Origin: Romanomermis culicivorax
Lineage: Eukaryota; Nematoda; Enoplea; Mermithida; Mermithidae
DNA length: 64,000 nucleotides
NCBI GenBank assembly: GCA_963922205.1
Contig: CAWUHX010000287.1
Location: 293,528-357,527, forward strand
Reading direction: 5' to 3'
The position numbers and the translations under genes were made by a program. The notes beneath the pieces were generated by a model. That model was not told the origin of the DNA and did not search any database. It was given only the letters and a program-made list of their open reading frames with translations. Below, one piece after another: positions 1 to 64,000 of this stretch. Every line of letters begins with the position of its first letter. Position 1 is the first letter of the stretch.

Positions 1-1030
1 AAACGAAATCACGTGACTAAAGTTGATACAAGAATAGGTCACGTGATCTATATTCAGAATAATCAACATTTTTGACCAAGTCACGTGACTAAAATTGATT
101 GAGTTATAGATCAGATGATCTTTATTCAAAAAAATCGATACTCTAATGGAAATCACGTGATCTACGCTCGAAAAAAACCAATATTTTGGACAAAATTACG
201 TGATTGAAATTGACTGGAGTATAGATCACGTGATTTGTCTCCGAAATAATCAATATTCACCGAAAAATCACGTGAGTGGAATTTTATGGATTTTATATCA
301 CGTGATATCAATCTAAAATAATCAATATTTGAGACGGAATCACGTGACTAAAATTGATTGTACAAAAGATCACGTGATTTCTATTCAAAATAATCAATAT
401 TCCAGACAAAATCACGTGACCAAAATCGACATTAGTATAGATCACGTGATCGGTATTGAAAATAATCATATTCGAGACAAAATCACGTTATCAAAATCGA
501 TTGGAATATCAATCACGTGGTGTGTATGCTTCAAATAATCGATATTCTAGACCGAATCACGTGACTAAAATTAATCAAAGAATAGATCACGTGATCTATA
601 TTGGAAAAAATCGATATTCCAGACGAAATCACGTGACCCAATCCGAGTATGGTAGAAATCACGTGATCGTCATCCGAAATAATCAATATATTAGACTGAA
701 TCACGTGACTAAAATTGATTAGCGCATAAATGACGTCATCTTGATTCCAAAAATCGATATTCTACGTCAAATCGTGATCTGTTTCCAAAATAACCAATAT
801 TCTAGACGAAATCACGTGACTAAAATCCAAGAATGAATTGATCACGTGATCACGCGCCATAAATTCTATAGTTGCCAATATTAGATACGTATAATCACGT
901 GATCGTAAAATCTTGATCACGTGATCAATTGACTAGTACTCCGATCGATAGAAACTTTTGACATCATGTGATCAAATTTTTATTCTAAGTCACGTGATTA
1001 ATAAATTTTTTGTCACGTGATCAAGTGACG
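1..1030. repeat. CACGTG (E-box) satellite in transporter intron
   Basis: Degenerate tandem array. The hexamer CACGTG, usually as TCACGTGA, occurs 23 times in about 1 kb. A typical unit of about 72 bp has two such sites about 30 and 42 bp apart, separated by AT-rich words such as AAAATTGATT and AATAATCAATATTC. It lies upstream of a transporter exon on the + strand, so it is probably intronic. No coding sequence is supported; short frames that cross it are by-products of the repeat. Confidence 0.85.
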
Positions 1031-1084
1031 TAAATAAATTTCGAAAAGAATTGATCACACTTCTGTCCAACTTTGAACAAAAAT

Positions 1085-2915
1085 AACTTCGCGAAAAATG
1101 AACGTTCGAAATTTTAAATTATATTTTTGAATAGATCTTAACAAAATCTTTCGAATGATACCCAGTTTGATGAGTTTTTGATCAGAAAAAAATGATCATT
1201 GGGGTTTGGTCAAACCCTGGAAAAGTTTGATAAGCCGTAAATCGGTCAAAAATGAAGATTCGAAATTTCAATTTATATTTTTCAATAGTTCTCAAAGAGA
1301 TCTTTCGAATGATATCCAATTTGTTCAGTTTTCGATCAGGAAAAAATTGGTCATTGGGGTTTGGTCAAACCCCAAAAAGTTCCAACTAGCCGTAAATCCG
1401 TCAAAAATAGAGATACCCCATTTTGGATCATATTTTATTTTTGAATAGATCTCAACGAAATCTTTCGATTGATACCCGATTTGTTTGAGCTATCGGTCAG
1501 GAAAAAAATGACCATTGGGGTTTGGTCAAACCCTCAAAAACTTTGACAAGCCGTAGATCGGTCAAAAATGATGACACAACATTTTGGATTGTATTTTTGA
1601 ATAGGTTTCAACGGGATCTTTCGATTGATACCCAATTTTTTGTGTTTTCGGTCAGGACAAAAATGACCATTGGGGTTTGGTCAAACCCTCAAAAACTTCG
1701 ACAAGCCGTAGATCGGTCAAAAATGATGATACAAAATTTTGGATTATATTTTTGAATAGGTTTTAACGATATCTTCCGAATGATACCCAATTCGATGAGT
1801 TTCCGATCAAGAAAAAAATGACCATTGGGGTTTGGTCGGACACTCAAAAACTACGTCAAGCAATAAATCCGTCGAAAATAGAGATGCAACGTTTGAAATC
1901 ATATTTTTGAATAGGTTTCAACGAGATCTTTCGATTGATACCCAATTTGTTGAGTTTTCGATCAAGAAAAAAATGACTATTGGGGTTTGCTCAAGCCCTC
2001 AAAATAAAATTTGATATGTCCCGAATCGGTCAAAAATAGAGATACGGCATTTGAAATTATATTTTTGAATAGATCTCAACGATATCTTCCGAATGATACC
2101 CAACTTGTTGAGTTTTCTATCAGGAAAAAAATGGCCATTAGGGTTTGGTCAAACCCTCAAACATTTGGACAAGCCATAGATCGGTCAAAAATGATGATAC
2201 AACTTTTTGAATCATTATTTTGAATAGATCTCTTCGAGGTCTTCCGATTGATACCCAACTTGTATTGTTTTTGATCATGAAAAAATTGGTCCTTGGGGTT
2301 TGGTCAAACCCTCAAAAACTTCGATTAGCCGTAAATCCTCCAAAAATAGAGATAGAACATTTTAAATCGTATTTTTGAATATATCTCAACAAGATCTTCC
2401 GATTGATACCCAAATTCTTGAGTTTTCAATCAAGAAAAAATGACCATTGGGGTTTGGTCAAAGCCTCAAAAACTTCGACAAGCCGTAGATCGGTCAAAAA
2501 TGATGATACAACATTTTGAATCATTATTTTGAATAGATCTCATCGAGATCTTCCGATTGATACCCAACTTGTATTGTTTTTAATCATGAAAAAATTGGTC
2601 CTTGGGGTTTGGTCAAATCCTCAAAAACTTCGATTAGCCGTAAATCCTCCAAAAATAGAGATAGAGCATTTTAAATCGTATTTTTGAATGTATCTTAACA
2701 AGATCTTCCGATTGATACCCAAATTCTTGAGTTTTCGATCAATAAAAAAATGACCATTGGGGTTTGGTCAAACCCTCAAAAACTTCGACAAGTTGTAGAT
2801 CGGTCAAAAACGATGATACAACATTTTGGATCATATTTTTGAATAGATCTCGACGAGATCTATCGATCGACACCTAATTTGTCTCAAATGGAGTTGCCAA
2901 TGGGGTTTGGTCAAA
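1085..2915. repeat. 155-bp tandem array
   Basis: About 12 head-to-tail units. The marker GGGGTTTGGTC falls at roughly 1201, 1356, 1517, 1672, 1827, 1982, 2140, 2296, 2449, 2604, 2759 and 2902, so the period is about 155 bp. Each unit also has a block reading TTTTTGAATAGATCT followed by ACGAGATCT and then TCGATTGATACCC, which makes a short inverted repeat around AGATCT. The array ends about 70 bp before a splice acceptor. It is non-coding and probably intronic. Confidence 0.9.
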
Positions 2916-2986
2916 CCTCAAAAACTATGAACCAGACTCAGGGTCGATGGTTCCAAATGAAATTTTTGCTTTTTCCTTTTCGGCAG

Positions 2987-3177
2987 GTTCTACCTCGTGG
3001 TCAACTTGACCCTAGTGGTGGCCGCCTATATCGGACACGTGGTCAATTTGTACGTCGTCGTGGCCATGTTGTGGCCGGGTACCAAACGTAAAGGGCGCCG
3101 TCGGTTCCCCTGTCTATTCCTAACCTACGAAATGCATTTGGAAATTCTATTCCGAATTTGTTTAGTTTTAGCCACGT
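2987..3177 (+). CDS. SLC36-like amino-acid transporter, penultimate exon (partial gene)
   Basis: This is an internal exon between acceptor TTTTCGGCAG (ends 2986) and donor GTAAATTT (starts 3178), entered in phase 2 and left with one base over. It encodes a long hydrophobic stretch (FYLVVNLTLVVAAYIG, then VVNLYVVVAMLWP), a short basic loop (GTKRKGRRRF), and the start of another helix (EILFRICLVLAT). The order helix, basic loop, helix, then a PKLELMIPLIG segment in the next exon fits the C-terminal half of proton-coupled amino-acid transporters (SLC36, AAAP superfamily) found in lysosomal or plasma membranes. Earlier exons lie off the left edge. A related AAAP family such as SLC38 is possible; substrate cannot be read from the sequence. 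Confidence 0.65.
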
Positions 3178-5732
3178 GTAAATTTCGAATTTTTTTTTCT
3201 TTTCAAATTTTAATTCAATTAATTAGTTATTATTAAATTAGTTTAATATTCTGAAATTTAATTAATAATGAATTAATTAATTAATTTAAAAAATTGATTA
3301 AATTTAATGAATAAATTAAATTATATATTTTTAATTTTGATTTTATTGATTAACTATTTTAAAGTTGAGTTTAAATTGAATAAATTAATTATTGAAAAAA
3401 ATTAAATTAAATTATTTTTATTAGTTTAATTGATTAATGATTTCAAAATTTGATTATATCAAATTTTTTCAAATTAAATGAATAAATGAAATGAAAAGAA
3501 TATTTTTTTATTGATATTAATTAAATGAATGATTTATTTTAAAATTGAATTAAATTAAATTTATTTATATTGAATATATTTAATACTAAAAAATTGAATT
3601 GAATAAATTAATCAAATTAAGTTGAATATTACTGACTATTATTAATTAATTTAATTAACGATTTTAAAATTGAAATGAATAAATTAATTAATGGATTTAA
3701 ATCAGATTGAATATTATTAGTTATTATTGATTTAATTAATTAATAATTACTAGTTAAATTGATTATTAAACAATTAAATTGAATGATTAGAATTACTTCG
3801 ATGATTTCTAAATTTGTTCAACGAGGCATTAATTTGTTAATACAAGTAGGATTTAAATAGGTATACTATTTTTAATTAAATTAAATTTGATTGATTAAAA
3901 CTAATTAATTATCAAAAATTTAAATCAAATTAATTAATTAACTCAAATTAAATATAATTAATTATTATCAATTTAATTTATTGAAATTGGAGAAATTAAT
4001 TGCCAAAAAATTAAATTAGATAATTAAATTGAATTTAATATGATAGAATTAAATTTAATTTAATTCAATAGAGTTAAATTTAATTTAATTAAATTAAACT
4101 GGATCAAATTAAGTTAAATTTGATTTAATAAAATCAAATTCAATGGGATTAAATTTGATGAAATAACATAAATCAGTTTAGAACTTAGAATAAATTAATT
4201 ACAAAAAAATTAAATTGGATGAATAAATTAAATTAAATTACATATTATTAATTACTATTAATTAATTGTTGCAAGATCTAATTCAATTTAATTTAATCAA
4301 ACGGATTAATTATTAAAAATTAAATTAAATGATTATGAAGCAAAATATCTCGGTGGCATTAATCTGTTATCACAAATCGGATTCAAAATAAGTATACTAA
4401 TTTTTCATTATATTAAATTTACTTCAATAAAATTAAATTTGATCAAATTTAATTTAATTAAATTTGATTTAATTTAATTAAATTTATTAAATTCAATTTA
4501 ATTTATCAAAATGAATAAATTATCAGAAGTTAAATTGAATAGATTAATTAAATCAAATTAAATACTATTAATTAGAATTTATTAGATAATTTCTTTATTT
4601 CAAAATTGAATTAAATCTAATTTATTAAAATTAAAGAAATTAATGACCAAAAATAAAATTAGATTGACTTAAACTGAATTTGATTTAATATAGCCAAATT
4701 TAATCAAAATAAATTCAATTCAATAGAGCTAAATTTAATTGAATTTAATTAATTTGAATTTAATTTAGTAAAATTCAATTTCATAAAATAAAATAAATAA
4801 ATTTTTGGAACATCAAAATGAGTTAATTTCTAAAAAGTTAAAACGGGTCGATTATTAAAAAATTGAAATAAATTAATTTTTTAAAAATGAAAGTAAATTG
4901 ATTATTAAAAAATTAAAATAAATTAATTACTAAAACATTAAAATGAATTAAGTTTCAAAAAATTAAAATGAATCAATCATTAAAATATGAAATTAAATTA
5001 ATAATTAGAAAATTAAAATAAATTAATTATTAAAACTTTAAAATGAATTAAGTTTCAAAAAATTAAAATGAATCAATTATTAAAATATTAAATTAAATTA
5101 ATTATTGAAAAATGAAAGTAAATTAATTATCGAAAAAATTTAAATAAATTAATAATTAGAAAATTAAAATAAATTAATTATTAAAACAATAAAATGAATC
5201 AAGTTTTAAAAAATTAAAAGGAATTGACTATAAAAAAATTGTAGTAAATTTATTTTTTAAAATTGAGATAAATCAATTATTAAAAAATTAAAATAGATTA
5301 ATATTTGAAATTAAAGAAGATCAATTATTAAAAAATTAAAATAAATCAATTATTAAAAAATTAAAATAAATTAATTATCAGAAAATAAAAAAATATTGAT
5401 TTTTAAAAAATTAAAATGATGTAATAATTGAAAAATTAAAATAAATTAATTATTAAAACATCAAAATGAATTAAGTTTTGAAAAATTAAAATGAATCGAT
5501 TATTAAAAAGTTAATATAGATTTATTTTTTGAAAATTAACATGAATTAATTATCAAAAAATTAAAATGAATTAAAAATTGAAAAATTGAAATAAATTAAA
5601 AATTGAAAAATTAAAATAAATTTAAAATTGAAAAATTAAAATAAATTATTTATTCAAAAACAAAATTAAATTAATCATTTAAAAACAATATTAAATTAAT
5701 TTGATTAATTAAATTTTTAAGTTTTCTTTCAG
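3178..5732 (+). repeat. Transporter intron: AT-rich low-complexity DNA
   Basis: This 2555-bp intron runs from GTAAATTT to the acceptor TTTTCTTTCAG. The first half is made of AATTAAATT and TTAATTAATT words. From about 4800 it becomes a loose array with units like ATTAAAATAAATTAATTA and AAACATTAAAATGAATTAAG. GC content is extremely low and no coding signal is visible. Confidence 0.85.
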
Positions 5733-5998
5733 ATTTTTTCGCCGTCTTGGTACCGAAATTAGAATTGATGATCCCGTTGATCGGTATAACAGCCGGTATC
5801 ATGATCGCTTTTATTTTCCCGCCATTTTTTGAAATGTTAACTTTTTGGCGCGAATGGCGATCGTTCGAAAATTACAGTAGGAAATTTTTCTATTTTAAAT
5901 TAATTACCAATTCTTTAATTATCATTTCGGCCGGTTTTATAATGGTTTTCGGTTTATATCAAAATCTTTATTTAATTTATACTACTATTTATAGTTGA
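5733..5998 (+). CDS. SLC36-like amino-acid transporter, last exon
   Basis: The exon follows acceptor TTTTCTTTCAG. Its first two bases complete a Tyr codon with the preceding exon, and it runs 87 codons to TGA at 5996-5998. It begins FFAVLVPKLELMIPLIG, then a hydrophobic helix ending IAFIFPPFFEMLTFW, a polar loop (REWRSFENYSRKFFYFK), and a final helix (SLIIISAGFIMVFGLY). In SLC36 transporters the last helices have the same pattern: P-x-L-x-L-x-I-x-L-x-G, a run ending in FPP or IPP, and a final G-x-x-x-G-x-Y helix. Reading frame and intron phase agree with the exon at 2987. Confidence 0.75.
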
Positions 5999-6196
5999 TT
6001 TTTTTTGAAAAATTTTTTTTCAAAATTTAAAAAAAAAAGTTTTTCAAAAATTATAGATACAAATCAAAGATGATAAAAAAATTTCTTTTTATTTTTCCAT
6101 TTTTTTGTTTTTTTTCTTTTTTTTTTGTTTTTTATTTTCACTTTTTCGCTCACCTTTGTTGTATATGAACATTCCTGTTTTTGTGCCTTTTGTGGG

Positions 6197-6202
6197 AATA
6201 AA
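6197..6202 (+). terminator. AATAAA polyadenylation signal of transporter gene
   Basis: AATAAA lies about 200 bp after the transporter stop codon, in TGGGAATAAATTTATTTA, followed by T-rich sequence. It is the first canonical signal downstream and fits the 3' end of this + strand gene. Confidence 0.55.
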
Positions 6203-6235
6203 TTTATTTATTTAAGTACAGTTCAAAGTTGAAAT

Positions 6236-7840
6236 TATTGCGTTTCGAACCTGGGTGTAAAGTCCCGAATTAAAGCTGTCAGTTTACACCGACTATTTTC
6301 GCTTCTAGAAATTCTTTACACTAGAATTAGAAAAAATTTGCATAAAAATTTTTTAGAAGTTTACACATTGTTTACACGCCACTCGAGTCACTTTACACTG
6401 ACAATTTTTAGTTGTACAAATTTACACAAAAATTTGCATAAAAATGTCCTAATTCACGAAAGTTTACATTCACCTGACCACTTTACACTGGCAATTTGTT
6501 GTCGCAAGAATTGTTTACATTGGAATTCGTGCTAAATTTTCAAACTTTACACTTTTTTGGTTGTAAAAATGTTTACACTAAAATATGCGTTAATTTGCAA
6601 AATGAACTTTTTTTTAATTTGCAAAATTAGCTGCTAAATTATCAAAATTTGCATTCAACGGACTAGCTTTACACCGACCATTTTTTAGTCGTTGTAATTC
6701 TTTACACTGAAATTTGCGTTAATAAGCTGAATTAGCAAAGTTTACACTCACCTTGGCAATTTTACACAAAAATTTGCATGAATATGTCGCAAATTACAAA
6801 AGTTTACCTTCCCTTTGGTAGCTTTACACTGATTCACTTTGTAGCTTTACACTGACTTTTTTGGTTGTAGAGATTCTTTACATTGAATTTTGCACAATTT
6901 TTCGGGAAAATACCAAAGTTTACATTTACCTGAGCAACTTTACACTTTCAGTTTTTAGTTGTAGAAGTTGTTTACACTGAATTTTGCATAATTTGTTGGA
7001 GAATAACCAAAAATTACATTCGCCTGAGCAACTTTACACTGACAATTTCTAGTTGTTGAAATTGTTTACACTGAATTTCGCAAAATTTTTTTGTGAAGTT
7101 GGAAAAGTACAGTAACCTGAGCAACTTTACATTGACAATTTTTAGTTGTAGAAATTGTTTACACTGAATTTTGCATGATTTTTTGTAAAATTACAAAAGT
7201 TTACATTCACCTGAGCAACTTTACACTTGGTTGTATAAGTTGTTTACATTGAATTTTGCAAAATTTATTGTAAAATCAGAAAAGTACAGTAACCTGAGCA
7301 ACTTTACATTGACAATTTTTAGTTGTTGGAATTGTTTACACTGACTTTTGCATAATTTTTTCGGAAAATTACAAAAGTTTACATTCACCTGAGCAACTTT
7401 ACATTGACAATTTTTAGTTGTAGAAATTGTTTACACTGGATTTTGCATAATTTTTTCGGAAAATTACAAAAGTTTACATTCACCTGAGCAACTTTACACT
7501 TTCAGTTTTTAGTTGTAGAAGTTGTTTACACTGAATTTCGCAAAATTTTTTGTGAAGTTGGAAAAGTACAGTAACCTGAGCAACTTTACATTGACAATTT
7601 TTAGTTGTTGAAATTGTTTGCACTGGACTTTGCATAATTTTTTGGGAAATTACCAAAGTTTACATTCAGCTAAGCAACTTTACACTGATAATTTTGAGTT
7701 GTAGAAGTTGTTTACACTGAATTTTGCATAATTTTTTGGAAAATAACCAAAGTTTACATATACGTGAGAAACTTTACACGTTTCGTTTTTTGTCGTTGAA
7801 ATGGTTTACACCCAAATTTGCATAAACATGTGCATTTTTT
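6236..7840. repeat. TTTACAC-rich array, about 90-100 bp period
   Basis: Degenerate array between the convergent transporter and ORP genes. Common words are ACCTGAGCAACTTTACA (about 7022, 7115, 7209, 7291, 7387, 7487, 7574), TTTTTAGTTGTAGAAATTG and TTTACACTGAATTTTGCAT. Spacing of the first word is about 83-100 bp. No gene is visible. Confidence 0.8.
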
Positions 7841-10800
7841 TCTCGCAGAAATTTACATTTTTTTCAGAAAAATTTAATATTTTAGGGGAAAAACTACAAA
7901 ACTTGAAAATTCTTCCCGAATTTGCCTTTTTTCTCTAAAAAAATTGAACTTTTCAGAGGAAAAAAGCTAGAAAATTTAAAAAATCTTTTAAATTTTTTGA
8001 GCAAAAATTTGCGTTTTTTCGTTGAGAATTTGAATTTTTTTGAAAAAATTTGCTTTTTTTCTCCAAAAAAATTGACTTTTTACGATTAAAAAAATCTGAA
8101 AGTTTAAATATTTCTCGAAAATTTCGCGTTTTCCATAAAAGAATTTACATTTTTTTCTGAAAAAATTTGAGTTTATTGAATATTTTTTCAGGGAAAAAAT
8201 TTTTTCTATAAAAAAAGAAAGAAAAAGCTCAAAAATTTCATGGGCGATTTGCTTTTTTTCTTGATTAAATTTATTTTTTTCTTGATAAAATTCTTTTTTT
8301 GGAAAAAAATTCTTTTTTTTAAGAAAAAAAAATTACGAAATTCCCAAATTCTCCTGAAATTCGGATTTTTGCTTGCAGAAATTTACATTTTTTTTACAAA
8401 AATTAGATTTTCTTCTCAAAAAATTGAATATTTTAGAAAAAAACTACCAAACTTGAAATTTCTCTAGAAATCTACAGTCTTCCGCCAAAAATTGGATTTA
8501 AAAAAAATAGTAGAAAAGTTTAAATTTCTAGCGAAATTTGAATTTTTAACCGAAAATTCTCATTTTTTTATGTGAAAAATTACCAATGATTTAATCTTTA
8601 TCGAAAAATTCTAATGTTTTCTATGGAAAAGATGAATTTTTTCCGAGAAAAATTGATATTTCGGAGTGCAAAAATCAGAAAATCTGAATATTTTTAGAGA
8701 AATTTTGCGTTTTTTTCGCGAAAAATTGAATTTTCTAGTCAAAAAATTTAAAAAAAACAAAAAAATCCAAAATATGTAAATTTTTCTAGATAATAAATTT
8801 ATGGATATCATTTTGTACATTTCAACTCGCTAATTTCGGAAAAAGTATCCATTTTTTAAAATTTTCAGAATTGTACAAACTTTGGCCAAATTTCGTCGAG
8901 GTCATGACCACACGCAGTGAGATGGAAAAATTCAGAATTTGAATTTCAAACACACATAACTCCGTCAAAAACCATTGTAAAAATTTTTTTATCATATATT
9001 TGAGTAGATCTTGACGAGATCTATCGATTGATATTTATTTTGTAGCAAAATGTAGCAAAAAGCTGAAATTTACATTTTTTTGAAATTTTTCTCAAAAATT
9101 GTTTTTTTTCTGAAAAAAAATTATCGAAGAAAATCCAAAATTTATTTTACAAGTTGAATTTTTCCGTCCAAAAGTTTGCAATTCTTTGGAATTTTTTTTA
9201 GGAAAAAATTTGAAAAATTAGTATTTATTTTGAAAAAATTCAACATTTTTTCATTGTATAATTCCTGTTTTTCCATCCGAAAATTTCAAGTTTTCCGGTA
9301 AAAAAAATGGCAAAATCAAAATATTTCAAGAAATTTACATTTTTTCATTGAAAAATTCACTCTTTATCATAAAAAATTTGAATTTTTCGCAACAAAAAAA
9401 ATGAAAACCTTTAAATTTTATGAAAAATTCAAATTTTTACGCTAAAATATTGCAATTTTTCCTTTTGAAAAAATGCATTTTCAGAGAATTTTTATGAGTA
9501 AAATGAATTTTTCGCGAAAAAAAATTAATTAAAAATTTTCAAAAAATTTGAATATTTTTCTGCATTTAGAAAATAATTAAATTTTCCACTCAGAAAAATC
9601 GATATTATTAAATTAAATTAAAAAAAAAATCAAATTGTTCGAGTGAAAAAAATTTTAATTCATTTCAACAAATTGAATTTTTTTCGAAAAAAGCTCAAAA
9701 TTTTGAATAAAAATTCAAATTTTAAGTAGAAATTTAGCAAAATATTTGAATTTTTTCAACAAAAAAAATTGAAAAAAGAAACAAAATTAAAAACACTCGA
9801 AATATTTGCATTTTTTTCGTCAAAAAATTCACATTTTTCCATTGAAAAATTGAATTTTTCAAGTTGATAGAGAATTTAAAAAGTGAATTCATTCAAACAA
9901 ACTGAATTTTTTGAAAAAAAAACTCAAAATTTTGAATGAAAGTTCAAATTTCAAATAGAAACTAAGTAAAATATTTGAATTTTTTCAACAAAAAAAAAAT
10001 TGAAAAAAAGAAAAAAATTAAAAACACTCGAAATATTTGCATTTTTTCGTCGAAAAATTCATATTTTTCTATTTGAAAATTGAATATTTCAACTTAGAAA
10101 AAAATTTGAAATTTGAATCCATTCCAACATATTGAATTTTTTGAAAAAACTCAAAGTTTTAAATAAAAGTTCAAATTTTAAATAGGAAATAAGTAAAATA
10201 TTTGAATTTTTTCAACGAAAAAAATTTTAATAAAAGAAACAAAACTAAAAACAGTTGAAATATTTGCATTTTTTCGTCAAAAAAATTACATTTTACTATT
10301 TGAAAATAAAATTTTTCAAGTTGGAAGAAAATTAAAAATTTGAATTCATTCCAACAAAAATTGAATTTTTGGGAAAAAACTCAAAATTTTTCAATAAAAT
10401 TTGAAATTTTTTTATGGAAATTTAGCAAAATATTTGAATTTTTTTAACAAAAAAAAATTGAAAAAAAGAAACAAAATTAAAAACACTCGAAATATTTGCA
10501 TGTTTTTCGTCGAAAAATTCACATTTTTCTATTCGAAAATTGAATTTTTCGAGTTGGAAGAAAATTAAAAATTTGAATTCAATCCAACATATTGAATTTT
10601 CTGATAAAAAACTCCAAGTTTTAATTTTAATTAATTTAGAGCAATTTTTTTGCATTTTTCCAGTATTTTTTTTATTTTTTTTTGCGAAAAAACTATACAA
10701 CTCAAAAAATTTTGTGAAATATGTTTGTTTTTTCATGAAAATTTGCTTCTTTTCTTTAAAAAAATTGAATATTACTACAATACTCGAAAGTTCTTGTGAA

Positions 10801-11080
10801 ATTCGTTTTTTTTACAGAAGTTAACATTTTCTTTAAATTACGTTTTTTCTTAAAAAATTTGATTTTTTTTTTGGAAAAAACTACAAAACTCAAAAATACT
10901 TGTGAAATCTACATTTTTTTGAAAAATCAACATTTCCTAGGAAAGTTGCAAATTTTTCTAAAATTTAAAAATTTATATTTTCAGACAGAAAAATCGAACT
11001 TGAACATTTCTTAGGAGATTTGTATTTTTTTGTGGAAAAAAACATAAAACCGTAATATGTTAATTTTTTTAATTGATTGA
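7841..11080. repeat. Degenerate A/T-run DNA between convergent genes
   Basis: The region consists of alternating T-runs and A-runs, typically TTTTT followed by GAAAAATT or GAATTTTT, with no fixed period. From about 9600 to 10560 a looser repeat of roughly 220-240 bp shows, with CTCGAAATATTTGCATTTTT and TCAAAATTTTGAATAAAA. A single copy of the AGATCT-TGACG-AGATCT block of the 155-bp array is present at 9005-9021. No coding sequence is supported. Confidence 0.65.
8795..8925. repeat. Dispersed repeat, copy 1
   Basis: The segment has ATATCATTTTGTAC, TTTCAACTCGCTAATTTCGG, AAAAGTATCC and TCGTCGAGGTCATGACC in this order. The same words in the same order occur at 11085-11200. The two copies bracket a 2.2-kb A/T-run block. 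Confidence 0.6.
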
Positions 11081-11084
11081 CTTA

Positions 11085-11200
11085 TTACATATCATTTTGT
11101 AGATTTCAACTTGCTGGTTTCGGAAAAATAATCCGCTTTTCAAAAGATACAAAATTGATAAAACGCTTCTCATATTTCGCCGTGGTCATGACCTCGCGCA
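11085..11200. repeat. Dispersed repeat, copy 2
   Basis: Second copy of the segment at 8795. It reads ATATCATTTTGTAG, TTTCAACTTGCTGGTTTCGG, AAAATAATCCG and CGCCGTGGTCATGACC. Same orientation, clearly diverged. No coding potential. Confidence 0.6.
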
Positions 11201-11590
11201 AACGAGTTGAAATTTTTTTGGCGAAATTACAGTAGTACATAAAATATTCAGTTTTTTACGCTGAAGACAGCTGTATCAATATTTTTGCATAAAAGCAATT
11301 TTTAGCTATAGTGATTCAGTATTTACAGTATACTTTTTTGAATTGAAAAGCAAGGGAAGTCTTAGTTACGGTAAGCCGCATGCAGCAAGTTTCATGGCGT
11401 GATAGAACTGGCGTACAAAAACATTAGTTTACTGTAGCTGAATATATTTGGCACGCTAAATAAATATATATAGTTTACACATTATGAACGCAGACGAAAA
11501 AATTCTCGACGCGAAAATTCAGGTGAGCAACAAAAAGCTACAGTAACTTGAAAATGGATACTGTAGGATTACTGTAAAAAATTTTGCATT
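11201..11590. other. 3' flank of ORP gene with TACAGTAA words
   Basis: Non-coding stretch directly downstream of the ORP stop codon. It contains several copies of TACAGTA or its complement TACTGTA (for example near 11232, 11319 and 11571). I see no canonical AATAAA for the - strand. Confidence 0.5.
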
Positions 11591-11841
11591 TCATTTCAAA
11601 AAAATAACCATCACAGCTTGAAAAACGACCAAAAAAGCTAAAACGAGCAAAAAATTGGAACGTAAATCGGCCGAAAATCGATTTATCGATTGATTTTGAC
11701 GATCAAAATTGAAAAGTAGGGCGTTCATTTTGGAATTTAAATCCAAAATTCCCGTTTCTAAAAATTTCAATTTTTCGCCGTCCAACAATTTCAAATTGGC
11801 GCCCGTATGCAAATTCTTGCGTTTGTGCGATTTTTTTACGC
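11591..11841 (-). CDS. ORP5/8 exon 15: C-terminal tail anchor
   Basis: Acceptor CATCCATTTCAG, then 82 residues and TGA. A Lys/Arg cluster (VKKSHKRKN) is followed by a heptad-like helix ([20 protein letters not shown]) and a terminal hydrophobic segment ([18 protein letters not shown]) ending in LK. A very short Lys tail after the helix is how ORP5 and ORP8 end, so this is the ER anchor. The split first codon joins exon 14 as Ser. Confidence 0.9.
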
Positions 11842-14800
11842 CTGAAATGGATGAAATTTATCAAAATTGATACAGTAACCGGACTTATCAACAAAATCTA
11901 AAAAAAACCTGATTGTCAACGTCAAAGAGAGACACAAATTTTTCGAGCAATATTCTCGTCTGCTACCGTGAAAATTTTTGCAAATCGCTACAGTAAACTG
12001 GGGCGATTCGATCGCCATTAATAAAAAGAAGCAACACTTGCTCATCCACATCAACAAAAGACAAATTTTTTGCGGTACTGACGTCAGGAAAATTAACCCG
12101 AATCGATACAGTAATCTGCGACAAGTTCAGGAAAATCTAGAAAACTTGATGATCAACGTCAAAAAGAGCATTTCTTCAAATATCGTTAGCTACAGTAATC
12201 CTATTTATTGCTGACGTCATCCAGCAAACATATACAACTTGCTCATCGACACACATTTCGGAAAATATGCAATTCTAAGCGGCACAGTAATCTGACGAAA
12301 AATGACGTCATTGAGAAAAGGCGCGAAAACCTGCTGGTCGAAATGGAAAACGGCCAAATTTTTTCAAAGCTGCATATGCCGGAAAGAATTATTCTCATTT
12401 GTTACAGTAAGCAGCAAACTATCGACATCACGCAAGAAAAGTCGAAAACTTGCTTATCGACATCAAAAAGTGACAAATTTTTACAGGTCTTGACGTCTGC
12501 ACGAGCTAAAAAATCATTCGAATGGATACAGTAACCCGTTTTGAAATGACATCACCTCCAAAATTTTGATGAACTTGCTCGTCAATATTTTGAAAAATGA
12601 CAAATTTTCGGTGAATACTAAACTTTACGAATTCATCTCAATTGATACAGTAATCGACGACAAAATGACGTCATCGGAAAAATGTCAAAAACTTGCTTAT
12701 CGAAATGAAAAAGAGCGAATTTTCCGCAAATACCGACGCCTGCAAGAGCCGGAAACAAATCTTAATCAAAAATGCTACAGTAATCTGTGGTGAATATGAC
12801 GTCAGCAAAGTACTCTGATAAAATCGCTCATCAAAAATCTTGACGTCTGCAAGAGCCAGAAAATCACTCGAATTGATACAGTAATCTGCTGCGGAATGAC
12901 GTCACCTAGAAAATGAAGAGAACTTGCTCCTCGACATCCAAAAAATGACAAATTTTTGGTGAGATATTAAAGTTTGCCAGTGCTAAAATTGACTTCATGA
13001 TACAGTAATCGACCGAAAAATTACGTCACCATGGAAACTTTTCCGAAACTTGCTAGTCCAATTGGAAAAAAATTAATTTTGACGTCTGCAAGTTCTGATG
13101 AAAAATTCTTCCCAATTGCTACAGTAATACGTCTTGAACATGACGTCACCAGGAAATTTTTCCGAAACTTGCTAGTCCAATTGGAAAAAAATTAATTTTG
13201 ACGTCTGCAAGTTCTGATGAAAAATTCTTCCCAATTGCTACAGTAATACGTCTTGAACATGACGTCACCAGGAAATTTTTCCGAAACTTGCTAGTCCAAT
13301 TGGAAAAAAATTAATTTTGACGTCTGCAAGTTCTGATGAAAAATTCTTCCCAATTGCTACAGTAATACGTCTTGAACATGACGTCACCAGGAAATTTTTC
13401 CGAAACTTGCTAGTCCAATTGGAAAAAAATTAATTTTGACGTCTGCAAGTTCTGATGAAAAATTCTTCCCAATTGCTACAGTAATACGTCTTGAACATGA
13501 CGTCACCAGGAAATTTTTCCGAAACTTGCTAGTCCAATTGGAAAAAAATTAATTTTGACGTCTGCAAGTTCTGATGAAAAATTCTTCCCAATTGCTACAG
13601 TAATACGTCTTGAACATGACGTCACCAGGAAATTTTTCCGAAACTTGCTAGTCCAACTGAAAAAAAGTCAATTTTGACGTCTGCAAGTTCTGATGAAAAA
13701 TTCTTCTCAATTACTACAGTAATCCGTCTTGAATTTGACGTCACCAAGAAATTTTTCCCAAAACTTGCTCGTCCAATTGAAAAAAAATTAATTTTGACGT
13801 CTGCAAGTTCTGATGAAAAATTCTTCCCAATTGCTACAGTAATACGTCTTGAACATGACGTCACCAGGAAATTTTTCCGAAACTTGCTAGTCCAATTGGA
13901 AAAAAATTAATTTTGACGTCTGCAAGTTCTGATGAAAAATTCTTCCCAATTGCTACAGTAATACGTCTTGAACATGACGTCACCAGGAAATTTTTCCGAA
14001 ACTTGCTAGTCCAACTGAAAAAAAGTCAATTTTGACGTCTGCAAGTTCTGATGAAAAATTCTTCTCAATTACTACAGTAATCCGTCTTGAATTTGACGTC
14101 ACCAAGAAATTTTTCCCAAAACTTGCTCGTCCAATTGAAAAAAAGTCAATTTTGACGTCTGCAAGTCACCCAAAAAAATCTACCCAATCGCTACAGTAAT
14201 CTGTCTTAAATGTGACGTCAGCAAAAAAATCAATTTGAACTTGCTTATCGACATGAATTGAAGCCAAAATGAGAAAATTACTAGCGTCGTCGTCGTCGTC
14301 GTCGTCCGAGGATCGATCGTCGGCGGCGGCGACCGTTGGCGATTCGCCGGCTGCGGCGACGGAGGAACGTCGGCCGCCTGAACTGGCCGTTCGAATCAGG
14401 GGCGTCGGATGACGGACGCGGGTTTTGATCAGGAAATTTCGTTCGTATTGTTCCAAATCGTTTTGTTTGTCCCAGGGGCGATAGCTGGGCGATGAGAGGA
14501 AAAGTTTACACTTTACAATTTTTTGTTTTTGTGTAAAGTTGTTTTTAAAAATTTTTTTTGTTTTCTTCATTTTTTGTTTTTTCTTGTATTTTTTCTCGAC
14601 TTTATTTTTTTTTGTTTTTAGTTCTTTTGTGTAAATTTGTAGTTTTTTCTGTGCTTTTCTGCTTGCCTTACTTTTTGTTTATCTTTTTTGACTATTTTTT
14701 TGTTTTTTGTGTAAATTTGTTGTTTTTTTTGCTTGCCTATTTTTTGTTCTTGTCTTTTTTCTTGACTTTATTCTTTGTTTTTCGTTTTTAGTCTGTAAAT

Positions 14801-17800
14801 TTGTTGTTTTTGTATTTTTCCGTTTTTCTATTCCCTATTTTTTCTTTTCCACTTCTAAATTTACTTTTCAGTTTTTAATTTTGTATGTAAATTTACTTTT
14901 TTCTATGTTTTTCTGCTTTCTTTACTTTTTGTTTCTCTTTTTTTATTATTTTTTTGTTTTTTTGTGTAAATTTGTTTTTTTTTAATATTTTTGTTTTCTT
15001 TATTTTTTGTTTTTTTCTTGTCTTTTTTCTCAACTTTATTTTTTTTGTTTTTAGTTTTTTTGTGTGAATTTGTCGTCTTTTTTCGATCTTTTTCTGCTTT
15101 CTTGGTTTTTTGTTTCTTTTCTATCTTTTTTTTTGTTGTTTTTTTGTGTAAATTTGTTGTCTTTTTGCTTTGCTACTTTTTGTTCTTTCTTGTCTTTTTT
15201 CTTGTTTTTATTCTTTGTTTTTCGTTTTTAGTCTGTAAATCTGTTGTTTTTGTTTTTTTCCGTTTTTTCTATGATTTCCTTTTTTTTCTTTTCCGCTTCT
15301 AAATTTACTTTTCAGTTTTTAATTTTGTATGTAAATTTACTTTTTTCTATGTTTTTCTGCTTTCTTTACTTTTTGTTTCTCTTTTTTTATTATTTTTTTG
15401 TTTTTTTGTGTAAATTTGTTTTTTTTTAATATTTTTGTTTTCTTTATTTTTTGTTTTTTTCTTGTCTTTTTTCTCAACTTTATTTTTTTTGTTTTTAGTT
15501 TTTTTGTGTGAATTTGTCGTCTTTTTTCGATCTTTTTCTGCTTTCTTGGTTTTTTGTTTCTTTTCTATCTTTTTTTTTGTTGTTTTTTTGTGTAAATTTG
15601 TTGTCTTTTTGCTTTGCTACTTTTTGTTCTTTCTTGTCTTTTTTCTTGTTTTTATTCTTTGTTTTTCGTTTTTAGTCTGTAAATCTGTTGTTTTTGTTTT
15701 TTTTCCGTTTTTTCTATGATTTCCTTTTTTTTCTTTTCCGCTTCTAAATTTACTTTTCAGTTTTTAATTTTGTATGTAAATTTACTTTTTTCTATGTTTT
15801 TCTGCTTTCTTTACTTTTTGTTTCTCTTTTTTTATTATTTTTTTGTTTTTTTGTGTAAATTTGTTTTTTTTTAATATTTTTGTTTTCTTTATTTTTTGTT
15901 TTTTTCTTGTCTTTTTTCTCAACTTTATTTTTTTTGTTTTTAGTTTTTTTTGTGTGAATTTGTCGTCTTTTTTCGATCTTTTTCTGCTTTCTTGGTTTTT
16001 TGTTTCTTTTCTATCTTTTTTTTTGTTGTTTTTTTGTGTAAATTTGTTGTCTTTTTGCTTTGCTACTTTTTGTTCTTTCTTGTCTTTTTTCTTGTTTTTA
16101 TTCTTTGTTTTTCGTTTTTAGTCTGTAAATCTGTTGTTTTTGTTTTTTTCCGTTTTTTCTATGATTTCCTTTTTTTTCTTTTCCGCTTCTAAATTTACTT
16201 TTCAGTTTTTAATTTTGTATGTAAATTTAGTTTTTTTTCAAATTTTTTTCTGCTTTCTCTATTTTATTTTGTCTTTTTTATCTTTTTTGTGCCTTAATTT
16301 CTCGTTTTTTCCATGTTTTTTCCTTTCTCTATTTGACTATTTTTTGTTTTTTTGTGTGTGAATTTGTTGTGTTTTATATTTTTTCTGTTTTCTCTATTTT
16401 CTTTTTTTGACTTTGTTTTTTCTTTGTCATTTTTTGAGTTTTGTTTTGTGCTTTTTGTATTTTTTTTTGTTTTCAGATGCTTTCTGCTTTTGGACTTTTC
16501 ATTGTTTGTTTTTTCGTTTGTCAATTTTTTGTTTTCTTATTATCTTTTTCTTTGACTTTATCTTTCGTTTTTTTAATTTTCGACTTTGCTTATTTCTTTT
16601 TCTGCTTTCTCTATTTTCTGTTTTCTTGTTGTTTCGTGTTATTTACTTTTTGTTTTTTTCCTTTTTAAATATATTCTTCTAGTTTTAATTTTTTTTGTTG
16701 TTTTTTTCTATTTTCTGTTCTACTCTTGTTTTCTTTTTTGACTTAAATTTTTGCTTTTCCTTTCATTTTTCTGCTTTTCAGGTATCTTTTATTTTCTTTT
16801 TTGTTTTTTCGATATTTTTATTTGATTTTCTGTTTTCTCTATTTTCTGTTTTTCTTGTGTCTTTTTTCATCTTTATGTTTGTTGTTAATTTTTGCTGTTT
16901 TCTCTTTTTGGGGTGTTTTTCATTGTATTTTCTTTTCTGTTGTTATTTTTTGTATTTTGACTGTATTTTTATTTTTGAGCTTTATCTTTTTCTTATTTAA
17001 GTATTTTAAGCGTTTTTTTGTTTATGTGTTTATTTTCGCAATTTTTTTATTTCTTTATTGTTGTTTTTCTTTACTATCCGATTTTTCAATCGTTTTTCGA
17101 TTTTATATTTATTGTTTTTTTTCTAATTTTATAATTTTGTCTTTTTTTGTCGTTGTTTCTTGTTTTTTTCTGTTTAGTTTTACTATTTTTCCATATTTTC
17201 TCGTAAATTTGTGTGTTTTTCAAATTATTTTTTTGTTTTTTTTTTTCGTTTTTTTTTGTGTTTCATTTTTGCAATTTTTATTTTTTTCTTTATTTTTCGA
17301 ATTTTTCTTTTTTTGATGTTTGTTTTTTTTGTTTATTTTTTGCTTACTCGGCGTATTTATATGTCCAAAAATCGGAATTTTGATCAAATTCAAATAAATT
17401 CGGTTTATATTTTTGATCCTCTTGGGCGTTTTTTTCTTGCCTTTCTTTCACTTTTTTTCGTTGTTTTTCTTCGATGAAAGTTTTTTCCATTGTCGCTGCG
17501 TATTGGTCGTTATTTTTTATGGCTTCGCTAACTTTGGACCATAATCTGAAAAAAAAGTTTTTTTTTCTGAAATTCTGTTTTTTTTCCGAAAAATTTGCCT
17601 TTTTTCCTCAAAAATTGAATTATTTAAACAAAGAAAAAATCAAAAAATTTGAATATTTCTCGAAAAATTTTGCGTTTTTTTCCAAAAAAAAATTAAATTT
17701 ACTGGATAGAAAAAAATTTGTATATCGATATTTGTCAGAAAATTCGCGTTTTTTAGAAAAAAATTAATTTTCTTGAAAAAAATAAGTACAAAACACTAAA

Positions 17801-20800
17801 ATGTCTTGGAGAATTTTACATACTTGATATTTTTGTCAAAAATTTTGCGTTTTTCCCAAAAAATTGATTTTTAAGAGAAAACCAAAAATTTCGACAAAAT
17901 TTTGCATTTTTTCCTAGAAAATTCTGCGTTTTTTTGCAAAAAATCAAGTTTTTTCAAAGCAATAAGTACAAAAATTGAAATTCCCGAGGAAATTTGCATT
18001 TTTCCTGAAAAGAAATACATTTTTTAAAAAGAAAATTTCAATTTTCGACGAAAACAATTAGAAAATTCAATATTCCTGATTAGATTTTGGATTTTTTTGG
18101 CAAAAAAAATTTTTCTCTAAAAAAATTCACATTTTTTGAATTGAAAAAAAGAAATTCGAAGCTTTTAAGAAAATTTGTTTTTTTTCTCTTTAAAAGACTG
18201 AATTTTTCAGGAAAAAAAGCGAAAAAACTTGAAATTTTTTGGAAAATCTAAATTTTTGGATAAAAAAATTTCAAAAATTCCATATTTCTCGACAAATTTG
18301 CGTTTTTTGCAAGAAAAATTAAATTTTTTAGAGAAAAAATTGCAAAACATGAAATTTTAAGAGAAATTTGCACTTTTTCCGCAAAAAAATTGAATTTTTA
18401 GAGGAAAAACTGTAAAACTCAAAATTTCTAGAGATATTCTCAATTTTTCCTCCAAAAATTTACATTTCTGGACAAAAAATATAAAATTTCATTTTTTTGA
18501 AACTTGCATTTTTTCTTGAAAAAACGGAATTTTTGAGATGAAAAAAAATCATGAAATTTCGATAATTCTCGAAAAATAACCGCTTTTTACAGAAAAATTG
18601 AATTTAAAAAAAAAGCTACAGAACTGAAAATTTTTCAACAAATTTGGATTTTTTGTTTGGAAATTTTCATTTATTTTCGAAAAAATTGAATTTTTTGGAC
18701 AAAAAATAAAAAAATTGATACTTCTTACAAAATTTGCGTTTTTTAAACCAAAAAATCGAATTTTTGATTAGGAAGAAAGAAAAACAGAAAATACAATATT
18801 TCTGAAGAAAGCTGACTTTTTGCAAAAAATTGAATTTTGAAGAGAAAAAATTCTAAAATTCTGTGAAATTTTTTTGAGAAAATTTAGAAAATTTGAAATT
18901 TCTAGTGGAATTTGCAAACCCACCCCAAAAAATGAACTTTTTTTAAGAAAAAAGAAAAGAAAAAACTCAAAAATTCTTGTAAGATTTGCATTTTTTCTCG
19001 AGAAGAATAGATTTTCTGGCTTAAAAAAAGGGAGAATACAATATTTTCGCAGAAATTCGAGTTTTTTTGCAAAAAAATTGAATTAAAAAATAAAAATCAA
19101 AAATTTTGTGAAATATGCATTTTTTGGATAGAATAATCAAACAATTTGATATTTCAAGAATAATTTGCGTTTTTTCACCGAAAAATTAAATTTTTTAGAC
19201 TGAAAAATACAACAATTTAAAATTCATAGAGAAATTTTCACTTTTTTTGCCGGAAAAAAATTCAATTTTCTAAACAAAAAAATCAGAAAATTCCAAATTT
19301 CTCGAGAAATTCGATTTTTTTGGTCAAAAAAAGTGAATTTATCCTCGAAAAAATTAGAAAGAAGAAAATTTTTCAAAAAATTTGATTTTTTTTCCCGGGC
19401 TTTTTGGCAAATTTCTAGAATGAAAGTTTTTCGAAATTAATTTACATTTTACGTTTTTTTAAATTTTATTTCAAATTATACTTTTTTTAAATTTTGGAAA
19501 ATTTCAAAAATTCAAAAAACGAAAAAATTTACCTCTGAGATTCAGTTTCGTCTTGATATTTGATTGGTACTTCAAATCGTTTTAAACGTTTGGCTATAAC
19601 ATCTTGGGTCGGTTGCCAAAATATTTCCGTTTTCTGAAAAAATATAAAAATATCCGAAAAATATCGGAAAATGTGAAAAATACTGAAAAATAAAAAAAAA
19701 TATTTTTGAAAATTTAAAAAATTAAAAATTTTCAAGTAAAATTTTGTACAAAATTTGACAAAAAAATCCATGACGTCAGATTTGGAAAAAAAATTGAAAA
19801 ATTTCAGAATTCATGACGTCAGATTCACAAAAAAAAACAAAAATTTTGAAATTTTTCCAAGAAAAGTTTTTCGCTTTTTCCCAAGGAAAGTGTAAATTTG
19901 TGTAAAAAAATTCGAAAAATTGTGAATTTTCGGTTTTCCATTAAATAAAAGTGTGAATTTGAAAAAAAACGACCAAAAAGTGTAAATTTTCGCTTTTTTC
20001 TCCGAAAAAGTGTAAAAGCGAGAAAAAGTGTGTAAACTACAAATCGAAAAGTATAAAGTAGAAAAAAGTGCGTAAACTAAAAATCGGAAAAGTGTAAAGT
20101 AGAAAAAAATGTGTAAACTACAAATCGAAAAAGTGTAAAGTAGAAAAAATGTGTAAACTACAAATCAAGAAAGTGTAAAGCAGATAAAAAGTGTGTAAAC
20201 TACAAATCAAAAAGTATAAAGTAGAAAAAAGTGCATAAACTAAAAATCGGAAAAGTGTAAAGCAGAAAAAAGTGTGTAAACTAAAAATCGAAAAAGTGTA
20301 AAGTAGAAAAAATGTGTAAACTACAAATCGAGAAAGTGTAAAGTAGAAAAAAGTATGTAAACCAAAAAACGAAAAAGCGCAAAGTAGAAAAAAAGTGTGT
20401 AAACTAAAGTCTAAAAAGATTAAAGTAGAAAAAAGTGTGTAAACTACAAATCGGAAAAGTGTAAAGTAGAAAGAAGTGCGTAAACTACAAATCGAAAAAG
20501 ATTAAAGTAGAAAAAAGGTGTGTAAACTACAAATCGAAAAAGTGTAAAGCAGATAAAAAGTGTGTAAACAAAAATCCAAAAACTGTAAAGTAGAAAAAAG
20601 TGTGTAAACTAGAAATCGAAAAAGTCTAAAGTAGAAAAAAGTGTGTAAACTAAAAATCAAATAAGTGTATGGAAAAAAGTGTGTAAACTAAAATCCAAAA
20701 ACTGTAAAGTAGAAAAAAGTGTGTAAATTACAAATCTTAAAAGTGTAAAGCAGAAAAAAGTGTGTAAACTACAAATCGGAAAAGTGTAAAGCAGAAAAAA

Positions 20801-23800
20801 GTGTGTAAACTAAAATCAGAAAAGTGTAAAGTAGAAAAAACTGTGTGAACTACAAATCGAAATAGTGTAAAGTAGAAAAAAGTGTGTAAACTACAAATCG
20901 AAAAAGTGTAAAGTAGAAAAAACAGTGTAAAGTAAAATCCAATAACTGTAAAGTAGAAAAAAGTGTGTAAACTAAAAATCGAAAAAGTGTGTAAACTACA
21001 AATCGAACAAGTGTAAAGTAGAAAAAACTGTGTGAACTAAAATCCAAAAACTGTAAAGAAGAAAAAAGTGTGTAAACTAGAAATCGAAAAAGTCTAAAGT
21101 AGAAAAAAGTGTGTAAATTACAAATCTCAAAAGTGTAAAGCAGAAAAAAGTGCGTAAACAAAAACCTAAAAAGTGTAAAGTAGAAAAAAGTGAGTAAACT
21201 ACAAACCGAAAAAGTGTAAAGTAGAAAAAAGTGCGTAAACTAAAACCTAAAAAGTGTAAAGTAGAAAAAAGTGTGTAAACTAAAATCTAAAAAGCGTAAA
21301 GCAGATAAAAAGTGTGTAAACTAAAAATCGAAAAAGTGTAAAGTAGGAAAAAAGTGTTGTGAACTAAAATCGAAAAAGTGTAAAGTAGAAAAATGTGTGT
21401 AAACTGAAATAAAAAAGTGTAAAGTAGAAAAAAGTGTGTAAACTAAAAATCGAAAAAGTGTAAAGTAGAAAAATGTGTGTAAACTACAAATCGAAAAAGT
21501 GTAAAGCAGAAAAAGGTGTGTAAATCGGAAAAGTGTAAAGCAGATAAAAAGTGTGTAAACGAAAATCAAAAAAGTGTAAAGTAAAAAAAGTGTGTAAACT
21601 AAAATCGAAAAAGTGTAAAGCAGATAAAAAGTGCGTAAACTAAAATCGAAAAAGTGTAAAGTAGAAAAAAGTGTGTAAACCGACCCCCGTTTGCCTGTCG
21701 TTCAAATAGATGGCCGAATCCCAATGGCCGGTCAAATCGGCCAACGTTTCTTTGCCCAATTTGATTTTGCCCGTACAAACGTTCATGGAATCGGCGCCGG
21801 CCAGGAAAGGCTTCAATTTGAATTCTAAATCGGCCGTATAAGACGTACGATCGCAAACGACGCTGATCGAACCGCCCAATTCCATGGACAATGTGCCCAA
21901 AATCAGTCCTTTACAATGATTCAAGTGTAAAAAAGAAAAAAAACAAAAAAAAACAAAAAAAAAACAAAAAAAAAAACAAAACAAAAAAAGCAGAAAAAAT
22001 GTCAAAAAAGTAAAAATGTCACAAAAAAGTTAAAAACAAAAAAAAACAAAAAAAAACACAAAAAAAAACAAACCAAAGAAAAGAAAGAAAAAAGCAAAAA
22101 AACAAAAAACGTCAGAAAAGAAAAAATTTTTTAAAACACATGAAAAAATGTCAAAAAAGAAAACAGGAAAAAAAGTAAAAAGGTAAATGGCAACAAAGAA
22201 AAGGGTAAAAATATCAAAACTGAAAAAAATAAAAAATTTCGGAGGAGAAAAAAAAACTAAAATAGAAAAAACTAAAAACATACCAAAAATGTCAAAAAAA
22301 GAAAAAAGTATAATATGAAAAATCTCCAAAATATAAAAAAAGATTGAAAAACAAGAAACACAGAAAAAACAAAAAATAAAAAAATGTCAAAAGAGGAAAC
22401 CTGAAAAAGAAAAAAACAGCCGAAGAAGGAAAAAAGAAAAGAAAAAAACGTAAAAATAGTCAAAAAAAAGAGAAAAAATTCAAAAAAAGTACAAAAATTC
22501 ACAAAAAGAGTAAAAAAAATGAAAAAATTAAAAAATGTACAAAAGTATATAAAAAAGAACCAAAAAAAGTCAAAAAAATTAAAGTGTCAAGAAGGGAAGA
22601 AAGGAAAAATAAAAAAAAAGAAAAAATTATGTCAAAAATCTGAAAAAAGAGAAAAATGAAACTAGGAAAAAAGCTAAGAATGTCAAAAACAGAAAAAATA
22701 ACAAAAAAAGAAAAATGTCAAAAAAGAAAAAGTAAAATTGTCACAAAAAAGTTAAAAACCAAAAAGCAAAAAAAAATGTCAAAAAAGAGAAAAAGAAGAG
22801 TCCAAATTGTCAGAAAAGTAAAAAGTAAAAAATGACAGAAAATATAAATAATAATTACTAAAAAAAGTAAAAAATGTCGGAAAAGAAAACGAACGGAAGA
22901 AAACAAAGAAAAAAGTAAAAAAAAACAGGAAAAAATGTCAAAAAAGAAAACAGGAAAAAAGTGAATGTCAACAAAGAAAAGACTGAAAAAAAGTAAAAAA
23001 CTTCAGAAAGGAAAAGTATAAAAAAACTAAAAAAATTAAAAAATGTCAAAAAAAGAAAAAAGTAAAAAATGAAAAATTTCCAAAATATAAAAAAAGATTG
23101 AGAAACAAGAAAAAAGAAAAAAACGTGGAAAAAAAGAAAAAACAAAAAATAAAAAAATGTGAAAAGAGGAAACTTGAAAAAGAAAAAAAAATTTAAAAAA
23201 GCAAAAACAGTCGAAGAAGAAAAAAAAGAAAAGAAAAAAACGTAAAAATAGTCAAAAAAGAAAAAATTCAAAAAAAGTACAAAAATTCACAAAAAGAGTA
23301 AAAAAATGAAAAAATCAAGGAATGTAAAAAAGTAATATAAAAAAGAACAAAAACATAAAAAAGTCAAAAAATTAAAATGTCAAGAAAGGAAAGAGTAAAA
23401 TAAGGAAAAAAGAAAAAATGTGTCAAAAATCTGAAAAAAGAGAAAAGTTGAAACAAGGAAAAAAGTTAAAAATGTCAAAAACAGTAAAAAAAGAACAGAA
23501 AAACTAAAAAATGTCAAAAAATAAAAGTAAAAAAGTAAAAAATTGCGAAAAAAGTGAATAATAAAGAAAAAACGTCAGAAAAAAAAGATAAAAATAAAAA
23601 CTGCAGAGAAAGAAAAAGCTAAAGAAGACTAAAATATCTCAAAAAAGAAAAAACGTAAAAAAACAGTAAAAACGTCAGAGAAGAAACAAAGAAAAATCTA
23701 AAAAATGCCATAAAAGAAAAAATGTGGAAAAACAATGAAAAAACGAAAAAAACAAAAACAAAAAACAAAAAGTAAAAAAACTGTAGGGAAAGAAAAAGCT

Positions 23801-26800
23801 AAAAAAGACAAAAATATCTCAAAAAAGAAAAAAACGTAAAAAATAAAAAAACAGTGAAAACGTCAAAGAAGAAACAAAGAAAAATATAAAAAATGTCAAA
23901 AAAGAAAAAAAGTCAAAAAATAATGAAAAAGCGAAAAAAACAAAAACAAAATGTTAAAAAAACGTGGAGAAAGAAAAAGCGAAAAAAGACAAAAATATCT
24001 CAAAAAAGAAAAAAACGTAAAAAATAAAAACAGTAAAAACGTCAAAGAAGAAACAAAGAACAATCTAAAAAATGTCATAAAAAATGTAGAAAAACAATGA
24101 AAAAGCGAAAAAAACAAAAACAAAAAACAAAAAGTAAAAAAAAAACTGTAGGGAAAGAAATAGCTAAAAAAGACTAAAATATCTCAAAAAAGAAAAAAAC
24201 GTAAAAAACAAAAACAGTGAAAACGTCAAAGAAGAAACAAAGAAAAATCTAAAAAATGTCATAAAAGAAAAAATGTAGAAAAACAATGAAAAAGCGAAAA
24301 AAACAAAAACAAAAAACAAAAAGTAAAAAAAACTCTAGGGAAAAAAAAGCTAAAAAAGACTAAAATATTTCAAAAAAGAAAAAAAAAACGTAAAAAATAA
24401 AAACAGTGAAAACGTCAAAGAAGAAACAAAGAAAAATCTAAAAAATGTCATAAAAGAAAAAATGTAGAAAAACAATGAAAAAGCGAAAAAAGACAAAAAG
24501 TAAAAAAAAACTCTAGGGAAAGAAAAAGCTAAAAAAGACTAAAATATCTCAAAAAAGAAAAAAACGTAAAAAATAAAAACAGTAAAAACGTCAAAGAAGA
24601 AACAAAGAAAAATCTAAAAAATGTCATAAAAGAAAAAATGTAGAAAAACAATGAAAAAGCGAAAAAAAACAAAAAGTAAAAAAAAACTCTAGGGAAAGAA
24701 AAAGCTAAAAAAGACTAAAATATCTCAAAAAAGAAAAAAAACGTAAAAAATAAAAACAGTAAAAAGTCAAAGAAGAAACAAAGAAAAATCTAAAAAATGT
24801 CATAAAAGAAAAAATGTAGAAAAACAATGAAAAAGCGAAAAAAACAAAAAGTAAAAAAAAACTGTAGGGAAAGAAAAAGCGAAAAAAGACAAAAATATCT
24901 CAAAAAAGAAAAAAACGTAAAAAATAAAAACAGTAAAAACGTCAAAGAAGAAACAAAGAACAATCTAAAAAATGTCATAAAAGAAAAAATGTAGAAAAAC
25001 AACGAAAAAGCGAAAAAAACAAAAACAAAAAACAAAAAGTAAAAAAAAAACTGTAGGGAAAGAAAAAGCTAAAAAAGACTAAAATATCTCAAAAAAGAAA
25101 AAAACGTAAAAAATAAAAACAGTAAAAACGTCAAAGAAGAAACAAAGAAAAATCTAAAAAATGTCATAAAAGAAAAAATGTAGAAAAACAATGAAAAAGC
25201 GAAAAAAAACAAAAAGTAAAAAAAAACTCTAGGGAAAGAAAAAGCTAAAAAAGACTAAAATATCTCAAAAAAGAAAAAAAACGTAAAAAATAAAAACAGT
25301 GAAAACGTCAAAGAAGAAACAAAGAAAAATCTAAAAAATGTCATAAAAGAAAAAATGTAGAAAAACAATGAAAAAGCGAAAAAAACAAAAACAAAAAACA
25401 AAAAGTAAAAAAAACTGTAGAGAAAAAAAGCTAAAAAAGACTAAAATATCTCAAAAAAGAAAAAACGTAAAAAAACAGTAAAAACGTCAAAGAAGAAACA
25501 AAGAAAAATATAAAAAATGTCATAAAAGAAAAAATGTAAAAAAACAATGGAAAAGCGAAAAAAAAACAAAAACAAAAAACAAAAAGTAAAAAAAACTGTA
25601 GGGAAAGAAATAGCTAAAAAAGACTAAAATATCTCAAAAAAGAAAAAAACGTAAAAAACAAAAACAGTGAAAACGTCAAAGAAGAAACAAAGAAAAATCT
25701 AAAAAATGTCATAAAAGAAAAAATGTAGAAAAACAATGAAAAAGCGAAAAAAACAAAAACAAAAAACAAAAAGTAAAAAAAACTCTAGGGAAAAAAAAGC
25801 TAAAAAAGACTAAAATATTTCAAAAAAGAAAAAAAAAACGTAAAAAATAAAAACAGTGAAAACGTCAAAGAAGAAACAAAGAAAAATCTAAAAAATGTCA
25901 TAAAAGAAAAAATGTAGAAAAACAATGAAAAAGCGAAAAAAGACAAAAATATCTCAAAAAAGAAAAAAACGTAAAAAATAAAAACAGTAAAAACGTCAAA
26001 GAAGAAACAAAGAAAAATCTAAAAAATGTCATAAAAGAAAAAATGTAGAAAAACAATGAAAAAGCGAAAAAAAACAAAAAGTAAAAAAAAACTCTAGGGA
26101 AAGAAAAAGCTAAAAAAGACTAAAATATCTCAAAAAAGAAAAAAAACGTAAAAAATAAAAACAGTAAAAAGTCAAAGAAGAAACAAAGAAAAATCTAAAA
26201 AATGTCATAAAAGAAAAAATGTAGAAAAACAATGAAAAAGCGAAAAAAACAAAAAGTAAAAAAAAACTCTAGGGAAAGAAAAAGCGAAAAAAGACAAAAA
26301 TATCTCAAAAAAGAAAAAAACGTAAAAAATAAAAACAGTAAAAACGTCAAAGAAGAAACAAAGAACAATCTAAAAAATGTCATAAAAGAAAAAATGTAGA
26401 AAAACAACGAAAAAGCGAAAAAAACAAAAACAAAAAACAAAAAGTAAAAAAAAAACTGTAGGGAAAGAAAAAGCTAAAAAAGACTAAAATATCTCAAAAA
26501 AGAAAAAAACGTAAAAAATAAAAACAGTAAAAACGTCAAAGAAGAAACAAAGAAAAATCTAAAAAATGTCATAAAAGAAAAAATGTAGAAAAACAATGAA
26601 AAAGCGAAAAAAAACAAAAAGTAAAAAAAAACTCTAGGGAAAGAAAAAGCTAAAAAAGACTAAAATATCTCAAAAAAGAAAAAAAACGTAAAAAATAAAA
26701 ACAGTGAAAACGTCAAAGAAGAAACAAAGAAAAATCTAAAAAATGTCATAAAAGAAAAAATGTAGAAAAACAATGAAAAAGCGAAAAAAACAAAAACAAA

Positions 26801-29800
26801 AAACAAAAAGTAAAAAAAACTGTAGAGAAAAAAAGCTAAAAAAGACTAAAATATCTCAAAAAAGAAAAAACGTAAAAAAACAGTAAAAACGTCAAAGAAG
26901 AAACAAAGAAAAATATAAAAAATGTCATAAAAGAAAAAATGTAAAAAAACAATGGAAAAGCGAAAAAAAAACAAAAACAAAAAACAAAAAGTAAAAAAAA
27001 CTGTAGGGAAAGAAAAAGCGAAAAAAGACAAAAATATCTCAAAAAAGAAAAAAACGTAAAAAATAAAAAACAGTGAAAACGTCAAAGAAGAAACAAAGAA
27101 AAATCTAAAAAATGTCATAAAAGAAAAAATGTAGAAAAACAATGAAAAAGCGAAAAAAACAAAAACAAAAAACAAAAAGTAAAAAAACTGTAGAGAAAAA
27201 AAGCTAAAGACTAAAATATCTCAAAAAAGAAAAAAACGTAAAAAATAAAAACAGTGAAAACGTTAAAGAAGAAACAAAGAAAAATGTAAAAAATGTCATA
27301 AAAAATGTAGAAAAACAATCAAAAAGCGAAAAAAACAAAAACAAAAAACAAAAAGTAAAAAAAAACTGTAGGGAAAGAAAAAGCGAAAAAAGACAAAAAT
27401 ATCTCAAAATAGAAAAAAAACGTAAAAAATAAAAACAGTAAAAAGTCAAAGAAGAAACAAAGAAAAATCTAAAAAATGTCATAAAAGAAAAAATGTCGAA
27501 AAACAACGAAAAAGCGAAAAAAACAAAAACAAAAAACAAAAAGTAAAAAAAAAACTGTAGGGAAAGAAAAAGCTAAAAAAGACTAAAATATCTCAAAATA
27601 GAAAAAAACGTAAAAAATAAAAACAGTAAAAACGTCAAAGAAGAAACAAAGAAAAATCTAAAAAATGTCATAAAAGAAAAAATGTAGAAAAACAACGAAA
27701 AAGCGAAAAAAACAAAAACAAAAAACAAAAAGTAAAAAAAACTGTAGGGAAAGAAAAAGCTAAAAAAAGATAAAAATATCTCAAAAAAGAAAAAAACGTA
27801 AAAAATAAAAACAGTAAAAACGTCAAAGAAGAAACAAAGAAAAATCTAAAAAATGACATAAAAGAAAAAATGTAGAAAAACAATGAAAAAGCGAAAAAAA
27901 ACAAAAAGTAAAAAAAAACTCTAGGGAAAGAAAAAGCTAAAAAAGACTAAAATATCTCAAAAAAGAAAAAAAACGTAAAAAATAAAAACAGTGAAAACGT
28001 CAAAGAAGAAACAAAGAAAAATCTAAAAAATGTCATAAAAGAAAAAATGTAGAAAAACAATGAAAAAGCGAAAAAAACAAAAACAAAAAACAAAAAGTAA
28101 AAAAAACTGTAGAGAAAAAAAGCTAAAAAAGACTAAAATATCTCAAAAAAGAAAAAACGTAAAAAAACAGTAAAAACGTCAAAGAAGAAACAAAGAAAAA
28201 TATAAAAAATGTCATAAAAGAAAAAATGTAAAAAAACAATGGAAAAGCGAAAAAAAAACAAAAACAAAAAACAAAAAGTAAAAAAAACTGTAGGGAAAGA
28301 AAAAGCGAAAAAAGACAAAAATATCTCAAAAAAGAAAAAAACGTAAAAAATAAAAAACAGTGAAAACGTCAAAGAAGAAACAAAGAAAAATCTAAAAAAT
28401 GTCATAAAAGAAAAAATGTAGAAAAACAATGAAAAAGCGAAAAAAACAAAAACAAAAAACAAAAAGTAAAAAAACTGTAGAGAAAAAAAGCTAAAGACTA
28501 AAATATCTCAAAAAAGAAAAAAACGTAAAAAATAAAAACAGTGAAAACGTTAAAGAAGAAACAAAGAAAAATGTAAAAAATGTCATAAAAAATGTAGAAA
28601 AACAATCAAAAAGCGAAAAAAACAAAAACAAAAAACAAAAAGTAAAAAAAAACTGTAGGGAAAGAAAAAGCGAAAAAAGACAAAAATATCTCAAAATAGA
28701 AAAAAAACGTAAAAAATAAAAACAGTAAAAAGTCAAAGAAGAAACAAAGAAAAATCTAAAAAATGTCATAAAAGAAAAAATGTCGAAAAACAACGAAAAA
28801 GCGAAAAAAACAAAAACAAAAAACAAAAAGTAAAAAAAAAACTGTAGGGAAAGAAAAAGCTAAAAAAGACTAAAATATCTCAAAATAGAAAAAAACGTAA
28901 AAAATAAAAACAGTAAAAACGTCAAAGAAGAAACAAAGAATCTAAAAAATGTCATAAAAGAAAAAATGTAGAAAAACAATGAAAAAGCGAAAAAACAAAA
29001 ACAAAAAACAAAAAGTAAAAAAAACTGTAGGGAAAGAAAAAGCTAAAAAAAGATAAAAATATCTCAAAAAAGAAAAACGTAAAAAATAAAAACAGTGAAA
29101 ACGTCAAAGAAGAAACAAAGAAAAATGTAAAAAATGTCAGAAAAGAAAAAAAGAAAAAATGTCGAAAAAACAATGAAAAAGTAAAAAAAACAAAAACAAG
29201 AACAAAAAACAAAAAGTAAAAATTGAAAAAAGGCAAAAAACATACCTTTACAATGGGCATACGGTAGGTTGACCGTGTAAGTTTCGCCCCGGTTCAGGAG
29301 GCAAATTTTGGCGTTCCCGATCAATATGGCCGACAACGAATTGCCTAAAAAATTTTAAAGATTGAAAAAAGCAAAAAAAACACAATCCTGAAAATGATAA
29401 AAATGAAAACAAACAAAAATTAACAAAAATTAAACAAAACAAAAAAACAAAACAAATAAAAAACAACCAGAAAAAGTACACAAAAAACGAAACAAACAAA
29501 AACACAAAAAAATGTTTAAAATGGAAACAAGCAATTAAGGCAGTAAATAAGTAATAAAAAAGAAAAACGAACAAACAAAAGCAATTATGAAAGAAAAAGT
29601 ACGCAAATAAAATAAACGTGAAAAATAGAAAAAAAATAAAAAGGAAAATAAAAAACAAAATAATCAGAAACGTGAAAATAGAAAAAAACGAAAACAACAA
29701 AATAGAGAAGAAAAAAGAAACAAAACTAATAACAAAAATAAAATATGAAAAGTAAAAAGAAACAAACAAACAAAGCAAAAACTAAAAGAAAAAAGAAAAA

Positions 29801-32800
29801 ACTAAGAAAAAATAAAAGGAAAAACAAGGAAAAAAGAAAAGAACAAGAAAAAGAAAAGAAAAAACGAGAGGAAGAAAGAAGAAAACAGAAAAAAAGAGAA
29901 CGAATAGAAAAAAAACAAGAAAAAAGAGAAAAGAAAAATCCATAAAAAATTAAAAAGCAAGAAGAACAACAAAAAGAGAAAGAAAAAAAACAAAACGATA
30001 AAAAGGGGAGAAACAAGGAAAAGAAAAGAAAAAAGAAAAAAAGAAAGGGAAAGAAAAGACATAGAAGAGAAAATAAAAGAAAACACATAGAAGAGAAAAT
30101 AAAAGAAAAAATGAGGAAAAGAACAAAAAAAACAAGAAAAAGAAAGAGAATAAACCGAGAAAAAGAAAGAGAAGAACAAGAAAGAAAAAGAAAAAACCCA
30201 GAAAAAGAAAAAGATGAAAAGTGAAAAAATGAAGGTAAAGAAAAGGAAAAGAAAAAACCAAAAAAAATAACAAAACAAGAAAAAGAAAATAAATAAAAGG
30301 AAGAAAACAATAACAAGAAAAAGAAAAGAAAATTCAAGAAAAAGAAGACGAAAAGAAAAATTAAAAAAATAAATGAAAAAAACAAAAACATACCAAGATA
30401 AAAAAAAGAAAAGGGAAGGAAAGAAAGAAAAAACAGAAAAAAAAACTTTGAAAGAAAGAGAAAAAACCAATAAAAAAAGAAACAAGAGAAAGAAAAGAAA
30501 AAACAGGGAAAAGAAAGAGAAAAAAAACAAATAAAATAGAAGAAAAAAAGGAAAAACAAGAGGAAGGACAGAAAAAAACACGAGGAAAAAAAGAAAAATA
30601 GAGAAAGAAAGAAACAAGAAAAAGGAAAGAAATAACAAGAAAAAAAGGAAAAGAAAAAAACCAATACAAAACAAAGAGAAATACCCCGAAAAAAGAAAAA
30701 GAAAAACAAGGAAAAGGAAAGTAAAAAGAAAGAAAAGTAAGAACAAAAGAAAAGAGAAAAAATGAGAAGAAAAAACCAAGAAAACGAAGAAACAAGAGAA
30801 AGAAAAGACAAAACAAGAAAAAGAAAAAAAGCAAGGAAAAGAAAAAACAAGGAAAAGAGGAGAAAAAATAAGAAAAAGGAAAAAAACAGAGAAAAGAGAA
30901 GAAAAAAAGAGGAACGAAAGAAAAAACAAGAGGAACAAAAGAGAAAAAAAGAGAAAGAAAAAAAACAAGGAAATGAAAAGAAAAAACAAAAGAAAAGAAA
31001 AAATAAGAGAAAAAACGAGAAGAAAAAACCAGAAAAAACAAGAAAAACCAAGAAAAAGTAGCGACGAGAGAAAGAAAAGAAAAAACAGGGAAAAGAAAGA
31101 GAAAAAAGAAGAAAAGAAAAAAACAAAAAAGGGAAAAACAAGGAAAAGAGAAGAAAAAATAAGCGGAAAAAAAGAAAAAAACAAGAGGAAGAAAAGAAAA
31201 AAACAACAGAAAGAAAAGAAAAACAAAAGAAAGAAAGAAACAAGAAGAAGAAAAAAACCAATAGAAGGTAAAAGAAAAAACCAATACAAAAGAAAGAGAA
31301 AAAAGGAAAAGAAAAGAAAAAACAAGAAAAACGAAAAGAAAAAACCAAGAAAAAGAAAGAGAAGAAACAAGAAAAACAGAGAAAAGAGAGAGAAAAAGCG
31401 AGGAAAAAGGAAAAAAACAAAGAAAAGAGAAGAAAAAACGAGAAAAAGGAAAAACAAGGTAAAGAGAAGAAAAACAAAAAAAAGAGAAGAAAAGAAAAAA
31501 TCAAAAAAGGGAAAAACAAGGAAAAGAGAAGAAAAAATAAGCGGAAAAAAAGAAAAACAACAAGAGGAAGAAAAAAAACAACAGGTAGAAAAGAAAAAAC
31601 AAAAGAAATAAAGAAACAAGAAGAAGAAAACCAATAGAAGGTAAAAGAAAAAACCAATACAAAAGAAAGAGAAAAAACGAGAAAAAAGGAAAAAAAGAAA
31701 AAACAAGAAAAACGAGAAGAAAAAACCAAGAAAAAGAAAGAGAAGAAACAAGAAAAACAAAGAAAAGAGAAGAAAAAACAAAAAGAAAAGAGAAGAAAAG
31801 AAAAAATCAAGAAAAGAAAATAAAAAATTAAAAAAGAAAACAAAAAAAGCACAAAAAAATTTTCCTACCGTAAAATTTCGACCTAGCCAAAATGGATCCG
31901 GCGACGTTGTAACCGGCTTTGCGGTTACTGGCGAAAAAGGCCGAAACGGGCGGATGGTGCGAAACTTGTTCGGCCACGTAAAACGTCCGACCCTGGGCGG
32001 AGTCGTCGTCGTCGTTTTTCCGCCAAAAACAACGAAATTTTTCGCCCAAAATTGGATTATACGGCTTTTTTAAGCCCTGAAAAAAAAACCACATTTGAGA
32101 ATCGGAATCGAAATTCATATATGAATTGATGAGAATCGGAATCGAAAAAATTTTTAGAGAAACTGGAATCGGAATCGAAATCAATCCAAAAAAAACGGAA
32201 TCGGAATCGAAAACACTGGAAAAATCTGGAATCGGAATCGAAAACATGCGGAAAAACTCATATCGGAATCGAAAGTTTCCAAGATAACTGGAATCGGAAT
32301 CGTAAACTTTCGACACAAGACTGGAATTCGAAAACACTCGGAAAAATCCGAATCAGAATTGAAAACGCTCGAAAAATCTGGAATCAGAATCAAAAAGATG
32401 CCAAAAAGCTGGAATCGGAATCGAAAAAACATGAATCTGAACCGGAAACAACCGAAAAACTGTAACCGGAATCGAAAAGATTCGGAAAAACTGGAACCGT
32501 AATACAAAACATCTGAAAAAACCGGAATCGGAAACATCCGAAAAAGCTGGAATCGGAATCGAAAATTTTCGGAAAAGCTGGAATCGGAATACAAAACGTC
32601 TGAAAAAACCGGAATCCGAATCGAAAACACCCGAGAAAGGTGGAACCGGAATCGAATAGTTCCGGGAAAACTGGAATCGGAATCGAAAACTTCTCAGATA
32701 ACTGGAATCGGAATCGTTAACTTTCGACACAAGACTAGAATTCGAAAACACTCGGAAAAATCCGAATCGAAAAACTGGATCCAAGTCGAAAACCTTCGAC

Positions 32801-35800
32801 AAGAAAACTAGGATCGGAATCGAAAACATTCGAAAAAAACAGGAATCGGAATCGAAAAAATTCCATAAAACTTGAATCGGAATCGAAAACATTCGAAAAA
32901 CCCTGGAATCGGAATCGAAAAAATTCGGAAAAAAGCTGAAATTTGAATCGAAAACAGTCGGAAAAAAATGGAATCGGAATCGAAAAAAACTGGAATTGGA
33001 ATCGGAAAAATTCGAAAGAAAACTAGAACCGGAATCGGAAACATTTGGAAAGAACTGGAATCGGAATGGAAATTTTCGGAAAAACTGGAATCGTAAGGCA
33101 AAACATCTGAAAAAACCGGAATCCGAACCGAAAAAATCCAAAAAGGTGGAATCGGAATCGGAAAAATTCTCTAAAATTCGAATGGGGATCGAAAATATTT
33201 GACAAAAGCTGGAATCGGAATCGAAAATTTTCGGAAAAACTGGAATCGGAATCGGAAACATCCGCAAAAACTGGAATCGGAATCGAAAATATTCGAAAAA
33301 AGCTGAAATTTGAATCGAAAACATTCGAAAAAACTGGAATCGGAATCCAAAACATGCGAAATAATTGGAATCGGATTGGGAAACGTTCAGAAAAATTGGA
33401 ATCGGAATCTGAATCGGAAACTTTCGGAAAAACTGGAATCGGAATACAAAACATCTTAAAAAACCGGAATCCTAATCGAAAACATCCGAAAAAGGTGGAA
33501 TCGGAATCGGAATCCGCAAAAACTGGAATCGGAATCGAAAATTTTCTGAAAAACTGGAATCGGAATACAAAACATCTGAAAAAACCGGGATCCGAATCGA
33601 AAACATCTGAGAAAGGTGGAATCGGAATCGAATAGTTCCGGAAAAACTGGAATCGGAATAGAAAACTTTCGGGAAAACTGGAATCGGAATCGAAAAGTTC
33701 CGAAAAAACTGGAATCGGAATAGAAAACTTTCGGGAAAACTGGAATCGGAATCGAAAAGTTCCGAAAAAACTGGAATCGGAATACAAAACATCTGAAAAA
33801 ACCGGGATCCGAATCGAAAACATCCGAGAAAGGTGGAATCGAAATCGAAAAAATTCCAAAAAAACTCGAGTGGGAATCGAAAATATTTGAAAAAAGCTGG
33901 AATCGGAATCGAAAATTTTCGGAAAAACTGGAATCGCAAGGCAAAACATCTGAAAAAACCGGAATCCGAATCAAAAAAATCCGAAAAAGGTGGAATCGGA
34001 ATCGGAAAGTTTCGGGAAAACTGGAATCGGAATCGAAAACTTCCGAAAAAACTGGAATCGGAATATAAAACATCTGAAAAAACCGGAATCGGAATCGAAA
34101 ACATCAAAAAAACTGGAATCGGAATCGAAAAAAGTTTCCAAATCTAAAAAAGAACCGAATTTTTTTTCTTCTTTACCTTGGGCTTTTTATAAAAACCGGA
34201 TAAATAAAATTTAACGACGGCTTTCATCCTTTTGAATGGATCGTCTTCGTTAACGGCTCTAAAAATAAAAAAAAAACTTTAAAAAAACTGAAATTTATTA
34301 AAAATTCAACTTTTGAAGCTCGAAATTTTGTTCAAAAAATATTTTTTTAAACCAAAATTTACACTTTTTTTCGGAAAAAAACTTTACACTTCTATTTGCG
34401 TCAAAACATTTTGAAGTTTGCAACAAAAAAAAATGGGAAAAAGTTTAAAAAGCTTGAATTTGGTCACAAAATTCCACTTTTTTATGCTTCGAATTTTGAC
34501 AAAAAACGATGATTTTTTTACACAATTGACGTTTTTTTTATAAAAAAAAATAACTTTACACTCCGATTTGAGCCTAAAAACTGTGGGATTTAGTCAGAAA
34601 ATGATTTTTTTGTTGTTGCAAAATTGACTTTTTTTGGAAATAAAAAACACTTTACAGTCCAATTTTAATCTGAAAATTGCAAAGTTTACAACAGAAAAAA
34701 TTTGAAAAATAATCTAAAAGCTGGGATTTAGTCAAAAATGGTTTTTTTGTTATTGCAAAATTGACTTTTTTTGAAAAAAAAACACTTTACACTCCAATTT
34801 TAATCTAAAAATTGTAAAGTTTACAACAGAAAAAAATTGAAAAATAATCTAAAAGCTGGGATTTAGTCAAAAATGTTTTTTTTGTTATTGCAAAATTGAC
34901 TTTTTTTGAAAAAAAACACTTTACACTCCAATTTTAATCTAAAAATTGTAAAGTTTACAACAGAAAAATTTGAAAAATAATCTAAAAGCTGGGATTAAGT
35001 CAGAAAATGATTTTTTTGTTATTGCAAAATTGACTTTTTTTGGAAATAAAAAACACTTTACAGTCCAATTTTAATCTGAAAATTGCAAAGTTTACAACAG
35101 AAAAAATTTGAAAAATAATCTAAAAGCTGGGATTTAGTCAAAAATGGTTTTTTTGTTATTGCAAAATTGACTTTTTTTGAAAAAAAACACTTTACACTCC
35201 AATTTTAATCTAAAAATTGTAAAGTTTACAACAGAAAAAAATTGAAAAATAATCTAAAAGCTGGGATTTAGTCAGAAAATGATTTTTTTATTGCAAAATT
35301 GACTTTTTTTGAAAATAAGAAACACTTTACACTCCAATTTTAATCTAAAAATTGTAAAGTTTACAACAGAAAAAATTTGAAAAATAATTCAAAAGCTGAG
35401 ATTTAGTCAGAAAAAGATTTTTTTGTTATTGAAAAATTGACTTTTTTGAAAATGAAAAACACTTTACACTCCAATTTTAATTTAAAAAATTGTAAAGTTT
35501 ACAACAGAAAAAATTTGAAAAATAATCCAAAAGCTGAGATTTAATCAAAAAATGATTTTTTGTCATTGCAAAATTGAATTTTTTTTGAAAATAAAAAACA
35601 CTTTACACTCCAATTTTAATCTAAAAATTGTAAAGTTTACAACAGAAAAATTTGAAAAATAATCTAAAAGCTGGGATTAAGTCAGAAAATGATTTTTTTG
35701 TTATTGCAAAATTGACTTTTTTTGGAAATAAAAAACACTTTACAGTCCAATTTTAATCTGAAAATTGCAAAGTTTACAACAGAAAAAATTTGAAAAATAA

Positions 35801-38800
35801 TCTAAAAGCTGGGATTTAGTCAAAAATGGTTTTTTTGTTATTGCAAAATTGACTTTTTTTGAAAAAAAAAACACTTTACACTCCAATTTTAATCTAAAAA
35901 TTGTAAAGTTTACAACAGAAAAAAATTGAAAAATAATCCAAAAGCTGAGATTTAGTCAGAAAAAGATTTTTTTGTTATTGAAAAATTGACTTTTTTGAAA
36001 ATGAAAAACACTTTACACTCCAATTTTAATTTAAAAAATTGTAAAGTTTACAACAGAAAAAATTTGAAAAATAATCCAAAAGCTGAGATTTAATCAAAAA
36101 ATGATTTTTTGTCATTGCAAAATTGAATTTTTTTTGAAAATAAAAAACACTTTACACTCCAATTTTAATCTAAAAATTGTAAAGTTTACAACAGAAAAAT
36201 TTGAAAAATAATCTAAAAGCTGGGATTAAGTCAGAAAATGATTTTTTTGTTATTGCAAAATTGACTTTTTTTGGAAATAAAAAACACTTTACAGTCCAAT
36301 TTTAATCTGAAAATTGCAAAGTTTACAACAGAAAAAATTTGAAAAATAATCTAAAAGCTGGGATTTAGTCAAAAATGGTTTTTTTGTTATTGCAAAATTG
36401 ACTTTTTTTGAAAAAAAACACTTTACACTCCAATTTTAATCTAAAAATTGTAAAGTTTACAACAGAAAAAAATTGAAAAATAATCTAAAAGCTGGGATTT
36501 AGTCAAAAATGTTTTTTTTGTTATTGCAAAATTGACTTTTTTTGAAAAAAAACACTTTACACTCCAATTTTAATCTAAAAATTGTAAAGTTTACAACAGA
36601 AAAATTTGAAAAATAATCTAAAAGCTGGGATTAAGTCAGAAAATGATTTTTTTGTTATTGCAAAATTGACTTTTTTTGAAAATAAAAACCACTTTACAGT
36701 CCAATTTTAATCTAAAAATTGTAAAGTTTACAACAGAAAAATTTGAAAAATAATCTAAAAGCTGGGATTAAGTCAGAAAATGATTTTTTTGTTATTGCAA
36801 AATTGACTTTTTTTGAAAATAAAAAACACTTTACACTCCAATTTCAATCTAAAAATTGTAAAGTTTACAACAGAAAAAATTTGAAAAATATTCTAAAAGC
36901 TTGGATTTATACAGAAAATATTTTTTTTGTTATTGCAAAATTGAATTTTTTTGAAAATAAAAAACACTTTACACTCTAATTTCAATCTAAAAATTGTAAA
37001 GTTTGCAACAGAAAAAATTTGAAAAATAATCTAAAAGCTTGAATTTATACAGAAAATGATTTTTTTGTTATTGCAAAATTCACTTTTCTTGAAAGTAAAA
37101 ATAACTTTACACTCCAATTTTAATCTAAAAATTGTGAAGTTTACAACAGAAAAAATTTGAAAAATAATCTAAAAGCTTGGATTTATACTGAAAATAATTT
37201 TTTTGTCATTGCAAAATTGAATTTTTTTGAAAATAAAAAACACTTTACACTCCAATTTTAATCTAAAAATTGTGGAGTTTAAAATAAAAAAAATTATAAA
37301 AAATGTAGATTTTTGTAAAATTTTAAATTTTAAACTTACATGCTTAATAAATCGGCGTGATAATAAGAATCGGCCAATTTTTCTAAAAATGATCTCGATT
37401 CGAGAATAAACGTCGGTAGAACTACTTTCGATAAATCCATGCCCGGTCTGACCTTGAATTAAAAAAAAAAAATTTTAATTTTAAAAAATTAATTAATTAA
37501 AATTAATTAGAATTAATTTTTTTTTCCGAACCAAACCTGCTTCATTAGAGTCCAAATAAGGCTTTTATTTTCGTCGGCTACTTCTTCCGTTTGTTCCGAA
37601 TCGCCGAGCTATTGTTGTAGGAGGGAAGAAATTAAAATAAAAATTATGCAAATTAGTTTTCTTGGAAGAATGTCAATTTTTTCGTATATTTGAATTTTTA
37701 TTACTTTTTTCTATTTTCGCTTTTTGTTTTCTTCTTTTTTTGTTTCATTTTCTTTGTTTATAGATTTTTCTTTTTTCTTTCTTTTCTAGTTTTTTTCATT
37801 CTTTTTTTTGTTTTTTTTTCGTTTCTTACTTTTTGGTTTGTTTTTTCTAGTGTTTTTCTTTTCTATATTTGCCTTCTGATTCCATTTCTTTTTCTTTTTT
37901 TCCTTTTGTTTCTTTTCTATATTTCTTTCAGTCTCTTTTTTCCTTTTTATTTCTATTTTTTGTTCTTTTTCTCATCTTCTTACTTTCTCCTCTTTTTTTC
38001 TCTCTTTTACTTATATATTTCCTTTTTTCATTTTTGTCTTCTTTTTTTTATTATTTTTCCTTAGTTTTTTATTTTTCTTCCTCATCTTATATTTTCTGTT
38101 TTTTCTTCATTTCTTCTGCCGTTTTTTTCCTCTTTTTCTTTTTTTACTCCTTTTCATGTTTTTTCTTCTTTTCTTTTTACTCATTTTCACTCCTCTATTT
38201 TTTGCATTTCTTTTCATTATAATTTTTTCTCTCACTTCTTTTTTCTTTTCTTTTTGACATGTTTTTCTTTTTTTCCTTCTTCTTATTTCTAATATATTGT
38301 TGTTTTTTCTATATTTTTCTTTCTCTTTTTCTTTTCTTCTTTCTTTTTTAATTTACATTTATTATGTTTTTCGTTTTTTTCCATACTTCTTTTTTTCTTT
38401 CCATTATTTTCTCTTATATTTCATATTTTTTTATTTTTTTTCTCCTTTAATCTTGTTTTGCCAATTTTTCTCTCTTTATTTCTCTCTTTTTTTCTAGTTT
38501 TTCTCCTTTCTTTTTATTTTTTTTGTACTATTTTTGTTTTTTTATTCTCTTTTTTATATTTTTTGTTTTCCTTCTTTTCTTTATCTTTTTTTTCTCCTTT
38601 TTTCATTCTTTTTCTTTTATTTCTATTTTCTATTTTTTCTCTACTTTTATTCCTCTCATATGATTGTTCTTTTTTCATTTTTTGACTTTCTTTTTGTTTT
38701 TATCTATTTTTTTGTTTAATTCTCCACCTTTTTATTTTCTCTCGTTTGCTTTTATTATGTTTCCTTCTATTTTTTTCTTTTTTCTTTCTGTCATATCCTT

Positions 38801-41800
38801 GTTTACTTTTTTCTTTTCTCAGTATTCTTTTTATTTCTTTTCTTTTTCCATTCCTTTTTATTATGTTTTTTCTTTTTTATATCCTATTCTATTTTTAATT
38901 TCCTTTCTCTTGTATTATTTTTTCTTTTTTTCATTTACTTGCTTTTTCTTTCATTTTTTTATTCTTGATTTTTCTTTCCTCTATCATTTTTTCTTTGTAT
39001 TTCTTTTCTATCGTTGTATTTCTTTTTTCTTCTATTTTATTTTATTTTCTTTTTTTTCTGCTTTTTTTCGTCATTTTTCTTCTTCTTTCCATCTTTTTCT
39101 ATTTTTTTTCTAATATGTTTTTCTTTTTTCATATTTTTTCTTTTATTTTGTTTCACTTACATTATTTTTTCTGTTTTGATTTTTGCACTTTTTTTTGTTT
39201 TTCTTCAATATTCTTATTTCTTTATCTATCTTTTGCTGTATTCTTCTACTTTCTTCTCTTTTCTTTATTTGTTTTTATTTTGTTTTTTTGTTTCTTTTTT
39301 ATCTTATATTTTTTCTTCTCCTTTTTTTACTCATTTTTCTTTTGTTTTTCTTTTTTTACTTTCGCTACTTATTTTTCTTATGTTTTTTCATATTTTTCTA
39401 TTTTTTTAAATTTAAATTTTGAAAATTTATTTTTCTGACGTCATAAAAAACGCTTACCGCTCCGAATACTTCGGGCGGCGACGGTTCGTAGACGGTTTCG
39501 TCGTCGTCGGCGGCCGGCGACGATAATTCGTTTTCGCTATCGGATAATATATCGTCGCCGAAAGCTAAAAAAATTGAAATGTTGCTGCTGCTGACGTCAT
39601 TCGATTAAAAAACGTCATTTAATCAAATTTAATATTTGGAAAAAAAATTTGATTATTATAACTGAAAAATCTATAGTACGATTTTTTTTCGGATGTGACG
39701 CCACTTTTTCCTTCCTGACGTCATTTCTTTCTTTGTGACGTCATTTTATCCACTCTGACGTCATTTCTTTTTTTGTAACGTCATGTTTTTCCTTCCTGAC
39801 GTCATTTTTTTCTTTCTGACGTCATTTGTTCTTTCTGACTGACTTCTGCAATCGGAATCGAAATTTTTTGGAGATATGATCTGGAATACCACAAAAAACA
39901 AGATACAGTAAACCTCATGGAATCGGAATCGAAATTTTTTCCAAAAAAGATCCTGAAAATCATAAAATTTAGGATACAGTAGGTTTTCTGGAATCGGAAT
40001 CGAAATTTTTTCGGAACATGATCTTGAATGCCACTAAAACCGAAATACAGTACGCCTCCAGGAATTGGAATCGAAATTTTTTCGAAAACATGATCTTAAA
40101 AACCACAAGAACCAAGATACAGTAAGCCATCTGGAATCGGAATCGAAATTAAGATACAGTGAGCCTCCTGGAATCGGAATCAAAATTTTTCCAAAACATG
40201 ATCTTGAATATCACAAAATCTAGGATACAGTAAGCCTCCTGGAATCGGAATGGAAATTTTTTCGAAAACATGATCTTAAAAACCACAAGAACCAAGATAC
40301 AGTAAGCCATCTGGAATCGGAATTAAGATACAGTGAGCCTCCTGGAATCGGAATCGAAATTTTTCCAAAACATGATCTTGAATATCACAAAATCTAGGAT
40401 ACAGTAAGCCTCCTGGAATCGGAATCGAAATTTTTTCCAAAAAAGATCCTGAAAATCATAAAATTTAGGATACAGTAGGTTTTCTGGAATCGGAATCGAA
40501 ATTTTTTCGGAACATGATCTTGAATGCCACCAAAACCGAAATACAGTACGCCTCCAGGAATTGGAATCGAAATTTTTTCGAAACATGATCATGAATACCA
40601 TGAGAATCAAGATACAGTAAGCCTTCTGGAATCGGAATCGAAATTTTTCGGACCAAAAATATGGGGCTCAAAAATCCAAAAAATGCAAACAGGGTTCCTC
40701 TAATATGCAAATTTACTAAAATGACGTTCGGCTTCCGTATCGGATAATGGTTTTTTCGTCGACGACGTCATCAACAAATCCTGATCCAAAATTAACGATT
40801 GATTATCCGACGATGCGGCGTCTTCCGTCGGAAAATTGGCCGTCGACGACGCGGCCGGCGGCCTTTCATGGTTGGCGCCGATGTCGTTTTCGTTCGACGA
40901 ACAAGTCGAAACGCCCATCGACGATAGGCGGTTGACGTCGGCGGCGGCGGCGGCGTCGATTCGCGTTTTGGACGGCGTCGAATCGTCGACGGCGTCGTCG
41001 TTTCGTCGACGACGAGGAGCAACGGCCGCCGTCGACGTTTCTTGCAATTTGCTCATCGTGCGCATCAACAGACTGCTGCATTTCAAGGCCAATTCTAGAC
41101 CGTCCATCCAACAGCGTCCTGGCGAAAAAAAATTTTGATGAGCAAGTTAGTATATTCGCAAAAATTTGAATTGAAAATTTTGGTGTTTACTGTAGTAAAT
41201 TTTGAAATTCGAATATTTAATCGCTAATAACTCTATCAAAAATTGAGCTACAAAATTTTAAAATATATTTTTGGATAGATCTCAACCAGATCAATCGATT
41301 GATACCAAATTTGTGAAATTTTGAAACAAAAAATTTTCCATCGAAAATATGCAAATTTTCGAAAAAACATTGTAAATTCAAATTTTCTATCGCCCATAAC
41401 TCTATCAAAAATTGAGCGACAAAATTTTAAAATATATTTTTGGATAGATCTCAACCAGATCAATCGACTTATACCAAATTTGTAATATTTTGGAACAAAA
41501 AAATTTTGGATCAAAAATATGCAAATTTGCAAAAAACGTTACAGATTAAAATTTTCTATGGCTTATAACTCTATCAAGAATTGCGCTAAAAAACTTTTAA
41601 ATATATTTTTGCGTAGATCTCGACGAGATCTATCGATTTATACCAAATTTGTGAAATTTTGAAACAAAAAAATTTCCATCGAAAATATGCGAATTTTTAA
41701 AAAAGCATGTTAAATTCAAATCTTCTATCGCCCATAACTCTATCAAAAATTGAGCTACAAAATTTTAAAATATATTTTTGAATAGACCTCAACTAGATCA

Positions 41801-44800
41801 ATCGATTGATACCGAATTTGTAAAATTTTGAAACAAAAAATTTTCCATCGAAAATATGCAAATTTTCAAGAAAAGATTTTAAATTTAAATCTTTTATCGC
41901 CTATAACTCTATCAAAATTTGAGCTACCAAATTTTAAAATATATTTTTGGGTATACCTCGACGAGATCTATCGATCGATACCAAATTTGTAAAATTTTGA
42001 AATAAAAAAATTTTCCATAAAAAAATATGCAAAATTTGCTAAAAAACATTTTAAATTTAAATCTTTTATTGACTATAACTCTATCAAAAATTGAGCTACC
42101 AAATTTTAAAATATATTTTTGGGTATATCTCGACGAGATCTATCGATTTATACCAAATTTGTAACATTTTGGAACAAAAAAATTTTGGATCAAAAAAATG
42201 CAAATTTGCAAAAAAACATGGTAAATTCAAATTTTCTATCACCAATAACTCTATCAAATTTTGAGCTACAAAATTTTAAAATATAATTTTGGCTAGATCT
42301 CGACGAGATTTATCGATTTATACCAAGTTTGCAACATTTTGATGCAAAAAAATTTTCTATCAAAAATATGCAAATTTGCAACAAAAAAATTTTAAATTTA
42401 AGTCTTCTATCGGCCACAACTCTATCAAAAATTGAGCTACAAAATTTTAAAATATATTTTTGAATAGATCTTAACTAGATCAATCGTTTTACACCAAATT
42501 TGTAAAATTTGAAACAAAAAATTTTCCATCAGAAATATGCAAATTTGGAAAAAAACATTTTAAATTTAAATCTTTTATCGCCTATAACTCTATCAAAAAT
42601 TGAGCTAGAAAACTTTTAAATATATTTTTGGGTATATCTCGCCGAGATTTATCGATTGATACCAAATTTGTAACATTTTGGAAAAAAAACTTTCCTTCAA
42701 AAATCTGCAAATTTTCGAAAAAACACTAAATTTAAATCTTTTATCGGCCACAACTCTATCAAAAATTTAGCTACCAAATTTTAAAATATATTTTTGGCTA
42801 TATCTCGACGAGATTTATCGATTGATATCAAATTTGTAAAAATTTGAAGCAAAAAAATTTTAATCAAAAATATGCAAATTTCCAAGAAAAGATTTTAAAT
42901 TTAAATCTTTTATCGCCTATAACTCTATCAAAAATTGAGCTACAAAATTTTAAAATATATTTTTGGATAGATCTCAAGTAGATCTATCGATTGATGCTAA
43001 ATTCGTGAAATTTTGGAACAAAAAAATCCTGCATCAAAAATATGCAAATTTTCGAAAATTACTGTAGCTCGCGAGACAAAAAAAAAAATCCAACCTGCTT
43101 CTTCGCCGGCCGCGCGACAAATCAAATAGGAGCCGGGCAAAGGTTGAGTGACGGCGCCAAAATTTTCGCCCTGAGGCCCCCGCGTTGCCCATATCGATTG
43201 ATCCAAAGGGTGAAATAATTTGAAACAAAATCCATCGCGTTTCGACGGTCTTTCGATCAATTCGCACGTGCTCAATAAAACCGTACCGATCCAATATCCG
43301 TACTGATAAGGAAAAAATTAATAATTTGATATCAAATTAATTAATTATTTCATGATATCAATTTCATGACTATCATCAATTTCAGGAACATGATTCAAGA
43401 AATCATGAAAAAAATTTGATACAAAACAAATTAATTTAATGGTGAATTGCGCGATTATTATCGATTTTATGAACATGAATCCAGAATTCATGGAAAAAAT
43501 TTGATATCAAATCAATTGATTTCATGACTATCATCAATTTAATGAACATGATCCAAAAAATCATGAAAAAATTTGATATCAAATAAATTAATTTAATGAT
43601 CAACTGTATGATTATTATCGATTTAATGAACATGATGCAAGAATCCACCAAAGAAATTTGATATCAAATAATTTGATTTCATGATCAATTCCATGACTAT
43701 CACGCATTTCATGAACATGATCCAAGAATTCATGAAAAAATTTTGTCATCAAATCAATCAATTTCATGAACATGATACGTCAATTCATGGAAAGAATTGA
43801 TATCAAATCAATCAATTTCATGATATGAAATGCATGACTATCAATCAAAAATTTCATGAACATCAATTCATGAAAAAGATTTGATGCGAAATCAATTAAT
43901 TTCATGAATAATTCCATGAGCATTATTCAGAAAATCATGAAAAAACATGAAATCAAATCAATCAATTTCATGATCAGTTCCGTGTCTATTATCGAAATAA
44001 TGAACATGATATCAGAATTCATAGGGAAAAAATTGATATCAGATCAATTCTTCATAATTAATTCCATGAACATTATCAATTTCATGAACATGATATCAAA
44101 ATGTACATTAAAAAAGTTTGATATCAAATCAAATAATTTCATGATCAATTCCATGACTATCATCAATTTCATGAACATGAGTCAAAAATTTATCAAAAAA
44201 ATTTGACATCAAATACGTTAATTTCGTGAACATGATACTAGAATTCATTAAAAAAATTTGATATCAAATCAACCAATTTCATGATATCAATTCCATGAGC
44301 ATAATCCATGAAATCATGAAAAAATTGATATCAAATCAATCAATTTCATGATCAATTGCATGACTATTAATAATTTCACGAGCATGATACCAGATTTCAT
44401 GGAAAAAATGATATCAAATCAACCAATTTCATGATCAATTTCATGACTATCATCAATTTCATGAACATGATCCAAGAATTCATGAAAAAATTTTGTTATT
44501 AAATCAATCAATTTTATGAACATGATATTACAATTTATGGAGAAAATTGATATCAAATCTATCAATTTCATGACCAATTCCGTGACTTTAATCAACTTCA
44601 TGAACATGATCCAAGAATTCATGAAAAAATATGATATCAACTCAATGAGTTCCATGGCTACATTCGATTCCTTCTTCTAGCATTAAACACTAACTCATGA
44701 TCACGTGATTGGAATCGGAATCGAAATCATGAACCTAAATCGAAAAAATCAAAATATCAAGTGATTAGAATCGGAATCGAAATCATGAGTCAAGATCTGG

Positions 44801-47800
44801 GAAAAAAAAACTAAAAAATCGTGTGATGAGAATCGGAATCGAAATCACGACCTAAATAAAAAATGAAAAAATCGTGGGATCAGAATCGGGATCATGAGCC
44901 AGCGTTAAAAAAATCAAAAAATCATGAGATCAGAGCCGGAACTGAAATCATGAGCTCAAGTCTCAAAAAATTAAAAGATCGTTTGATCAGAATCGGAATC
45001 GAAATCATGAGCCTAAATTGGAAAAAAGTAAAAAATCATGTGATTAAAATCGGAATCGAAATCATGACCCTAAATAAAAAAAATGAAAAAATCATGTGAT
45101 AAGAATCGGAATCGAAGTCATGAGCTTATATGGAAAAGATGAAAAAAAATTTCGATTCGGATTCTGATAAATTGATTTTTCCATTTTTTTACTAGGGTGC
45201 ATGATTCCGAAATCACGTGATCAGAATCGGAATCGAAATCATGAGCCTAAGTCAAAAAATTTCAAGACTCACGTCATCAGAATCGGAATCGAAATCATGA
45301 GCCTGAGTCAAAAAAATTTTAAAACTCACATGATCAGAATCGGAAATAAAATCATGAACCCAAATCAAAAAAATGAAAATATCACGTGATTAGAATCGGA
45401 ATCGAAATTATCAGCCTAAATCGAAAAAAAGAAATTATCACGTGAGCAGATGGGGAATCGAAATCATGAGCTGAATTAGAAAAAAATGATGTGGTAAGAA
45501 TCGGTATCGAAATCACGAGCTAGAGTCAAGAAATTTTAAAAATCACTTGATAAGAATCGGAATCGAAATCATGAACCTAAATCGAAAAAAATCAAAATAT
45601 CAAGTGATTAGAATCGGAATCGAAATCATGAGTCAAAATCGGAAAAAAAAACTAAAAAATCGTGTGATGAGAATCGGAATCGAAATCACGACCTAAATAA
45701 AAAATGAAAAAATCGTGTGATCAGAATCGGGATCATGAGCCAGCGTTAAAAAAATCAAAAAATCATGAGATCAGAGCCGGAACTGAAATCATGAGCTCAA
45801 GTCTCAAAAAATTAAAAGATCGTTTGATCAGAATCGGAATCGAAATCATGAGCCTAAATTGGAAAAAAGTAAAAAATCATGTGATAAGAATCGGAATCGA
45901 AATCATGACCCTAAATAAAAAAAATGAAAAAATCATGTGATAAGAATCGGAATCGAAATCATGACCTTATATGGAAAAGATGAAAAAAAATTTCGATTCG
46001 GATTCTGATAAAGTGATTTTTCCATTTTTTTACTAGGGTGCATGATTCCGAAATCACGTGATCAGAATCGGAATCGAAATCACGAGCCTAAGTCAAAAAA
46101 TTTTAAGACTCACGTCATCAGAATCGGAATCGAAATCATGAACCTGAGTCAAAAAAATTTTAAAACTCACATGATCAGAATCGGAAATAAAATCATGAAC
46201 CCAAATCAAAAAAATGAAAATATCACGTGATTAGAATCGGAATCGAAATTATCAGCCTAAATCGAAAAAAAGAAATTATCACGTGAGCAGATGGGGAATC
46301 GAAATCATGAGCTGAATTAGAAAAAAATGATGTGGTAAGAATCGGTATCGAAATCACGAGCTAGAGTCAAGAAATTTTAAAAATCACTTGATAAGAATCG
46401 GAATCGAAATCATGATGCTTAGTAAAAAAAATCAAAAAAATTCCGTTATCAGAATCGGAATCATGAGCCTAAGAATAAGAAAATTAAAATATCACGTGAT
46501 CAGAATCGGATTTGAAATCATGAGCCTGAATACAAAAAATGAAGAAATCACGTCATAAGAATCGGAATCGAAATCATGATTCTAAGTAAAAAAATGAAGA
46601 AATTCCGTTATCAGAATCGGAATCGAAATCATGATTCTAAATAAAAAAAAAATGAAGAAATTCCGTTATCAGAATCGGAATCGAAATCATGATTCTAAGT
46701 AAAAAAAATGAAGAAATTTCGTTATCAGAATCGGAATCGAAATCATGATGCTTAGTAAAAAAATCAAAAAAATCCCGTTATCAGAATCGGAATCATGAGT
46801 CTGAGAATAAGAAAATTAAAATATCACGTGATCAGAATCGGAATCCGTATCATCAGCCTAAATAAAAAAACTAAAACATCACGTCATAAGAATCGAAATC
46901 ATGAGCCTAAATATAAAATCAAAATATCACGTGATCAGAACCGGAATCAAAATTAGGAATATAGAATGCTGAAAAATGATCACGTGATTTATCATGAAAA
47001 CGATGTAAATACCGGGAAAAGTGGGTCGCGTGATCACGTGATCAGATTCTGAATCATGAGCTTCTATTGAAAAAATAAAAAAATCACGTGATTAGAATCG
47101 GAATCGTAATCATGAATATAGAATGCTGAAAAATGATCACGTGATTTATTATGAAAAGGATGTCCATACCGAGAAAAGTGGCTCGTGATCACGTGACTAA
47201 GAATCGGAATCGGAATCCAAAAATCACGTGACCAAAAAAACCGACCCCCTATTTCGCCTTACCTTATGAGTTTTGGGTCCTTTATAAATTAGTAGTAAAC
47301 CCGGTTTGAGGACGCAATACATTTTCGTCCAAGTCCTCAACGTGCCGCGTATTTTCAACCAATCGGCCATCACGACGACCGTCGGGTCTTTGAACGTGCT
47401 GAACAATTCGCGGGCCACTCGACGCTTTTCGCTATGGTAACGTTCTTTTTTCATCTGAAATTTTTTTTTTAAATTTTAATTTAAAAAATTAAAATTTTAA
47501 AAAATATTTTTTAAAATTTTTAAATTTTAAAAATTGATACTGAAAATTTTTTACAATTTCAAAAATCGATAATCGAAATTTTCGAAAATTGATAAGAATA
47601 TCGGCTCCGGGACCGGGTCGAAAATTTTCAAAATATCGCGAATCCCGGTCCAAAATTTTACCAATATCGGGTTCGGGTTCAAAATTTTGAATCGGGTCCG
47701 GGCCCGGATCCAAAATTTTGAAAAATCGGGTCAAAAATCTTCAAAATATCGGGTCCAGGTGCAAAATTTTACCAATACCAGGTTCGGGTTCAAAATTTTG

Positions 47801-49658
47801 CATAAGGTCCGGGTCCGGATCCAAAATTTTGAAAAATCGGGTCAAAAATCTTCAAAATATCGGCTCCAGGTGCAAAATTTTACCAATACCAGGTTCGGGT
47901 TCAAAATTTTGAATAAGGTCCGGGTCCGGATCCAAAATTTTGAAAAATCGGGTCCGGATCCGAATCCAAAATTTTGAAAAATCGGGTCCGGATCCGAATC
48001 CAAAATTTTGAAAATATCGGGTCAGGATGCGGATACAAAACTTCAAGAATATCGGCTCCGGGTTCAAAATTTCAAGAATATCGGGTCCAGTACCGGATTA
48101 AAAATTTTCAAACTATCGAATCCAGGTCTAAAATTTTACCAGTATCGGGTTCGGGTTCAAAATTTTGAATCGGGTCCGGGCCCGGATCCAAAATTTTGAA
48201 AAATCGGGTCCGGATCCGAATCCAAAATTTTGAAAAATCGGGTCCGGATCCGAATCCAAAATTTTGAAAATATCGGGTCCGGATCCCGATCAAAAAATTT
48301 GGAAATATTGGGTCAGGATCCGGATACAAAATTTCAAGAATATCGGCTCCGGTACCGGGCCGAAAATTTTCAAAATATCAAATCCCGGTCCAAAATTTTA
48401 CCAATATCGGGTTCGGGTTCAAAATTTCGAATCGGGTCCGGATTCGGATTCAAAGTTTCAAAAATATCGGATCCGGTTCTGGGTTGAAAATCTTCAAAAT
48501 ATCGGATCCGGGTACAAAATTTTACCAATACCGGGTTCGGGTTCAAAATTTTGAATTGGGTCCGGGTCCGGATCCAAAATTTTGAAAAATTGGGTCCGGA
48601 TCCGAATCCATAATTTTGAAAATATCGGGTCCGGACCCCGATCAATAATTTTGGAAGTATCGGGTCAGGATCCGGATACAAAACTTCAAGAATATCGGCT
48701 CCGGGTTCAAAATTTCAAGAATATCGGGTCCAGTACCGGATTAAAAATTTTCAAAACATCGAATCCCGGTCTAAAATTTTACCAGTATCGGGTTCGGGTT
48801 CAAAATTTTGAATCGGGTCCGGGCCCGGATCCAAAATTTTGAAAAATCGGGTCCGGATCCGAATCCAAAATTTTGAAAAATCGGGTCCGGATCCGAATCC
48901 AAAATTTTGAAAATATCGGGTCCGGATCCCGATCAAAAAATTTGGAAATATTGGGTCAGGATCCGGATACAAAATTTCAAGAATATCGGCTCCGGTACCG
49001 GGCCGAAAATTTTCAAAATATCGAATCCCGGTCCAAAATTTTACCAATATCGGGTTCGGGTTCAAAATTTCGAATCGGGTCCGGATTCGGATTCAAAGTT
49101 TCAAAAATATCGGATCCGGTCCTGGGTTGAAAATCTTCAAAATATCGGATCTCGGATCCGGGTACAAAATTTTACCAATACCGGGTTCGGGTTCAAAATT
49201 TTGAATTGGGTCCGGGTCCGGATCCAAAATTTTGAAAAATTGAATCCGGATCCGAATCCAAAATTTTGAAAATATCGGGTCCGGACCCCGATCAATTAAT
49301 TTTGGAAAAATCGGGTCAGGATCCGGATCCAAAATTTCAAGAATACTGGCTCCGGGTTCAAAGTTTCAAGAATATCGGCTCCAGTACCGGGTCGAAAATT
49401 TTCAAAATATCGAATCCCGGTCCAAAATTTTACCAATATCCAGACCGGATCCGATAGTTCAAGAATATTGGCTCCAGGTATCCAAAATTTTGAAAATACC
49501 GGGTCCGGATCCGGATCCGAAATTTCGGCTCCGGATGCGGATCGAATAAAAAACCGTCCGATTTAACTGCTCACTTTGTAGGACTCTTTTTTAGCCGGAT
49601 CATCCGATAATAATGGAATATTCGGCGCATTTAAATTCGATAAAGTATCGAACGACAT
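11591..49658 (-). CDS. ORP5/8-type oxysterol-binding protein-related lipid transfer protein, whole gene (15 coding exons)
   Basis: Joined exons, from 5' to 3': 49658-49575, 47454-47263, 43302-43095, 41118-40717, 39564-39458, 37608-37537, 37452-37340, 34258-34177, 32076-31869, 29344-29246, 21908-21685, 19633-19533, 17545-17348, 14484-14282, 11841-11591. They sum to 2544 nt, 847 residues plus stop, with every junction in frame. Domains: basic segment (about 29-43), PH domain (about 54-175), acidic linker, ORD with KPYNPILGE (424-432) and EQVSHHPP (456-463), Asp-rich linker, and a C-terminal membrane helix (about 828-846). In the known family (human OSBPL5/OSBPL8) such proteins sit in the ER through the tail anchor and exchange phosphatidylserine for PI4P at ER-plasma membrane contacts. 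Length is close to the human proteins. Order and wording of conserved blocks match closely, so the family call is firm; ORP5 versus ORP8 cannot be decided. No UTR is defined. Confidence 0.95.
11842..14281 (-). repeat. ORP intron 14: 119-bp array with TGACGTCA and TACAGTAAT
   Basis: From 13081 to about 14160 there are nine near-identical units of 119-120 bp. The marker GACGTCTGCAAG occurs at 13081, 13200, 13319, 13438, 13557, 13676, 13796, 13916 and 14035. Each unit has one TTGCTACAGTAAT-type word, one TGACGTCA, and ACTTGCTAGTCCAATTGG. The units from 13081 to about 13640 are practically identical, which shows recent expansion. The part from 11950 to 13080 carries diverged, irregular versions of the same unit. 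Confidence 0.92.
14282..14484 (-). CDS. ORP5/8 exon 14: end of ORD plus Asp-rich linker
   Basis: Acceptor CATCGCCCAG; donor GTAATTTT. The first base completes an Asp codon. It begins [14 protein letters not shown], then [13 protein letters not shown], matching the family's RPWDPLND and TKVKHRTP blocks that end the lipid-transfer domain. An Ala/Ser-rich stretch follows, then seven consecutive Asp codons (mostly GAC, seen as GTCGTC on the + strand) that form a short triplet repeat. Residues 697-765. Confidence 0.92.
14485..17347 (-). repeat. ORP intron 13: T-rich on + strand, 445-bp tandem copies
   Basis: On the + strand almost only T with some G and C (runs of TTTTTGTTTTT); in the transcript it is A-rich. 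A 445-bp unit starting GCTTCTAAATTTACTTTTCAG repeats at 15295, 15740 and 16185 with near identity, and a diverged copy starts about 14852. TGTGTAAATTTGT words recur. Many + strand Phe-rich frames here lack stops because of composition and are not genes. Confidence 0.88.
17348..17545 (-). CDS. ORP5/8 exon 13: ORD C-terminal helices
   Basis: Acceptor TTTTTTCAG, donor GTAAGC. It starts [21 protein letters not shown], then a Lys/Glu/Gln-rich helix ([17 protein letters not shown]), and ends [16 protein letters not shown]. The family has LWQRVTRAI, a long charged helix, then LFELDPLTGEWHYKFAD at this place. Residues 631-697. Most of this exon escapes simple frame scanning because no ATG opens it. 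Confidence 0.92.
17546..19532 (-). repeat. ORP intron 12: degenerate A/T-run DNA
   Basis: 1987 bp of alternating A-runs and T-runs with words like TTGCGTTTTTT, GAAAAATTGAATTTTT and CTCGAAAAATTT. It resembles the blocks at 7841-11080 and 62838-64000. No fixed period and no coding signal seen. Confidence 0.75.
19533..19633 (-). CDS. ORP5/8 exon 12: FWQPT block of ORD
   Basis: Acceptor TTTTTTCAG, donor GTAAATTT. It encodes [17 protein letters not shown], then [14 protein letters not shown], matching the family's SEVFWNPTPDI and ESEKLW region. It enters in phase 0 and leaves with two bases (AG) that form Arg with exon 13. Residues 598-631. Confidence 0.92.
19634..21684 (-). repeat. ORP intron 11: 41-bp GTGTAAA array
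   Basis: From about 19980 to 21680 roughly 40 units of about 41 bp, consensus GTGTGTAAACTACAAATCG followed by AAAAAGTGTAAAGTAGAAAAAA. Units vary by small indels and ACTACAAATCG/ACTAAAATCCA exchanges. The array runs right up to the exon 11 donor. The part from 19634 to 19980 is A-rich with two TGACGTCA sites. Confidence 0.92.
21685..21908 (-). CDS. ORP5/8 exon 11: central ORD
   Basis: The exon begins after acceptor ATTGTAAAG and its GA completes the Gly of HCKG. It encodes [45 protein letters not shown] and ends NDRQTG, all close to the family ([38 protein letters not shown]). Residues 523-597. The only frame-compatible donor is GTCGGT, weaker than the GTAAG/GTATG donors elsewhere; alignment length with the human sequence supports it. 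The acceptor lacks pyrimidines in its last 20 bases. Confidence 0.92.
21909..29245 (-). repeat. ORP intron 10: 7.3-kb A-rich array with higher-order repeats
   Basis: On the + strand nearly all A with some G (runs like AAAAAAGAAAAAA); U-rich in the transcript. From about 23560 a unit of roughly 190 bp repeats, marked by CTGTAGGGAAAGAAAAAGC, GACTAAAATATCTCAAAA, AACGTCAAAGAAGAAACAAAG and ATGTCATAAAAGAAAAAATG. Groups of units are themselves repeated: a block of about 1.4 kb recurs with offset 1405 (for example 24790 and 26195), and another recurs with offset 1287 (26836 and 28123; 27204 and 28491). Part 21909-23560 is less regular. Confidence 0.9.
29246..29344 (-). CDS. ORP5/8 exon 10: PYAHCKG block
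   Basis: Acceptor TTTTTTAG, donor GTATGTTT. It encodes [20 protein letters not shown], then [11 protein letters not shown] with the Gly split across the next intron. The family has NSLSAILEG, LNRGEDY and MPYAHCKG at this site. Residues 490-523. Confidence 0.93.
29345..31868 (-). repeat. ORP intron 9: purine-rich tract (+ strand)
   Basis: About 2.5 kb of A and G on the + strand (AAAGAAAAGAGAAGAAAAAAC motifs, with rare C), pyrimidine-rich in the transcript. The segments around 31070-31300 and 31480-31700 are near copies. Because stop codons need purines, the - strand has frames of up to 708 codons by composition alone; they encode only Phe, Leu and Ser. Confidence 0.88.
31869..32076 (-). CDS. 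ORP5/8 exon 9: OSBP signature EQVSHHPP
   Basis: Acceptor TTTTTTCAG, donor GTAGGAAA. It starts [18 protein letters not shown], then an Asp-rich insert ([10 protein letters not shown]), [46 protein letters not shown] is the diagnostic OSBP-family motif; in known structures the two His (460-461 here) bind the PI4P head group and the KPYNP Lys (424) also contacts it. Residues 421-490. Confidence 0.96.
32077..34176 (-). repeat. ORP intron 8: GGAATCGGAATCGAAA array
   Basis: About 30-bp degenerate units of the form AAAAACTGGAATCGGAATCG followed by AAAA plus a TTCGGAA or CATCTGAA variant, running from about 32100 to 34135. Long frames on both strands (up to 323 codons) read out the repeat as FRFRF, SIPIP or ESESE and are not genes. 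Confidence 0.92.
34177..34258 (-). CDS. ORP5/8 exon 8: start of ORD
   Basis: Acceptor TTATTTTTAG, donor GTAAAGAAG. It encodes [20 protein letters not shown] then GFYKKPK, matching the family's [20 protein letters not shown]. The first base completes Ile with exon 7. Residues 393-420. Confidence 0.93.
34259..37339 (-). repeat. ORP intron 7: 135-bp array
   Basis: About 20 units of roughly 135 bp from about 34560 to 37260. Markers are AAAAGCTGGGATT (34721, 34856, 34989, 35127, 35261 and on), CACTTTACACTCCAATTTTAA, AATTGTAAAGTTTACAACAG and TTGTTATTGCAAAATTGAC. Variant units recur in sets, so groups of units were duplicated together. TTTACAC is present in each unit. Confidence 0.92.
37340..37452 (-). 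CDS. ORP5/8 exon 7: VRPGMDL block
   Basis: Acceptor TTAATTCAAG, donor GTAAGTTT. It encodes [37 protein letters not shown]. This is the most conserved stretch with human ORP8 ([25 protein letters not shown]) and forms the lid and first part of the ORD. Residues 356-393. Confidence 0.96.
37453..37536 (-). other. ORP intron 6: the only small intron (84 bp)
   Basis: An 84-bp AT-rich intron between CAG|GTTTGG and TTCAAG|GTC. It carries no array, in contrast to the other 13 introns of this gene, which are 1.15 to 7.3 kb. Confidence 0.9.
37537..37608 (-). CDS. ORP5/8 exon 6: [12 protein letters not shown] block
   Basis: 24 codons, phase 0 at both ends. Acceptor ACAACAATAG, donor GTTTGG. It encodes [19 protein letters not shown] then TLMKQ; the family has [13 protein letters not shown] directly before VRPGMDL. 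Residues 332-355. Confidence 0.93.
37609..39457 (-). repeat. ORP intron 5: pyrimidine-rich tract (+ strand)
   Basis: From about 37690 to 39410 the + strand is T and C only apart from scattered A and G (TTTCTTTTTTTC words); purine-rich in the transcript. No regular period is visible. Phe/Leu/Ser-rich + strand frames here arise from composition. Confidence 0.85.
39458..39564 (-). CDS. ORP5/8 exon 5: acidic linker
   Basis: Acceptor TTTTTTTAG, donor GTAAGCG. It encodes [20 protein letters not shown] then [15 protein letters not shown]. An acidic, Ser-rich linker with a Y-x-P motif is expected between the PH domain and ORD of ORP8. Not strongly conserved, but frame and phase fit both neighbours. 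Residues 296-331. Confidence 0.87.
39565..40716 (-). repeat. ORP intron 4: TGACGTCA cluster and about 70-bp array
   Basis: From 39590 to 39830 there are six TGACGTCA palindromes separated by short pyrimidine runs. From 39850 to 40650 follows an array of about 70 bp per unit: GATACAGTAAGCCTCCTGG, AATCGGAATCGAAATTTTTT and ACATGATCTTGAA. Both TACAGTAA and GGAATCGGAATCGAAA occur in each unit. Confidence 0.88.
40717..41118 (-). CDS. ORP5/8 exon 4: end of PH domain and low-complexity linker
   Basis: Acceptor TTTTTCGCCAG, donor GTAAATTTG. It starts [20 protein letters not shown], the final PH helix with the invariant Trp (165). A long linker rich in Arg, Asp, Ser and Ala follows (RRRRNDD, DAAAAAD) and ends [10 protein letters not shown], comparable to human NDSEIERQHF. 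GC-rich, CpG-rich codons stand out from the AT-rich surroundings. Residues 162-296. Confidence 0.93.
41119..43094 (-). repeat. ORP intron 3: 169-bp array
   Basis: Eleven units of about 169 bp; CTCTATCAAAAATTGAGCTA falls at about 41231, 41400, 41569, 41738, 41907, 42079, 42249, 42420, 42588, 42754 and 42924. Each unit has AAATTTTAAAATATATTTTT, AGATCT-like half sites around ACGAG or ACCAG, ATCGATTGATACCAAATTTG and ATATGCAAATTT. It shares its AGATCT core with the 155-bp array at 1085-2915. Confidence 0.93.
43095..43302 (-). CDS. ORP5/8 exon 3: PH domain core
   Basis: Acceptor TTCCTTATCAG, donor GTTGGATT. It encodes [58 protein letters not shown], matching the human WVGTVLLNACEIIERPSKKDG and GSITQPLPSSYLI blocks. 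Residues 93-162. Confidence 0.95.
43303..47262 (-). repeat. ORP intron 2: two successive arrays
   Basis: From about 43310 to 44680 units of about 85 bp carry AATTTCATGAACATGAT, AATTCATGAAAAAATTTG and GATATCAAATCAAT. From 44700 to 47230 units of about 55 bp carry GAATCGGAATCGAAATCATG, CCTAAAT and, often, ATCACGTGAT. In the second array a block is duplicated in tandem with offset 841 (for example 44863/45704 and 45201/46042). Confidence 0.9.
47263..47454 (-). CDS. ORP5/8 exon 2: basic segment and start of PH domain
   Basis: Acceptor TTTTTTTTCAG, donor GTAAGG. It begins with a basic segment ([15 protein letters not shown]), then [36 protein letters not shown]. The family has KKRATKEL and [21 protein letters not shown] polybasic segment before the PH domain helps ORP5 and ORP8 bind plasma-membrane phosphoinositides. 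The first codon is ATG but is internal by phase and homology. Residues 29-92. Confidence 0.95.
47455..49574 (-). repeat. ORP intron 1: CCGGATCC-rich array
   Basis: Units of about 36 bp from about 47600 to 49530: TCGGGTCCGGATCCGAATCC followed by AAAATTTTGAAAA, with variants such as GGTTCGGGTTC and CGGGTCAGGATCCGGATAC. A block recurs with offset 643 (48230 and 48873). The GGATCC and TCCGGA palindromes make it highly self-complementary. Confidence 0.92.
49575..49658 (-). CDS. ORP5/8 exon 1: N-terminus
   Basis: ATG at 49658-49656, 28 codons, donor GTGAGCAG. It encodes [20 protein letters not shown] then PAKKESYK. It is much shorter than the variable human ORP8 N-terminus, but ends in KKES-K like human KKESLK just before the basic segment. 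The start was chosen because an acceptor-like TTTCTCTAG ends two bases upstream, so a further upstream coding exon is unlikely. Confidence 0.82.
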
Positions 49659-49680
49659 TTCTAGAGAAAAAAAACCACAA
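49659..49680 (-). promoter_or_regulatory. Candidate spliced-leader acceptor of ORP gene
   Basis: On the - strand, GGTTTTTTTTCTCTAG ends two bases before the ATG (AG at 49662-49661). A good acceptor directly before the start codon fits trans-splicing of a nematode spliced leader, or a 5' UTR intron. No donor was identified. Confidence 0.45.
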
Positions 49681-49928
49681 CAAAAAAGCAAAAAAACATA
49701 TAAAGAAATGTAAAAAAAATAAATAATTTTTTATGTTTTTTAATCGTCAAAATTTAAATAAATTATCGATTTCGATTCCTACTTTTTCGATTCCAATTCT
49801 CTTAGAACTCTATTCTCAATCTTTTTAAAAAAAAAAACTCTAGAAATTAGGCGAAAAATTGAGTTTTTTGGCGGACTTTGGTAATTAATTCTGAACGACA
49901 ATGGGAATATGCTGAATTCTGATCGAAA

Positions 49929-50127
49929 CATACCTGTACTTGGGGGGCGGGTTGGGGGGGGGACCCCCCAACTTGGCCAACCCTGTACCCAAAATTATTT
50001 ACCCCCCAGTTTATAAAAAATTAAAAAAATTTGCAAAAAAGTGTATGTTTTTTGGCCTTTTTTGGGGAAAATTTCGACTTTTTTCTACCCCCCCCTTCCC
50101 CAACTGGTCGGAGGTCTTACAGGTATG
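49929..50127 (+). mobile_element. MITE copy 1 (CATACCTGTA ends, 8-bp target duplication)
   Basis: A 199-bp element from CATACCTGTACTTGGGG to CTTACAGGTATG. The ends are a 10-bp inverted repeat, and GATCGAAA occurs exactly on both sides (49921-49928 and 50128-50135). Inside are long G and C runs and a T-rich centre; no coding capacity. It lies between MRPL12 and ORP. An 8-bp duplication suggests a non-autonomous hAT-like transposon, but the ends do not identify the superfamily. Confidence 0.88.
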
Positions 50128-50135
50128 GATCGAAA

Positions 50136-50310
50136 AGTTTCAAGACTCGGATCGGAACCAAAAATCTTAAAACTTATTGATTGCAGATAATTATAGGTCA
50201 AAATTTAAATCATATCGAAAATATTTCCGATTCCGATTCCAAAAACCTAAACTTTCGATTCTCAAATTTTTTCTTTCTTCTTCGTTTGATGGAAAAATAT
50301 CGGTTTTTTC
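50136..50310. other. Spacer between MITE copies
   Basis: AT-rich unique sequence with a few TTCCGATTCC words. No coding or repeat structure recognised. Confidence 0.4.
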
Positions 50311-50318
50311 CGCGCAAG

Positions 50319-50518
50319 CATACCTGTACTTGGGGGGGGGGGGGGGTTGGGAGGGGGGGGGGCCTCCCCCCAACTTGGCCAACCCTGTACCCAAAATCAT
50401 GTACCCCCCCCATTGTGGGAAAAATTGAAAAAATTTGCAAAAAAGTGCATGTTTTTTGGGAAAAATTTCGATTTTTTTCTACCCCCCCCCCTAACTGGTC
50501 GGAGGTCTTACAGGTATG
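50319..50518 (+). mobile_element. MITE copy 2 (same family, same orientation)
   Basis: A 200-bp element with the same CATACCTGTA and TACAGGTATG ends, flanked by CGCGCAAG (50311-50318) and CGTGCAAG (50519-50526), 7 of 8 identical. The left third has uninterrupted G runs followed by a C run that could form a hairpin or a G-quadruplex. Internal sequence is close to copy 1, from which it is separated by 191 bp. Confidence 0.88.
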
Positions 50519-50526
50519 CGTGCAAG

Positions 50527-51042
50527 TACGCTGGAAAATGTAGAATTTTAGTGGTTTTCTCGAAAATAAATGAAACAAAAATCACAAAAAATGAAATGAG
50601 GCGTTATAAATAAGCTAAATCAACCACGTATAACTTAAAAAAATGAAATTAGACTTATATATATTTACGATCTTATTTGAGCGTGTAAAAATTGAAAATA
50701 ATCGCCACCACCGGCCAGAAAAGTTTAGAAACTTTTGGACTGCATGTGACGCCCGAAACGTATTTTTTCGAATTGAAAGTCGCACATTTCTGAGAGCTAG
50801 AGCCAAAATTTTTCTTCCGTTAACAAAATTTGAAAAAAACGGCACAAAAATTCGTCGAATTTAGGATTATAATTCTACAGTATACAGCAGTTAAGCAGCT
50901 CAAACTCAATAACATTACGCACATCATTTTGTAAAAACAATACAGACAAACAACAAAATATAGTAAATTGTAAATGATTGCGGACGTCTAGAAAATTCTA
51001 TTTGTAAATTTTAAAAAATAAACAACAACAAAAAACATATTT
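50527..51042. other. 3' flank of MRPL12
   Basis: About 500 bp downstream of the MRPL12 stop. Unique, moderately AT-rich, with a short GC-richer patch around 50700-50830. I see no gene and no canonical - strand AATAAA. Confidence 0.4.
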
Positions 51043-51159
51043 TCAAGCAATTTCGCATTCGCCGCCCAACGATTCCAATTTTTGTTTCAATTTTTCCGCT
51101 TCGTCCTTACTAATATCGGTTTTTACCGTTTGAGGTAAACTTTCGACGAATTTTTTCGC
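51043..51159 (-). CDS. MRPL12 exon 4: end of C-terminal domain
   Basis: Acceptor CATTTTTTAG; 38 codons and TGA. It encodes AKKFVESLPQTVKTDISKDE and AEKLKQKLESLGGECEIA, matching the bacterial [20 protein letters not shown] and EEAGA ending. No tail extension. Confidence 0.94.
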   Translation of the reverse strand, partial: AKKFVESLPQTVKTDISKDEAEKLKQKLESLGGECEIA

Positions 51160-54100
51160 CTAAAAAATGGCGAAGAATAAAAAAAAATTTGATGAATTTC
51201 TCTTTTGTTTTCTATTCTTTCTTTTATTTTTTTCAACTTTTTTGTGTTTTATCTTCTTTTTCTTTTTTATTTTATCCTTTCGTTTGTTTTGTTTTATCTT
51301 CTTTTTTGTTTTACTGTTTTTTCTTTCCTTTTTGTTTTATTTTATTTTTTTTCCTTTTTCTTCCTTGATTAGTTTTATTTCCCTCTTTTCTTTTCTGTTC
51401 GGTCTTTCTTATCTTATGTTTTTTTCTGTTTGTTTGTTTTTTGTTTTATCTTTTCTTTTCTATCTTATTTTTTCATTTTTTCTTTTGTTTCTTTCATTTT
51501 GCTTCTTTCTTTCTTATTTTGTTGTTTTCATTTTGTCTTTTGAAATGTTTCCCTTTATCGTTTTATTGTTTTTCTTTTTCTCTGTTTTCTATTTTTATAT
51601 TTTATTTTGTTATACTTCTTTGTTTTATTTTCCTCTTTTATTTTTTTGTTTCAATTTGTTCTTTTTGCTTTGTTTTTCTTTTTTTTCGTTCGACATTGCC
51701 TTTCCTACTTTTCCTTTTTTGTTTTTTCGTTTTTTGTCTTCTTTCACTTTTCTTCTGATTTCTTTGTTTTATTTTCTTTTTTTGTTTTATTATTCCTGCT
51801 TTTCTCTTCTCTTTCTTTCATTTTCTTTTTTTCTCCTTTGTGGTTTAATTTTTTTGTTTTATTCTCCTTTTTCTTTGTTTTTCTTGTATTTTCTTTTTTG
51901 TCTAATCGTTTTTTCTTTTTCTGTCATTTTTGATTTATTTCTTTGATTTCTTCTTTTTCATTTTGCTTTTTTTTTGTTTTTTCTCTCTCGTTTTTGTCTT
52001 TTCTTTTGATTTCTTTCTTTTTAGTTTTATTGTTCTTGCTTTCCTTCTTCTTTTGTTTTATTTTCTCTTTTTTCCATATTGTTTCTCCTTTTCATTTTGT
52101 TTTTTTATTCTTTTATTTCTTTTTTCTTCTGTTCTGTTTTCGTTTTATTTTTTTTCTTTTCTGCCAGTTGTTTTTTCCTTGTGGTTTGTTTTTTTCTTTG
52201 TTTTGCCTTTTCTCCTGTTTTTTGTGTTTTATTTCATTTTCGTTTTTTCTTATACTGGTTTTCTCTTTTTTTCTTTTTTTATATTTTGTTTTTTTGTTTT
52301 GTTATGTTTTTCTTCTTTCTTTTCTTGGATTTTTTCTTTTTATTTTGGATTTTTCTGAGTTGCATTTGTTTCTTTTTTTGGTTTTTCTGTTTAATTTTCA
52401 TTTATTTTCATTTTCTTTCATTTAATTTCTTTGTTTTATTGCTTTTATTTTCTTTGCTCTATTTTGTTTTTTCTTTTTTTTGGCTTCAGTTTTTTCCTTT
52501 TTTTTGTTTTTTTTTTACTTTTTTACTTTGATGTTTTCTTCTTTTCTTTGATTTTTTTGCTGTTTTCCATTTTGATTTTTCTTTTGTTTTTCTTCTTCTT
52601 TTATTTTTGATTTCTCCTTCTATTTTACTTTGTTTTTTCCTGGTTTCATTTTGTCTCTTTTTGATTACATTTTCTCCTTCTCTTATTTTTAATTTTTTTA
52701 TTTTCTTTTTCTATTTTTTGTTTATTTTTTTCATTTTCTGTTTAATTTATTGTAGTTTTCTATTTTTTTCTTTGTTTTTCACTTTTGTTTAATTTTATAA
52801 GTAGAAAATTTTTTTTTTACTTGAACTAAATTCATGCCCGTCGTTATATTTTTCACTTCTTTGATCAAATCGATTTTTTTGCCGTCGGCGAATTTCAATA
52901 ATTTGACGGCGTAGGACGTTTTAGCGACGACGGTTTGGCCGCCTTCGTCGTCGTCTTCGACCTATGAAAAAAATTTCATTTTATCTAATGTCTTACTGTA
53001 GAATTTTCGTTCGAGTACTTGCTTTCTATTTTCAAAAAAGCAAACAAGAATAAAGCATGCAAAATTATGCAAATGAGGTAGCTATATATCGATCGATATC
53101 CCAAAAATACAACTTTTGTTATTTAATTTTCAATTTTGATCAAGTTAATATGGATCAAAAATCGATATCGTAAGACGAAAAATATGCAAATAAGGCATCG
53201 ATTGATTGATTGACAGATCAGAACAATCAGTTTTTGATCATTAGATCAGAAAATTCAAATTTTGATTACTAGATTGAAGAGTTAGTGAAAAAAATCAGTT
53301 TTTGATTCACATAACAAAAAATTAGTTTTTGATAACTAGGTCAAAAAAATCAATTTTTTTAATCACGTGATCGATAGCACTTTTCGATTGACAATTCGAA
53401 AAAATCAGTTTTCGATCACTCAATAAAAAAGTCAGTTTTTGATCAATGGATTAAAAATTCAGTTCTTGACTAGCAGATCAAAAGCAACTTTTGATTGACA
53501 GATCAAACAAATCAGTTTTTAATTACTCAATTAAATCAGTTGTTGATCACTTGATTTAAAACTCAGTTCTTGACCACCAGATCAAAATCGCTTTTTGATT
53601 TTCAGATCAAAAAACTCAGTTTTTGATCACTTGATTATTCTCTGATTGACAGATCGAAAAATCACTTTTTGATTACTCAATTAAGTCAATTTTGATCAAT
53701 TGATCAAAAAGACAAAATTTTGATTACTAGATTGAAGAGTCAATGAAAAAAATCAGTGCTTGATTCACATATCAAAAAATTAGTTTTTGATCACTAGGTC
53801 GAAAAAACCAATTTTTTGATCACGTGATCAAAATCACATTTCGATTGACAATTCAAAAAAATCAGTTTTTGATCACTCAATTAGAAAATATGTTTTTAAT
53901 CATTAAATTACAAATTCAGTTCTTGATTACCAGATTAAAATCACTTCCTGATTGACAGATCAAAAAAATCAGTTTTTGATCATTAGATCAGAAAGAGATT
54001 ACTAGATTGAAAAGTCAGTGAAAAAAATCAGTGTTAGATTCACATACAGAAAAATCAGTTTTTGATCACGTTATCAAAATCACTTTCTGATTGACATGTC

Positions 54101-57100
54101 AAAATAATGAGTTTTTGATCGCTAAATTAAAAAGTCAGATTTTGATCAAGTAATTAAAAATTCAGTTCTTGACTAGCAGATCAAAATCACTTAATGATTG
54201 ATTAAAATAACTTTTTGATTGGCAGATAGAAAAAATCAGTTTTTGATCCCGTGATAAAAATCAATTTTTGATTGACAGATCAAAAAAATCAGTTTTTGAT
54301 CACTCAATTAAGTCAGTTTTGGATCATTGAATCAAAAAGTCAGTTTTTGATCACGAGATTAAAATCACTTTTTGATTGATAGATCGAAAAAAATAGATTT
54401 TGATCACTCAATTAAAGAGCCAGATTTTGATCAATGGATTAAAAATTCAGTTCTTGACTGGCAGATCGAAATCACTTCTTGATTGATCACTCAATTAGAA
54501 AGTCATTTTTTGACCACGTGATCAAAATCATTTTTGACTGACACATGAAAAAATCAAATTTTGATCACTCAATTGAAAAGTCAGTCTTTAATCGCTAGAT
54601 TAAAAATTTAATTGTTGACTACTAGATCAAAATCACTTTTTGATTGACAAATAAAAAAAATAATCAGTTTTTGATCACTGAATTGAAAAGTCAGTTTTTA
54701 ATCACTGGATTAAATACTCAGCTCGTGATCAAAATCGTTTTTTGATTGATAGATGAAAAAATTAGTTTTTAATCACTGGATTAAATACTCAGCTCTTGAT
54801 CACGTGATCAAAATCGTTTTTTGATTGATAGATGAAAAAATTAGTTTTTAATCACTGGATTAAATACTCAGCTCTTGATCACGTGATCAAAATCGTTTTT
54901 TGATTGATAGATGAAAAAATTAGTTTTTAATTGCTAAATTAAAAAGTCAATGTTTGATAATTGGTTTGAGAATTCAGTTCTTGACCAGCGGATCGAAATC
55001 ATTTTTTGATCGATAGATCAAAAAACTCAAATTTTGATCACGTGATTAAAATCATTTTTTGATTGACAGATAAAAAAACTCAGTTTTTGATGACTCAATT
55101 AAAAAGTCATTTTTTGATGAGCAGAAAAAACTAGTGTTTGATTCACATATCAAAAAAATCGGTTTTTGATCACTGAATTAACAATTCAACTGTTGATCAC
55201 AAGAACAAAATCCATTCTTGATTGACAGATAAGAAAATCAGTTTTTGATCACTCTATTGAAAAGTCGACAAACAGATCAAAAATCACTCTCTGATCACTA
55301 TAGATCATTTGATATGTGTTTTTGATCAAGTTATTTTGCGTGAAATATGAAAATGAGGTATCGATCGATAGATCCTTTTGATTTATATCAAAATTTGAAA
55401 ATTTTATCAATTGATCATTAATTTTGATCAAGTCATTATTGATAAAGATTTGATATGATCAGATTGAAAAGAGGAAGCAATCGATAGATTTCTTTGATTT
55501 ATATCAAAATTTGAAAATTTCATCATTTGATCACTAATTTTGATCAAGTTATCATCAATGAAAATTTGATTTGATCAAATTGAAAATATGCAAATGAGGT
55601 ATCGATCGATAGATTTTTTGATTTGTATCAAAATTTGAAGCTTTCATCATTGGATCATTGATTTTGATCAAGTTATTATCAAAAAAATTTGATTTGATCA
55701 AATTGAAAATATGCAAATCAGGTGTCGATCGATACTAGATTTTTTTAATTTGTATCAAAAATTGTAATTTTCATCGTTTTATTTTCACTTTTGATCAATT
55801 TATAGTCAACAATTCGACTCGATATCAGTGTGGAAAAGTTGCCAAAAAGGATATTCTATTTTCTTACTGTAAAATTTTTGGTCGCAAAATTCAATACTTG
55901 CTTTTCACTTTGAAAAAAAACACATTTTTCGACAAAATTGACATTTTTTGCGCTTACTTTGGCCGGTCCGGCGCTCGGCGCCGCCGCTGCGAAAGACATC
56001 ATCGGGGCGTCCGGAATATTAAATCTTTTCTTAAAAAAAAAATAATCAGTTATCGGGTATCCGGACCCGGGAGAAGACCCGAAATTTTTGAAATTTTGAA
56101 TTCGGAGCCAAACCCGAAATTCTTATAATTTTGGATCCGGACTCGGACCCGATATTCCCAAAATTCTGGACTCGGACCCGAACAGGATATTCTTGAAATT
56201 CCGGTCCACGTCTCGAACCCGATGTTCTCAAAATTTTGGACCCGGACTCGATATTCTCAAAATTTTGAACCCGAACCCGATATTCTCAAAATTTTGGACC
56301 CGAACCTGATATTCTCAAAATTTTGGACACGGACTCCAACGCCATATTCTCGAAATTTCGGATCTGGATCCGACATTCTTAAAATTCCGGGTCAGAGCCG
56401 AATCCGATATTCTTTGAAATTTTGGACTTGGACTCGAAGCCGATATTCTTAAAATTCTGGACACGGATCCCAACCAGACATTCTTAAAATTTTGGACTCG
56501 GAGCCGAAACCAATATTCTTAAAATTTTGGATACGGACCCGAAATTCTTATAATTCCGGACCCGGACCCGATATTCTTGAAATTTCGCACACGGATCCCA
56601 TCCAAGCAGATATTCATAAAATTTTGCATTTGGACCCGAACCCGATATCCTTAAAATTTTGGATCCGGACACGAAATTCTTGAAATTTTGGACAAGGATC
56701 CCACCCGAGCAAGCAGATATTCCCAAAGTTTCGGATCCGGACCCGAACCCGATATCCTTAATATTCCGGATCCGGAGCCGAACCCTGTTTGCTTGAAATT
56801 TCGGAAACGGATCCAGACCCGAAATTCTAAAAAATTCCGGATTCGGAGCCGAACCGGTTGTGGTTGAAATTTTGGATACAGATCCCAACGAAATATTCTC
56901 AAAATTTGGGACTTGGAGCCGAACCCGATATCCTTGAAATTCTCCGGAGCCGAACCCGATATTCTAGAAATTTTGGACATGTATCCGGACCGGAAATTCT
57001 TAAAATTCCGGATCCGGAGCCGAACCTGATATTGTTGAAATTTTGGACACGGATCACGAACCCGAAATTCTTAAAATTTTGGATCTGTACACGAACCCGA

Positions 57101-58195
57101 TATCCTTAAAATTTTGTATCCCAAGCCGAAATTCTTAAAATTCCGGATCCAAAGCCGAACCCGATATTCTTGAAATTTCGGACACGGAGCCGAACCCGAT
57201 ATTCTTAAAATTTTGGATCCGAACCCGAAATTCTTACAATTCCGTACCCGGACCCGATATTCTTGAAATTTCGCACACGGATCCCACCCAAGCAGATATT
57301 GTTAAAATTTCGCATCTGGACCCGAATCCGATATCCTTCAAATTTTGGATCCGGACACGAAATTCTTGAAATTGGACACGGATCCCACCCAAGCAGATAT
57401 TCCCAAAGTTTCGGATCCGGACCCGAACCCGATATCCTTAATATTCCGGATCCGGAGCCGAAACCTATTTGCTTGAAATTTCGGAAACAGATCCGGACCC
57501 GAAATTCTTAAAAATTCCGGATTCGGAGCCGAACCCGTTATAGTTGAAATTTTGGATACGGATTCCAACGAGATATTCTCAAAATTTGGGACTTGGAGCC
57601 GAACCCAATACCCTTAAAATTCTCCGGAGCCGAACCCGATATCCTTAAAATTTTGTATCCCAAGCCGAAAGTCTTAAAATTCCGGATCCAAAGCCGAACC
57701 CGATATTCTTGAAATTTCGGACACGGATCCGAACCCGATATTCTTGAAATTTTGGATCCTGAGCCGAACCCGATACCCTTGCAATTTTGGACACGGATCC
57801 CAACCCGATATCCTTAAAATTTTGGATCCGGACCCGAACCCCCGATATTGTCAAAATTTTGAAGTTTGACTCGAACCGGATATTCTTGAAATTTCGGTGC
57901 CGGTCCCGAACCCGATATTTTCAAAAAATCATTTATATACTTTCAACGCTTTATTCAAATCCGAAACTTCTAATAAGGTTAATTGGGAAATTTCGTCCAA
58001 AATTTGCGTAATTTTGGGCGATAAACGTTGTCGATCTTGTTGATCGGCCGGCGGCAATTCTAACGGTTCGGCGTCCGGGGCGGCGACGGCCGCCAAAACG
58101 TTAGCGTTTCGTCGATTGGACGTCATATTATTAGTACGCTGACGATTAATCAATCGGACGAAATTCAACAAATTTATTTTTTGTATTTTGGACAT
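51043..58195 (-). CDS. Mitochondrial ribosomal protein L7/L12, whole gene (4 exons)
   Basis: Exons 58195-57941, 56029-55958, 52961-52821 and 51159-51043 total 585 nt, 194 residues plus stop, all joined in phase 0. The N-terminal 35 residues are rich in Arg, Lys and Asn with no acid, as in a mitochondrial targeting peptide. Then LSPKITQILDEISQLTLLEV (N-terminal dimerisation domain), an Ala/Pro hinge, and the C-terminal domain (KLLKFADGKKIDLIKEVK, LVQAKKFVESLPQTVK, EAEKLKQKLESLGGECEIA). In bacterial and mitochondrial ribosomes this protein forms the stalk that recruits translation GTPases. Size is close to human MRPL12 (198). Confidence 0.94.
51160..52820 (-). repeat. MRPL12 intron 3: T-rich on + strand
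   Basis: About 1.66 kb of T with some C and G (TTTTCTTTTGTTTTA words), A-rich in the transcript. Phe-rich + strand frames of up to 259 codons follow from composition. No fixed period seen. Confidence 0.85.
52821..52961 (-). CDS. MRPL12 exon 3: first half of C-terminal domain
   Basis: Acceptor TTTTTTCATAG, donor GTAAAAAA; 47 codons. It encodes VEDDDEGGQTVVAKTSYAVK then LLKFADGKKIDLIKEVKNIT and TGMNLVQ, the L7/L12 pattern of a beta strand followed by K-x-x-x-I-K-x-V-x-x-x-T-G-x-x-L. Confidence 0.94.
52962..55957 (-). repeat. MRPL12 intron 2: TTTTTGATCA arrays
   Basis: From about 53200 to 55270 the sequence is an irregular array of CAGTTTTTGATCACT, AAAATCACTTTTTGATTGAC and AGATCAAAAAA, with occasional TCACGTGATC. 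From 55290 to 55760 it changes to units of about 110 bp with GAGGTATCGATCGATAGATT, ATATGCAAATGAGG and TTTTGATCAAGTTATTATC. Confidence 0.88.
55958..56029 (-). CDS. MRPL12 exon 2: hinge
   Basis: Acceptor TTTTTTTTAAG, donor GTAAGC; 24 codons, phase 0. It encodes KRFNIPDAPMMSFAAAAPSA then GPAK, the Ala/Pro-rich flexible hinge after LNKALK. The alternative acceptor five bases on would put a stop in frame. Confidence 0.9.
56030..57940 (-). repeat. MRPL12 intron 1: CCGGACCCGAACCCGATATT array
   Basis: Units of about 37 bp from about 56050 to 57915: TTGGATCCGGACCCGAACCC followed by GATATTCTTAAAATT. It is related to the ORP intron 1 array, but in the opposite orientation. A block recurs with small changes (56580-56900 and 57270-57600). 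Confidence 0.92.
57941..58195 (-). CDS. MRPL12 exon 1: targeting peptide and N-terminal domain
   Basis: ATG at 58195-58193, 85 codons, donor GTATATAAA. It has a basic, Asn-rich presequence (MSKIQKINLLNFVRLINRQR), an Ala/Pro-rich acidic linker, then LSPKITQILDEISQLTLLEV and SDLNKALK. The last part matches L7/L12 helices (I-x-x-L-T-L-L-E-x-x-x-L). The ATG is the first after a good acceptor at 58254. Confidence 0.92.
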
Positions 58196-58265
58196 TTTTC
58201 AATCGATAATTAATTTATTAATTTTTTAATTAATTTTTTTTTTAAATCCGAATCTGAAAAAATTA
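58196..58265 (-). promoter_or_regulatory. Candidate spliced-leader acceptor and 5' UTR of MRPL12
   Basis: On the - strand TTTAATTTTTTCAG ends at 58254, leaving a 58-base AT-rich leader before the ATG. This is the classic nematode acceptor and, as at the ORP gene, has no obvious upstream exon. A 5' UTR intron is the alternative. Confidence 0.45.
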
Positions 58266-59373
58266 AATTTCAATGCGATAATAAAATTTTTGAATAAATC
58301 CGAATTAAAAATGTTTATTAAAAAATGAGTATTTTCTATACAAAAATTTTTTTACACGGAATTTTTCGGAGCAAGAGTGATCATTTTCTACGAAAAAAAA
58401 AGAAAACTTTTTGATCATTATTTTGGAATTATTTAGAAAAAAATGACATTTTCCATCGTGTTTTGTCCAGAAACGATGTTTTTCTACGAAAAAAATCATA
58501 TTTTTCACTGCTTTCCATAGAAAAAACCGTCGTTTTCTAGCGTTTTCCATCAAAAAATGATCACTTTTTCAAAAAAAAAACCAACTTTTTCTCGTTAAAT
58601 TTGATGAATCTACGACTTTAAAGACAAGAGAATAATTGAAAAAATTCAAAAAAACGTTGAAAATGAAGCATTTTTGAACGGGGGAAACCAATCTTTCTGA
58701 ATAAATCTTCGGAAAGTAGCGAAAAGAGTCCAATTTTTTCGCCGCGAAAAACCTGCGATTGCTCCAACAAAATTTCAATGCGATTACAGTAAACCCTTGA
58801 ATTTTTTTCCAGCTGTCCACTAAAATGACAAACTTGCATTCAAACTCAATATTTGACACAAGGAAATATTACTTCGTTCTTTTAAATTTTAGATGTATAC
58901 AATTTTTTCTTGCGATTAAGGAAAAAAATCGTTTTCTAGCGGCAAAATTGTATTTTCGAGCCTTTTTTTACGCTAAAAATGACCAAGTTCTCCAAAAAAT
59001 TGACAGTTTCGAATCGAGAAAAAAAACTGTTTTCCGCAGAAAAATGGACTTTTCGTCCGCTTTTTGCCTGAAGAGCGCCGGAAAAACTGACGCTTTCGAT
59101 TTTTTTACGCAAAAAAATGATCATTTTCTCACAAAAAATTGAGACATTTGAATTTTTTTCCATCAAAACCGAAAAATTCGTTTATTTATACGCAAAAAAC
59201 GATTTTTTTTTCATTTAAAATGCATCGTTTTGTAGCAAAATATCGATATTATTTTCTAACTTTTTAACCACGAAAAATTGATATTTTTGACCGTTTTCCA
59301 CTAAAAAATGATAACTTAATAATTAACTACTTTTAATACGTCAATGTGTTTGAAAAAACTAAAAATAAAGCAA
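58266..59373. repeat. Degenerate intergenic repeat block
   Basis: Contains loose repeats of AAAAATGATCATTTT, TTTTCTAGCG and GAAAAAATTG plus a block with GATTACAGTAAAC and CTAAAATGACAAACTTGC (58782-58835) that recurs at about 60424 and 62349. No supported gene; reading frames are short and not family-like. Confidence 0.5.
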
Positions 59374-59381
59374 CTTTGAGC

Positions 59382-60237
59382 CATACCTGCAAGAGGTCTG
59401 ACCAGTTGGGGGGGGGGGTAAACCCAAAATTTTGGGGGTGGGGGTCCCAACTTTTCCAAAATTTTGGGGAAGGGGGTCGAAAAAACCCCAAAAAAGTCGA
59501 AAAAATTTTGAAAATTTTCCCAAAAAAGCCACTTTTTTTTTCCAATTTTTCCGAGTTTGGGGGGGGGGGGTTGGGTATAGGGTTGACCAGGTTGGAGGTG
59601 GGAGTCCCGAGATTTGAGTATAGTGTTATGGGGCGTTTGACGTGTTTGTAAAGTTCGTGTCATTTTTGGAAAAGATCGGCAAGTTAGGTAAAGCAAGATC
59701 ATGACGAGACCCATGAAGAGGCGTGGCTACGATGTGAAGAAATTGTGAAAATGTTTTTTGGATTGAGACTGTTTGTACTGTAGCCAAACAGTTGTGTCCT
59801 GGCGTGTGTAGAGATTTTGGAAGTTTGAGGCTGCAATTTTGTGTATTAGTAAATTGTGTTTTGAGTGTGTGGTCTAGGATAAGTCAAACTATTTGGAAAA
59901 TAGTTTGAGTAATTGGGTGAAACTCCTAGTCGGGAAAGAAAGTGCAGTCCGAGTTTCAGCATCCGAAAACCTTCAATGACCCGAGCGAAGAACCTTGGAA
60001 AGTTGACATAGCGCTCTCTACGAGCCCGTCAATCTCCTGAATTCGATTATCGTTGCGTTAAATTCGTCTAACACTCCCACTGTTTAATTATTAGTGTTCC
60101 GCACGCTCTTCCACGTTCCGTACGTCTTATTACAAACGCGTGATAAATCGTCTAGCTATTAGCGTCTTATTTTCACCCATACGACAATAGGGTTGGACCA
60201 AGTTGCGGATGGGGGTCCTCCCCCAATTACAGGTATG
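59382..60237 (-). mobile_element. MITE copy 3, long, with nested insertion
   Basis: Starts CATACCTGCAAGAGG and ends AATTACAGGTATG. Its left end matches the reverse complement of the right end of copies 1 and 2, so the orientation is reversed. It is flanked by CTTTGAGC (59374-59381) and CTTTAAGC (60238-60245), 7 of 8 identical. At 856 bp it is 650 bp longer than the others, mostly because of a 563-bp inserted segment. No coding capacity. Confidence 0.82.
59624..60186. mobile_element. Candidate solo LTR nested in MITE copy 3
   Basis: A 563-bp segment beginning TGTTATGGGG and ending CCCATACGACA. The ends are TG...CA and form an imperfect inverted repeat (TGTTATGGG against TGTCGTATGGG). It is flanked by ATAG on both sides (59620-59623 and 60187-60190). 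Composition is balanced, unlike the AT-rich surroundings, and there is no open frame. These features fit a solo LTR of a retrotransposon; a diverged internal part of the host element is the alternative. Confidence 0.5.
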
Positions 60238-60245
60238 CTTTAAGC

Positions 60246-62520
60246 GCAACAAAACGGCTTGCGGAAAATTTTTTCGCATTTTTGGGGGAAAAATACCATC
60301 GTTTTTGGATAAAAAACATTTTGTAGGCAAAGCACCGAAGACAGCCCAAAAACGCGCGATTTTGCAAAAGGCCACGGGTTGATAAAAACGGGGGCGGAAA
60401 AAAAATCCGTCCTACCGGATCGAGTACAGTAAATTTATAGACTCAGCCCGAGATGGCTGACTAAAATGACAAACATGCGTTCAAATTTGAAAATCAACAT
60501 AAAAAAAAAGTCAACAAGGTAGAATGTGTTTCGTTTTTAATCCATGAGTACAAATTTTTTTGAAAAATTGACTTTTTTTCACCATGGTTCTTAAAGGCAA
60601 CATCAAATTTTCGACCTTTTTCTGCCACAAAGGATATAATTTTTTTCCATAAATTGGCGTTTTTTTCTGGTGAGCATGAATATTTTCTCAAAAAAGTAAT
60701 TGACTTTAATTGGATCGCTCCGAAAATGACCGCTTCCGACCGAGAGAATTTACACTTTTCACCATCTTTACTTTTTCCAGAAACGATGGTTTTCTGGAAA
60801 AAAATTCAACATTCCGCGAAAAAATGGACACTTTTAAGCATTTTGCACAAAAAATGATTACTTTTTACACAAAATATACATTTTTTGTATAATTCTGATG
60901 AATTTAACGACTAACAAAAAGCTCGAAAACGCTTCAATATTCAATTTGTACCTATGAGCATTGCATTTTTAAGCGGAAAAACGACTTTTTTCAAATTTTC
61001 GACGGCGGCGAAAATAAAAAACCAATGTTTCTGGATGAAGTGCATATTTTTTTGCAAAATGGCGAAACAGGCCGAAATTTTTTCCGCAAAAACGCGCGCT
61101 TTGGGAAAAGTTCGCCGCTCGAAGAAAAAACTCGCGCCGCCAGGGTAAACACGAAAAATTGACATTTAGGAGCGTTTTCCAAACACAAAATGATCATTTT
61201 TCCACAAAATATAAATTTTTTTCGTTTAATTTCCAATGTGGAACGGGGTCAAATTTTCTTTCCACACGTGGAAAAAATTTTTTTTTCGTCTTAAAATCCC
61301 CGTTTTTTCGCTTAAAATGCTCACAGACGCTTTATCGCACTGGTTTTTAGCTTTTTCAAGCCTTCCGGTGTTTTTATTTAGAGAAGTTAATTGATCAAAA
61401 TTGAAGAAAAAATTGAAATGTTCGACTTTAAAGCCTAATGTACAAGCATTGTTGAACAAATTTTCTAGCAAACTATCCAAAAGCATAATTGATTTGAATT
61501 ACACGAGAAATGGGTGGTCAAGTCTTCTATGATGACAAGTGAGTCTCAGAATTGGGTATATTGACATTCTGGGATGCTGGAAAATCAATTTTCCGAACAT
61601 TCATTTCAAGAATTAGATTCCAATTTTGTGTTCAAAAGTCGTAATTTCTAGAATTTTACTTGAAAAATTTTAAAATCTGTAATTTATTTGTAAACTCTCA
61701 TGAACTTGATCGAAAATATATGAGTACAAAGTATAAATTTCCGAAAGATATTTCCATGAAGCTTTCGAATTGATTTTACGTTAGCAAAGAAATAATCGCA
61801 TCAAAAAGCATAGAGACTTGATCTTTCTCGAAAGGAAAAAATGCGAATCTTCATTAAATATTATAAAATATTGAAGATTACCAATTAAACCATGAAATCA
61901 TACGTTTAAGATGATGAAAACTAATCTACTTAATAAATAATGATGATTATTAAAGTTATAACCCGGAAAATTTTGAGATTTGGACCTCCACCAAAATGCA
62001 TCTTTTCAATATGAAAACCCCAAATTTTTCTTCCACATTTGTGGAAAGACCTCAAAAATTTTTTCCACATTCCAGATTTTTTTCCACATTATAGTGCAAA
62101 TGTGGAGAAAAAAACTGTGGTTTTGCGCTTGGAGAACACTCCGAATCGAAAAAGCTGAAAAAATGAAGCAATTTTAAGCGGAAAAAAAAACGACTTAAAC
62201 AGCACGTTTTTTGCTTTATCGTGGGAAAAATACTCGTTTTCTAGAATGAACCGCAAAATTGAGAAAACAATCTGAAAACTTTTCCGTCAAAAACGCGCAA
62301 TTTGGGAGGAGGAAAACGTCTGCGCTGGAAAAAAATTTATATTCGACTACAGTAAACTCGTAAATTTCCTCCGAGGTGTTGGACTCACTAAATTGACAAA
62401 CGTGGTTTACGTTACGAGAAATTGACATCATCACATGACGCTGCGATTTTTATAGACAAATATATTTGAATTATAGTAAAATTTACAACAAATTTTGTAG
62501 TATCGTTTTAAACGCCAAAA
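60246..62520. repeat. Degenerate intergenic repeat block
   Basis: Similar to 58266-59373, with GTACAGTAAATTT and CTAAAATGACAAACATGCG (60424-60485) and CTACAGTAAACTCG and CTAAATTGACAAACG (62349-62403). Between about 61490 and 61980 the sequence is more unique. A - strand frame at 61486-61340 has fairly natural amino-acid composition but no recognisable family. Confidence 0.45.
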
Positions 62521-62837
62521 TTATTGCATAATGACAAAACGACAAAATCCGGACGATCGATGCTCCCTTATGCGTTTAAAATGGCGTAAAATTTGGACGA
62601 CGCTTTTGAAAAAAATTTTCTGATCTTTAGGCGTCGAAATGAATGATTTTAAATCATTTTCGATTAAAAATCCTTCATTATTCTTTAATTGGGGGCATAA
62701 TTGACGTTTATAGTAATTAAATTTCTCTTTGGAAACGCGGCAATTTTCCACTTTTTTAGATAAAAAATCGTATTTTTCAAGCAAACATTGATTAAATTTG
62801 TCGATTAATCGATTAATTTCCGATAAATTTAAGCGAC
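62521..62837 (-). CDS. SKA1-like kinetochore protein, last exon (partial gene)
   Basis: Acceptor AATTTTTTAG at 62838, then 105 codons and TAA. It encodes GRLNLSEINRLIDKFNQCLL, KYDFLSKKVENCRVSKEKFN, FLIENDLKSF, and ILRHFKRIREHRSSGFCRF near the end. The pattern (GR-[LIV]-x-x-x-x-IN near the start, a KY-x-[IF]-L segment, F-x-x-x-x-D-[LI]-K-x-F, then ILRH-x-[KQ]-R-[IL]-RE-x-R-x-x-G[LF]-x-R) is that of the C-terminal microtubule-binding winged helix of SKA1. In the Ska complex this domain holds kinetochores on dynamic microtubules. Upstream exons lie beyond the right edge. Called from motif pattern only. Confidence 0.72.
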
Positions 62838-64000
62838 CTAAAAAATTAAAATTAAAAATTTTGTTAATTTTGGAGGAAAAATTCAAAAATTCGCATGCTA
62901 CAGTAAACAGGAACTTTGAATTTTCACATTCCTGACCCGAGAATACTTACTTTTCAACTTTAAAATTTTCAACCGCATTTTTTCTTAACGTTTTGAAACA
63001 TAAATGAACGAGTTTAACTATTCAAAATATTTAAATTCTTCCTCGTTTAAAAATATTTTTTGTTTTGAAAAATAAATATTTTCAGAGGAAATATGAATTT
63101 TTTAATCAAACAATCCAAAAATATTGAAGTTTTTAAATTTTTTCTCCAAAAAAACTCATTTTTTGGAAAAAATGCAACTTTTTCGAGAAATATCAAGTTT
63201 TCGAAGCTTTTTTCTCCAGAAGTTTAATTTTTCCGGCAGAAAAGTGTTGATTTTTCAATTCAAAAAAATGCTAATTTTTTGTAAAATATCAAAACTTTTC
63301 AATTTTTTTTCTTAAAACATTCATTTTTTGAAGAAAAATGTAAATTTTTCAAAACGAAAAAATCAATTTATTGAAGAATTTTGTTTTTACTTTTTTTTCC
63401 TCGAGAACTTTTAAATAAGTTTTTGCAAGAAAAAGCAAATTTTTAAAACAAAAAAATTAAAATTTTATGGAGAATTCTGAGTTTTTTCAACAAAAATGCA
63501 AATTTTTAAAACAAAAAATGCAATTTTGTGAAAAAATTTTGACTACTCTAGAAGATTTGTCTCGGAAAATCTGCGTTTTTTGCACATTTTTAAATGAAAA
63601 AATACAAATTTCATGGAAAATTTTTAGTTTTATAGTTTTTCCTGGAAAAAAATCGAGTATTTTGCACAAAAAAGTAAATTTTTAATTCAAAAAATGCATG
63701 TTTTATGAAAAATTTCGACTTTTCTATTTTTTTTTTCTTGGAAAAAATCAAGTTTTTCTGTACAAAAACGCAAATTTCTAAATCAAAAAACACGACAATT
63801 CTCAGTTTTCTAGTTTCTTCCTGGAAAAAAATTTACTTTTTTGCACAAAAAGACAAATCGTCAATCTAAAAAAATGCAAATTTCATGAAAAATTTCGAGT
63901 TTTCTAGTTTTTTCCGCAGAGAAATTGCGGTTTTTTGCACAAAAATGCAAATTTTTGAATTAAAAATTGCAAATTTTTCGACAAATATCAAGTTTTTCAG
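62838..64000 (-). repeat. SKA1 intron: degenerate A/T-run DNA
   Basis: Alternating A-runs and T-runs with words such as AAAATGCAAATTTTTAAA, CAAGTTTTTC and TTTTTCCTGGAAAAAA. The loose period is about 110-120 bp from 63380 onward. No exon recognised up to the window end. Confidence 0.65.

Follow-up and report, generated by a model that had tools for sequence, protein, structure and literature searches.

A family of genuinely transposed MITEs with 8-bp target duplications is almost certainly represented by three repeats in the stretch of Romanomermis culicivorax DNA analysed here (64,000 nucleotides; hereafter the window). Judged from sequence, its members are MITEs of ~200 bp that end in 10-bp inverted repeats and appear to carry no gene. 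MITEs are an ordinary, well-known kind of element; the ends of this family are unusual. The lengths of tips and duplications, together with the target motif, suggest that the family is probably moved by a hAT transposase.

Three copies in the window

The window was scanned for opposed tip pairs less than 6 kb apart, with tip-like decamers at no more than 2 mismatches and flanking 8-mers differing at no more than 2 places. The three pairs recovered are exactly the three copies in Table 1. Allowing one mismatch, CATACCTGTA occurs 7 times in the window (0.40 expected; 0 of 100 shuffles reach 7). Six of these decamers are element ends and the seventh, at 29241, is unpaired. The positions, tips and 8-mers given in an earlier, sequence-only reading were confirmed, with the qualification that one tip of copy 3, CATACCTGCA, has one mismatch relative to the CATACCTGTA-type tip. 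Copies 1 and 2 lie in the same orientation with 191 bp between them, and copy 3 is inverted. Because their 8-bp duplications differ, copies 1 and 2 are separate insertions.

Table 1. Positions of the MITE copies, their target duplications and the solo LTR in the window, and of long end-pair intervals on other contigs
Feature	Position	Strand	Remarks
Left 8-bp target duplication, copy 1	49921..49928	.	GATCGAAA
MITE copy 1	49929..50127	+	199 bp; 10-bp inverted repeats CATACCTGTA/TACAGGTATG
Right 8-bp target duplication, copy 1	50128..50135	.	GATCGAAA; perfect pair
Left 8-bp target duplication, copy 2	50311..50318	.	CGCGCAAG
MITE copy 2	50319..50518	+	200 bp
Right 8-bp target duplication, copy 2	50519..50526	.	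CGTGCAAG; one mismatch
Left 8-bp target duplication, copy 3	59374..59381	.	CTTTGAGC
MITE copy 3	59382..60237	-	856 bp including insertion; reverse orientation
4-bp duplication, left of solo LTR	59620..59623	.	ATAG
Solo LTR within copy 3	59624..60186	.	563 bp; TG...CA
4-bp duplication, right of solo LTR	60187..60190	.	ATAG
Right 8-bp target duplication, copy 3	60238..60245	.	CTTTAAGC; one mismatch
Long end-pair interval	C2:2035445-2038869		
Long end-pair interval	C2:2395837-2398949		
Long end-pair interval	C2:2861946-2864387		
Long end-pair interval	C2:2318430-2319755		
Long end-pair interval	C1:3531125-3537065		
Long end-pair interval	C3:358006-359989		

The two ends share a terminal inverted repeat of ~10 bp. 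Inward of it, the left end continues with CTTGGGG... and the right end, read inward, with AGACCTCCGACC..., and the subterminal regions rich in G and C runs differ between the two sides. The interior is made up of G and C runs plus an A/T-rich middle. When folded as single strands, the left portions of copies 1 and 2 were no more stable than shuffled sequences (z -1.12 and -0.38). With regard to coding capacity, the elements are ~200 bp long and homopolymer-rich, and the overlapping window frames of at least 110 aa extend into the flanks.

We considered whether the greater length of copy 3 marks it as a more complete relative and rejected this. The additional sequence is a solo LTR, so copy 3 does not represent a longer, structurally distinct type of member. 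Without the solo LTR and one ATAG, copy 3 is a MITE of 289 bp that can be aligned with the other two copies and has part of a subterminal stretch duplicated. The segment 59620-60190 has at least 41 other matches in the genome (40 of 1,000 candidates scored). Among the matches listed, five contigs (C48, C35, C74, C397 and C233) each carry two same-strand LTR matches ~10-12 kb apart, the arrangement that a retrotransposon with an LTR at each end would give. Gypsy-group elements show 4-bp duplications in the passages cited (PMC3276498), a comparison that here concerns only the solo LTR.

Several other features were seen in the window. Exon-like frames at 21640-22029 (-) and 31828-32352 (-) match the oxysterol-binding protein profile PF01237 (profile positions 163-239 and 73-136, respectively), so one gene may span ~10 kb with introns rich in simple sequence. 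A frame at 62521-62946 (-) matches the kinetochore protein SKA1 (PF07160, E 2e-13). On the minus strand of 26846-28859, two pairs of long frames (26846/28133 and 27204/28491) were seen by eye to have equal translations at a spacing of 1,287 bp, which suggests that low-complexity sequence was duplicated here recently.

Abundance, end pairing and target duplications across the genome

The genome searched comprises 359 Mb in 595 contigs (C-numbers denote contigs and L-numbers loci). Exact 17-bp ends were found 3,647 times for the left end and 4,269 times for the right end, and the reversed patterns were found 0 times. Since exact matching misses diverged ends, these counts are underestimates. The sequence-only reading described a three-copy family; three is the number in the window, and genome-wide there are thousands of exact ends. 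With copy 2 as the query, 46 matches were listed (40 of 1,611 candidates scored), mostly near full length and at 80-90% identity. Neither the viral nor the prokaryotic contig collections searched contained an exact copy of the 22-base right end. As the elements are of low complexity, rich in G/C runs and located in an AT-rich window, chance or an assembly artefact might be suspected, but the zero reversed-control ends, together with the independent duplications, refute this explanation, and we regard its probability as negligible.

End pairing was tested for 87 left ends in the range of C1-C3 common to both end listings; of the 100 left ends listed, 13 fell outside the range of the right-end listing and were not used. 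A right end in the proper orientation was present within 400 bp of 47/87 left ends, compared with 5/87 in the wrong-direction control. The remaining left ends had a partner at 401-1,000 bp (2/87), at 1-10 kb (8/87) or none (30/87). By estimate, chance would give the 40 left ends unpaired within 400 bp ~2 partners in the 1-10 kb range, and 8 were found; in two of these pairs, the right end is shared with a left end that lies nearer. The excess could also stem from clustering of repeats. Six facing left/right end pairs on C1-C3, 1.3-5.9 kb apart, have no nearer exact partner (Table 1).

Target duplications were assessed in the window and 53 loci (20 around exact C1 left ends and 33 around hAT matches). 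A looser end search returned 52 left-type and 37 right-type ends, giving 35 pairings; its left pattern tolerates 3 substitutions and hence also catches ends of a sister family, described below. The flanking 8-mers were identical in 16 pairings and had one mismatch in 11. The sequence-only reading had proposed this flank check and held that copies lacking duplications would speak against the family as it described it. Duplications with no more than one mismatch are present in 27/35 pairings, compared with 3/1,190 cross-copy pairings, in which the left 8-mer of one copy was set against the right 8-mer of another. The other 8 pairings have 3-6 mismatches, and at least 2 of them (L002 36-713 and L003 1017-2116) straddle two neighbouring elements. 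Transposition, which the same reading had called close to certain on the strength of three independent 8-bp duplications, holds for the window and, from end counts, pairings and duplications, also well beyond it.

Of the 27 duplication-bearing pairings, 26 are 82-248 bp long and the remaining one is copy 3. Divergence from the consensus is 1.6-16.1% across 29 copies, suggesting insertions of varied age, some of them young. At L016 428-646, the right duplication of a MITE copy (GCCATACC) overlaps the tip of a neighbouring copy, and from its sequence this MITE appears as if inserted at the end of the other.

The 27 duplications give the target motif nTYnnRAn. T2/A7 were found at 32/54 positions (p 4.9e-5, one-sided against base composition) and Y3/R6 at 44/54 (p 1.7e-6, one-sided, the test having been chosen after the counts were seen). 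T2/A7 is a preference only, with both bases in 8/27 duplications and neither in 3/27.

The sister family has CATACATGTA-type tips and is represented by five copies of 432-464 bp (L002, L007 twice, L013 and L015), all with 8-bp duplications at 0-1 mismatch. It is 89% identical to the first family over the first 19 bases, and the interiors are weakly similar. Genome-wide, 3,334 exact left ends of this sister family were counted, which brings the total for the CATACCTGTA and CATACATGTA families to 6,981. The two sister-family elements of L007 (2008-2445 and 4006-4442) share their duplications and the flanks next to them, suggesting either that a segment was duplicated in tandem or that the assembly contains it twice. 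The genome's repeat annotation gains two well-supported, high-copy MITE families, whose insertions are markers of varied age. In a full-text literature search for the tip strings, the titles and abstract openings among the papers listed contained no transposon description of these tips.

A hAT transposase as the probable moving enzyme

We propose that a transposase supplied in trans would excise the MITE by cut-and-paste chemistry and that the excised MITE would be joined to staggered cuts 8 bp apart, generating the 8-bp duplications. The enzyme itself would probably belong to the hAT superfamily. The hAT tip is usually given as YARNG, a rule that the CATAC tip does not follow; the CATAC tip also differs from the ends of hAT families in the same genome (TAGGGATG, TAGTGATG and TAGAGATG). 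Published descriptions, in the parts cited, give hAT elements short terminal inverted repeats and 8-bp duplications (PMC3942097, PMC3517528), with a repeat length of 5-27 bp (PMC3517528). The family studied here fits in its ~10-bp inverted repeat, its 8-bp duplications (27/35) and its preference for nTnnnnAn (Ac type). Where the sequence-only reading suggested "hAT-like or similar" elements, the lengths of tips and duplications and the target motif do make hAT the best-supported guess, but the CATAC tip is atypical and no transposase is tied to the ends.

In a first look by transposase profile, candidates numbered 1,837 for hAT, 248 for MULE, 247 for IS1595/Merlin and 0 each for P and KDZ. For hAT, 150 matches were scored of the 1,837 candidates, and 30 loci plus 3 flanks of these 150 listed matches were read. 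Each locus spans the domain +/-1.5 kb, which includes the 3' edge where the boundary is readable and often leaves the 5' edge outside. None of the 30 loci has the family tips at a hAT element edge within the locus, and tip-like decamers are absent from 26 of them. In L040 and L044, complete copies of the MITE neighbour the hAT gene; L023 and L039 contain isolated single decamers. Among three further 3' flanks, no tip is present in L051 or L053. The far edge of L052 does carry a right-type tip, but its orientation is that of a separate element beginning there and not of the hAT element ending. The top hAT matches were rejected as partners for families with a readable edge, where other tips are found. 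The search for an autonomous relative, also suggested by the sequence-only reading, recovered no element with these tips plus a transposase in the loci read.

Rival enzymes and comparison with known systems

Merlin (IS1595-type) transposases make 8-9-bp duplications, a range that accommodates the 8-bp duplications seen here, and the DDE_Tnp_IS1595 profile matched 150/150 scored candidates (247 in all), many with open frames of ~300 aa. Merlin tips usually begin GG, unlike CATAC, and two near-identical IS1595 copies of one family have no such tip in the 370 bp past the domain, a stretch that falls short of the element ends. It is very unlikely that a Merlin enzyme moves these MITEs. At L054 (C122:78395-78764) and L055 (C142:244962-245331), 369/370 bases of IS1595-type copies are identical from the domain end onwards; such identity on two contigs may reflect recent activity of this IS1595 family.

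A Mutator-like (MULE, Phantom-type) transposase is a quite unlikely mover. MULE domain matches are common (122 from 150 scored, of 248 candidates, compared by position only), and the cited account gives MULE duplications as 8-11 bp, with 8 bp for Spectre and 8-10 bp for Phantom (PMC6446971). Tm1 and Phantom also resemble the present case in their 8-10-bp duplications and, for Tm1, in having MITE-like derivatives in an invertebrate, but they have composite or longer terminal inverted repeats (PMC3169594, PMC6446971, as far as the cited passages go). MULE repeats are usually longer than those here, at 14-500 bp in the text cited (PMC6446971), and the nematode Tm1 is described as making mostly 9-bp duplications with no clear consensus (PMC3169594), whereas the duplications here are 8 bp with a palindromic motif.

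One locus brought a possible MULE partner into view, with a FLYWCH-like frame near CATACATG tips. L009 2641-5874 resembles a 3.2-kb element with CATACATG tips and the 8-bp repeat GATGATGA; CATACATGC-type elements are also present in L009. The frame at 4692-5036 (-) was recognised as FLYWCH-like by eye, without a Pfam call, and lies next to inverted GGCGCC-rich repeats. The right boundary of the element is a real repeat boundary, as each of the 39 other matches (40 of 253 candidates scored) ends between bases 103 and 111 of the 193-base query, and by eye no boundary match among those listed adjoins a FLYWCH-like match. A compact duplicate at L009 279-1085 has no match to the FLYWCH stretch. Because the boundary matches and the compact duplicate come without FLYWCH, the frame is most likely a separate insertion, which counts against a MULE. 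We therefore set this locus aside as evidence for a FLYWCH-MULE partner. The 150 scored FLYWCH-like matches (of 753 candidates, and including the frame itself) comprise 2 within 5 kb of a MULE match (0.5 expected) and 1 within 5 kb of an IS1595 match (0.6 expected). Possibly the frame belongs to a repeat family of its own.

P elements start with CA, as do the tips here. They also make 8-bp duplications at the target motif GTCCGGAC in the section cited (PMC3276498), and nTYnnRAn fits this too, through its palindromic TY..RA. In addition, the six long end-pair intervals on C1-C3 contain, by eye, no hAT, MULE or IS1595 match among the matches listed. The family differs from P in that the central CG is not preferred. 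The profiles PF21787 (P transposase RNase-H) and PF18758 (KDZ) gave 0 matches, and the control genomes likewise gave none. A partner from the P superfamily, from KDZ or from an undescribed DDE superfamily is unlikely.

The wider interest of the families hangs on their transposase. Should it prove not to be hAT, an enzyme that uses CATAC tips and makes 8-bp duplications would be a new group. That a transposase from an undescribed clade or superfamily, recognising CATAC tips and making 8-bp duplications, serves both the CATACCTGTA and the CATACATGTA family seems rather improbable.

We return to hAT as the probable enzyme. Hobo/Ac-type hAT elements are similar to the present family in their short terminal inverted repeats, their 8-bp duplications and the favoured T2 and A7 in the target. 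They differ in having YARNG tips, compared with CATAC here without a linked transposase. The hobo target motifs given in the cited passage are NTNNNNAN and GTNCGNAC (PMC3276498), and nTYnnRAn matches them. Mar, a hAT MITE family of Drosophila willistoni, is described in the cited text as short, with 11-bp terminal inverted repeats and 8-bp duplications (PMC3517528). According to the same text, Mar was first placed in hAT from the length of its inverted repeats and target duplications, before an autonomous element was known (PMC3517528). Mar has CAG(G/A)GGTAGGC tips and nnnTAnnn target duplications (Buster) in that description (PMC3517528), whereas the family reported here has CATACCTGTA tips, the target motif nTYnnRAn and thousands of copies.
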